Below are positions 1-41,103 of a stretch of DNA of 41,103 bases, one piece after another (position 1 is the first letter of the stretch; each line of letters begins with the position of its first letter). Under the pieces are notes generated by a model that had not been told where the DNA came from, made no database searches, and saw nothing but the letters and a program-made list of their open reading frames with translations. This DNA is from Candidatus Saccharimonadota bacterium. GTDB taxonomy: Bacteria > Patescibacteriota > Saccharimonadia > Saccharimonadales > Saccharimonadaceae. Location of the stretch: assembly GCA_017645955.1 (NCBI GenBank), contig JAGCNM010000022.1, forward strand, positions 1 through 41,103, in the 5' to 3' direction. The position numbers and the translations under genes are program-made.

Positions 1-246
1 AGTAACCGTATTAGTAGATACATTTACATTGATAATATTAGAATCACTAGCCGTATTAGGGGCTAGGTTATTAATATAGAGATCGGCTGAGATAGTTAAA
101 TTAAGAGTTGGGTTAAAGGTAAAGTTCACGCCGATTTCTTGTTGATAAGTGAGGGCGGAAACAAATGCCGTAGAAATAAAACTAAAAACTATCAAAAAAA
201 CCACTATATATAATATATGGTGCTTATTTAATAAAGTATTTACCAT
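1..246 (-). CDS. Exported surface protein, N-terminal part (runs off the window)
   Basis: The reading frame is open from an ATG at 246 to the window edge (82 codons). The N terminus has a short basic region (LLNKHH), a hydrophobic stretch (ILYIVVFLIVFSFIS) and small residues before LTYQQE, a typical Sec signal peptide. The following part (NPTLNLTISADLYINNLAP...SNIINVNVSTN) resembles in pattern the N-terminal domain of the two large surface proteins at 17.4-21.9 kb, which also alternate short polar and hydrophobic residues ending in V-T-T-N. A GAGG lies 12 nt upstream, and an extended -10 box is at 272-280. Probably another member of the same surface protein family; its function cannot be named from this fragment. 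Confidence 0.7.
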   Translation of the reverse strand, partial: MVNTLLNKHHILYIVVFLIVFSFISTAFVSALTYQQEIGVNFTFNPTLNLTISADLYINNLAPNTASDSNIINVNVSTNTVT

Positions 247-271
247 CGCGCATCAACCTCAACATAAGTTG

Positions 272-280
272 ATTATAACA
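272..280 (-). promoter_or_regulatory. Extended -10 promoter for the exported protein
   Basis: On the minus strand the sequence reads TGTTATAAT, a perfect extended -10. The predicted transcription start is near 265, giving a leader of about 19 nt that contains a GAGG Shine-Dalgarno-like site. This is a leadered gene, unlike queH next to it. Confidence 0.6.
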
Positions 281-306
281 TAACCTTTTTTGTTTTTGAA
301 TATAAT

Positions 307-861
307 TTAGGACTTTTTGTTACGGGCAATTTCTTTTGCGTAGCGTTCTTCTTCAGAAAAAATGCAGCCACAGTATTTTTGACGATATAGACCGATTTCT
401 TTGGCCTTATTCTGGCCCTCACGAAAGCCGACACGAAAGTCGCGATATAAAAACTTTATCCCGGCATCGCTAGCTAGCTTTTCGCAAACTTTTTTTAGCT
501 CTTCGTGTTTTTGGTATGGCGAAACAAGTAGTGTTGTCGTAAAAGCATCGTAACCGTTTTCTAAGGCGTAGCGAATGGTTTCGGAAAGGCGCTTTGGATA
601 GCAATAGTTCACGCAACGGTTTTCTAAATCATTAATTACATTTTTACAATAGTCGTCTAAACCATATTCCTCTTTGAGAATTAATTCAACATTAATGCTT
701 TTTGCATATTCTTTTAAACAATCACGGCGCGCTTTATATTCAGTAAACGGATGAATGTTCGGATTATACCAAAATAAAGTCGGTTCTATCCCTTCTTTTC
801 TTAAAGCTTCAATGCAATAAACGCTACACGGAGCGCAACACGTATGCATGAGTAATTTCAT
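307..861 (-). CDS. queH: Epoxyqueuosine reductase QueH
   Basis: The 184-residue product belongs to the QueH (formerly DUF208) family, which catalyses the last step of queuosine synthesis in tRNA, reducing epoxyqueuosine to queuosine. Family signatures are visible: the N-terminal MHTCCAPCS motif (residues 5-13), WYNPNIHP, the cysteine pair in RCVNYCYPKRL, and the C-terminal QKYCGC. These cysteines are expected to bind an iron-sulfur cluster and a second metal. I start at ATG 861 because it lies 7 nt after a perfect extended -10, so the mRNA should be leaderless. A TTG two codons upstream is also in frame but would fall outside that transcript. The gene stands alone, divergent from the transporter operon. 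Confidence 0.93.
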   Translation of the reverse strand: MKLLMHTCCAPCSVYCIEALRKEGIEPTLFWYNPNIHPFTEYKARRDCLKEYAKSINVELILKEEYGLDDYCKNVINDLENRCVNYCYPKRLSETIRYALENGYDAFTTTLLVSPYQKHEELKKVCEKLASDAGIKFLYRDFRVGFREGQNKAKEIGLYRQKYCGCIFSEEERYAKEIARNKKS

Positions 862-868
862 TGTCAAA

Positions 869-877
869 ATTATACCA
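869..877 (-). promoter_or_regulatory. Leaderless-type promoter of queH
   Basis: TGGTATAAT on the minus strand, followed by 7 nt and then ATG. The predicted transcription start coincides with the start codon, and there is no Shine-Dalgarno sequence. Confidence 0.7.
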
Positions 878-881
878 TTTA

Positions 882-890
882 TGCTACAAT
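882..890 (+). promoter_or_regulatory. Extended -10 promoter of the transporter operon
   Basis: TGCTACAAT, one mismatch from the extended -10 consensus. The predicted start of transcription is at 897, which is itself the A of an ATG opening a six-codon ORF that overlaps the real start at 910. AGGAGG at 901-906 is only 3 nt from the ATG at 910. Confidence 0.5.
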
Positions 891-909
891 TAGTCCATGA
901 AGGAGGTTT

Positions 910-2016
910 ATGTCTAAAAAAATAGAAACCGATTGGAAGACTTTTATTAAGTTTTGGTTAGTCCCGTTAATTATTGCTGGAGCGCTTTTCTTTTTATACA
1001 AAGCCCAGACTGGACTTATCATTATCGGTATTTCGATTTTCTTAGCTCTTGCCTTAAAGCCCTTAGTTAGAAAAGTGAATCATTTCTTTACAAAACACTT
1101 TGGTAAAGATAAGAAGCATCAGACTTTGTCAGCCATTTTCGCTTATTTGATTGTCGTATTAGTTATTGGCGGGATTGTCGCGATTATCGGTCCAGTCGTC
1201 GTGAATGAGACTGCGAAGTTCGTCCAAAACTTTCCAGAAACATTTGAAAAAAACTTTGGTGGATGGGATGGAATTAATAGCTTTGGTAAGTCGGTCGGGA
1301 TTGACGATCTTCACGCTCAAATCAACGGGGCATTGATGAGGATATCGAATGACATGCTTGGCATTTTAGGGAATAATCTTGTTTCCAGTCTTGGCGGGAT
1401 TGCAAATATCGTTATGAAAATTGTTTTAGTATTCATTTTAACACTACTCTTCCTGCTCGATGGCCCGGAAATGATGAATACGCTCTGGAAAACAATTAAG
1501 GCGGGAGACGAAGAGAACAAGCCCGCAAACGTCGCGAAGACTGTAATCTCAAAAATGGCTAACGTAATCTCGACTTATGTTTCAAGGCAAGTAATCGTAG
1601 CAATTATCGATGGTTGTGCTACGATAATAATTGTTTTTGTTCTTTCATTAATTCTCGGTTTTTCACCAAGCCTTGCAATTCCAATGGGAATGATAACGAT
1701 GCTCTTTTATTTGATTCCGATGTTTGGGCAATTCATCGGCGGAACATTGGTGACGCTTTTACTATTCTTCTCTAATCCTGCCGTTGCTTTAGTCTTCGCT
1801 ATCGTATATATAATATATGCTCAAATCGAGAATAATCTCATTTCACCAAAAATCCAAGGCGACGCATTAAACTTAAAACCATTGGTAATTTTGTGTGCAA
1901 TCACGATTGGTATGTATATGTTTGGATTGCTTGGTGCAATTATTGCAATTCCAATCGCGGGCTGTATTAGAGTTTTAGTTGATGAATATCCGAATATAAA
2001 AGCAGCAAGAGAGTAA
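910..2016 (+). CDS. AI-2E family transporter
   Basis: The 368-residue polytopic membrane protein matches the AI-2E/UPF0118 family: paired hydrophobic helices at residues 15-55, a tandem pair around 75-105, a soluble middle segment (VVVNETAKFVQNFPETFEKNF and onward), then a C-terminal block of about five helices with PMFGQFIGG and the typical ending LLGAIIAIPIAGCIRVLVDEY. Some family members export autoinducer-2 and others act in ion/proton exchange; the substrate cannot be told here. It is the first gene of a plus-strand run; the next gene starts 3 nt after its stop, so the two are cotranscribed. The start is supported by AGGAGG, although the spacing is short. Confidence 0.88.
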   Translation: MSKKIETDWKTFIKFWLVPLIIAGALFFLYKAQTGLIIIGISIFLALALKPLVRKVNHFFTKHFGKDKKHQTLSAIFAYLIVVLVIGGIVAIIGPVVVNETAKFVQNFPETFEKNFGGWDGINSFGKSVGIDDLHAQINGALMRISNDMLGILGNNLVSSLGGIANIVMKIVLVFILTLLFLLDGPEMMNTLWKTIKAGDEENKPANVAKTVISKMANVISTYVSRQVIVAIIDGCATIIIVFVLSLILGFSPSLAIPMGMITMLFYLIPMFGQFIGGTLVTLLLFFSNPAVALVFAIVYIIYAQIENNLISPKIQGDALNLKPLVILCAITIGMYMFGLLGAIIAIPIAGCIRVLVDEYPNIKAARE

Positions 2017-2018
2017 AT

Positions 2019-3071
2019 ATGTCAGAAAAAACAAAAAAGAAAAAATGGATTAAGCCTTTGTTGATTTTCTTGTTTATTTTACTAAACGTTGTTGTGATTG
2101 GAGCGACCGCAGTTGCGGAATTTGGAAATTCTAAAGACGCGACGGAGTTTTCCGAGATATCAATTAATTGGTGGTTATTAGTACCAGCGACCCTATGTTT
2201 CTTAGTGGCATTGACGATTGATATACATAAATATGTATTAATGATTAGAAAAATGTCACGCGACAATCAAGAACAAGGGAATATTAGAAAAGTTGCCAGA
2301 AGAACCGTTTTGCTCGGAAAGTATTATGACAACATTACGCCGGCGGCGGTTGGTGGGCAACCTTTTCAAATGTATTACATGCGAAAAAACAGCGGGCTAT
2401 CGCGTGGGGCATCAACTTCAATTCCGATCTTCGGTATGATTTCAATTCAAATCGCATTTATTATTATTGCGGTAATATGTTTTGTTTTTGGCGGGCTAGT
2501 ACATTCTAATCCTGCGTTGCTTTTAACTGCGCTTTTTGGTTTATTATTTTATGCATTTTGGCCAGTTATGGTGGCTGGAGTGACTTATTTTCCAAAACCA
2601 ACTACTAAGCTTTTAAAGTCCATCATTAAACTTCTTGCAAAAATTAAAATTATTAAGAATAAGGAAAAGGTTTTGCAAAAAATTGAGAACGAAGCGGATG
2701 AATATGTCGGCGCGGTAAAAATGATTTTAAAAACTAAAGGGTTATTTTTAACGGTGATTGTTTGGTCGTTAATATATAATATTTTAATCGCATCAATACC
2801 ATATTTTGTTCTTTCGGCTTTCGGCGGCAGCGTAGACTTTTTGTCATGCTTCGTGATAACGATTGCGGTAATGGCAGCCATTTATTTTGTACCAACGCCT
2901 GGTAATTCTGGCGCCGCGGAAGGAACTTTCTTTGTCGTATTCTCAGCTTTATCGTCTGGTTATGTTTTCTGGGCAATGTTAATCTGGCGATTCTTTTCTT
3001 ATTATGTATATATAATAATAGGGCCGATTATTTATTTCTTCATGCATTTAGAAAAACGAAAGAAATCGTGA
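2019..3071 (+). CDS. Flippase-like membrane protein (LPG synthase TM domain family)
   Basis: This 350-residue protein has about eight hydrophobic helices and the signatures of the lysylphosphatidylglycerol synthase TM-region/UPF0104 (AglD-like) family: the ...LLGKYYDNITPAAVGGQPFQMYYM segment (residues 94-120), where small residues and GGQPFQ are typical, and the late VPTPGNSGAAEGTF motif (about 290-305). It has no soluble aminoacyl-transferase domain, so it is more likely a lipid or glycolipid translocation-type membrane protein than a complete MprF. It sits directly behind the AI-2E gene and ahead of an ABC exporter pair, suggesting a cell-envelope operon. Its exact substrate is unknown. Confidence 0.82.
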   Translation: MSEKTKKKKWIKPLLIFLFILLNVVVIGATAVAEFGNSKDATEFSEISINWWLLVPATLCFLVALTIDIHKYVLMIRKMSRDNQEQGNIRKVARRTVLLGKYYDNITPAAVGGQPFQMYYMRKNSGLSRGASTSIPIFGMISIQIAFIIIAVICFVFGGLVHSNPALLLTALFGLLFYAFWPVMVAGVTYFPKPTTKLLKSIIKLLAKIKIIKNKEKVLQKIENEADEYVGAVKMILKTKGLFLTVIVWSLIYNILIASIPYFVLSAFGGSVDFLSCFVITIAVMAAIYFVPTPGNSGAAEGTFFVVFSALSSGYVFWAMLIWRFFSYYVYIIIGPIIYFFMHLEKRKKS

Positions 3072-3077
3072 TATAAT
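3069..3077 (+). promoter_or_regulatory. Internal extended -10 promoter before the ABC exporter pair
   Basis: TGATATAAT overlaps the stop codon of the preceding gene. Transcription would start near 3084, only about 5 nt before the ATG at 3089, so the transcript would be almost leaderless. A GGGGGA run lies between the box and the start and would serve as ribosome site only on read-through transcripts. Confidence 0.5.
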
Positions 3078-3088
3078 GGGGGAACTAT

Positions 3089-4852
3089 ATGTTAAAGCTT
3101 TTTAGGTTTTTGAAGCCATATTGGTGGCAAGTTATCGTTTTAATTTTGTCTATTGCTGCGCAAGTATGGGCAACTTTACGTTTGCCTGCATTAATGGCAA
3201 ATATTATTAATGAAGGGATTGTACCAGGAAATACGGATTATATTTGGGCGGTTGGTTTGAGGATGATAGGACTTGCCGTCGTGTCGGCAATTTGTTCTTT
3301 CGTATCTAGCTATTTTTCAGCACGAATTGGAGCGAATTATTCTCGTGATATTAGAGCTGCAATTTTTACAAAGATTATCAACTTTAATCTAACCGACCAA
3401 AAAGACTTTAGTACTGCATCGCTATTAACTCGAACTACAAACGATGTTAATCAAGTTCAAGCAGTAGTTATGATGATGCTTTCTATGATGCTACGCGCAC
3501 CACTGTTTTGTATTATTTCAGTTTTTATGGCTATTCAGACTGCGCCTGACATGTCTTGGATTATTTTAATTGGAGTTGTCGCAATTCTTGGTTCTCTTGT
3601 TTTGATAATGTCACTTGTTATCCCAAAGTTTAAAATCTTTCAAGTTTTAATTGATAGAATTACTTTATTAACCCGCGAGAACTTGACTGGTTTAAGAGTA
3701 ATTAGAGCATTTAATAATGAAAAGGTTGAAAAACAAAAGTTTGTAAAAACGAATGACAAGCTTACTAGGTTATTGATTTACATCGATAAAATATTGGAGC
3801 TTGAGAATCCGCTAATCGGTATAATATTTAATGGTACAACTTTACTTTGTTCTTGGGTTGGCATCTCGTTACTTTCAAAGGATTTTGCATATCTTGGTAA
3901 CATGTCAGCCTTCGCACAATATGTAACACATGTGATGATGTCATTTTTGATGTTATCGATGATGTTTGTGATGTTGCCGAGAGCAAATGTCTCAGCGCAT
4001 CGTATCAATGATGTCTTAAAGAAAACTTCGAAGATTAATTGGAAAAGAGAAACTAGCAGCAAACCTGAAAAAGTTCCTTCGGTTGAGTTTAAAAATGTTG
4101 ACTTTAGTTATGCTAATGCAACCGAAAAAGTATTAAGCAATATTTCATTTAAGGCAATTGCTGGCGAGACGACGGCCTTCGTCGGATCAACTGGTTCTGG
4201 AAAATCAACTCTAATTAATTTAGTTCCGCGATTTTATGAAGCTACTAATGGCGAGATTCTAATTAACGATGTTTCAATTAAAGACTACGAAAAAAAGGAT
4301 TTAATGAAAAGAATTGGCTTCGTACCACAACGTGGCATCCTGTTTTCTGGAACAATTGCTTCAAATATTAAATTTGGGGCACCAAACGCTACAGAAGAAC
4401 AAGTAAAGAAGGCAGCCGAGATCGCTCAAGCAAAGAATTTCATCGAACGTTTGCCAGAGAAATATAACGCACATATAGCACAAGGTGGTACTAATGTTTC
4501 GGGCGGGCAAAAACAACGTTTGTCAATCGCGAGAGCAATTTGTAAAGATCCGGACATTTTCGTATTTGACGATTCGTTTTCTGCTCTTGATATGAAAACG
4601 GATAAAAAGCTTCGAGAGGCTTTAAGAACAATTACTGGTGAGTCAGTTGTTTTAATTGTTGCACAGCGAATTAGTACAATAAAGGACGCTGATCAAATCG
4701 TTGTACTTGATGATGGAAAAGTTGTCGGAAAAGGAAAACATTTTGAACTATTGAACAAATGTAAAGTTTACCAAGAAATTGTTAAATCCCAGCTTTCAGA
4801 GAAAGAATATGCAACAGAACTAAGATTAGCAGAGGGGGTAAAAAATGCATAA
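3089..4852 (+). CDS. ABC exporter subunit with degenerate catalytic site
   Basis: A 587-residue half-transporter: an N-terminal six-helix exporter domain (about residues 10-310), then a nucleotide-binding domain. Walker A is GSTGSGKST, the signature is VSGGQKQRLS, and Walker B reads DIFVFDDSFSALD, in which the usual catalytic glutamate is aspartate. The H-loop histidine is replaced as well (VLIVAQRIST instead of AHR). This is the pattern of the degenerate half of heterodimeric exporters of the TM287/288 (YheI/YheH, BmrC/BmrD) type. The partner gene overlaps it by 8 nt. Likely substrates are drugs, lipids or peptides; nothing in the sequence chooses among them. Confidence 0.92.
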   Translation: MLKLFRFLKPYWWQVIVLILSIAAQVWATLRLPALMANIINEGIVPGNTDYIWAVGLRMIGLAVVSAICSFVSSYFSARIGANYSRDIRAAIFTKIINFNLTDQKDFSTASLLTRTTNDVNQVQAVVMMMLSMMLRAPLFCIISVFMAIQTAPDMSWIILIGVVAILGSLVLIMSLVIPKFKIFQVLIDRITLLTRENLTGLRVIRAFNNEKVEKQKFVKTNDKLTRLLIYIDKILELENPLIGIIFNGTTLLCSWVGISLLSKDFAYLGNMSAFAQYVTHVMMSFLMLSMMFVMLPRANVSAHRINDVLKKTSKINWKRETSSKPEKVPSVEFKNVDFSYANATEKVLSNISFKAIAGETTAFVGSTGSGKSTLINLVPRFYEATNGEILINDVSIKDYEKKDLMKRIGFVPQRGILFSGTIASNIKFGAPNATEEQVKKAAEIAQAKNFIERLPEKYNAHIAQGGTNVSGGQKQRLSIARAICKDPDIFVFDDSFSALDMKTDKKLREALRTITGESVVLIVAQRISTIKDADQIVVLDDGKVVGKGKHFELLNKCKVYQEIVKSQLSEKEYATELRLAEGVKNA

Positions 4853-6626
4853 CGATATTCCAGAGTCTGGCAAACCAAAAAACATGAAGGACTCCTTTGG
4901 TGTTTTCCTAAAATCAATCAAAGGTTATAGATTCCCAATAATTCTTTCAATTATATTTGCGGTCGGTTCGGCGATTTTAGGGCTCTTTATCCCAAAAATT
5001 TTGGGCGATATGACGACTATCGCAGTTGAGACTTTCGAAGAAGGTATCGACTGGGGCACTTTAGCTGGAAAAGCTTGGCTAGCAATCGGATTGTTCTGTG
5101 GCTCAGCATTATTAAATTATGCTCAGGCTTATATACTCGCAGTTGTTTCAGCAAAATACACCAAAGGACTCCGCGAGATGATTTTAGATAAAATTTCAAA
5201 GTTACCAATCGCATATTTTGACAAGCATAAATTCGGTGATACTTTATCTAGAATGTCGAACGACATTGACGTTTTAACGACTTCAATGTCGCAAGAAATT
5301 GCCGACATCTCACTTAGCTTGACAACACTAATTGGCGTCATGATTATTATGCTGACGATTTCTGTGCCGCTTTCATTAATCTCATTTATTGTTGTCCCGG
5401 TGTCTGTATTAGTAGTTGGCAAAATAATGGGATACGCACAAAAGTATTTCCGCGAGCAACAAAACACTTTAGGAGTTTTGAATGGCAAAATTGAGGAAGA
5501 TTATTCTGGACAAATCATTATTAAAGCAAATTCGTATGAAGATTTAGCTCTTAGAGATTTTAATCGAACTAATGAAAAGTTAGCGACCGTTACTAGACGT
5601 GCACAAATCTTCTCATCTCTTTCATTCCCGGTAACACATATTTTTACTAATATTGGTTATGTCGCAGTGTGCGTGCTAGGAGGATTATTTGTCATTGAAG
5701 GAAGAATCAATATTGGCGATATTCAAGCATTTATTCAATACGTTTCGAGATTTAATAGACCAATTACAGAAATCGCTGCAACCACATCCACCATCCAGTC
5801 GCTTCTTGCTGCTAGTGAAAGAATATTTGAATTCTTAAATGAGACCGAAGAAGAGCCTGACCCAGAACCGTCCAAAACAATTGATAATGTTAGAGGCGAA
5901 GTTGAATTTCATAATGTATGTTTTGGTTATTCCGAAGAACAGCCTATTATTCATAATTTTTCCGTCAAGATTGAGCCGGGAATGAAAGTTGCAATTGTTG
6001 GTCCAACTGGAGCAGGAAAAACTACTTTAATTAATCTCCTGATGCGTTTTTACGATCCAAGCTCTGGTTATATTACGATTGATGGTGTTCCGACACGTGA
6101 AATGAAACGCTCAGATGTCAGAAAACTGTTCGGAATGGTTTTGCAGGACACGTGGCTGTTCTCAGGAACTGTCGAGGAAAACTTACGTTATAGTAACCAA
6201 AAAGCCAGTTTAGACGATGTTAAACGTGCGGCAAAAGCAAGTAACGTTAACCATATCATTGAAGCTCTTCCAAAAGGTTATAAGTCCGACATTAGTGAAG
6301 ACTCGGATAATATCTCTGCTGGCGAAAAACAATTAATAACAATCGCGAGGGCTATGGTCGCAAATCCACCCATGATGATCTTAGACGAAGCGACTTCGAA
6401 TGTTGATACAAGAACCGAACAATTAATTCAGGATTCGTTTGAAAAATTGACGCGAGGTCGAACCTCGTTTGTAATCGCTCATCGACTTTCTACAATTCGT
6501 AATTCTGATTTAATTTTAGTAATGCGGGACGGGAATATTGTTGAGCAAGGGAACCATGAATCCTTACTTAAGGAAAATGGGTTCTACGCTGAACTATATA
6601 ATTCACAATTTGCTGATAACAATTAA
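4845..6626 (+). CDS. ABC exporter subunit, partner with intact Walker B
   Basis: The 593-residue partner of the preceding gene has six membrane helices (about residues 25-320) and a nucleotide-binding domain with Walker A GPTGAGKTT, Walker B MMILDEATSNVD (catalytic Glu present) and H-loop FVIAHRLSTI. Its signature reads ISAGEKQLIT instead of SGGQ, which is the change expected for the protomer contributing the signature to the degenerate site. Together the two therefore form one hydrolytic and one degenerate ATP site. The start is preceded by AGAGGGGGT within the upstream gene, and the 8-nt overlap suggests translational coupling. It converges on tmk with a 40 bp gap without an obvious terminator. 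Confidence 0.93.
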   Translation: MHNDIPESGKPKNMKDSFGVFLKSIKGYRFPIILSIIFAVGSAILGLFIPKILGDMTTIAVETFEEGIDWGTLAGKAWLAIGLFCGSALLNYAQAYILAVVSAKYTKGLREMILDKISKLPIAYFDKHKFGDTLSRMSNDIDVLTTSMSQEIADISLSLTTLIGVMIIMLTISVPLSLISFIVVPVSVLVVGKIMGYAQKYFREQQNTLGVLNGKIEEDYSGQIIIKANSYEDLALRDFNRTNEKLATVTRRAQIFSSLSFPVTHIFTNIGYVAVCVLGGLFVIEGRINIGDIQAFIQYVSRFNRPITEIAATTSTIQSLLAASERIFEFLNETEEEPDPEPSKTIDNVRGEVEFHNVCFGYSEEQPIIHNFSVKIEPGMKVAIVGPTGAGKTTLINLLMRFYDPSSGYITIDGVPTREMKRSDVRKLFGMVLQDTWLFSGTVEENLRYSNQKASLDDVKRAAKASNVNHIIEALPKGYKSDISEDSDNISAGEKQLITIARAMVANPPMMILDEATSNVDTRTEQLIQDSFEKLTRGRTSFVIAHRLSTIRNSDLILVMRDGNIVEQGNHESLLKENGFYAELYNSQFADNN

Positions 6627-6666
6627 AAAAATTCTTTTGGGACACACTCAAGGCTACTGCTTAAGC

Positions 6667-7275
6667 TTACGGTTCCAAAAGTACTTTTTTGATTGCATCA
6701 AATATCTCGTCTATAGTTCCAGATGCGTCAATTAGATTAAGATTGAATTCCTTGGCGATTTTCGGATAAGCGGCGTTGACTTTTTGTTGGAATTCATCGG
6801 CTTTCTTTTCGAAAGTCTCGGTAGCTTTACCGCGATTTTTTTGTCGTTGATAGCGAATGTCGTCTGGTACCGTCAAAATAAATCCGTAATCTGGATGGAC
6901 ATAGTTTTCCGGGAGCATCGATTTTGTTAATCGAATAATCCTTGAGCGAGAAATACCCTCGCCATATCCTTGATATGCAATCGTGGACCAATAGTTGCGC
7001 GCCGAAATTACGACGGCGCCACGCTTTAAAGCTGGTTCGGCAATTTTTTTCCATAGTTCAAGCCTCGAGGCCGTGAATAATAAGACGTTCGTAAGTGGTT
7101 CTAAATTATATCCCCGAATTAAAATCATATCATGTAAATCGTGAGCTTGCGGTAAGTCTCCGTCAGGTTCTTCCAACGTAACGACCTCTCTACCTTGTTG
7201 TTTGTAATACTTTTTTAGAAGCTCAACTTGAGTCGACTTCCCGGTCCCGTCTTGGCCTTCAATTACGATGTACAT
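6667..7275 (-). CDS. tmk: Thymidylate kinase
   Basis: The 202-residue protein is a dTMP kinase: it phosphorylates dTMP to dTDP with ATP. Visible are the P-loop EGQDGTGKST (residues 6-15), LEEPDGDLP in place of the common REPGGT, TASRLEL (family ASR), SARNYWST in the position of the DRY motif, and a late lid region RGKATETFEK. The N terminus is MYIVIEGQDGTGKST, so I start at 7275; the ATG shares its A with the tdk stop (TAATG), and GGAG lies upstream in the tdk end. The stop-start overlap with tdk makes a two-gene dTTP salvage operon. Confidence 0.9.
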   Translation of the reverse strand: MYIVIEGQDGTGKSTQVELLKKYYKQQGREVVTLEEPDGDLPQAHDLHDMILIRGYNLEPLTNVLLFTASRLELWKKIAEPALKRGAVVISARNYWSTIAYQGYGEGISRSRIIRLTKSMLPENYVHPDYGFILTVPDDIRYQRQKNRGKATETFEKKADEFQQKVNAAYPKIAKEFNLNLIDASGTIDEIFDAIKKVLLEP

Positions 7276-7862
7276 TACTTTTTCTCCAGATATTTTTCGT
7301 AACAAGCCGGGCATAAGGCGCGGTATTCGATTTTACTTTTACCGTCATCGATTAAAATATCTGGGCCATCAGTGACTAATTTGTCGTCTAGGAATCGACA
7401 ATTTAGAGTGGCCTTATGGCCACATTCGCAAATGGTTTTGATTTCTTCAATAATGTGAGCAATTTGTAAAAGTCTAGTTGCGCCTTCGAACCCACCGTCT
7501 TTTTGGCGGAAGTTAAGGCGAAGACCATAGGCCATTACCGGAATGTTGAGTTTAATCGTAATCATCATTAGTTGATCGGCCTGTTCGGGGGTTAAAAATT
7601 GGGCTTCATCGACTAATACACACTGGACATCCTTATAGTTTTTTAAAACTTCTTTAAAGATATCTGTCTTTTTGTCGAAACAGAAATTCGTTTCACGCTC
7701 GGGACCAATACGAGTTAAAAGTTTTGTGCCATTTTTAGTGTCGGTTTTTGGTTTGATCACGCAAACTTTATGACCACGTTCTTCATAATTAAACGCAACT
7801 TGTAAGAGCTGCATTGTCTTACCACACCCCATTGCGCCATATCTAAAATATAGTTTCGCCAT
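7275..7862 (-). CDS. tdk: Thymidine kinase
   Basis: The 195-residue protein is a type II thymidine kinase, converting thymidine to dTMP. It has the P-loop GAMGCGKT (residues 9-16, with C where S is usual), the VDEAQFL Walker B motif (about 85-91), the lasso AYGLRLNFRQKDGG and four zinc-site cysteines (CECG and CPAC). I choose ATG 7862 (MAKLYFRYGAM) over the in-frame ATG 18 nt upstream, because a TATAAT box at 7869-7874 places the transcription start exactly on 7862, and because the family normally begins only a few residues before the P-loop. The gene is divergent from ung and separated from it by a large palindrome. Confidence 0.92.
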   Translation of the reverse strand: MAKLYFRYGAMGCGKTMQLLQVAFNYEERGHKVCVIKPKTDTKNGTKLLTRIGPERETNFCFDKKTDIFKEVLKNYKDVQCVLVDEAQFLTPEQADQLMMITIKLNIPVMAYGLRLNFRQKDGGFEGATRLLQIAHIIEEIKTICECGHKATLNCRFLDDKLVTDGPDILIDDGKSKIEYRALCPACYEKYLEKK

Positions 7863-7868
7863 GTCTTG

Positions 7869-7874
7869 ATTATA
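7869..7874 (-). promoter_or_regulatory. Leaderless-type promoter of tdk
   Basis: TATAAT on the minus strand, 6 nt before ATG 7862. It forms the outermost part of the left arm of the tdk/ung palindrome. A second TATAAT lies 15 nt further upstream in the same arm. Confidence 0.6.
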
Positions 7875-8034
7875 GTTCATATTATTATATTTCTCAACGT
7901 TGAAACTTCGCCGTATAAAAATTACAACAGGTCAGGCGGGCTCGAACCTGTATTTCAGTACAGGATTCTCGCCCGTGACTGTTGTAATTTTTATCGGGCA
8001 GTTTCAAAATGTTTCGAAATATAATAATATGAAC

Positions 8035-8040
8035 TATAAT
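8035..8040 (+). promoter_or_regulatory. Leaderless-type promoter of ung
   Basis: TATAAT followed by 6 nt (AAATCT) and ATG 8047. It is the mirror image of the tdk promoter, at the end of the right arm of the palindrome. A further TATAAT is at 8020-8025. Confidence 0.6.
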
Positions 8041-8046
8041 AAATCT

Positions 8047-8694
8047 ATGCATGAGAGTTGGAGATCTTTCTTAAAGGCGGAATTTGAGAAGCCGTATTTT
8101 AAAGAGTTGTCAGAGTTTTTACATCATGAATATGAAACTAAAACAATTTATCCTAAAAAGGGTTTAGTTTTTCGAGCGTTTGCGACAGATTTAAATGATG
8201 TCAAGGTTGTTATTTTAGGGCAGGATCCGTATCATACGCCGGGAGCGGCGGAAGGTCTAGCGTTCTCAGTACCTAATTCGCAACCGATTCCGCCGTCTTT
8301 AATAAATATATATAAGGAAATTGATGACGATATTGGACACCATGAAAACCCACGCGGAAGTTTAGTTAATTGGCAAAAACAAGGAGTGTTATTATTAAAC
8401 ACTGTTTTAACAGTTGAAGCGCATAAGCCGAAATCGCATTCTGGAAAAGGTTGGGAGACTTTTACGACTGAAGTAATAAAATATTTAAATGAAGTACGTC
8501 CGCATTTAGTTTTTATTCTTTGGGGACGAGACGCAAGGAATAAAAAAGCATTAATCGACACTTCGAAACATTTAGTTTTAGAATCGGCACACCCTTCACC
8601 GCTATCGGCTCATGCGGGATTTTTTGGTAGTAAACCGTTTTCGAAATGTAATCAGTTTTTGGAAGAAAACGGCTTAAAGCCAATTGTATGGTAA
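8047..8694 (+). CDS. ung: Uracil-DNA glycosylase (family 1)
   Basis: The 215-residue enzyme removes uracil from DNA, the first step of base excision repair. Motif A is VVILGQDPYH (residues 54-63, catalytic Asp60), followed by GLAFSVP, VLLLNTVLTVE (uracil-binding Asn), FILWGRDA and the C-terminal HPSPLSAHAGFFGSKPFSKCN with the catalytic His. I start at ATG 8047 (MHESWRSF), 6 nt after a TATAAT box; longer in-frame extensions would read through the palindrome and are unlike the family. With tdk, tmk and dCMP deaminase it forms a small group of genes balancing dUMP and dTTP and repairing dU in DNA. Confidence 0.94.
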   Translation: MHESWRSFLKAEFEKPYFKELSEFLHHEYETKTIYPKKGLVFRAFATDLNDVKVVILGQDPYHTPGAAEGLAFSVPNSQPIPPSLINIYKEIDDDIGHHENPRGSLVNWQKQGVLLLNTVLTVEAHKPKSHSGKGWETFTTEVIKYLNEVRPHLVFILWGRDARNKKALIDTSKHLVLESAHPSPLSAHAGFFGSKPFSKCNQFLEENGLKPIVW

Positions 8695-8719
8695 ACTCTG
8701 GACGGGTCCTGCCGCCTCG

Positions 8720-9265
8720 CTAAATCCATTTAGCTAAGCGTTTGTATTCTTCGGAGTCTTTTTCATAAGAATCGAGAATGTCTTCGATATAAGTTTTGCC
8801 GTTGGTCATGTTGAGTGTTTCGACTTCAGGCATTGACGCGAGTAAACGCACGACGGCTTCGTCGGTATCGATATTAGTCATGGACTTTTTCGGATCGGTA
8901 GAATAAGAATGGACGCGTAGTTCGCGATAAACAAATCTTTTAATGCCGGCTTGGAGACAATACTTTAAACAGTTTTCGCAAGTAGCAACGCGGTTATATA
9001 TTGTGCAACCAGTCAAATCTTGATGGGAAAATAATACGGCATTCATTTCAGAATGGATTACAAAATAGTATTTCATTGGACGTTCAGAGAGTGTCATTTT
9101 TGATTCGTCGGCGCCTTGAATCATTCCGTTGTAGCCGAGAGAAACGACGCGCTTGTTTTTATCTACAATTACACAGCCCATTTTGCTTGAGGGATCTTTT
9201 GACTTCGCCGAGACTGCTTCGGCAATATTCATAAAGTATTCGTCCCATTCTTTTTGGTTACTCAT
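8720..9265 (-). CDS. dCMP/deoxycytidylate deaminase
   Basis: The 181-residue protein is a zinc deaminase of the dCMP deaminase (ComEB-like) group: HSEMNAVLF gives the zinc ligand His and the catalytic Glu, and TCENCLKYCLQAG gives the two zinc cysteines (the usual first residue P is T here). It should convert dCMP to dUMP, feeding thymidylate synthesis. It starts at ATG 9265, 6 nt behind TGCTATAAT, so the mRNA is predicted leaderless. It converges on ung with a 25 bp gap. The residues between the two motifs and the C-terminal part (YSTDPKKSMTNIDTDEAVVRLL) are not annotated by me. Confidence 0.87.
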   Translation of the reverse strand: MSNQKEWDEYFMNIAEAVSAKSKDPSSKMGCVIVDKNKRVVSLGYNGMIQGADESKMTLSERPMKYYFVIHSEMNAVLFSHQDLTGCTIYNRVATCENCLKYCLQAGIKRFVYRELRVHSYSTDPKKSMTNIDTDEAVVRLLASMPEVETLNMTNGKTYIEDILDSYEKDSEEYKRLAKWI

Positions 9266-9271
9266 AAGATA

Positions 9272-9280
9272 ATTATAGCA
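9272..9280 (-). promoter_or_regulatory. Leaderless-type promoter of the dCMP deaminase gene
   Basis: TGCTATAAT on the minus strand, 6 nt before ATG 9265; no Shine-Dalgarno sequence. Confidence 0.7.
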
Positions 9281-9321
9281 TGTAGTAAGGAGGGGGGTTG
9301 AATTATTTTTTAATCTATGCC

Positions 9322-9327
9322 TATAAT
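9322..9327 (+). promoter_or_regulatory. -10 promoter of the cutinase-vWA gene
   Basis: TATAAT with a TG two bases upstream. Transcription should start near 9334, giving a 20 nt leader with AAGGAG at 9344-9349, 4 nt before ATG 9354. This exported protein gene therefore uses a Shine-Dalgarno site, unlike the divergent deaminase gene. Confidence 0.55.
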
Positions 9328-9353
9328 CTCGCAAAATTAAAATAAGGAGAAAA

Positions 9354-11024
9354 ATGCGGAGAAAAGTTTTAATACTAATATCAGCGCTTGCTGTAACTTT
9401 AGGCGGGGCTATGCCGCCAACGATAGCGGAAGCGGAAAGTTGCCCGGATCTTAGAATTGTGTTCGCGCGTGGTTCAGGCGGAGAAAGATGGGTAACGAAA
9501 GACTACCTGGAGTTTAAAAATACGATAGAAAGAAAACTCGCGACTACTAGTTTAAATTATGAGTTTATCGACTTAGATTACGAAGCGATTGGAATCGGTT
9601 TTAATCAACTTAATGTAACGGTTGGGGCTTATTTTGGAGGGGGAGAAAAATACGATTTTGGCGATAGTGTAAATGAGGGTGTGAATAATCTTCAGGCAAT
9701 GGTTAATAGCTCTTCATGTGAGAATACGAGATATGTGATTGGTGGTTATTCACAAGGTGCAATCGTAGTTTCAAAAGCTTTACCTGGTTTAAATCCCGAT
9801 AAAGTAATCTATGCCGCAACTTTTGGCGATCCAAAAATTTATTTACCGGAAGGAAGAGGAGCTATTCCGGCGGCCTGTTCTGGAAAGAATTTGTCGGATT
9901 ACCGAGCTTATGTCCCGGATTGTAGGGCTTACACAGGATTACTTGGAGGAATTGAGCCTTATCAACCAGAAGGATTTAAAGGGAAGCTTGGAACTTGGTG
10001 TAATAAAATGGACGTATTTTGTAGTTCATATTTTGGGATTGATGACCATTTAGAATATGACTCTGACGGGTTGTTCGAAGATGCATCAAAAGTGATTTTT
10101 AATAAGGTGGCTTTACATTATGGAATAAACAATCGTATAACTTCGCCGCATGATACCGTAATTATGCTCGATTCAACCAGTTCAATGGGTAGTATGATTG
10201 AAATGTATAAAAAAGAGGCATTAAGACTCTCAACCTTGACTTTTGAATCTGGAGGGAGAGTAGCGCTTTATGACTATCGGGATTTAGATGATCCATACGA
10301 ACCGGTTGAACATTGTAATTTTGAGACTTGTACTATAGAAGTAATACAACAGAAATTAAACAGTATTACAATCGATGGCGGAGGCGATGAACCAGAATCG
10401 TTACTTTCAGCCTCTTTTTCAGCTATGAAGAGTTTAAAATGGAACTTTGGTTCAACTAAGTCGGTCGTCGTTTTAACCGATGCGCCATTCTTGCTGCCGG
10501 ATCGAGATGGTGTTACCTTAAAGGAAGTTGTAAGACTTAGTAAGGAAATAGATCCGGTGAACTTTTATGTTATTACCGAGGAAAGACTCGAGGAAGATTA
10601 TCGAGAACTTGCCGAACAAACTGGCGGGATGGTCGTAACGGATTTCAATAAACTAGATTTATTGACCGATTATATTATGGAACGATACGATAGCTTGCCA
10701 CGAGTTGAGGAAGAAGAAGTGATATTAGAAGATATACCAACGATTGAAATCACTGGAGTTGAAAAAACGTCTAAAACTGAAGTTAAAATTAGTTTTGAAA
10801 GCGAATGTGATAAGGTTATTGTAGTCTTGGACGATGAGGTACTAGGTTTAACTAATTCAAGAACAATTATGATTGGTGAGCTCGATAATAACAATGAAAA
10901 TCTAATTACCTTAATTCCGGTTAAAGGAAATTTACGCGGTGATGGGAAAAGTATCCAAATAAAAAATACCATTTATCCGGCGCAAACTTTAATTCCGAAA
11001 GCTCCTAATACCGGAAAACGCTAA
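9354..11024 (+). CDS. Secreted cutinase-like hydrolase fused to a von Willebrand A domain
   Basis: This 556-residue protein has a signal peptide (RRKVLILISALAVTLGGAMPP, cleavage near AEA-ES at about 27). Residues 30-255 look like a cutinase/serine esterase: FARGSGG, GGYSQG with nucleophile Ser133, FGDP, the CNKMDVFC segment with candidate catalytic Asp220 and DH with His232. Residues 266-450 form a vWA domain with the MIDAS-like DSTSS (Asp273, Thr275, Ser277), a DGGGDEPE loop and VLTDAP. About 455-545 is a beta-rich Ig-like segment, and the protein ends in PNTGKR, reminiscent of an LPxTG sorting motif but without the following membrane helix. Cutinases act on lipid and polymer esters, and mycolic-acid Actinobacteria carry homologues; a role on a host envelope is my inference. 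Confidence 0.85.
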   Translation: MRRKVLILISALAVTLGGAMPPTIAEAESCPDLRIVFARGSGGERWVTKDYLEFKNTIERKLATTSLNYEFIDLDYEAIGIGFNQLNVTVGAYFGGGEKYDFGDSVNEGVNNLQAMVNSSSCENTRYVIGGYSQGAIVVSKALPGLNPDKVIYAATFGDPKIYLPEGRGAIPAACSGKNLSDYRAYVPDCRAYTGLLGGIEPYQPEGFKGKLGTWCNKMDVFCSSYFGIDDHLEYDSDGLFEDASKVIFNKVALHYGINNRITSPHDTVIMLDSTSSMGSMIEMYKKEALRLSTLTFESGGRVALYDYRDLDDPYEPVEHCNFETCTIEVIQQKLNSITIDGGGDEPESLLSASFSAMKSLKWNFGSTKSVVVLTDAPFLLPDRDGVTLKEVVRLSKEIDPVNFYVITEERLEEDYRELAEQTGGMVVTDFNKLDLLTDYIMERYDSLPRVEEEEVILEDIPTIEITGVEKTSKTEVKISFESECDKVIVVLDDEVLGLTNSRTIMIGELDNNNENLITLIPVKGNLRGDGKSIQIKNTIYPAQTLIPKAPNTGKR

Positions 11025-11028
11025 AATA

Positions 11029-11037
11029 TGTTATAAT
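11029..11037 (+). promoter_or_regulatory. Leaderless-type promoter of typA
   Basis: TGTTATAAT, then 6 nt (ATATGG), then ATG 11044. The predicted transcription start is the A of the start codon. Confidence 0.72.
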
Positions 11038-11043
11038 ATATGG

Positions 11044-12972
11044 ATGACTCTAAACAAGGATTTAATTCGGAATGTGGCGATTATCGCACACGTTGATCAT
11101 GGAAAAACGACTTTAGTCGATGGGCTTTTGAAGCAGTCGCATACTTTTCGCGATAACCAAGCTGAAATGTCTCAGACTTTAATTATGGATTCAATGGACC
11201 AAGAGCACGAACGCGGGATTACGATTACAGCAAAGCAGACTTGTGTTTATTATAACGGTTATAAGATTAACATTATCGATACACCAGGGCACGCGGATTT
11301 TTCGGGAGAGGTTGAACGAACGTTAAACATGGCAGACGGGGTGTTATTAATTGTTGATGCCCAGGAAGGGCCGATGCCACAAACGAAATTCGTTTTGTCT
11401 AAAGCTCTGAGTTTAGGCTTAAAACCGGTTGTCGTCATTAATAAAATAGACAAACCGGCGGCGAGAATCGACGAAGTATTGTCCGAGATTGAAAGTTTAT
11501 TCTTAGAGCTCGCAACAGACGAGTCACAATTGTTCTATCCAGTTTATTATGCAATTGCACGCGAAGGGCGAGCAGGAAAAACGACTGATTTAGATGACGA
11601 TTTGCATGTGATTTTTGAATCGATTATTAACGATATTCCGGCGCCTTCGGTTGATTCGGACTCCGAATCGGCGCAACTACTCGTAGCGGCGTTAGCCGGC
11701 GACAACTATCTCGGAAAATACTGCATCGGTAAAATTTTTCGCGGAAAACTAAAGAAAGGCCAAAGCGTCAAAATTTTGCGCCCGAACGCGGAAATTGTTT
11801 CTCTTGAGACCGTGTCCCGCGAGGACTACGGCCCGAGCGAAGTGAGCGAGCCCCATGACGATGGGAGCGAGCGAGCGGGGTCGAAAGAGAAACAGTTAAG
11901 CGTTAGGAATGCAAAGATTGACAATTTGTTCACTTATAAAGGTTTAGGGAAAGAAGAGGTTGCCGAAGCAATTGCGGGAGATATTGTAGCGATTACCGGT
12001 GTCTCGGAAGCGAATATTGGCGATACGATTGCGACTGGCGATAATCCGGAAGCCTTGCCAGGAATCGAACTCGAGGCACCGACTTTGTCAATTTATATCG
12101 GCCCAAATACTTCGCCTTTAAAGGGACGTGAAGGCGATTTTACGACTTCACGACAAATTGCCGAAAGACTCGAGAGAGAACTTGAAACAAATATCGCATT
12201 AAAGATTGAACCAGATGGATTAGGTTATAAAGTATCTGGGCGGGGTGAATTACATTTATCGGTTTTAATTGAAACTATGCGACGCGAAGGTTATGAACTT
12301 GAAGCCGGACGACCCGAAGTGGTTTATCGAGAAATTGATGGGGTTAAGTGCGAACCAATTGAAGATTTAACAATCGAAGTAGCTCCGGAATATGTTGGCG
12401 CAGTGAGCCAAGAACTCGGCATTAGAAAAGCCGAGCTAAAGTCACAAGAATTGACGAGTACCGGAACCACACGATTTGTTTATGAGATTTCAACGGCGGC
12501 TTTAATTGGACTGAGAAATGATTTACTAACCGAAACTAAAGGGACGGTGATTATGTCTAGCATCCCGAATGGTTATCGACCGGTTGAAGAAAAGTATAAA
12601 CCGGAAAGAAACGGAGCCTTAGTTGCTTTCGAGGATGGTACGTCAACAGCCTACGCTTTAGACGGCGCGCAGGCCCGCGGTGTTTTATTTATCCCGCCTG
12701 GAGTTCCAGTTTATCAAGGTATGATCGTTGGTTTATCGAACAAAAAAGACGACCTTGACATTAACATTTGTCGCGAAAAGCAATTAACGAATATGCGAAC
12801 GCATGCTTCGGATGGCGCAATCCAATTAACGCCTTATACTCAACTTTCTTTGGAACAATGTTTGGATTTTTTGCTTGATGATGAGCTGCTTGAGGTAACA
12901 CCTAAATCATTGAGGCTTCGAAAACGTCAGCTTGATCCAATTAAAAGAAAGCGAGAAAACCGTGTTAATTGA
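11044..12972 (+). CDS. typA: GTP-binding protein TypA/BipA with in-frame palindromic insertion
   Basis: The 642-residue protein is a ribosome-associated translational GTPase of the TypA/BipA family. G1 is AHVDHGKT (residues 15-22), then [16 protein letters not shown] and NKIDKP; the EF-G-like domains and the family C-terminal part ([26 protein letters not shown], then NMRTHASD) follow. Within domain II, between EIVS and [13 protein letters not shown], there is an extra segment of about 33 residues (252-284) encoded by a GC-rich palindrome that typical TypA proteins lack at this position. The gene ends overlapping the TatD start by 11 nt, so they form an operon. Confidence 0.93.
11796..11894. 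repeat. In-gene palindromic element 1 (in typA)
   Basis: The outer arms, 11796-11811 (starting TGTTTCTCTT) and 11879-11894, are inverted repeats with only two mismatched positions. The core hairpin is CCCAT-GACG-ATGGG at 11852-11865, the reverse-complement orientation of the family core (loop CGTC on the minus strand). On the minus strand a TCCTCGCG motif follows the core, as in the tatD and cysteine desulfurase copies. The 99 bp are read in frame and contain no stop. Local GC content is far above that of the flanking typA sequence. Confidence 0.85.
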
Positions 12973-13762
12973 CGCTCATTGCCATCTCCACGACCGAGAG
13001 TTTTTCACGGAAAAGCAAGCCGAGGAGATGATAAAGCGAGCTGATAAAGCCGGAGTTAAAAAAATCATTTGTATTGGGACTTCACACGAAGATTCATTAG
13101 CGGCGCGTGAGTTTGCTTTGGCTCATAAAAATGTTTATTGGACTTACGGAGTACATCCCGAAGGAGCTACAAGTTTATCTCGCTCGGGGGCGCGTCCGGC
13201 CGGCCCGTCGCCACGGGCGGCCGGCGCTAATCCTCGCGCTGCCGCGCTCCGGGTTCCCCTTCGCCGAGACAAACTTGTAGCTATTGGGGAAGTCGGCCTA
13301 GATTACCACTATGAGAATTATAATCGCGAGGCACAGATTAAGTTGTTCGAAAAGATGCTACAGCTTGCGACTATGAATGATTTACCGGTTTCATTCCATG
13401 TTCGCGAAGCTTTCGAAGATTTTTTTGCAGTTATAAGAAACTTTCCAAAAGTACGAGGCATAGTTCATTCTTTTACAGATAGTAAGAAAGTTTTGAAACA
13501 TATTTTAAACGAAACAGATTTTTATGTCGGCGTAAATGGACTAGCAACTTATTCTACTTTGCCAACTCCGCCACTAGAGCGGATTCTACTCGAGACGGAT
13601 GCGCCCTTTTTAGCCCCAACCCCACATCGTGGAGAGACTAACGAACCGGCATATATTGCAGATATTGCAAGTTGGTTAGCTACGAAGTTAGAGATACCGG
13701 TAGATGATATAGCTAAGACAACAACAGACAACGCAAATAATCTGTTTAGATTGACTAATTAA
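12962..13762 (+). CDS. TatD family metal-dependent hydrolase with in-frame palindromic insertion
   Basis: The 266-residue protein is a TatD-type DNase/hydrolase. Metal-site motifs are visible: [10 protein letters not shown] at the N terminus, WTYGVHPEG, VAIGEVGLDYH, PVSFHVRE, VHSFTD and LLETDAPFLAP. I start at GTG 12962, which overlaps the last 11 nt of typA and gives the family N terminus directly; a TTG 30 nt upstream is possible. Residues about 68-107, between GVHPEG and KLVAIGE, are encoded by a palindromic element and read TSLSRSG...RAAALR...DK, a low-complexity Arg/Ala/Pro-rich stretch unlike the helix normally found there. Metal ligands on both sides are intact. Confidence 0.9.
   Translation: MLIDAHCHLHDREFFTEKQAEEMIKRADKAGVKKIICIGTSHEDSLAAREFALAHKNVYWTYGVHPEGATSLSRSGARPAGPSPRAAGANPRAAALRVPLRRDKLVAIGEVGLDYHYENYNREAQIKLFEKMLQLATMNDLPVSFHVREAFEDFFAVIRNFPKVRGIVHSFTDSKKVLKHILNETDFYVGVNGLATYSTLPTPPLERILLETDAPFLAPTPHRGETNEPAYIADIASWLATKLEIPVDDIAKTTTDNANNLFRLTN
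13165..13282. repeat. In-gene palindromic element 2 (in the tatD-like gene)
   Basis: Outer arms 13165-13182 (AGCTACAAGTTTATCTCG) and 13265-13282 are inverted repeats with 17 of 18 positions paired. The core hairpin is CCCGT-CGCC-ACGGG at 13204-13217, extended by CCGGCCG/CGGCCGG. Positions 13224-13251 share 27 of 28 bases with the cysteine desulfurase copy and are read in the same frame in both genes (ANPRAAALR here). The right arm encodes KLVA of the conserved KLVAIGE motif, so the right arm looks native and the left arm looks like its inverted copy. Confidence 0.9.
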
Positions 13763-13770
13763 GCTTTTCG

Positions 13771-13779
13771 TGGTATAAT
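13771..13779 (+). promoter_or_regulatory. Leaderless-type promoter of the 49-codon gene
   Basis: TGGTATAAT, 6 nt (TAAGGT), then ATG 13786. Confidence 0.65.
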
Positions 13780-13785
13780 TAAGGT

Positions 13786-13935
13786 ATGGATGAGGATAAA
13801 CAAACATTTAAGATTCCGTCTTTCGGTAAAAAGCCGGCCTATAATTTTGAGGCAACTGATGAAAGTTTTAAAATTTACCAAGAGTTAAACAGTATTTCTG
13901 AGGAGATTGAAAGATGTCGTTCAAGAAATTGCTAG
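13786..13935 (+). CDS. Small unknown protein (49 residues)
   Basis: A short ORF starting at an ATG placed exactly 6 nt behind an extended -10 box. It encodes MDEDKQTFKIPSFGKKPAY followed by an acidic stretch (ATDESFKIYQELNSISEEIERC), a mostly polar, probably partly helical peptide. Its 3' end overlaps the start of the next gene by 22 nt and carries that gene's GGAG ribosome site, so the two are likely coupled. I do not recognise a family. The promoter geometry and the coupling are the reasons to call it real. Confidence 0.6.
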   Translation: MDEDKQTFKIPSFGKKPAYNFEATDESFKIYQELNSISEEIERCRSRNC

Positions 13936-14300
13936 AATCTGTACCAGGCTTAAACAAGGCCTTGTTTTTAAAAAACGATTTGTATTCGAATAAGCTCAGC
14001 TATGAAGACTTGATTAATGCCGAGTCAGCACTTGGGCGCACGATTTTTGGCCCCGTTCCGACTGGACATCAACGTGAATTCTTTAAAAATCGCGATAACG
14101 TTTGGATTTGGCATGAAGATTGGGTTGATCCATTCGGCATACCACAAGATATGACGATTCGTTACGAAGTAAGACCGGCCGGGGTCTATAAGAAGGTAGC
14201 TGGCCAAAACTACGAGAAGCTCGAAGGAGCTGAATTGGAGAATTTTAGGAACGCCGCTAAAAGATATCTTGAACTTGTAAAAACAAAACTCTATTGCTAA
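13914..14300 (+). CDS. Unknown soluble protein (128 residues)
   Basis: The product has no signal peptide or membrane helix. It is rich in aromatic and charged residues; the centre reads PVPTGHQREFF...WIWHEDWVDPFG...MTIRYEVRPAGVYKK and the C terminus is a probable helix (LENFRNAAKRYLELVKTKLYC). I do not recognise the family. The start at 13914 has GGAG 9 nt upstream, inside the preceding 49-codon gene, and the next gene begins 9 nt after its stop. The three genes appear to form one small operon. Confidence 0.7.
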   Translation: MSFKKLLESVPGLNKALFLKNDLYSNKLSYEDLINAESALGRTIFGPVPTGHQREFFKNRDNVWIWHEDWVDPFGIPQDMTIRYEVRPAGVYKKVAGQNYEKLEGAELENFRNAAKRYLELVKTKLYC

Positions 14301-14309
14301 AATGGGGTT

Positions 14310-14741
14310 ATGAAGAAGAAACAAATTATCTCAATTATTGTTTTCGTTATCGGTATAATTACGCTCATCGTTGGCGTAGTTTTTTTGATTCTTGATTTGA
14401 TAAAAAGTTCTTCGCTCCAAGACGGGGAATATCTAATTTCAGTTGATAATTGGGTTAGAGAAGATGAACCTGGCGTAATATGGAAGTTTACGGAGATAGG
14501 AAAAGGAAAATTGACTACTAACGACAACTTAAATAGTTATGATTTTATTTGGGCAATTAACGATAATAAAATCAAAATTGAGACGAATTGGCTCTATACT
14601 CTAAATGACGAGTTCGAGTACAGAATTAATGACGGTAATCTAATTCTTATCAAAGACGACTCAACCGAGATCAAGTTCAGTCCCGCAAGTAGCGTTGATC
14701 CCGAGGTTCGCGAGGACGACGAGCTCGTCGTCGGGGATTAG
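14310..14741 (+). CDS. Unknown membrane-anchored protein (143 residues)
   Basis: A basic N terminus (MKKKQ) precedes one long hydrophobic helix (residues 6-31), followed by a polar, beta-like domain (GEYLISVDNWVREDEPGVIWKFTEIGKGKL...STEIKF), a layout that fits a single-pass protein with an extracytoplasmic domain. The family is unknown. Its last 81 nt overlap the 3' end of the convergent DUF1846 gene; inside the overlap, an 18 bp perfect palindrome around GAGCTC makes both proteins read DDELVV. GGGG lies upstream of the ATG. Third gene of the small operon. Confidence 0.65.
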   Translation: MKKKQIISIIVFVIGIITLIVGVVFLILDLIKSSSLQDGEYLISVDNWVREDEPGVIWKFTEIGKGKLTTNDNLNSYDFIWAINDNKIKIETNWLYTLNDEFEYRINDGNLILIKDDSTEIKFSPASSVDPEVREDDELVVGD

Positions 14742-16124
14742 GTGGGTCGCGTGAAGTTCAGCGCCATTTAGTTTTTCGAGGCTTTCTAAGGCTTTTTTGA
14801 CTGTCGGGTTTGTAGTCTCACAGATTGAAAGCGCAAGTAAAACTTCGTCGAGGTTGAGCTGTTTTTTAGCAAAATTTGAAACACGGTTCTTAATCTCGAG
14901 AATTGGTTTTAATATTTCTGGCGCAATTAAATCTACTTCGTCTGGAATCCTGGTTAGAGTTTTTATCGTATTAATAAAGGTGCTCGAAACTGGCGAAAGA
15001 AAATCAGTTTTTCTACCGACAATGTATTTTTTACCAACATTCATGCAAGCGCTTGGTTTGTCGCCAGATTTTTTACGTTTTTCTTCGGCTTTTTTGATGA
15101 CTGGGCGGTCGTCTTCGGATATGTTTAACTCGTTCATCAGCATCTTAATCCTCTCCGGAACCTCTTCACCAACAATACCTTTTTTTAGATCAGTCAGGGC
15201 GCGGAGATAGCGACGGATGATTTCATCTTTGGCCGCTTTTTTAACAGCTACGTCGTCGGTAATACACTGACCAATCACATTAACGCCCATGTCGGTTGGA
15301 GAATAATAAATGCTCTTGCCAGAAATGCGGGTTAAAATCTCTTTTAAGACCGGAAAAGTCTCGAGGTCGCGATTGTAATTAACCGCCGAAATACCGTATT
15401 TTTCAAGATGGAAATTATCAATCATGTTCTTATCATTTAAATCCGCGGTTGCCGCCTCGTAGGCGATATTGACCGGATGCTTTAAGGGCAAATCCCAGAC
15501 AGGGAAGGTTTCAAATTTTGCATAGCCAACTTTCTTACCCAGTTTACTTTCATGGTAAAGTTGCGAAAGGCTAGTTGCGAGCTTTCCGGAGCCAGGACCA
15601 GGAGCAGAAACAATCACAAGTGGCCTTGTAGTTTTTATATAAGGATTCGCGCCATACCCTTCATCGGAAACAATCGTATCGACATCTGTCGGGTAGCCTT
15701 TTGTAAAAGTATGAAAATAGGTTTCAACTTTATAATCTTTGAGTTTTCTTGCGAAATCTTCGGCTTTCTTTTGCCCATTAAAGAGAGTTATTACTACGGA
15801 ACTAACCGTAATGCCTTTGCTTCGCAAAAACTCGATTAGTCTTAAAACCTCGCTTTCGTAGGTAATCATATGGTCAGCGCGAATCTTAGCTTTTTCAATT
15901 GCGTCGGCGTTGATACATAAAATCACCTCAGCGCGGTCTTTAAATTCTTGAAGTAGTTTTATTTTGAGGTCGGGGAGATAGCCGGGGAGAGTACGAGCGG
16001 CATGTTGGTCATCAATCAGTTTTCCGCCGAATTCGAGATAAAGTTTATCGAACATTCGGATTCGCTCATTAATCTTCTTTTTCTGGATTTTTAAATACTT
16101 TCTGGCATCAAAACACCTTTTCAC
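14661..16124 (-). CDS. DUF1846 family protein
   Basis: The 487-residue protein matches the DUF1846 family of large conserved proteins without an established reaction. Family features are visible: FDARKYLKIQ...LYLEFGGKL at the N terminus (residues 5-37), FNGQKKAEDFARKL, TIVSDEGYGANPYIKT, the phosphate-loop-like APGPGSGKLATSLSQLYHE, and YSPTDMGVNVIG. The C-terminal LGINATC motif is also present, with a short terminal tail. The start is GTG 16124, with AGGAGG 4 nt upstream and an extended -10 at 16143-16151. The gene converges with, and overlaps by 81 nt, the small membrane protein gene. Confidence 0.88.
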   Translation of the reverse strand: MKRCFDARKYLKIQKKKINERIRMFDKLYLEFGGKLIDDQHAARTLPGYLPDLKIKLLQEFKDRAEVILCINADAIEKAKIRADHMITYESEVLRLIEFLRSKGITVSSVVITLFNGQKKAEDFARKLKDYKVETYFHTFTKGYPTDVDTIVSDEGYGANPYIKTTRPLVIVSAPGPGSGKLATSLSQLYHESKLGKKVGYAKFETFPVWDLPLKHPVNIAYEAATADLNDKNMIDNFHLEKYGISAVNYNRDLETFPVLKEILTRISGKSIYYSPTDMGVNVIGQCITDDVAVKKAAKDEIIRRYLRALTDLKKGIVGEEVPERIKMLMNELNISEDDRPVIKKAEEKRKKSGDKPSACMNVGKKYIVGRKTDFLSPVSSTFINTIKTLTRIPDEVDLIAPEILKPILEIKNRVSNFAKKQLNLDEVLLALSICETTNPTVKKALESLEKLNGAELHATHLIPDDELVVLANLGINATCGTELDLG

Positions 16125-16142
16125 TAGACCTCCTTTTTTTAA

Positions 16143-16151
16143 ATTATATCA
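16143..16151 (-). promoter_or_regulatory. Extended -10 promoter of the DUF1846 gene
   Basis: TGATATAAT on the minus strand. The predicted start at about 16136 gives a 12 nt leader whose 5' end is AAAGGAGG, so a very short but Shine-Dalgarno-bearing leader. Confidence 0.6.
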
Positions 16152-16202
16152 CGCCGGTAATTTTAGTTCGGTTATTTAGCATTTTTATTTTTATCGACTT
16201 TA

Positions 16203-16211
16203 TGTTATAAT
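16203..16211 (+). promoter_or_regulatory. Leaderless-type promoter of the cysteine desulfurase gene
   Basis: TGTTATAAT, 6 nt (ATTTTT), then ATG 16218; no Shine-Dalgarno sequence. Confidence 0.72.
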
Positions 16212-16217
16212 ATTTTT

Positions 16218-17459
16218 ATGATATATCTTGATCATGCGGCTGCGACACCAGTCAATGAGAAGGTTCTAAAAGCAATGGAGCCTTATTTTTCGATTGATTT
16301 TTTTAATCCGTCAGCGGCGTATTTACCGGCGAAAAAGGTGGCACATGATTACGAGGAAGCTAAGGGCGTGATTGCGCACGCGATAGGAGCCAAAGCGTCC
16401 GATCTTGTTATTACTGCCGGAGCGACTGAAGCGAATAATCTTGCGTTTACAATCCTAATAGACGGACAAATGTCCCACTCGGCGCCGCGTCGCTCGCGCC
16501 TGTCGCCACAGGGCGAGCGCGCTAATTCTCGCGCTGCCGCGCTCCGAAATGCGCCGAGTCGGGACATTTGCTCCGTCTTATATCTTGCAACCGAGCATGA
16601 TTCGGTGAGGCGAGTGGCGGAGCAGTATGGCGGGACGGTGATTAAAGTTTTACCGTCGGGGTTGATTGATTTGGAAGATTTAAGAAGTAAGATCACGGAT
16701 GAGACGCAGTTAATTTCAGTTTCGCTAGCTAATAATGAGCTTGGGACGATACAGCCGATGGCGGAAATTGCTGGGATTATCCGCGAAGCTAAGCTAGATC
16801 GAATGAAACGCGGAATTAAAACACAGTTATTGTTACATTCTGACGCATCGCAAGCCTTGAATTTATTGGATATAAATGTCGCGAGACTTGGGATTGATTT
16901 GTTGACTTTAAACGCGGCGAAGGTTTACGGCCCGAAGGGGGTCGGAGCATTATATGTTTCGCACGAAGCGAGATTAAAACCGTTAACTTATGGTGGTGGA
17001 CAGGAAAATGGACTAAGGAGTGGAACTGAAAACGTTCCGGGAGTCATCGGGTTTTCTAAAGCAGTTGAGCTTGCGAAGGAACATTTGAACGGGAATCGGA
17101 AAAAATATGCTAGCTGGCGAAAGATTTTACTGACCGAATTACAGGGGTACGAATTAATCAACAAAAAGCACTCGCTTGACAATTTTGTTGTTTTATGCTA
17201 TAATGGTATAGATGCGGAACGATTAGTGTTCCTTCTTGAAGAAAAGGGGGTCTACGTAGCGACTGGAGCGGCCTGCGCTGCTTCTAAAGGCGAAAAATCA
17301 CACGTTTTAAAGGCGATTGGGCTAACTGACGAACAAATCGCGGGTTCGTTAAGGATTACATTCGGCGAGACGAACGACGAAAAACAAATACATGAAGCTG
17401 CTAAGATTATTAACGACGTAGTTAAAACAGAGTGCGCTAGAATTACTGCGTGTTCTTAG
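16218..17459 (+). CDS. iscS: Cysteine desulfurase (NifS/IscS type) with in-frame palindromic insertion
   Basis: The 413-residue PLP enzyme should take sulfur from cysteine for tRNA thiolation or iron-sulfur clusters. Visible are YLDHAAATPV at the N terminus, ITAGATEANN, the PLP region SDASQALN, the Schiff-base lysine in NAAKVYGPKG (Lys235) and the active-site loop ATGAACAASKG (Cys353). Residues about 82-120, between FTILI and VLYLATEHDSV, are an extra segment encoded by a palindromic element. mnmA, which needs such a sulfur donor, is 4.5 kb away. The 3' end overlaps the convergent surface protein gene by 17 nt. Whether it is NifS-like or IscS-like in role is not decided here. Confidence 0.92.
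   Translation: MIYLDHAAATPVNEKVLKAMEPYFSIDFFNPSAAYLPAKKVAHDYEEAKGVIAHAIGAKASDLVITAGATEANNLAFTILIDGQMSHSAPRRSRLSPQGERANSRAAALRNAPSRDICSVLYLATEHDSVRRVAEQYGGTVIKVLPSGLIDLEDLRSKITDETQLISVSLANNELGTIQPMAEIAGIIREAKLDRMKRGIKTQLLLHSDASQALNLLDINVARLGIDLLTLNAAKVYGPKGVGALYVSHEARLKPLTYGGGQENGLRSGTENVPGVIGFSKAVELAKEHLNGNRKKYASWRKILLTELQGYELINKKHSLDNFVVLCYNGIDAERLVFLLEEKGVYVATGAACAASKGEKSHVLKAIGLTDEQIAGSLRITFGETNDEKQIHEAAKIINDVVKTECARITACS
16461..16577. repeat. In-gene palindromic element 3 (in the cysteine desulfurase gene)
   Basis: Outer arms 16461-16485 and 16551-16577 pair over 25 positions with two single-base bulges. The core is CCTGT-CGCC-ACAGG at 16499-16512, flanked by CGCTCGC and GCGAGCG. Positions 16519-16546 share 27 of 28 bases with element 2 and are read in the same frame (ANSRAAALR). 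The 117 bp add about 39 residues with no stop codon. Confidence 0.9.
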
Positions 17460-18936
17460 TGACACTAAATTCGTAGACTACTGCGTTTGATAAATCTTTC
17501 GAGGTATTATTCGCAATACCGTTACCGCTTAGGATAATGGTAGCGTTCGATAAACTATCAGGAATATAGCTCATCGTATTAGTATCATTGCTACTAAAAC
17601 TACTGCTGCCAGAACGAACTGGCGTGAAGGTTGCAGAAATACTTTTATTTGGCGCTGGAGTATAAGTAATGTCTAGGGTAAATGTTTGTTCCTGATTGTT
17701 TTGAACTCGCCAGCCACTACTATTAATATGAGTGCCAAAGCTCGTTCCGGTAATAGAAGCAGAGTTTGAAGCATCAAGGTAGAAGTACTGATTACTATAA
17801 CAATAGAAAGTAAATCCAGAATAGTTTGAACTACCACTATTTTGTTGGAAAGCCGAGACTAGTCTTTTGCCGGCATTATCCCTTGGGTTCATTTTGATTA
17901 CTAGATGAATCGTAAAGCCAGTATCATCAAATGCAATAATGCCAGTATTGAGAGTATGGCCAGTCGTGAAACTAATGCCATTTGTGCTTATATTAGTATA
18001 TTCAAAAGAAACAATCTTTCCGTTATCGTCAGCGGTGACTATTGGATTACCTTCGATATTTGGATTATCGAAGTAAACTGTATAGCCTGCAGGGACTGCA
18101 GACGGGGAATAAACCGTTGTGGTCGTATCATGAATAATTCTAGTAGAAGGACCCCATACCGCATAAAGCGTAATCGCATTAGCTTGGGTAGGTTCCAAGG
18201 TGATGGTGTTAGTATTGCCAGTAGCGTAGGTTGGTGTAGTAGCAGAGCTGCTAGTATCCCAACCAAGGAATGTATAACCGGAGCGAGTTGGAACAGTACT
18301 AGATATTGTAGCGGTTCCAGTACTAGAAGTGGTAGTAGAAACATTGCTTGGCATATTAGTAACAGTATCGTTGCCTACATTAGCATTGTAAGTGATTGAA
18401 TATTGTGGATCGTTAGCTATGGCTATGATAGTGTATGATTTTGTGTAAGTACCTGCCATAGTGTTTACTGCGGGTAAGACTCCGAAGTAAAGACTATGGG
18501 AGCTAGTACCGGCAGAATCTCTATTTCCAAGTGAGATGTTAGAAGACGATGTTGGACCAGGAACATAATTCGTTCCGTCTGTACTGAGACCATAACCACT
18601 AGTAAATTGACTTTGTGTAATAGAGCTTGAGCCCTGCGGCAAAGTAATGGTAGGAATGGTGTAATTACTATTACTACCATTGACTAAATCGGTTGAGTTG
18701 TTGGAATTAGTGAGCTGGACGGTATAGCCGGTGTAATTAGTAGTGGTTACGCTAATGGATTGAGAAGTTGAGCCAAAAGTCCCAGGCATTAGGGAAAGAG
18801 ATAAGGATTGATTGATGCTAATTGAAATCGTAGCGTCCGTGACAGCAAAAACCGGCGTAGCAAAAATTGTTTGTCCGCCTATTAGAGCTATTAAAGCTAA
18901 GACTAAGCCAAAGATGATTCGTCGTCTTTTCTTCAA
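17443..18936 (-). CDS. Exported InlB-repeat surface protein (497 residues)
   Basis: I start at TTG 18936: AAGGGAG lies 5 nt upstream, and the predicted mRNA begins at about 18987, so longer in-frame starts fall outside the transcript. The N terminus KKRRRIIFGLVLALIALIGG is a signal peptide. Next comes a domain of about 150 residues (SLSLMPGTF...TTNYTGYTVQL...SGYGLSTDGTNY), then a Listeria-Bacteroides (InlB B-type, Flg_new) repeat with ITYNAN...GYTFLGWDT...LYAVWG (about 185-260). The C-terminal half is Ser/Thr/Asn-rich and beta-like, perhaps lectin/jelly-roll in shape (GFTIHLVIKMNP...GFTFYCYSNQYFYLDAS). No C-terminal anchor is seen. The first 260 residues closely match the neighbouring 941-residue protein. 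Confidence 0.85.
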   Translation of the reverse strand: MKKRRRIIFGLVLALIALIGGQTIFATPVFAVTDATISISINQSLSLSLMPGTFGSTSQSISVTTTNYTGYTVQLTNSNNSTDLVNGSNSNYTIPTITLPQGSSSITQSQFTSGYGLSTDGTNYVPGPTSSSNISLGNRDSAGTSSHSLYFGVLPAVNTMAGTYTKSYTIIAIANDPQYSITYNANVGNDTVTNMPSNVSTTTSSTGTATISSTVPTRSGYTFLGWDTSSSATTPTYATGNTNTITLEPTQANAITLYAVWGPSTRIIHDTTTTVYSPSAVPAGYTVYFDNPNIEGNPIVTADDNGKIVSFEYTNISTNGISFTTGHTLNTGIIAFDDTGFTIHLVIKMNPRDNAGKRLVSAFQQNSGSSNYSGFTFYCYSNQYFYLDASNSASITGTSFGTHINSSGWRVQNNQEQTFTLDITYTPAPNKSISATFTPVRSGSSSFSSNDTNTMSYIPDSLSNATIILSGNGIANNTSKDLSNAVVYEFSVTKNTQ

Positions 18937-18987
18937 AAATGCTCCCTTAAATACTCTACACAATGCACAACAGGGCGCAATGCGCTT
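18937..18987 (-). promoter_or_regulatory. Conserved 5' leader of the 497-residue surface protein
   Basis: The 51 nt leader is clearly related to that of the 941-residue paralogue. Both start AAGCG-Y-ATTGCGCCCT and end AAGGGAG before a TTG start. TGCGC can pair with GTGCA further on to form a small hairpin; the paralogue pairs TGCGC with GCGTA, so pairing is kept although the bases differ. Confidence 0.5.
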
Positions 18988-18993
18988 ATTTTT

Positions 18994-19002
18994 ATAATAA
19001 CA
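18994..19002 (-). promoter_or_regulatory. Extended -10 promoter of the 497-residue surface protein gene
   Basis: TGTTATTAT on the minus strand, one mismatch from the extended -10 consensus. The predicted start is near 18987. Confidence 0.55.
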
Positions 19003-19055
19003 CAAGACGGGCCGTTTTAATGCTTTATTTTTGGAAATGTTTATGTTGTTTTTAT

Positions 19056-21881
19056 TTATTCATCGTCGTACGGGACCATGCCGCTCATGACTCCTTGAGT
19101 GAGGAGATAATGCTTGAACATGTCGAGAGTGATGCCGTATCTTTGGAGGTATGAAGCCTCACGCAAGCGCAAATCGTTAAACATGCGAAGCGGTATACCG
19201 ATATCTTCGAAGTCTTCGTAAGTATAGAGGTTTTCTGGATGAGAGAGGAATTCATTTCTAGCTTCCGGCCACATGATGTTAGTGTCCGTAAAGCCGTAGA
19301 AGTTCGAGGTGAGAACGAAGCCGTCCGTGGTTAAGATGTCATTTGCGACTACATTATAATACTGGCTCGACAATAGATGATAGACCATAACTTCTTCTTC
19401 GATGATTTCGATTTTTTCAACAGCAACGGCGACCAATTGATTTCCTTCGACCTTATAGATAACGGTTCCAGGATGGAAGTTAGAAGGATCGTCTACCGAA
19501 ATGAATTGATTGGCGTTCACATCGAATACGCCATGCCAGCCAAAGGTACCTAGAGTTGTTCCATCCTCGAGAGTAGCTAGCTGGTAATACTCTTTTTGCG
19601 AAGCTTTTTCGATACGAGCTGGATGTTTATAGTCGATAGTGCCGGTTTCGTGGTTCCAGACTTTGACAAGATCTTTATAGGTTATATCTTCAATAGGCTT
19701 GGTGGTTTCGTGACCCTCTTCGTCTAGGACTGGAATGAGAGTACCGGCGATGAGACAGGTTTCTTCGAGGTCAGCGGAGATTGAAATATTGCCGGATGCA
19801 CCAGTAATTGTGACTTTATAAGTTGAGGTGTCGTAACTAAATCCGGTGTAGTTTTGACCATCCATGAGAACCGTAATATCGCTTTTCGCATTTGGACGTC
19901 TATAGCCACTATTGGCAGTAATGGTGCCTTCCCACGACCCGCCCGCTCTTATCGGGCTGCCAGTTGTACCCGACATGCCACCATTATTTATGCTATACTG
20001 CACGGTATATGACCAGCTAAGCGAAACACTACCAGTACCCGAAGCGGGGCCTGGACTCGTGCTCGTACGAGCAGCGTTAATTTCGTTCTGAGTAGCGGTA
20101 TTAAGTTCGTCGTCGAAACCTACTACTACAAAGGAATACGACCCATCTCCTAGATTCGAGAAAGTATACGAATTAGTCACGCCACTTACCGGAATCATGG
20201 TGTCGCAAGAATTAGTACATTTATAAATCCCGTAGCTAGCTACACCGACATTATCCGTCCCAGACCAAGTTAAGGTCGCTTCGCCATCTACGGTTTTATT
20301 CCTCGTTATCTTCACTTCGCTAATAGTCGGGGCTCGGCTATCGACGTAAGACTGGTCCTTGTCGACTGTGATTTTAACCTCGCCGACGTTTGTGTATGTA
20401 CTATTATAGGAAATCGTAATCCCAGCGGACGCTGTTTCTGAAGCAAATTTAGCGCCACTGGTCTTTTTCATATAGAAAGTATAGGTATTGGTCGTATTAG
20501 CAGCGATAGTTTGAGCGCCTAGCGAGTTACCGCTAGAGTCCACAATCTCAAAATCAGAACTGAGCGAGTTGATTGTGAAGGTATTAGATTCGTCAAAGGT
20601 GCTTTCAACACTGATTTGGAACGAAGTTAAAGTGTTATTGCCAGAAAGATCACCGGTATTACTACCATAAATACTGCCGACCATACTTGGAGTAGATTGA
20701 CTAACTGGTTCAACTTCGATGCCACCTTCGGCGCTATGTGAGCCCGAAACGTAATCGGCGGTGAGAATGATATTGAAGGTACGCGTACCACCTCTTCCTG
20801 TAATAGTGTCGCCGACAGATATTCCACTTAATTCATAAGATATGTCGCGAACTTCGGTTGGCGAGATTCTTAATTTCAAATTAGATGCGGGCGGAGTAAA
20901 GGAATAATTACTTGGTGTAGTATTAGTTACGGTTAATCGATAGGTCGCCTGAAGCGTATCGGTATTATCTAGCCCGCCTAAAAAGGTCAGATCAAAATTT
21001 ATATCACCATTACTATCGACGGTTGGTTGCGGGGTGCCACTCACATTAATACCGGAGACATAGGAAACGCTAGTAATTTTCACATCGCCAGTTTCTCCCC
21101 AAATCGCATAAAGCATAGCAGCATTAGACTGGGTCGGCTCGATTGTTATAGTGTTAGTATTGCCAGTGGGATAAGTCGGGGTAGTTGCAGTAGGATCAGT
21201 GTCCCAACCAAGGAATGTGTAATAGTCACGAGCGGGGACATTATTAGATAAGGTAATTGTGCTAGCAGTTGTAGATGTAATAGGCTGATTGCTCGGCATG
21301 TTGGTTACGGTATCTGTACCTGCGTTGGCGTTATATGTAATTGAGTACTGCGGGTCATTAGCTAACGCTACAATAGTGTACGTTTTTGTGTAGGTGCCGG
21401 AGGTTGTAGTAACACTCGTGAGGGCTCCAAGATATATATTATGAGTTCCAGTTCCGGCCGAGTTTCGATCACCAAGCGAAAGACCAACTGCTGAAGTTGG
21501 GGCAGGAACGTAGTTTGTTCCGTCGGTGCTAAGGCCATAGCCACTAGTGAATTGGTTTTGAGTAATTGAACTTGACCCTTGTGGTAAAGTAATCGTCGGA
21601 ATCACTAGCGAGCTATTAGTAGTATTAACAAGGTCGGTTGAGTTGTTTGGGTTAGTTAATTGTGCTGTATAACCGGTATAATTAGTGGTCGTGATAATAA
21701 CGTTTTGAGAGGTCGAGTCAAAGGTTCCCGGCATAAGATTAAGGGATAGAGGTTGGCTAATGTTGATAGTGATTGAAGCGTCTGTGACACCAAAAACTGG
21801 CGTAGCAAAAATTGTTTGTCCGCCTATTAGAGCCACTAAGGCCAAGATCAAACCAAAGATGATTTGATGTCTTTTCCTCAA
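19056..21881 (-). CDS. Large exported surface protein with InlB repeat and C-terminal Hint domain (941 residues)
   Basis: The TTG start at 21881 has AAAGGGAG 5 nt upstream. In order: a signal peptide (KRHQIIFGLILALVALIGG, then ATPVFG), the shared N-terminal domain (about 35-190), an InlB-type repeat (ITYNAN...FLGWDT...LYAIWG, about 195-270), several beta-rich Ig-like segments, a fibronectin-like one (TISEVKITRN...ATLTWSGTDNVG...YKCTNSCDT), and from Cys709 a Hint (Hedgehog/intein-like) domain: CLIAGTLIP, IEDITYKDLVKVWN, LEDGTTLGTFGWHG with the Thr and His of block B, and a late YYNVVANDILT. About 85 further residues follow. Hint domains can cleave or rearrange the chain at their N-terminal Cys; activity is not shown here. 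Confidence 0.85.
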   Translation of the reverse strand: MRKRHQIIFGLILALVALIGGQTIFATPVFGVTDASITINISQPLSLNLMPGTFDSTSQNVIITTTNYTGYTAQLTNPNNSTDLVNTTNSSLVIPTITLPQGSSSITQNQFTSGYGLSTDGTNYVPAPTSAVGLSLGDRNSAGTGTHNIYLGALTSVTTTSGTYTKTYTIVALANDPQYSITYNANAGTDTVTNMPSNQPITSTTASTITLSNNVPARDYYTFLGWDTDPTATTPTYPTGNTNTITIEPTQSNAAMLYAIWGETGDVKITSVSYVSGINVSGTPQPTVDSNGDINFDLTFLGGLDNTDTLQATYRLTVTNTTPSNYSFTPPASNLKLRISPTEVRDISYELSGISVGDTITGRGGTRTFNIILTADYVSGSHSAEGGIEVEPVSQSTPSMVGSIYGSNTGDLSGNNTLTSFQISVESTFDESNTFTINSLSSDFEIVDSSGNSLGAQTIAANTTNTYTFYMKKTSGAKFASETASAGITISYNSTYTNVGEVKITVDKDQSYVDSRAPTISEVKITRNKTVDGEATLTWSGTDNVGVASYGIYKCTNSCDTMIPVSGVTNSYTFSNLGDGSYSFVVVGFDDELNTATQNEINAARTSTSPGPASGTGSVSLSWSYTVQYSINNGGMSGTTGSPIRAGGSWEGTITANSGYRRPNAKSDITVLMDGQNYTGFSYDTSTYKVTITGASGNISISADLEETCLIAGTLIPVLDEEGHETTKPIEDITYKDLVKVWNHETGTIDYKHPARIEKASQKEYYQLATLEDGTTLGTFGWHGVFDVNANQFISVDDPSNFHPGTVIYKVEGNQLVAVAVEKIEIIEEEVMVYHLLSSQYYNVVANDILTTDGFVLTSNFYGFTDTNIMWPEARNEFLSHPENLYTYEDFEDIGIPLRMFNDLRLREASYLQRYGITLDMFKHYLLTQGVMSGMVPYDDE

Positions 21882-21936
21882 ATAAACTCCCTTTAATGCT
21901 CTATACGCATACGCCAAATAGGGCGCAATACGCTTA
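21882..21936 (-). promoter_or_regulatory. Conserved 5' leader of the 941-residue surface protein
   Basis: The 55 nt leader has the same beginning (TAAGCGTATTGCGCCC) and end (AAAGGGAG) as the leader of the paralogue. TGCGC can pair with GCGTA downstream. It lies between an extended -10 and a TTG start. Confidence 0.5.
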
Positions 21937-21942
21937 TTTTTT

Positions 21943-21951
21943 ATTATAGCA
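21943..21951 (-). promoter_or_regulatory. Extended -10 promoter of the 941-residue surface protein gene
   Basis: TGCTATAAT on the minus strand, perfect extended -10; the predicted transcription start is near 21936. Confidence 0.65.
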
Positions 21952-22003
21952 TATGCATAATTTTTTTTAACAAAGTTTAGCGTTTTATTTTTAAGGATAT
22001 TTA

Positions 22004-22012
22004 TGTTATAAT
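22004..22012 (+). promoter_or_regulatory. Leaderless-type promoter of mnmA
   Basis: TGTTATAAT, 7 nt (ATTTTTA), then ATG 22020. The stretch from ATTTATG through this box resembles that of the cysteine desulfurase gene. Confidence 0.7.
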
Positions 22013-22019
22013 ATTTTTA

Positions 22020-23327
22020 ATGAAAACAGTTTACGTCGGTATGAGCGGAGGGGTAGATTCCTCAGTTTCGGCCTTGCTTTTAAAAGAACAGGGTTATAAT
22101 GTTGTCGGCGTTTACATGAAGAATTGGTCGCGGGATTTACCTGGCATGAAGTGTCCATGGGCGGAAGATTTGGCTGATGCAAAAAGAGTCGCCGTTAAGC
22201 TCGGAATTCCGTTTGAGGTCTGGGATTTTGAAGAGGATTATCGCAAAAAAGTCGTAGAATACATGCTTGACGAATTTAAAAAAGGGAATACACCTAATCC
22301 CGATATTATGTGTAATCAGGAAATTAAGTTTAAACTGTTTTATGAAAAAGCGATGGAAAGAGGGGCTGATTTTATCGCCACTGGACACTACGCGAGAGCA
22401 ATACCTTTTTCGCTCGCTTCCTCGCTCGCGCCCGTCGTCACGGGGCTCGCTTCGGCGATTGCTCCCGTTGTCGCAAATGCTCGCGAAAAAGGCATTGTTC
22501 TCGCATGTACCACGGATAAAGACTTGGGGCAAAACTTTACGCTTCAGAATGAACAGGTCTCAAGCCCACTCTTGTTTAGGGCCAAGGATGAGAATAAGGA
22601 TCAGACGTATTTTTTGTATAGGATTTCGGAAGAGGCGCTTTCTCATACAATTTTTCCGATTGGCGAGATGAAAAAGCCTGAAGTAAAGAAGTTAGCGAAA
22701 GAAAAAGGTTTGCACAATGCTTATAAGAAGGAGTCGATGGGAGTATGTTTTGTCGGTGAGGTTGGGATGAAGGATTTTTTGAAGGAATACATCGATATTA
22801 AACCGGGAGAGATTCGCGAAATTGAGAGTGAAAAGGTTTTAGGTTATCATGAGGGCGCAGTGTTTTATACCATCGGACAAAGACATGGCTTATATCTTAA
22901 TGGTGAAAAAGGAGTCGTAAACGACGGAATGCCGTATTATGTGGTTAAAAAAGACGTAGATAAAAATATCGTTTATGTTTCGAAAAACTTAAACGATGAA
23001 AATTTGTGGACCGATGAATTAAGACTAAAAGACGTCTTCATGAGGCAATTCGAATACATATCGAGGGAGCTTACGGAGGTTACGACCGAGTATGAGGGCG
23101 CTCGCCCCGTAACGACGGGCGCGAGCGACCCGTCTCCCGAGATATCGTATTCGAAGTTGCCTTTAAAACAAGTATTGGTTCGTTTGCGACATCGGGCGCC
23201 TTTAGTTCCGGCGAAGTTTGATGGGGAAACGCTTTATTTCAAGAATAAAATAAAGCGCCCTGCATCTGGGCAGAGCGCTGTGATATATGATGGTGAAATT
23301 TGCCTTGGTGGCGGGATAATCGTTTAG
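22020..23327 (+). CDS. mnmA: tRNA-specific 2-thiouridylase MnmA with two in-frame palindromic insertions
   Basis: The 435-residue enzyme thiolates U34 of Lys, Glu and Gln tRNAs, taking sulfur that a cysteine desulfurase mobilises. The PP-loop is GMSGGVDSS (residues 7-15); the catalytic cysteines are in NPDIMCNQEIKF and MGVCFVGE; GHYAR, DQTYFLYR and the C-terminal SGQSAVIYDGE..LGGG are all present. It is longer than the usual 350-380 residues because of two palindromic elements: residues about 125-162 (after GHYAR, encoding a hydrophobic stretch FSLASSLAPVVTGLASAIAP) and 342-381 (before KLPLKQVLVRLRHR). All catalytic motifs lie outside the inserts, so the enzyme is probably active. Confidence 0.93.
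   Translation: MKTVYVGMSGGVDSSVSALLLKEQGYNVVGVYMKNWSRDLPGMKCPWAEDLADAKRVAVKLGIPFEVWDFEEDYRKKVVEYMLDEFKKGNTPNPDIMCNQEIKFKLFYEKAMERGADFIATGHYARAIPFSLASSLAPVVTGLASAIAPVVANAREKGIVLACTTDKDLGQNFTLQNEQVSSPLLFRAKDENKDQTYFLYRISEEALSHTIFPIGEMKKPEVKKLAKEKGLHNAYKKESMGVCFVGEVGMKDFLKEYIDIKPGEIREIESEKVLGYHEGAVFYTIGQRHGLYLNGEKGVVNDGMPYYVVKKDVDKNIVYVSKNLNDENLWTDELRLKDVFMRQFEYISRELTEVTTEYEGARPVTTGASDPSPEISYSKLPLKQVLVRLRHRAPLVPAKFDGETLYFKNKIKRPASGQSAVIYDGEICLGGGIIV
22392..22504. repeat. In-gene palindromic element 4 (first copy in mnmA)
   Basis: Outer arms 22392-22413 and 22483-22504 are inverted repeats with 20 of 22 positions paired (right arm reverse complement begins GCGAGAACAATGCC). The core is CCCGT-CGTC-ACGGG at 22431-22444, preceded by CTCGCTCGCG and followed by GCTCGCT. 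AAATGCTCGCG follows, related to the AATYCTCGCG of elements 2 and 3. The left arm encodes ARA of the conserved GHYAR motif, so here the left arm looks native and the right arm copied. Confidence 0.9.
23043..23162. repeat. In-gene palindromic element 5 (second copy in mnmA)
   Basis: Outer arms 23043-23069 and 23134-23162 pair almost throughout, with three short bulges (shared blocks AGGCAA, TTCGAATAC, ATATC, GAGGGAG or their complements). The core CCCGT-AACG-ACGGG is at 23106-23119, inside a longer stem made from CGCTCGC and GCGAGCG; the loop shows that this copy lies in the opposite orientation (CGTT on the minus strand). It is read in frame without stops. Confidence 0.88.
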
Positions 23328-23536
23328 ACCATCATCATGATTGCATTTGCGCAAAGCAAAATAGCAGTAATCATTCCCATCGCAGTTACGATATAAATAT
23401 GGTTGCGATCACGATCGCTGCACTGGGTTCGTCGGCATTGCTTTGCTCTAGCTTGGCCTTGGCGTTGGGTCGTCTTGGTGCTACGAGTTTGTTTCTTCGC
23501 AGTCCTAGTTGCTTGTTTCTTTTTTGCTTGTGCCAT
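23324..23536 (-). CDS. Small very basic protein with C-terminal membrane helix (70 residues)
   Basis: It starts at ATG 23536 with AAGGAAG 5 nt upstream and an AT-rich TATTAT-type -10 region above it. The first 45 residues are dominated by Lys, Arg, Gln and Thr (QAKKKQATRTAKKQTRSTK) with two cysteines (KQCRRTQCSD). Residues 47-70 form one hydrophobic helix (IYIVTAMGMITAILLCANAIMMMV). The layout suggests a tail-anchored protein whose basic part could bind nucleic acid or acidic polymers; that function is inference. It is antisense to, and overlaps by 4 nt, the end of mnmA and fills the gap before serS. Confidence 0.65.
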   Translation of the reverse strand: MAQAKKKQATRTAKKQTRSTKTTQRQGQARAKQCRRTQCSDRDRNHIYIVTAMGMITAILLCANAIMMMV

Positions 23537-23646
23537 AATAACTTCCTTGTTTATTTATAATAATGCTTGTGTTTATTTTAGCACGTAAATTACAGAAAAT
23601 CAACCCTAACTTTTCCCTGAGGGATTCATTTTTCTTTAAAAATATG

Positions 23647-23655
23647 TGTTATAAT
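23647..23655 (+). promoter_or_regulatory. Leaderless-type promoter of serS
   Basis: TGTTATAAT, then 7 nt, then ATG 23663. Confidence 0.7.
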
Positions 23656-23662
23656 ATATATT

Positions 23663-24907
23663 ATGTTAGATATTAAGTTTATAAGAGATAATCTCTCGCT
23701 TGTCGAAAAATCTGTCAAGGAAAAAGGGTATAAGATTAACGTCAAGAAAGTCTTGGAATTAGATGAAAAAAGAAAAAAGGAATTAGTCCGCGTTGAGGAA
23801 CTAAGGCGCAAACGCAATGAAATTGCGGCAAAAATGAAGGGCGGCAAACCGGAAAAGTCCTTAACTCAAGAAGGGAAGAAAGTAAAAGAAGAAATTGCTA
23901 AATTAGAGGATGATTTAGTAAAGGTTGAAAATGAATCAAAAGCTGCTCTTAAAGCGATTCCGAATATTATTTTCGATGATGTTCCGCTTGGTGGAGAAGA
24001 GTGTAGCGTCGAGATTAAAAGCTGGGGTGGGAAGAAAAAAGAGGGCGTTGATCATCTTGACTACGCAGTATCACGAGATTGGGTTGATTTTGAAAGAGGC
24101 GCTAAGGTCGCTGGAGCTAAGTTCTATTACTTAAAAAACGAGCTGGCTTTGCTTGAGAATGCCTTGATTCAGTTTGGCTTAAAAAAGGTATTAGAAAAAG
24201 GCTTTAATTTTATTACAGTACCAGATTTAGTTTCTTCGAAAGTACTAGAAGGAACCGGCTTTAATCCGCGTAGCTCTGATCAATCAGATGAATATTATAT
24301 TGAGGGCGAAGATTTAGCCTTAATTGCAACCGCTGAAATTCCGTTAACTGGTTATCATATGGATGAAATTATTAACGAGGAAGATTTGCCTTTGAAGTAT
24401 GCTGGTTTATCGGCTTGTTTTAGAAAAGAGGCGGGCGCGGCCGGAAAACACACACGCGGTCTCTTCAGGGTACACCAGTTCAATAAACTCGAAATGTATG
24501 TCTTTTGTTTACCGGAAAAAAGCAAAGAAATGCACGAAATGATTTTAGCAACTGAAGAGGAAATCTGGCAAGAATTAGGGATCCCATATCATATTATTAA
24601 TATCGCCGCGGGTGACCTTGGAGCGCCAGCCGCAAAGAAGTATGATATTGAATACTGGTCGCCAGTCGATCAGACTTACCGTGAATTAACTAGCTGTAGC
24701 AACTGTACAGATTTTCAGGCGCGCAATTTGAATATTAGAGTAAGGCGAAAAGACGGCTCGGTCGAGGTATTACATACGTTAAACGGAACTGCGGTTTCGT
24801 TGGCGAGAACGTTGGTTGCTGTGATTGAGAACTATGCGACTCCAGATGGAAAATTAAAAGTTCCAGAAGTTTTAAAGCCTTATCTAAATAACAAAGAGGA
24901 GATTTAA
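23663..24907 (+). CDS. serS: Seryl-tRNA synthetase
   Basis: The 414-residue class II synthetase charges tRNA-Ser. The N-terminal MLDIKFIRDNLSLVEKSVKEKG begins the tRNA-binding coiled coil (about residues 1-105, with KRNEIAAKMK). The catalytic core shows GTGFNPR, LIATAEIPLTGYH, the motif 2 region CFRKEAGAAGKHTRGLFRVHQF and motif 3 LNGTAVSLARTLVAVIENY, with ELTSCSNCTDFQARN in between. Length is normal. It starts a run serS-hpf-secA; hpf begins 3 nt after its stop with a GAGGAG site inside the serS end. Confidence 0.95.
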   Translation: MLDIKFIRDNLSLVEKSVKEKGYKINVKKVLELDEKRKKELVRVEELRRKRNEIAAKMKGGKPEKSLTQEGKKVKEEIAKLEDDLVKVENESKAALKAIPNIIFDDVPLGGEECSVEIKSWGGKKKEGVDHLDYAVSRDWVDFERGAKVAGAKFYYLKNELALLENALIQFGLKKVLEKGFNFITVPDLVSSKVLEGTGFNPRSSDQSDEYYIEGEDLALIATAEIPLTGYHMDEIINEEDLPLKYAGLSACFRKEAGAAGKHTRGLFRVHQFNKLEMYVFCLPEKSKEMHEMILATEEEIWQELGIPYHIINIAAGDLGAPAAKKYDIEYWSPVDQTYRELTSCSNCTDFQARNLNIRVRRKDGSVEVLHTLNGTAVSLARTLVAVIENYATPDGKLKVPEVLKPYLNNKEEI

Positions 24908-24909
24908 AA

Positions 24910-25272
24910 ATGATTGAAAAAATTGAAATTAGCGGGAATGGCTATAAGGTTGAGGAGTCGTTCAAGAAGTATGTCGAGAAGAGGATTGGTAAACTCGATA
25001 AGTATTTGCCACGAGGTTCGAAAAAGGATGTAGTAGTAAAAACTATTGTTTCGGAAATCGGGAAGAGTAAAGGCGAAAAATATGAAATCTCGGTAGCGAT
25101 GGACATTCCTGGCGGCAAGGTTATTGCAGCAAAGGATGAGTGTTCAAACGTTTTTGCGGGAGTTGATTTAGTCGAAGCAAAATTAACTGGACAAATTCGA
25201 AGATACAAGCTTGAAACCCAGCCACATCGCCAAAAGAAAAACTGGCGAAAGCTCTTTATTCGAAAGAAATAA
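24910..25272 (+). CDS. hpf: Ribosome hibernation promoting factor (short HPF/RaiA type)
   Basis: The 120-residue protein fits the HPF/YfiA family, which binds the 30S decoding site and silences ribosomes under stress: IEISGNGYKVEESFKKYVEKRIGKLDKYLPRG gives the first strand and helix, and FAGVDLVEAKLTGQIRRYK the second helix, ending in a basic tail (HRQKKNWRKLFIRKK). It lacks the C-terminal dimerisation domain of long HPF. GAGGAG at the serS end serves as its ribosome site, and the gene is probably cotranscribed with serS. Confidence 0.88.
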   Translation: MIEKIEISGNGYKVEESFKKYVEKRIGKLDKYLPRGSKKDVVVKTIVSEIGKSKGEKYEISVAMDIPGGKVIAAKDECSNVFAGVDLVEAKLTGQIRRYKLETQPHRQKKNWRKLFIRKK

Positions 25273-25291
25273 TATGGTAAAATAAAGAGTA

Positions 25292-25297
25292 TATAAT
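25292..25297 (+). promoter_or_regulatory. -10 promoter of secA
   Basis: TATAAT with predicted start near 25304, leaving a short leader of about 9 nt that still contains GGAGG 3 nt before ATG 25313. No extended TG motif. Confidence 0.5.
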
Positions 25298-25312
25298 TCT
25301 GTTTGGAGGCTT

Positions 25313-28093
25313 ATGACGAAAAAAACTGATAAGGCTGTTATGTCTAATACGAAAAATAAAAGTCGGAAAGAAAAAAAACCGACGGATAAGTTGGCGGATA
25401 AGACCGCTTTAACTAAGTTTTTGCAGGGTATTTTTGGCGATGCTCAAAAGAAAGTTTTAAAGAAACTTTGGAAGCGTGCGCAAGAAATAAATAAATTAGA
25501 GCCAAAATATGAACAAATGAGCGACGAAGAGCTCAAGGCCCAAACAGAAATATTTAAAGCCAAGATCGAGAAGGCCTTAAAAACCGCAAAAACTGAAGAA
25601 AAAACTAATAAATCAAAAAAGAAGCGTCAGCCGGTAGATGATACAAAGATTTTGAATGATTTGTTACCAGAAGTCTTCGCGGTTGCGCGCGAAGCCTCGA
25701 AGCGTATTTTAGGCCTTCGACCATATGATGTACAGTTGATTGGTGGTATGGTTTTACATGAAGGCGCAGTCGCCGAGATGAAAACTGGTGAAGGCAAAAC
25801 GCTCGTTGCAATGTTACCGGCTTATTTAAACGGTTTAACTGGGCGTGGTGTGCATGTCGTAACGGTAAACGATTACCTCGCGCAACGTGATGCGGGCTGG
25901 AATGGCCCGATTTATGATTTTCTTGGGCTTTCAGTTGGTGTAATTATTAACAACGCTTCGTTTATCTATGATGCGGAATACGAAAACGACGAACACGATG
26001 ATGAGCGTTTCCGCCATCTTCGCCCAGCAACGCGAAAAGAAGCATATAATGCTGATATTACTTATGGTACGAACAACGAATTCGGGTTCGATTATCTTCG
26101 CGATAATATGACGAGCGAAGTACAATACTTGCGTCAAAGAGAATTGAATTTCGCGATTGTAGATGAGGTGGACTCAATCTTAATTGATGAAGCGAGGACT
26201 CCGCTCATTATTTCAGCCCCGGCAGCGGACAACCCGGAATCTTATTACCAATTCGCAAAAGTTGCGGCGAGATTAGTTCCAGAAGACTATATCTTTGACG
26301 AAAAACGACGTTCGGTAACTTTGACCGATAAGGGGATTGAAAAAATTCAGAATATTCTAGGGGTTGATAATTTATATTCAACAAAGAATACTCGTTTGGT
26401 TTATCACCTTGAGCAAGCAATTCGCGCGGAGATTATCTTTAAGCGTGATAAAGACTATGTCGTGACAAATTCTGGTGAGGTAATCATCGTTGATGAACAT
26501 ACTGGACGTTTAATGCAGGGGCGACGCTACAATGAAGGTTTACATCAGGCGATCGAGGCAAAAGAAGGCGTTGTAGTAAAACAGGAATCAATGACGCTCG
26601 CTACAATTTCGTTCCAGAACTTTTTCCGTCTGTACAAGAAATTGTCTGGTATGACCGGTACAGCGTTTACTGAGGCGGAAGAATTCCAACAGATTTACGC
26701 TCTAGACGTTATCCAAATTCCGCCGAATAAGCCGATTATTCGTGTAGATAAAGACGACTTAATCTATAAGACTAAGGCCGGAAAGTTGAAGGCAATAGCT
26801 GAAGAGATTAAGAAATATCATGAAAAAGGACAACCGGTGCTCGTTGGTTCGGGTTCGATTGCAAACAACGAAGAAATTGCTAGGTATCTAGATAGCTATG
26901 GTCTACCTTATGAGATTCTAAACGCAAAGAATAATGAACGTGAGGCGGCGATTATTGCAAAAGCTGGAGAAAAAGGCGCAATTACCCTCGCTACAAACAT
27001 GGCGGGTCGTGGTACAGATATTAAGCTCGGCGATGGAGTACGGGAACTTGGTGGTTTAGTAGTGATTGGTTCGGAACGACACGATTCTAGACGAGTTGAT
27101 AACCAGCTCCGTGGTCGTGGCGGTCGTCAAGGTGACCCAGGAACAACTCAGTTCTTTGTTTCATGCGAAGATGATTTGATGCGAATTTTCCAGGGCGATA
27201 GGGTGAAGATGCTAATGACTCGTCTTGGGGTAGATGAAGACACGCCGATCCAGACTAAAGCGATTTCAAAAACTTTGGAAGCAGCACAAAAACGCATCGA
27301 AGGATTCAACTTCGATTCCCGTAAAAACGTTGTCCAATATGATAATGTCATTAATAGACATCGTAAAGTTGTTTATATGATGCGACGAAAGATTCTTGAC
27401 GGCGAGGAAATTTATCCAGAAATCCAGCGCTTGATGCGTGAAGAAGTTAAGATGTTAACAGAGTTTTCTTCACGGGTTAATAAGAATTTCGATGAAGAGT
27501 TTAAGTCGGTATTTAATTTCGATGATGATTTAATTCATGAAATCGGCTTAAAGAGAAAAGAAAAAGAGCGCTATAAATTAGCATTAGAAGCCGTCGAAGA
27601 AGCCTACAAGGAAAAGGAAAATGAGTTCGGCGACGAAATAATGCGAAAAGTCGAGCGCGAAGTTTATTTGAAAGTACTCGATACCTTATGGATGCAGCAT
27701 CTTGAAAACATGCAGCATCTCCGCGAGGGCATCCACTGGCGTTCGGTTGGACAAAGGGATCCGTTAGTGGAGTATCGTTCGGAATCTCAAAAGCTATTTG
27801 ACGGTTTACAACGAAATCTTCGTGAGGAAGTTTTGAAGATTCTACTTTCGATTACACCGACCGAAGCAGCGATGGACAACGTAACGGATGGCGAAGAATA
27901 TGAGTCAGAACTCACCAAGATGGCGGAGGGCCAAACCGAGCGTGGCGTGAATGAAATTTCAGCTGGCGATAAAAACCTAGATGATGAGTTTAAGAAAACT
28001 ACACCGAAACACTCAGTAACGAAGAACACTGCTAAATCGAAAAAAACATCGGCGAAAAAGCATAAGAGGTCGCGAAAGAAGGGCCGCAAATAG
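25313..28093 (+). CDS. secA: Preprotein translocase ATPase SecA
   Basis: The 926-residue SecA drives export of signal-peptide proteins such as the surface proteins of this window through SecYEG. After a Lys-rich N-terminal extension (about 30 residues) come GLRPYDVQLIGGMVLHEG, Walker A MKTGEGKT (156-163), DYLAQRD, TYGTNNEFGFDYLRDNM, the DEAD-like VDEVDSILIDEARTPLIIS, GMTGTAFTE, NMAGRGTDIKLG, and GGRQGDPGTTQFF. A longer loop before the TYGTNNEFGF motif (NNASFIYDAEYENDEHDDERFRHL) is also seen in many SecAs. The C terminus is a basic KKTSAKKHKRSRKKGRK tail without the zinc-binding cysteine motif. Confidence 0.96.
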   Translation: MTKKTDKAVMSNTKNKSRKEKKPTDKLADKTALTKFLQGIFGDAQKKVLKKLWKRAQEINKLEPKYEQMSDEELKAQTEIFKAKIEKALKTAKTEEKTNKSKKKRQPVDDTKILNDLLPEVFAVAREASKRILGLRPYDVQLIGGMVLHEGAVAEMKTGEGKTLVAMLPAYLNGLTGRGVHVVTVNDYLAQRDAGWNGPIYDFLGLSVGVIINNASFIYDAEYENDEHDDERFRHLRPATRKEAYNADITYGTNNEFGFDYLRDNMTSEVQYLRQRELNFAIVDEVDSILIDEARTPLIISAPAADNPESYYQFAKVAARLVPEDYIFDEKRRSVTLTDKGIEKIQNILGVDNLYSTKNTRLVYHLEQAIRAEIIFKRDKDYVVTNSGEVIIVDEHTGRLMQGRRYNEGLHQAIEAKEGVVVKQESMTLATISFQNFFRLYKKLSGMTGTAFTEAEEFQQIYALDVIQIPPNKPIIRVDKDDLIYKTKAGKLKAIAEEIKKYHEKGQPVLVGSGSIANNEEIARYLDSYGLPYEILNAKNNEREAAIIAKAGEKGAITLATNMAGRGTDIKLGDGVRELGGLVVIGSERHDSRRVDNQLRGRGGRQGDPGTTQFFVSCEDDLMRIFQGDRVKMLMTRLGVDEDTPIQTKAISKTLEAAQKRIEGFNFDSRKNVVQYDNVINRHRKVVYMMRRKILDGEEIYPEIQRLMREEVKMLTEFSSRVNKNFDEEFKSVFNFDDDLIHEIGLKRKEKERYKLALEAVEEAYKEKENEFGDEIMRKVEREVYLKVLDTLWMQHLENMQHLREGIHWRSVGQRDPLVEYRSESQKLFDGLQRNLREEVLKILLSITPTEAAMDNVTDGEEYESELTKMAEGQTERGVNEISAGDKNLDDEFKKTTPKHSVTKNTAKSKKTSAKKHKRSRKKGRK

Positions 28094-28106
28094 ACCTGAC
28101 TAAAAA

Positions 28107-29378
28107 ATGAAACATGTTGTTGAAGAAATCACTCTGAAAAACGGTGCGAAGGGTTTATTCATAGATATCCCAGGTGCGAGCGTAATGGCGACGCGGATTC
28201 AATTCCGCGCTGGAATGATGTACTCAAAAAATAAGGATGTTTACGAAATACCACATCTTGTTGAGCATCTCGCGTTTGGAGCTAACGCAAAGTTTAAGGA
28301 CGAACAAGCTTTCGAAGCGGAATTTACTAAGAATGGAGCTTACCATAATGCTTGGACGAGTGACATTTCGGTTTGTTATGAAACTGAATGCGCTGATTTC
28401 GAGTGGGAGCGAATTATGGATTTACAGCGAGTCTCGATTTGTCAGCCACGCTTTAACGAGGATGAATTGAAGAGCGAAAAATCAAATGTTCGCTCAGAGT
28501 TAACCGGATATATGAACGACTATTATCGGTTATTATGGCCGCGAGTCCAACAAGCGGTTGGCGAAGACATTTTAGATTTACCCGAGCGATTAAAAACTAT
28601 TTCAAATATTGAATTAAAGGATATTCGTGAACATTACCGAAGAACTCATACGGCAAAGAATATGCTTTTTATCATTGCTGGAAAAATTAAAGGACGAAAG
28701 CATAAACTGATGCGGATGCTCGAAGAGTGGGAGCTAAAAGAAGGGGAGAAGTTCGAGATTCCTTTTTCGGATTTACATTCTGGCGAGGCGGTTTCGATTA
28801 GGCGAAAAGATGCGTCGAACATTACTTTCGGGTTTTCACTCGTGACGCCGCGCCACTTAGAGCCAAGCGAAGTGTTTGCTATGAATTGTTTGAATCACAT
28901 CTTAAATGGTACGACGAATTCGAAGATTTTCGGAACAGCAAGGAAACGCGGTTTAGTCTACGGGATGGGCTCGTCGATTGCCTCGAATGCGACGAATTCG
29001 TATTGGGATTTTGATGGAGAGGTGAATATTGAGAACGCCGAGGCTTTATTCGAGCTAATACAAGTCGAATTGATGAAGGCCTTAAACGGGGAAGTGTCAG
29101 ATGAAAATTTTGAGGCGGCAAAGTCTTATGCTTTGGGTCGCTTCCAGATGGGAGCGCAAACTGTTGGGCAAATTGCGGATTATTATGCGGATGGCTACTT
29201 TACGAATGAAACGGTTGAACGATATGACAATATGCCGAATTTGATTCGAGGAATTGACAAGTTTAAGATGATCGAACTGGCTAGAGAGTTTGCGGGGAGC
29301 GGAATTAAAGGTTTCGCGGCGGTTTCGTCGACCGAAAAAGCCTTTATTTCTAATTTAGAGACGAGATTAAATTTTTAA
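28107..29378 (+). CDS. M16 family zinc peptidase
   Basis: The 423-residue protein has the inverted zinc motif of M16 peptidases, HLVEH (residues 50-54), with a third ligand candidate Glu131 in NVRSELTGY, at the family's spacing, so the metal site is complete. The second half (ITFGFSLVTPRHLEPSEVFAMNCLNHILNG...GLVYGMGSSI) is the M16C-like partner domain with the R/Y substrate region. No signal peptide is present, so it is probably cytoplasmic. It starts 13 nt after secA without a Shine-Dalgarno sequence. Its 3' end overlaps the end of convergent murD by 29 bp. Confidence 0.9.
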   Translation: MKHVVEEITLKNGAKGLFIDIPGASVMATRIQFRAGMMYSKNKDVYEIPHLVEHLAFGANAKFKDEQAFEAEFTKNGAYHNAWTSDISVCYETECADFEWERIMDLQRVSICQPRFNEDELKSEKSNVRSELTGYMNDYYRLLWPRVQQAVGEDILDLPERLKTISNIELKDIREHYRRTHTAKNMLFIIAGKIKGRKHKLMRMLEEWELKEGEKFEIPFSDLHSGEAVSIRRKDASNITFGFSLVTPRHLEPSEVFAMNCLNHILNGTTNSKIFGTARKRGLVYGMGSSIASNATNSYWDFDGEVNIENAEALFELIQVELMKALNGEVSDENFEAAKSYALGRFQMGAQTVGQIADYYADGYFTNETVERYDNMPNLIRGIDKFKMIELAREFAGSGIKGFAAVSSTEKAFISNLETRLNF

Positions 29379-30597
29379 ACTGGTCGCCGCGGTCGTAGAC
29401 ATTTTCGAACATGTCGAAGGAAGCAGCAGAGGGGGACATGAGAATAATAGCCTCTTTTTCGGCAAAATCGTAGGCGCTTTCTTCAGCTTTCTTTTTTGCG
29501 GTTTCAACGGCTTCTTTGAGAGATTCTACCACTGTAAAACGCTCGTCGGTGTATCTTTTAGCTAATTCATGGCCAGATTCGCCCATGAGGACAATGGTTT
29601 TAATCTGCGGTGCTTTTAGAATATCATAGATTTCAGGAAGATCTTCGTTGTTGGTTTTGTCCCGTCCGCCAATTATGACAACGAGATTGCTGTCAGGAAA
29701 AGCATTCACGGCGACACGCGTAGAAGATGGATTGGTTGAAAAGTTATCGTCGTAATACTTTACATTGTTAAGCTCACGAATAAACTCGAGGCGATGCGGA
29801 AGGCCTTTAAAACTTTCGAGCCCTTTTATGATTTCGGTTTTATAATCTCTTAAATATTCGTCTGGTGAGATATTTTTATAACTGGCTACTGCAGCAATGG
29901 CCGCTAGAGCATTCTCCTCGTTATGTTTACCGGGGATTTTAATCGCAGATTTTATTTCTGGAGATATTTCGAAAGGGTATGGGATTTTTTTCGCTTTCGA
30001 GAACTCAGCAATTCTAGCCGTTTCAGGATTATTTTTATAATATATTAGAAAATCTTCTTCGGTCTGATACTTCGTAATGTTAGCTTTAGCGCCTAAATAA
30101 TCTTCATAATCTTTATGGACGTTTAAGTGATCAGGTTCAAGCTGCCCGATAACAGCAATCTTAGGAGATTTTTTAAGATCCCAAAGCTGAAAACTAGACA
30201 ATTCATAAACAACGACTGATTTTTCGTCAAGTTCATCTAAAATATCGATAGACGGAGAGCCAATATTACCAACAAGATGGGCTTTTTCGCCATGTGCATC
30301 CAGGAGTGATTTAATAAAAGAACAGGTCGTCCCTTTACCTTTCGTTGCGGTGACGCCGATAATTTTGCAAGGACAGTGGTCGAAGAAATATTTAGTTACG
30401 CTGGTTTCGTTTTCTAGACCTAGTGGCGGGACGGACGGGGAACGGAAAATCATATCATAAGATGAATAATCTTTTTCGCGGATTTCTTCAGGCGTAAAAT
30501 TTTCAAAAATATCGATTTCTGGACTATTAAAATGGGTTTTTATATAGTTTTCGGCGGATTTCCCCTCTTTACCGTAACCTAATAATGCGATTTTCAT
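29350..30597 (-). CDS. murD: UDP-N-acetylmuramoylalanine-D-glutamate ligase MurD
   Basis: The 415-residue Mur ligase adds D-Glu to UDP-MurNAc-L-Ala in peptidoglycan synthesis. Visible are the N-terminal Rossmann segment KIALLGYGKEGKS, the ATP loop ATKGKGTT (84-91), GNIGSP, YELSSFQL, LEPDHLNVH, the central NPGKHNEEN-like IPGKHNEENALAA, LPHRLEFI, YYDDNFSTNPSS and the C-terminal MSPSAASFDMFENVYDRGDQFKN, all typical of MurD. I start at ATG 30597, 6 nt after TGCTATAAT; the in-frame extension upstream crosses a terminator hairpin and is not credible. Confidence 0.95.
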   Translation of the reverse strand: MKIALLGYGKEGKSAENYIKTHFNSPEIDIFENFTPEEIREKDYSSYDMIFRSPSVPPLGLENETSVTKYFFDHCPCKIIGVTATKGKGTTCSFIKSLLDAHGEKAHLVGNIGSPSIDILDELDEKSVVVYELSSFQLWDLKKSPKIAVIGQLEPDHLNVHKDYEDYLGAKANITKYQTEEDFLIYYKNNPETARIAEFSKAKKIPYPFEISPEIKSAIKIPGKHNEENALAAIAAVASYKNISPDEYLRDYKTEIIKGLESFKGLPHRLEFIRELNNVKYYDDNFSTNPSSTRVAVNAFPDSNLVVIIGGRDKTNNEDLPEIYDILKAPQIKTIVLMGESGHELAKRYTDERFTVVESLKEAVETAKKKAEESAYDFAEKEAIILMSPSAASFDMFENVYDRGDQFKNLISSLN

Positions 30598-30603
30598 AAG
30601 ATT

Positions 30604-30612
30604 ATTATAGCA
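30604..30612 (-). promoter_or_regulatory. Leaderless-type promoter of murD
   Basis: TGCTATAAT on the minus strand, 6 nt before ATG 30597, placed immediately behind the terminator of the upstream gene. Confidence 0.72.
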
Positions 30613-30613
30613 T

Positions 30614-30641
30614 AAAAAGCCCCCGGCCCGTAGGCCGGGGG
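30614..30641 (-). terminator. Intrinsic terminator after the 137-residue protein gene
   Basis: On the minus strand CCCCCGGCC, loop TACG, GGCCGGGGG, then CTTTTT. The stem is a perfect 9 bp of G and C pairs. It separates the upstream gene from murD; no T run exists on the plus-strand side. Confidence 0.9.
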
Positions 30642-30652
30642 AGAAGGAGGAG

Positions 30653-31066
30653 TTAGTCAAGGAGTTCGTATCCTTGACTAAGAACGATTTCGCCAATTTT
30701 ATCTCTTATGCACTGTTTACAATGCAACAGATTTAGTTTCTTCTTCGAAACATTCGCCAGGTCAATTCTAGTCTTAAGCATGCCTCCCGTACCGTTACCT
30801 AGTGAGGCGGAAGACTGTTCCAGATATCCCTGGTATTTGATAGCATACTTAGCGAGCCAAAAGATAGTCGTTCTTTTGGCGACATAGCCATCAAAATCTG
30901 TGTTACGGATTACTTCTTTTATAGAGGCTGCCGAGGGCATCTCTTCCGGCATGAAAAAATCGTTCGTGGCGCAATACGACAAGCATGCTTCAAACAGCGA
31001 ACAAAACTCCGCAACCGTAATGTCGGATAGTTTTTTCGACATCAGTTCTTGGTCTACATCGATCAT
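30653..31066 (-). CDS. Unknown protein (137 residues)
   Basis: The start at ATG 31066 has AGGAGG 8 nt upstream, and a TATAAT box lies at 31100-31105. The protein is soluble and mainly helical, with scattered cysteines (EACLSYC near residue 30 and LLHCKQCIRDKIG near 118, the latter a CxxC pair that might bind metal). I do not recognise a family. A strong terminator 12 nt past the stop makes it a single-gene unit between dus and murD. Confidence 0.7.
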   Translation of the reverse strand: MIDVDQELMSKKLSDITVAEFCSLFEACLSYCATNDFFMPEEMPSAASIKEVIRNTDFDGYVAKRTTIFWLAKYAIKYQGYLEQSSASLGNGTGGMLKTRIDLANVSKKKLNLLHCKQCIRDKIGEIVLSQGYELLD

Positions 31067-31099
31067 TTACATGACCTCCTTTTTTAAAGTGCTTGTTTT

Positions 31100-31105
31100 A
31101 TTATA
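31100..31105 (-). promoter_or_regulatory. -10 promoter of the 137-residue protein gene
   Basis: TATAAT on the minus strand with a predicted start near 31093 and a 27 nt leader carrying AAGGAGG. Confidence 0.5.
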
Positions 31106-31135
31106 ATATAATGGCCAGAGAAGTCAAGGATAAGC

Positions 31136-32083
31136 TTAGAGATTTTCGATTAGTTCACGGGCTTCAGAAACGAAGTGAGTTTCCATGAGCTTCGCGCGAA
31201 AATCTTTCGCTCCAGGGAAGTTATTAATATATATTTTAAAGAAGTGTTTCAATGCCTCATAGGGAATATGAGAATGGGTTTTCTCATATTCTTCATATAA
31301 GTCCAAATGCATTTTTAAAAGCTTTATCAGTTCATCTTTCGTTGGTTCGTGAGTAGTGAAACAATATGGGTTTTCAAAAACGCCACGACCAATCATAAAA
31401 CCGTCAACCTCAGGATATTGTTCGTGTAATTCGAGGGCATGTCTACGATTTTTAATGTCGCCATTAATGATTAGTTTTGTTTCGGGGCTAATCTCGTTAC
31501 GGAGCTTAATAATTTCAGAAATCAGTTCATAATGAGCCGGCACTTTACTCATCTCTTTTTTCGTGCGAAGATGAACTGTCAAGGCAGCAGGATGCTCGGC
31601 AAGAAGAGTCGGGAGCCAGGTTTTATATTCTTCAACATTAGACCAACCGAGGCGGGTTTTGATTGAAACGGGTAAGTTAGTTGATTTTACAGCATTTCTA
31701 AAGCATTCGACGGCTAGCTCAGGAGTTTTAATCATAGCGGCGCCACCGCCAGCCTTATTAACATGTTTATCAGGACAACCGAAATTAAGATCAATTCCAG
31801 AGAAACCCAACGATTCAAGCGCCTGGGTAGTTTCCGAAAAATGTTCAGGGTTTTTACCCCAAATTTGGGCAATGATCGGGGAATCGGTAGGGGCAGTTTC
31901 GAGCCGTTCGAGGGCGTTTGCGCGACCTTTTTCGGAGGCGTAAGACGAAACGTTAGTAAATTCCGTATAAAATAAATCTGGGCGACCAGCCGAAGCGATT
32001 ACCTGACGAAAAACAATATCTGTCACGCCTTCCATTGGCGCAAGAATTAAAAAAGGTTTCTTAAGGCTTTCCCAGATGTTCAT
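31136..32083 (-). CDS. tRNA-dihydrouridine synthase
   Basis: The 315-residue flavoenzyme reduces uridines in tRNA D-loops. Family signatures: FLILAPMEGVTDIVFR at the N terminus (TIM-barrel strand 1), YTEFTN, IAQIWGKNPEHF, the catalytic Cys in DLNFGCPDKHVNKAGGGAAM, VSIKTRLGW, LTVHLRTKKEMSKVPAHY, INGDIKN and MIGRGVFENPY. It is a Dus of the DusB/bacterial type; which positions it modifies cannot be read from sequence. ATG 32083 lies 7 nt behind TGTTAAAAT, so it is predicted leaderless. Confidence 0.93.
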   Translation of the reverse strand: MNIWESLKKPFLILAPMEGVTDIVFRQVIASAGRPDLFYTEFTNVSSYASEKGRANALERLETAPTDSPIIAQIWGKNPEHFSETTQALESLGFSGIDLNFGCPDKHVNKAGGGAAMIKTPELAVECFRNAVKSTNLPVSIKTRLGWSNVEEYKTWLPTLLAEHPAALTVHLRTKKEMSKVPAHYELISEIIKLRNEISPETKLIINGDIKNRRHALELHEQYPEVDGFMIGRGVFENPYCFTTHEPTKDELIKLLKMHLDLYEEYEKTHSHIPYEALKHFFKIYINNFPGAKDFRAKLMETHFVSEARELIENL

Positions 32084-32090
32084 GAATATT

Positions 32091-32099
32091 ATTTTAACA
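32091..32099 (-). promoter_or_regulatory. Leaderless-type promoter of the dus gene
   Basis: TGTTAAAAT on the minus strand (one mismatch in the -10 hexamer), 7 nt before ATG 32083. Confidence 0.6.
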
Positions 32100-32121
32100 T
32101 AAATATTTTAATTGTCAAATA

Positions 32122-32484
32122 TTAATTATTGGTTATTAGGAAACGAGAAAGGCGGAGACTGGAGATGTCATGGTTGCCGCTCGCGTAGTAGAAATCAAGT
32201 TTTGTTTCGCCGATCAAAGCAGCCATTTTGTTCTTTGTGTCTATGCTAATAAGCGACGAATTCAGATAATGATTGAAGATTTCGAGCAGTTGTTCGGCGA
32301 TTTTGATTTCGGAATTCGTTTTCATGCTTTTTCTTGCGAGCGAGAAAGATAGGTCGGAAAACCGTTTAACAACTAGTGGCGATGTCACGACATTTTTATT
32401 AATGGATTGTTTGATATAGCTATACCATCTTAGTTCGAGAGGATTTAGGCTTAGGATCATTTCTTCTGTTATATTATTAAACAT
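32122..32484 (-). CDS. Unknown protein paired with the zinc-peptidase gene (120 residues)
   Basis: I start at ATG 32484 (MFNNITEEMILSL), which overlaps the end of the upstream peptidase gene by 8 nt and has GAGGAG a few bases upstream. The protein is soluble and predicted helical (LELRWYSYIKQSINKN, IKIAEQLLEIFNHYLN). I do not recognise a family. The overlap makes it the second gene of a two-gene operon, possibly a partner or regulator of the peptidase; this is inference from position only. Confidence 0.65.
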   Translation of the reverse strand: MFNNITEEMILSLNPLELRWYSYIKQSINKNVVTSPLVVKRFSDLSFSLARKSMKTNSEIKIAEQLLEIFNHYLNSSLISIDTKNKMAALIGETKLDFYYASGNHDISSLRLSRFLITNN

Positions 32485-33478
32485 TTTCTTTCTCCTCATT
32501 TATAAATGGCTCTAGATAATCATTAAATCTCTCGATTTCTTCTTGGCTTAGGGGAATATTATTGGCTTTGTGTCTACGGACGATGTAATAACCTACGGCA
32601 TGGCGGGCGTCCGTGAATATTTCTGCAAGATCTTTTTTCGGATTTTCATTATTTAGCGCTTCTTCCAAATAATTCATTGCTTCGCCTAGGTTGACAAGAC
32701 TGCCTGCAAATAGGCCATTAGGCTCTCCATCGTCAATTTCTTCATTATCTTCGTTTAGTTTTAGGATACTTTCAATATGAATCCTTAAATCTTCCATTGA
32801 CATTTCGAAATAGGCATGTAACATTTCGGACGTATCGATAGGTTGCCAAATTGTATTCATTATTTCAATTTCTGGTCCATATCCAAACATTTGTTCATGT
32901 TCGTCAAAGCCCATATCGCCTAGGACGCTTCTTAAGGTGATTATCTGCGTCGTTCCTTCGGATAGAGTATGTTGTCCAATCCCGACTAAGGTATATAGTT
33001 CATCGGTTTCGTTTATTACATCTGGACAAAGATAATGACCACCAGAAAAACCCGCTCCATTTCCTACGCTAACGAAGTGAAGGCTTTCATGGAACATAGT
33101 TGAAAACAAGCTCCCGGCGGTTTCGTGGATATCTGCATTGATAAATATCTTATTGAGTTTTGAATTATAGAAGCCAGTCATTTCTGATATATCTATTTTC
33201 GGATTGTCTTCTATTGATTCATGGGTTTTTCTATAGCTATCGGCGTTTTGAACAACAATTCGACTTGGGAGTTGGTCAAGCAAATCGGGTCTTACCGGGA
33301 AATATTCACGAAAATAATCCTGGATTACGTTAGTCATGAATTCGATATTTTCGGGGGTTAGATTATGAACGTCAAATGATTCGATTGTTTTAACAAAGTC
33401 AGGTTTTTCGGAAACAATATCTACATCGGGCTCTGTCTCTGGGGTGTCTAGCGGAAGTTCTTTTTTGATATCGTCCAT
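32477..33478 (-). CDS. Predicted zinc metallopeptidase-like protein, no signal peptide (333 residues)
   Basis: The product contains HESLH (residues 130-134), an exact HExxH zinc motif within a hydrophobic setting (STMFHESLHFVS), and 40 residues later LSEGTTQ, where Glu174 could be the third ligand as in gluzincins. The N terminus is acidic (DTPETEPDVDIVSEKPD), and there is no signal peptide or membrane helix, so a cytoplasmic location is likely. I do not recognise a named family. ATG 33478 is 6 nt after TGCTATAAT (leaderless prediction). It is coupled to the 120-residue gene by an 8 nt overlap. Confidence 0.75.
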   Translation of the reverse strand: MDDIKKELPLDTPETEPDVDIVSEKPDFVKTIESFDVHNLTPENIEFMTNVIQDYFREYFPVRPDLLDQLPSRIVVQNADSYRKTHESIEDNPKIDISEMTGFYNSKLNKIFINADIHETAGSLFSTMFHESLHFVSVGNGAGFSGGHYLCPDVINETDELYTLVGIGQHTLSEGTTQIITLRSVLGDMGFDEHEQMFGYGPEIEIMNTIWQPIDTSEMLHAYFEMSMEDLRIHIESILKLNEDNEEIDDGEPNGLFAGSLVNLGEAMNYLEEALNNENPKKDLAEIFTDARHAVGYYIVRRHKANNIPLSQEEIERFNDYLEPFINEEKENV

Positions 33479-33484
33479 GTTTTT

Positions 33485-33493
33485 ATTATAGCA
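33485..33493 (-). promoter_or_regulatory. Leaderless-type promoter of the zinc-peptidase gene
   Basis: TGCTATAAT on the minus strand, 6 nt before ATG 33478. Confidence 0.7.
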
Positions 33494-33512
33494 TAGCATA
33501 ATTTAACAGATT

Positions 33513-33540
33513 CAAAACCCCGATTTAGGTTGGGGTTTTG
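33513..33540. promoter_or_regulatory. Inverted repeat between two divergent promoters
   Basis: CAAAACCCC and GGGGTTTTG form a perfect 9 bp stem around a 10 nt loop (33522-33531). It lies between the divergent -10 boxes and covers the -35 region of the plus-strand promoter at 33541. No gene ends here, so it may be an operator or an insulating terminator rather than a classical gene-end terminator. Confidence 0.55.
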
Positions 33541-33549
33541 TGCTATAAT
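33541..33549 (+). promoter_or_regulatory. Extended -10 promoter of the 83-residue protein unit
   Basis: TGCTATAAT, directly behind the inverted repeat. The predicted start is near 33556, which leaves a long leader of about 134 nt before the ATG at 33690. Confidence 0.65.
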
Positions 33550-33555
33550 GAAAGT

Positions 33556-33689
33556 ACTCGAGCTATACTTAGGTCACTGGCTTCGAGAAAAGTTTAAGGC
33601 ACTGGGTATCGTCATTTATGCCCCCTGCTATGAGCCAATAAAAAAGAGGCTCACATAGATGACTTCTATTAATTAATTTAGGAGTCTAT
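33556..33689 (+). promoter_or_regulatory. Long structured 5' leader (candidate cis-regulatory RNA)
   Basis: The leader contains a strong hairpin: GTCATTTATG (33611-33620) pairs over 10 positions with CATAGATGAC (33654-33663), one of them a G-U pair; then an 11 nt bulge CCCCCTGCTAT on one side; then GAGCC (33632-33636) with GGCTC (33648-33652) and an A-rich loop. Upstream, CTCGA/TCGAG can close another stem, and CACTGG occurs twice (33572 and 33599). The ORF's AGGAG lies near its end. I do not recognise a known riboswitch class. Confidence 0.5.
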
Positions 33690-33941
33690 ATGAAAAACTT
33701 TAACAAAAACAATAAAGAGCGTGTCGAAGTAATGGCACTTTTCGGTTACGAGATGACACCCTGTCAGCCACTTTCTTTTAGGCGACAAGGGGAGAGCGAG
33801 ACCGAGGTAACGGAGCTTCTTCGAACCCAAATTCGGTTCGTCGGAGGAGTCGCGTTACATATCTTCGATGTGCTCGTTGGTCGGGAAAGGATGACGCTCG
33901 AATTCAATTCGAGCAACCTTGCCTGGCATCTCACACAATAG
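33690..33941 (+). CDS. Small unknown protein (83 residues)
   Basis: ATG 33690 has TAGGAG upstream. The product starts polar and basic (MKNFNKNNKERVEV) and continues with a beta-like body (ALFGYEMTPCQPLSFRRQGES...IRFVGGVALHIFDVLVGRERMTLEFNSSNLAWHL). There is no signal peptide or membrane helix. I do not recognise the family. It stands as an isolated unit with its own promoter, long leader and terminator, which supports it being a real, regulated gene. Confidence 0.65.
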   Translation: MKNFNKNNKERVEVMALFGYEMTPCQPLSFRRQGESETEVTELLRTQIRFVGGVALHIFDVLVGRERMTLEFNSSNLAWHLTQ

Positions 33942-33945
33942 AATT

Positions 33946-33967
33946 AGCCCCTTTTGGGGCTTTTTCT
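33946..33967 (+). terminator. Intrinsic terminator of the 83-residue protein unit
   Basis: AGCCCC, loop TTTT, GGGGCT, then TTTTC: a perfect 6 bp stem followed by a T run, 5 nt after the stop codon. Confidence 0.88.
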
Positions 33968-33994
33968 ATAGGGTCCTCTATTTCATGCGGGAGA

Positions 33995-34003
33995 TGGTAT
34001 AAT
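33995..34003 (+). promoter_or_regulatory. Leaderless-type promoter of prfB
   Basis: TGGTATAAT, 6 nt (GGTTTT), then ATG 34010. Confidence 0.72.
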
Positions 34004-34009
34004 GGTTTT

Positions 34010-35083
34010 ATGAAGGATTTAGAAAAAAGGTTGTCTGTTTTAAAGGAAGATTTTTTGAAGGTCTGGGAAAGACTAACGATTAACGAGAAGCTAAAACAAC
34101 TTTCTAGTTTAGAGAAAGAAGTGGCAGATCCAGACATTTGGAGAGACGTTGAAAAGGCAACCGAAAAGAACCAGGAGCTGGCCCGACTTCAAGAAGAAGT
34201 TCAGCCATGGGAGTTACTTAAGACTCAGATTACCGATTTAAGCGAGTTAATTGAAATCACGGACGATAGTTTAGAAGAAGAGATCAACGGTCAAGTTGAA
34301 GAAATGGAAAAACAGTTAGCTGAGCTCAAAAAAGCTTTACGATTCCAAGGGCCTTATGATGCTAAAGATGTTATTTTGAGAATTACATCCGGGGCGGGGG
34401 GAACCGAAGCAATGGATTGGGCTGGGATGCTAGAAAGGATGTATTTAAGATTCTTCGAAAAGAAAGGCTTTAAAGCAACTTCGCTAGAACGTGTAGCTGG
34501 CGAGGAAGCTGGAATAAAAACTGCGGTTTATGAAGTATCTGGCCCTAATGCTTACGGATTCCTAAAATCAGAGCATGGAGTACATCGTTTAGTGCGGCTA
34601 TCGCCATTTAATGCCCAGAATCTTCGCCAAACATCGTTTGCGCTCGTTGAGGTTTTGCCTGTGATAAAAGCGGACACTGAGGTTCAGATAGATGATAAGG
34701 ATTTAAGGATTGATGTTTACCATTCGGGTGGACATGGTGGCCAATCAGTAAACACAACTAATTCGGCGGTCCGAATTACTCATATACCAACGAACACGGT
34801 CGTAGCGATTCAAAACGAGCGTTCGCAACTCCAGAATAAAGAGAAGGCAATGGAAATTCTTAGAGGTAAGTTGGCACAGATGCAGCTAGAACAGCATGCG
34901 GCTACGATTGGCGAACTTAGGGCGGGCGAATCGGCGGGTTGGGGTCAGCAAATCCGAAATTATGTTTTACAACCTTATAGATTAGTCAAAGATACTCGTA
35001 CGGGTTACGAGGAATCTGATCCGGAGGCGGTTTTAGATGGGAAAATTGATGGTTTTATAGAGTCATTTTTAGAAAACCAATAA
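34010..35083 (+). CDS. prfB: Peptide chain release factor 2
   Basis: The 357-residue RF2 recognises UGA and UAA. The stop-codon tripeptide is SPF (in RLSPFNAQNLRQT), the catalytic GGQ is in HSGGHGGQSVNTTNSAVRITH, and the N-terminal coiled region and C-terminal LVKDTRTGYEESDPEAVLDG are normal. The gene is one uninterrupted frame, without the programmed +1 frameshift site found near codon 25 in many bacteria. The presence of RF2 agrees with UGA acting as stop here. Predicted leaderless. Confidence 0.95.
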   Translation: MKDLEKRLSVLKEDFLKVWERLTINEKLKQLSSLEKEVADPDIWRDVEKATEKNQELARLQEEVQPWELLKTQITDLSELIEITDDSLEEEINGQVEEMEKQLAELKKALRFQGPYDAKDVILRITSGAGGTEAMDWAGMLERMYLRFFEKKGFKATSLERVAGEEAGIKTAVYEVSGPNAYGFLKSEHGVHRLVRLSPFNAQNLRQTSFALVEVLPVIKADTEVQIDDKDLRIDVYHSGGHGGQSVNTTNSAVRITHIPTNTVVAIQNERSQLQNKEKAMEILRGKLAQMQLEQHAATIGELRAGESAGWGQQIRNYVLQPYRLVKDTRTGYEESDPEAVLDGKIDGFIESFLENQ

Positions 35084-35090
35084 TGTTTAT

Positions 35091-35119
35091 TTGACTTTTT
35101 ATATTTTTTGTGCTATAAT
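35091..35119 (+). promoter_or_regulatory. Complete sigma-70-type promoter of the 127-residue protein gene
   Basis: TTGACT (35091-35096), a 17 nt spacer, and TATAAT (35114-35119) with TG at 35111-35112. It is the best full-length promoter in the window. The predicted start is near 35126. Confidence 0.8.
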
Positions 35120-35168
35120 GAGAGGAGTGGCTTTGCTACGAAAGTACTTTTAGACTGGGGGACTATTT

Positions 35169-35552
35169 ATGCAACAGCAGATGCAAACCTTCGCAAAGTT
35201 GTCTTATCCGATGATTAGAGAGTGGCGAGCTTGCTCGTCTTCCTCTAGAACCGTGGCGGAGTTGATCTCATTCTTGAGGAATCCGCTGATGTCCGAATAT
35301 GAGGTCATCGAACCTTGTGTTATCGAAGGTTCCATATGGGGCGACGACGAAATTACAGACGGGTTGCATTTTCCGATTCTCGCAAAGAGCTTTTCCAAGA
35401 TTGGCACTCTGAGCCTGAATCAGTTCCGACGCGAAACCGCAGAAAAAGTACCGGATTTAATCCGGGTCAACGCTGGTGGCTGGCATAACTATTATCTCCT
35501 GTTTACGGGAGAAGAAAAAGTTCACCTCCTCCTCAGCGAATCCTCGACCTAA
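35169..35552 (+). CDS. Unknown protein (127 residues)
   Basis: The start at ATG 35169 has GGGGG 8 nt upstream in a leader of about 43 nt that contains a GTGGC/GCTAC stem. The protein is soluble: an N-terminal helical part with a CSSSSRT run, then a beta-like body (YEVIEPCVIEGSIWGDDEITDGLHFPILAKSF) and a C-terminal GGWHNYYLLFTGEEKVHLLL. I do not recognise the family. It has its own strong promoter and a terminator overlapping its stop codon, so it is a stand-alone unit between prfB and the ribosomal operon. Confidence 0.68.
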   Translation: MQQQMQTFAKLSYPMIREWRACSSSSRTVAELISFLRNPLMSEYEVIEPCVIEGSIWGDDEITDGLHFPILAKSFSKIGTLSLNQFRRETAEKVPDLIRVNAGGWHNYYLLFTGEEKVHLLLSESST

Positions 35553-35568
35553 CAGGTCGGGGATTTTT
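35541..35568 (+). terminator. Intrinsic terminator overlapping the stop of the 127-residue gene
   Basis: TCCTCGACCT pairs with AGGTCGGGGA (one G-U pair, 10 bp) around loop AAC and is followed by TTTTT. The TAA stop at 35550-35552 lies inside the hairpin. Its T run abuts the -35 of the ribosomal promoter. Confidence 0.88.
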
Positions 35569-35569
35569 C

Positions 35570-35598
35570 TTGCATTTTTTCAGGGAGTGTGATAAAAT
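35570..35598 (+). promoter_or_regulatory. Promoter of the rplC ribosomal operon
   Basis: TTGCAT (35570-35575), 17 nt, TAAAAT (35593-35598) with TG at 35590-35591. The predicted start is near 35605. Confidence 0.65.
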
Positions 35599-35604
35599 GA
35601 GGAA

Positions 35605-35760
35605 GTTATCTAGACATAAGGAGAGGTCCGAACAGGAAACCAGCCTAAAAGTCTAGTTTTAATAGTGTATTTTTACTTAGTGTACAAAAGTAAAAATCAC
35701 ATAACGCCTTACAGGGGCGTAGAGTGGAATAAATTAAACAAAATAAAGGAAAGGATAGGA
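35605..35760 (+). promoter_or_regulatory. Structured leader of the ribosomal protein operon
   Basis: A leader of about 156 nt with three hairpins: CTAGAC (35610-35615) with GTCTAG (35651-35656); GTG plus ATTTTTACTT (35665-35678) with AAGTAAAAAT plus CAC (35688-35700), 13 pairs with one bulged T; and ACGCC (35704-35708) with GGCGT (35716-35720). No terminator-like T run follows. Such leaders often bind a ribosomal protein (L4 in the S10 operon of gammaproteobacteria), but that link is inference here. Confidence 0.55.
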
Positions 35761-36381
35761 ATGCAAGTCATTCTCGGCACCAAAATTGGTATGACCCAGA
35801 TTATCGGCGACGATGGCGTTGTGACTCCGGTTACAATCCTCCAAGCTGGGCCCGCCACAGTGACTCAGATTAAAACTGTCGAAACCGATGGTTATAACGC
35901 TGTGCAAGTGGGATATGGTCAGGGTAAGAATCTGAGCAAGTCGGTTACTGGCCATGTTAAAAAGGCTGGTGAAAATATTAACCCTAAGGTTTTGAAGGAA
36001 TTCCGTGTTGAGGAAATTCCGGAAGGTATAAAGCTTGGCGACGTAATCACGGTCGAAAGTTTTAAACTTGGGGATAAGGTTACTGTTACTGGTATTTCAA
36101 AAGGTAAAGGATTTGCTGGTACGGTTAAACGACATAATTTCAATGAATCACGTAATACTCACGGTTTCAAGGGAAATATCCGCCGTGTTGGTTCTATTGG
36201 TTCAATGTACCCACAAAAAGTATTTAAAGGTAAAAGAATGCCTGGTCGTATGGGACACGATCAAGTCACGGTAAAGAATTTAGTAGTTGCTTATATAGAT
36301 GCTGCAAATAATTTAATCGGACTTAAAGGAGCAGTTCCTGGACCACGAAAAGGCGTCGTAAGCGTGGAGGGAAAGGAGTAA
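35761..36381 (+). CDS. rplC: 50S ribosomal protein L3
   Basis: The 206-residue uL3 begins MQVILGTKIGMTQI, the normal family start, so I place it at ATG 35761 (AAAGGA upstream) and not at earlier in-frame codons, which lie in the structured leader. The GSIGSMYPQKVFKGKRMPGRMG segment that reaches the peptidyl transferase centre is intact. It is the first gene of the operon; rpsJ (S10), its usual upstream neighbour, is not here. Confidence 0.96.
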   Translation: MQVILGTKIGMTQIIGDDGVVTPVTILQAGPATVTQIKTVETDGYNAVQVGYGQGKNLSKSVTGHVKKAGENINPKVLKEFRVEEIPEGIKLGDVITVESFKLGDKVTVTGISKGKGFAGTVKRHNFNESRNTHGFKGNIRRVGSIGSMYPQKVFKGKRMPGRMGHDQVTVKNLVVAYIDAANNLIGLKGAVPGPRKGVVSVEGKE

Positions 36382-36382
36382 T

Positions 36383-36982
36383 ATGGCTACTTTGAATAAA
36401 GATATTTTCGGCCTTACCGTTGAAAATCACGAGCTAGTGAAGTTAGCCTATGATGCATATCTTGCTAACTCTCGTTCTTCACATGCAAAAACATTAAAAC
36501 GCGGTGAGGTTTCTGGTGGTGGTAAAAAACCATGGAAGCAAAAGGGAACTGGTCGTGCACGTTTCGGTTCAACAAGGAACCCGATTTGGCGCCATGGTGG
36601 TGTTGCATTTGGCCGAACTGGTAACGAAAACTTTACGAAGAAACTTTCTAAAAGTTCTAAGTTGCTTGCGATTCGCCAAGCATTATCTATGAAGAATGCA
36701 GAAAAAGCAGTCTTTGTATTAGATTCAGCAGTAAAGTTAACCGGTAAGACAAAAGACGCGGCAAAAGTCTTGAAAGATTTGAAGCTTGAAGGTAAAAACG
36801 TACTTGCGGTTGCTGCAGAAAAAACTCCAGAAGTTTTGCGTTCAACAAACAATTTACCCAACGTAAAGTTGGTCCGCGCGACTTATCTTAATGTTTTCGA
36901 CATTATGAATGCCGACGCAATTGTCTTTTCAGAAGGCGCACTTGAAGCGACTAAAAGTTGGTTATTAGGAGAGGAGAAGTAA
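36383..36982 (+). CDS. rplD: 50S ribosomal protein L4
   Basis: The 199-residue uL4 contains the conserved loop KKPWKQKGTGRARFGSTRNP followed by WRHGGVAFG, which lines the exit tunnel. Its ATG is 1 nt past the rplC stop, with GGAGG/AAGGAG within the rplC end. L4 is the classical autoregulator of this operon in other bacteria. Confidence 0.95.
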   Translation: MATLNKDIFGLTVENHELVKLAYDAYLANSRSSHAKTLKRGEVSGGGKKPWKQKGTGRARFGSTRNPIWRHGGVAFGRTGNENFTKKLSKSSKLLAIRQALSMKNAEKAVFVLDSAVKLTGKTKDAAKVLKDLKLEGKNVLAVAAEKTPEVLRSTNNLPNVKLVRATYLNVFDIMNADAIVFSEGALEATKSWLLGEEK

Positions 36983-36983
36983 G

Positions 36984-37364
36984 ATGGCGGACATTAAAAG
37001 CGATATCAAACTAAACCTCTTGGAGCCTAGGGCTACTGAAAAGAGTTATTTAGAACAAACTAACCGAATTTATGTTTTCCCAGTTGAAAAATCAGCTTCG
37101 AAGCAAGCAATTGCTAAGATGGTTGAGGAAGAGTTTAAAGTTGCGGTAACTGATGTTCGAACTTTAACTCGTAAGGGTAAGAAAACTAAATTTAGTAAAG
37201 GTAAGCATGCTTATCCTGGAACTACTTATCGTAAAGATAAGAAATATGCATACGTTAAATTAAAGAAGGGCGATTCGATCAAAGTATTTGAAGAGCCTGA
37301 AGATAAAACCAGCGCAAAGGATGCCAAAAAGGCAGACAAGAATGCAGGTAAGGAGAATAAATAA
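36984..37364 (+). CDS. rplW: 50S ribosomal protein L23
   Basis: The 126-residue uL23 has LLEPRATEKSYLEQ..NRIYVFPVEKSASKQAIAKMVEEEF typical of the family, then a Lys-rich loop. It is longer than the usual 95-100 residues because of a charged tail (KTSAKDAKKADKNAGKENK). Its stop overlaps the rplB ATG by one base. Confidence 0.94.
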   Translation: MADIKSDIKLNLLEPRATEKSYLEQTNRIYVFPVEKSASKQAIAKMVEEEFKVAVTDVRTLTRKGKKTKFSKGKHAYPGTTYRKDKKYAYVKLKKGDSIKVFEEPEDKTSAKDAKKADKNAGKENK

Positions 37365-38200
37365 TGGCAATTAAAGCATATCGCCCGACTACACCGGCGC
37401 AACGCCAAAAGACGACTGAAGACTATGATCAAATTACGACCAAAAAGCCTTTAAAGTCTTTGACAAAAGCAAAGAAACAACAAGCCGGCAAGAATAATCA
37501 GGGACGAATTACGGTTCGTCATCGTGGCGGTGGTGTTAAAAGACACTATCGTATCATGACGTATAACCTACCAGATAATTCAAAATTTACAGTTGAAGAA
37601 ATCGAATACGATCCAAATCGTAGCGCAAGAATTGCTCGCGTTAAGGATGAGAATGGTACATATTATTACGTTCTCGCTGATACCAAAATGGCTAAAGGAA
37701 CTACTTTTAAGACTGGTAAAGAAATCGAGGTTGAGGATTCATCAAGGATGCCTCTCGAAAATGTTCCAGTCGGTACGTTTGTTTACGCGATTGAATTAAC
37801 TCCTGGTAGAGGCGCTCAAATGGTAAGAGCAGCTGGAGCAAGCGCACAGTTAATGGCAAAAGAGGATGGTTATGCAACTCTTAAGATGCCTTCAGGAGAA
37901 TTTAGAAAAGTTCTTCTGTCTTGTGAAGCTTCAATTGGTACAGTTTCGAACTTACAACATCAAAACGTAAAAGTCGGCGCTGCTGGACGACGTCGTCGTA
38001 AAGGTATTCGTCCGACTGTACGTGGTGTTGTAATGAACGCAACGGATCACCCACACGGTGGTGGTGATGGTGGCCGTCACGGTTCTGGTAAGGCGCCAAG
38101 AACGCCTTGGGGACAATTAACCTTGGGTTATCGTACTCGTCATAATAAGAAAACTAATAAAATGATCGTGCGTAGTCGTCACGAAGGAAAGAGGAAATAA
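37364..38200 (+). CDS. rplB: 50S ribosomal protein L2
   Basis: The 278-residue uL2 has [10 protein letters not shown] at the N terminus, [34 protein letters not shown], and the conserved C-terminal [16 protein letters not shown] with the His of the peptidyl transferase region. Length is normal. The next gene begins on its last base. Confidence 0.97.
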
Positions 38201-38493
38201 TGTCTAGGAGTCTTAAGAAAGGTCCGTTTGTAGACTATAAACTCGCTAAGAAAGTTGCCGCACTTTCTTCTGAAGATCGTACGGTGATTAAAACTTGGGC
38301 GAGACAGTCGACAATTTCTCCGGAAATGGTCGGACGAACGATTGCCGTTCATAACGGTAAAGTCCATGTCCCGATTTATATTTCAGAGAATATGGTTGGT
38401 CATAAACTCGGTGAGTTTGCACCAACTCGTAAGTTTAAACGACATGGTGGTAAGAAAGCTGCTGAAGCTGCAGCCGCGAAAGGGGAGAATTAA
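38200..38493 (+). CDS. rpsS: 30S ribosomal protein S19
   Basis: The 97-residue uS19 has [40 protein letters not shown] and [18 protein letters not shown], all diagnostic. AAAGAGG before the start lies in the rplB end. Confidence 0.96.
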
Positions 38494-38495
38494 TC

Positions 38496-38873
38496 ATGGC
38501 TACACAATTTGCTCGTGCATATGAAAAAGGCATCGATTCGCAACCACGAAAAACTAGTATTGTAGCAAGTTTGGTTCGCGATCGATATGTCGCCGATGCT
38601 GTAGTTATCTTGGAGAACACTCCACGTCGCGCAGCAAAAGCAGTTTTAAAAGCAGTCGAATCTGCAAATGCGAATTTATTAAATAATACGAAAGCTACAA
38701 TTGATCCGAAGACAGTTCGGATTTCTAGAATCTCGGTAACGAGCGGAACCAGGATGCGCCGTTATAAACCAGCATCTCGTGGTCGTGCTTTACCGTTTGA
38801 AAAGATTTCAAGTAATATATTCGTCGAGGTCGCCGGCGAAGAGAAAGCTAAGAAGAAAGAGGAGAAAAAGTAA
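38496..38873 (+). CDS. rplV: 50S ribosomal protein L22
   Basis: The 125-residue uL22 shows VASLVRDRYVADAVVILENTPRRAAKAVLKAVESANANL and the beta-hairpin loop ISRISVTSGTRMRRYKPASRGRA that extends into the exit tunnel. GGGGAG lies upstream of its ATG. A short Lys-rich tail (KAKKKEEKK) closes it. Confidence 0.95.
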   Translation: MATQFARAYEKGIDSQPRKTSIVASLVRDRYVADAVVILENTPRRAAKAVLKAVESANANLLNNTKATIDPKTVRISRISVTSGTRMRRYKPASRGRALPFEKISSNIFVEVAGEEKAKKKEEKK

Positions 38874-38874
38874 T

Positions 38875-39501
38875 ATGGGTCAAAAAGTTAATCCCATCTC
38901 TTACCGTCTCCAGGTCAGTAAAGACTGGTCCTCAAAATGGTTTACGAGGAAAGCAGATTTTCGTCGCTGGCTAGTCGAAGACGATAAGATCCGCAATTTG
39001 ATTGAAGAGCGATTTAAAGCTCGCCCAACCATTGCGCGTGTTAGTATCGAACGCTCTGCGAATCTTACCACGATTACGATTTTGACCGCAAAGGCGGGTG
39101 CTGTAATCGGTAAGCAAGGCGCCGGTATTAATGAACTTAAAAAAGACCTCGAAAAAATCGTCGAAGGTCCAATTCGAATCAATGTCGAAGAAGTTAAGAA
39201 ACCGGAACTTAACGCTAAGTTAGTGGCGGAGAATGTTGGTTTCCAACTTGGAAAACGTATGAATTTCCGCCGTGCAGTTAAAATGGCCCTACAATCAACC
39301 ATGAATGCTGGTGCAAAAGGTGTTCGTATTGAGGTCGCAGGCCGATTAAATGGCGCCGAGATGAGTCGTCGCGAAAAGTTTATTGAGGGTTCAGTTCCTC
39401 TACATACACTTCGCGCTGACATCGACTTCCATTGTCACCATGCACCAACAATTGCTGGTATCGTAGGAGTTAAAGTTTGGATCTATAAGGGGGAGAAATA
39501 A
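38875..39501 (+). CDS. rpsC: 30S ribosomal protein S3
   Basis: The 208-residue uS3 starts MGQKVNPISYRLQV, the family start, 1 nt after rplV, with AGAGGAG upstream. The KH-domain GxxG is in GAVIGKQGAGINELKKDL, and the C-terminal domain has GRLNGAEMSRREKFIEGSVPLHTLRADIDF. No long C-terminal extension. Confidence 0.96.
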   Translation: MGQKVNPISYRLQVSKDWSSKWFTRKADFRRWLVEDDKIRNLIEERFKARPTIARVSIERSANLTTITILTAKAGAVIGKQGAGINELKKDLEKIVEGPIRINVEEVKKPELNAKLVAENVGFQLGKRMNFRRAVKMALQSTMNAGAKGVRIEVAGRLNGAEMSRREKFIEGSVPLHTLRADIDFHCHHAPTIAGIVGVKVWIYKGEK

Positions 39502-39502
39502 T

Positions 39503-39922
39503 ATGGCTATTTTACTTCCAAAGAAAACGATGCACCGCAAGGTACGCAAAGGTAAAAACGAAGGCGTCGCTACACGATGCAATACCGTGGCGTTCGGTGA
39601 TTATGGTTTAATGTCGCTCGACAATGAACGCATTAATTCGAAACAAATCGAGGCTGCACGTCAGGCTATCACTCGTTACATTAAGCGTGGTGGTAAGATT
39701 TGGATTCGTATTTTCCCACACACACCAGTAACCAAGAAACCGCTCGACGTAAAAATGGGTTCCGGTAAAGGTGAACCACAATTCTTCGTTGCAAAAGTTA
39801 AGGCTGGTACTGTAATGTTCGAAATTGCAGATGTAACTGATGAACAAGCAAAGGAAGCTTTACGCCTTGCTGGTCATAAGTTACCGGTAAAATGTAAAAT
39901 AATTAAGAAAGAGGAGTTCTAG
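39503..39922 (+). CDS. rplP: 50S ribosomal protein L16
   Basis: The 139-residue uL16 has LLPKKTMHRKVRKGKNEG, FGDYGLMSL, ARQAITRYIKRGGKIWIRIFP and the MGSGKGEPQFFVAKVKAG segment near the A and P sites. Length is normal. The next start codon, of rpsQ, is 1 nt past its stop, so rpmC (L29), normally between them, is absent at this place. Confidence 0.96.
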   Translation: MAILLPKKTMHRKVRKGKNEGVATRCNTVAFGDYGLMSLDNERINSKQIEAARQAITRYIKRGGKIWIRIFPHTPVTKKPLDVKMGSGKGEPQFFVAKVKAGTVMFEIADVTDEQAKEALRLAGHKLPVKCKIIKKEEF

Positions 39923-39923
39923 A

Positions 39924-40295
39924 ATGGCACACACACTCATAGGTACAGTAACCTCCGATAAGCGTGATAAGACCATTACGGTCTCCATCGTTTCGCGTGA
40001 AACGCATCCGCTTTATCGCAAACAATACACTAAAACTCGTAAATATACTGCACATGATGAGAAGAACGAGGCTCACGTTGGCGATCTCGTCGAAATCAAG
40101 ATGGTTCGTCCGATTTCGAAAACCAAAGCTTATAGCTTAGTGAAGATAATCGAAAAGTCGCGCGGTACTGTCGAACTAAAGGATGACGTCAATAAGGCTT
40201 ACGAAGCCGAGAAGGTTGGCGCAGACGCAGAAGCGAGAGCACGAAGATTAGCCGAAAAAGAGGCTGTCGAGAAAGCAGAAGGGGAGGAAGCGTAA
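39924..40295 (+). CDS. rpsQ: 30S ribosomal protein S17 with long charged tail
   Basis: The 123-residue uS17 has [42 protein letters not shown] and [23 protein letters not shown], the whole OB-fold of the family (about 85 residues). A tail of roughly 38 residues follows ([20 protein letters not shown]), rich in Ala, Glu and Lys and probably helical. It does not resemble L29 closely enough to call a fusion. Its stop overlaps the rplN ATG. Confidence 0.93.
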
Positions 40296-40663
40296 TGATA
40301 CAACAAGAAACAAGATTGAAAGTCGCGGATAATTCCGGCGCAAAGGAACTCGGAGTTATTCGAGTACTTGGCGGTACTCGCGCAAGGTATGCTCGAGTTG
40401 GTGATATTGTGACTTGCTCAGTTAAAGATGCTACCCCGACTGGTGGCGTGAAGAAGAAAGCGGTCGTAAAAGCCGTAATCGTACGCACAGTCCAACCAAT
40501 CCGCCGACCAGATGGTTCAACGATTCGATTTGATGAAAACGCTGCGGTTTTAGTTAATGAAGACAAGACTCCACGCGGAACACGTGTTTTCGGACCAATT
40601 CCAAGGGAACTTCGTGATAAGGGCTTTACGAAGATTATTAGCTTAGCTCCGGAGGTACTCTAA
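40295..40663 (+). CDS. rplN: 50S ribosomal protein L14
   Basis: The 122-residue uL14 has [63 protein letters not shown] and [28 protein letters not shown], a textbook match over the full length. Confidence 0.97.
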
Positions 40664-40664
40664 A

Positions 40665-40958
40665 ATGAAAAGTCTAAAAATTGGTGACAAAGTTTTAGTA
40701 ATTGCCGGTGATAATAAAGGTAAAGAAGCTAAAATCGTCGGGATTGACCGAGAAAATCATAAAGCAATGCTTGACGGAATCAATCTAGTCGAACGACATA
40801 TGAGAAAATCATATCTTAATCCAGCTGGTGGCAAGAAAAATGTTCATGTTGGGATTGATATGTCGAATTTGAAGTTAGTCGAAGCTGGTAAGTTCGTGAA
40901 GTCCGCTGTGAAAAAAGTTGACAAATCTAGTAAAAAAGCTAAGAAAGGAGCTAAGTAA
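40665..40958 (+). CDS. rplX: 50S ribosomal protein L24
   Basis: The 97-residue uL24 begins with the KOW motif (IGDKVLVIAGDNKGKEAKIVGIDRENHKAMLDGINLVERHMRKS) and continues NPAGGKKNVHVGIDMSNLKLV, ending in a Lys-rich tail (SSKKAKKGAK). GGAGGTACTC lies upstream. Its stop overlaps the rplE start (TAATG). Confidence 0.94.
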   Translation: MKSLKIGDKVLVIAGDNKGKEAKIVGIDRENHKAMLDGINLVERHMRKSYLNPAGGKKNVHVGIDMSNLKLVEAGKFVKSAVKKVDKSSKKAKKGAK

Positions 40959-41103
40959 TGGCAGAAAAGAAAAAAGCTAGTATTTCAGCTGAGCCACGCT
41001 TAAAGGCTCTTTACAAAGCTGAAAAAGCTAAGCTACAAAAAGAGCTTAAACTTGAGAATGTTAATCAGGTTCCAGAGCTTAAAAAAATCGTAGTTTCAGC
41101 TGG
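40958..41103 (+). CDS. rplE: 50S ribosomal protein L5, N-terminal part (runs off the window)
   Basis: The frame begins MAEKKKASISAEPRLKALYK and continues through NVNQVPELKKIVVSAG to the window edge (48 codons). LKALYK and the VPELKKIVVSAG strand fit the uL5 N terminus (usual form L...Y...NVMQVPKLEKIVVNMG), and rplE is the expected gene after rplX. AAAGGAG lies 12 nt before the ATG, inside the rplX end. Confidence 0.9.
   Translation, partial: MAEKKKASISAEPRLKALYKAEKAKLQKELKLENVNQVPELKKIVVSA

Follow-up and report, generated by a model that had tools for sequence, protein, structure and literature searches.

The 172-bp palindrome between the thymidine kinase gene tdk and the uracil-DNA glycosylase gene ung in a ruminant-gut Saccharibacterium is a copy of a dispersed palindromic element, here called family A, and it lies where many relatives have a short symmetric promoter. 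Insertion of this genus-specific, mobile-type element into a promoter shared by tdk and ung probably duplicated and split that promoter. Before insertion, one symmetric promoter would have served both genes; afterwards each gene would have had a private TATAAT at 6-nt distance from its ATG, and the end of the element may have furnished a -35 box for tdk. The window is the whole stretch of DNA analysed, 41,103 nucleotides long; G000 is the genome holding it, other G codes are genomes, L codes are loci and C codes are contigs of G000.

The palindrome and its element family

The geometry of the palindrome is clear (Table 1). The sequence-only reading had described a nested palindrome whose outer arms each run to the last base of a TATAAT lying 6 nt upstream of an ATG, and both points are borne out. 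The outer arms are perfect 25-bp complements, and pairing over 65-nt arms is 80%. The RNA fold of the palindrome has -88 kcal/mol (z -14.7) and the DNA fold -56 kcal/mol (z -15.0), with 0/200 shuffles as good in either case. In a gapped-palindrome scan it gave the top score in 399 kb of genus DNA (44.5); maxima in 14 randomised loci were 10–14. An in-frame ATG at 8029, upstream of the ung start, is not conserved in relatives, unlike the MHES.. start.

Table 1. Features of the tdk–ung region in window coordinates
Feature	Position	Strand	Detail
tdk, thymidine kinase	7275..7862	-	PF00265, 4e-31
tdk start codon	7860..7862	-	ATG
Nested palindrome, entire	7869..8040	.	between tdk and ung
Left outer arm	7869..7893	.	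ATTATAGTTCATATTATTATATTTC; ~21 nt locus-specific + TTTC common to many copies
tdk -10 box TATAAT	7869..7874	-	6 nt before ATG
tdk -35-like TTGAGA	7892..7897	-	at the element's end, 17-bp spacing
Family-A palindromic element proper	7894..8015	-	ends by eye against other copies
Family-A hairpin core	7909..8000	-	model R1, 96.2–96.3 bits, E 8.9e-22 (circular, see text)
Asymmetric loop ACTGAAAT	7952..7959	-	conserved; sets element orientation
Right outer arm	8016..8040	.	GAAATATAATAATATGAACTATAAT
Second TATAAT within right arm	8020..8025	+	mirrored in left arm
ung -10 box TATAAT	8035..8040	+	6 nt before ATG
ung start codon	8047..8049	+	MHES.. start kept in relatives
ung, uracil-DNA glycosylase	8047..8694	+	PF03167, 2e-19

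The palindrome belongs to family A by its match to model R1 and by plain DNA similarity to another copy (88% over 66 nt); R1 was built from five G000 copies including this one, which makes its score for those five circular. Searching G000 by model and by selected stretches yielded four further strong copies, on C55, C5, C1 and C32. Plain DNA similarity to the tdk–ung copy is by itself enough to recover all four, the remaining matches being 82% over 74 nt, 73% over 126 nt and 77% over 67 nt. One of the other copies lies in a membrane-protein-like frame and the rest at the 3' ends of genes reading as ndk, ileS and rplA, all names being read from translations without a family search. The core spans 93 model positions (~92 nt) and the whole element ~122 nt, with minus-strand ends placed by eye at TTTC/GAAACATT.. 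and ..ACGTTGA/GAAA. All G000 copies have one core and the invariant loop, and their outer arms differ.

Covariation supports the paired structure. Among 28 family-A copies, 91.1% of helix cells are paired and two-sided changes occur in 32 of 36 pairs, in an alignment fitted to the model, which favours structure; none of 500 shuffles paired as highly, and slid controls reached 33–45%. The 988 helix cells comprise 880 Watson-Crick pairs, 20 G-U pairs and 12 A-C mismatches. Selection at the RNA level should favour G-U well over A-C. Because G-U pairs are so little above A-C mismatches here, conservation of the structure at the DNA level is likelier than at the RNA level, and an RNA element was dropped as a candidate for its few G-U pairs.

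The same counts bear on the idea, raised in the sequence-only reading, of a strong RNA hairpin. That the palindrome is a transcribed hairpin or terminator on one of the two mRNAs is hardly credible despite its very stable RNA fold: both -10 boxes lie at its outer edges and are directed away from it, G-U is rare in the helix, a terminator scan found no terminator-like site, and Rfam has no match within the window. The hairpin would lie outside both predicted mRNAs, and its direct effect would be the separation of two promoters rather than an RNA structure.

Family A is widespread within a narrow range. The R1 search found it in 20 of 40 sampled genomes of the rumen Saccharibacteria genus, where Ca. 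Nanosyncoccus alces is among the close relatives of G000 (genus search); under stricter filters it appears in 1 of 122 genera of the order, that of G000. Open frames hold 13 of 33 copies. The eight in-frame hosts examined are a P-type ATPase, an IleRS-type tRNA synthetase, FemAB, TruB, Obg, LepA, TsaD and CTP synthase, and a single peptide frame is common to 7 of the 8 translated copies. In-frame loci (L129–L132, L139, L141, L148 and L154) mostly encode ..GHGR..GTEIPGR.RLTRC... The ileS-like open reading frame of G000 (L005:3-1457, C1) contains a low-complexity insert of its own, ..FEGDPERGSARISAETPVATGVSDAPREGNISSS.., close to where the L132 ileS has its family-A element. No candidate for an enzyme mobilising family A was found; Y1 transposase (PF01797) is absent from G000 and present in 1 of 40 genus genomes and 5 of 14 control genomes.

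The window also holds GC-rich, in-frame palindromes of another family, B, at 13146-13264, 16477-16559, 22392-22499 and 23043-23164. Their hosts are tatD, a class-V aminotransferase (cysteine desulfurase-like) and mnmA (two sites), and the same mnmA loops bear inserts in several other species. The sequence-only reading had likened the tdk–ung palindrome to these in-gene elements and proposed scoring it with their covariance model. The likeness stands for layout and falls for sequence family: model R2 of family B, which reaches 106 bits on its own copies, gave no match to 7869-8040 with filters off and a threshold as lax as E = 10. This null result rules the palindrome out as a family-B copy. 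The words ATTCTCGC and CCTGTA/TACAGG, taken there as a shared family mark, do not serve as one, since those bases vary between true relatives.

A short symmetric promoter in relatives and its probable splitting

The tdk–ung spacer is short and symmetric in many relatives. Among 72 divergent tdk–ung pairs (including a few loci from genomes in two collections), 40 have a spacer of at most 23 nt. Every one of these 40 carries TGnTATAAT on each strand, and 39 are palindromic, with no more than one mismatched pair. The commonest form is 14 nt long, CAT-GCTATAATTATAGC-ATG, with each -10 box 6 nt from its own ATG. The usual promoter is a 20–24-bp palindrome of the CATGCTATAATTATAGCATG type with overlapping extended -10 boxes, and 14–18 nt separate the two start codons. 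Because the -10 box lies 6 nt from the ATG, this short promoter apparently gives leaderless tdk and ung transcripts. Comparisons of spacers beyond those counted were mostly by eye, and the nearest relatives compared have ~88–89% identity in Ung protein. Of the two outcomes that the sequence-only reading named as refuting it, one came about, in that the in-gene model fails at this locus; the other did not, the spacers of relatives being mostly palindromic themselves.

The pattern is probably used by other gene pairs too, because 8 of 10 genomes contain it, each at 1–3 places, and the reversed control has none. Two further CATNNTATAATTATANNATG sites, at G000:C31:3503-3522 and G000:C35:10415-10434, are likely minimal two-way promoters.

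The perfect 14-nt symmetric form occurs in G071, the sister of G000 (100/100 on SecA), and the 14-nt symmetric form also in the near relative G118. Given the sister's perfect form, a single promoter most likely served both tdk and ung before insertion, so that insertion need not have created the identity of their -10 boxes. The sequence-only reading held that insertion had copied one gene's promoter and pointed the copy at the other gene; this is not the simplest reading, since G071 and 40 of 72 pairs already share a symmetric -10.

In G000, TATAAT is still 6 nt from both ATGs, the TG of the extended -10 no longer adjoins, and 160 bp now separate the -10 boxes of the two genes; no overlapping pair of -10 boxes on opposite strands lies between its tdk and ung. 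The clearest picture of what appears to be promoter duplication is G149, where a different element, E, is flanked on each side by a copy of the short promoter: CATGCTATAATTATATCACG, E, CGTGTTATAATACTACTATG. The arms in G000 are less simple. Some 14 bp between each -10 box and the element end are absent from the sister's 14-nt promoter, so pure duplication of that promoter would require additional steps.

This excess bears on a different starting point, in which the G000 spacer was ~33 nt long and asymmetric with a good -10 box for one gene only, and an inverted copy carried TATAAT across to the other. The G000 arm, with ~21 locus-specific nt, agrees in length with inverted flank copies at other sites and is longer than a 14-nt promoter can supply, and asymmetric spacers of 38–57 nt do occur in other members of the genus. 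We nevertheless consider it clearly unlikely, given the symmetric forms in G071 and G118. In addition, almost every spacer above 23 nt has the ung TATAAT 6 nt from the ATG, so a good -10 box was very likely present for each gene beforehand.

Splitting of a shared promoter might also have brought tdk a new upstream box. TTGAGA-17-TATAAT upstream of tdk is an 11/12 match, and the box recurs in G171, with a spacing of 17 bp, and in G110, with one of 16 bp (counted by eye). Most of the element is gone from G110, yet its TTGAGA end remains. This retention hints that the element-borne box may be used as the tdk -35.

Inverted arms and the history of the insertion

The sequence-only reading had invoked an inserted dispersed element with an inverted-flank mechanism, and this is supported by the five strong copies, the arm scores and orthologues of mnmA. 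Outside the conserved ends, nearly every family-A copy is bounded by an inverted repeat peculiar to it, some 12–30 nt long in most cases. Arms match their own partner with a median score of 13.5; cross-copy matches have a median of 6 and a 95th percentile of 8.5. A few diverged copies, L143 and L146 among them, have arm scores within this background.

The second mnmA site offers both filled and empty states. Its left flank is conserved LKD.F.R coding sequence, its right arm repeats the host species' own codons in inverted orientation (e.g. AAGGATGTTTTCCTTCG / CGAAGGGAAACATCCTT in L105), and orthologues L102, L120 and L124 have no insert there. These codons show that the inverted arm at this site was copied from one flank of the target. 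Inserts at this site are of family B, or related to that family, and not of family A, for which target-derived inverted arms are supported by analogy. Insertion would thereby leave the element bounded by inverted repeats copied from its target. Such copies probably arise by fold-back priming: the 3' end of the hairpin would fold back and prime copying of the adjacent flank, and synthesis would then return to the other flank. Across the copies compared, arms are inverted, not direct; at tdk–ung the target itself was likely palindromic, which makes direct and inverted copies look alike.

Dating the insertion is a separate matter. Apparent traces of the same family-A insertion occur in G171, G110 and G129, which are not sisters of G000. 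Position and orientation are the same in G000 and G171, and G000, G171 and G110 all have ATTATA[G/A]TTCAT.. beside the same end of the element. Three of the first 15 arm pairs differ between G171 and G000, all compensated on the other arm (by eye), and the G171 core has decayed to 28.9 bits vs 96.2 for G000 (a circular score, as noted above). Compensated arms with a decayed core fit either arm homogenisation or separate insertions.

These shared features speak for an old insertion common to G000, G171, G110 and G129 and lost precisely elsewhere; the promoter copies are also direct repeats, which would allow deletion between them. Such a history seems somewhat unlikely. SecA and ung trees, in which repeat insertion, transfer and loss are not separable, group G000 with species that have an empty site and a perfect short promoter, so losses would have had to restore the exact short consensus in these tree neighbours. 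Other palindromes in the spacer of G149, L055 and probably G022 also make repeat hits plausible. An old insertion would concern date only and could be compatible with the splitting of a shared promoter.

Arms that remain complementary in both G000 and G171, though the G171 core has decayed, together with the position in a divergent promoter, could also point to a selected regulatory site of tdk and ung, such as the operator of a dimeric regulator or a cruciform switch. This is very improbable, as the same core stands beside or inside unrelated genes and is absent from most relatives with divergent tdk and ung.

With palindromes of more than one kind in it, the tdk–ung spacer appears to be a repeated target of several element families. 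Relatives also carry, near ung, no fewer than three additional palindrome core families whose arms are locus-specific (L054:4243-4380, L054:5673-5804; L058:9082, L081:6254, L082:3650; L068:5603, L076:5637). The ung of G002, G008, G021 and G030 matches in two pieces with a break at about residues 99–107, which suggests in-gene insertions.

Relation to known systems

Our literature searches found no report of palindromic elements in Saccharibacteria, nor, among the papers listed, of intragenic palindromes in candidate phyla. We tentatively propose, with somewhat less than even confidence, that these are undescribed mobile palindromes of Saccharibacteria, hairpin-primed and producing inverted target duplications, which insert in-frame in essential genes and have repeatedly split the tdk–ung promoter. 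Inverted target duplication, if general, would be insertion chemistry unlike ordinary transposition. The locus joins three things rarely found together, namely a tiny shared promoter, palindromes with an inverted target copy and repeated hits by several families, and it offers natural before/after pairs for the effects of splitting a shared promoter.

Rickettsia palindromic elements (RPE) are ~150 bp long, form several families and are dispersed in-frame in unrelated genes (PMC10969869). Family A is likewise palindromic, dispersed and in-frame in genes at the family level, the tdk–ung copy being intergenic; it belongs to another phylum, and the likeness was judged by published description. To our knowledge, locus-specific inverted arms copied from the target have not been reported for RPE.

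REPs are 20–40 bp long and both intergenic and intragenic, those with a GTAG tag being associated with RAYT transposases (PMC3733652). Family A shares short palindromic repeats in both settings. Membership is ruled out by size (a core of ~92 nt), by the missing tag (no GTAG/CGTC conserved at family-A ends, by eye) and by the lack of a Y1 transposase in G000. Hairpins like those of integron attC sites or IS200 were dropped as well, because matching ends were not seen and there is no transposase.

Correia elements and other promoter-bearing MITEs are small, non-coding and able to supply promoter parts (PMC10969869). The tdk–ung element resembles them as a small non-coding element near a gene start with possible promoter parts. 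MITEs have their own terminal inverted repeats and direct target duplications; in contrast, the outer inverted repeats of the tdk–ung element appear to be target-derived.

Long inverted repeats in conserved genes of Nematomorpha mitochondria have arms that evolve in concert, for which homogenisation has been proposed (PMC6649704). They differ in having no dispersed core element, and conserved residues are encoded by both arms. Breaks in yeast DNA yield fold-back templated inverted duplications, most of them ~5–34 bp, by hairpin-primed synthesis (PMC11724301). The short inverted flank copies are alike, but the yeast process is eukaryotic end-joining and involves no mobile element (PMC11724301).

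Bidirectional promoters of E. coli share a symmetric -10, with a start spacing of 18 bp commonest and 10 and 23 bp common (PMC12825309). The usual tdk–ung spacer of relatives is similar, with a shared symmetric -10 and predicted starts 15–19 bp apart; it differs in that its starts are apparently leaderless and the start codons lie within the palindrome.
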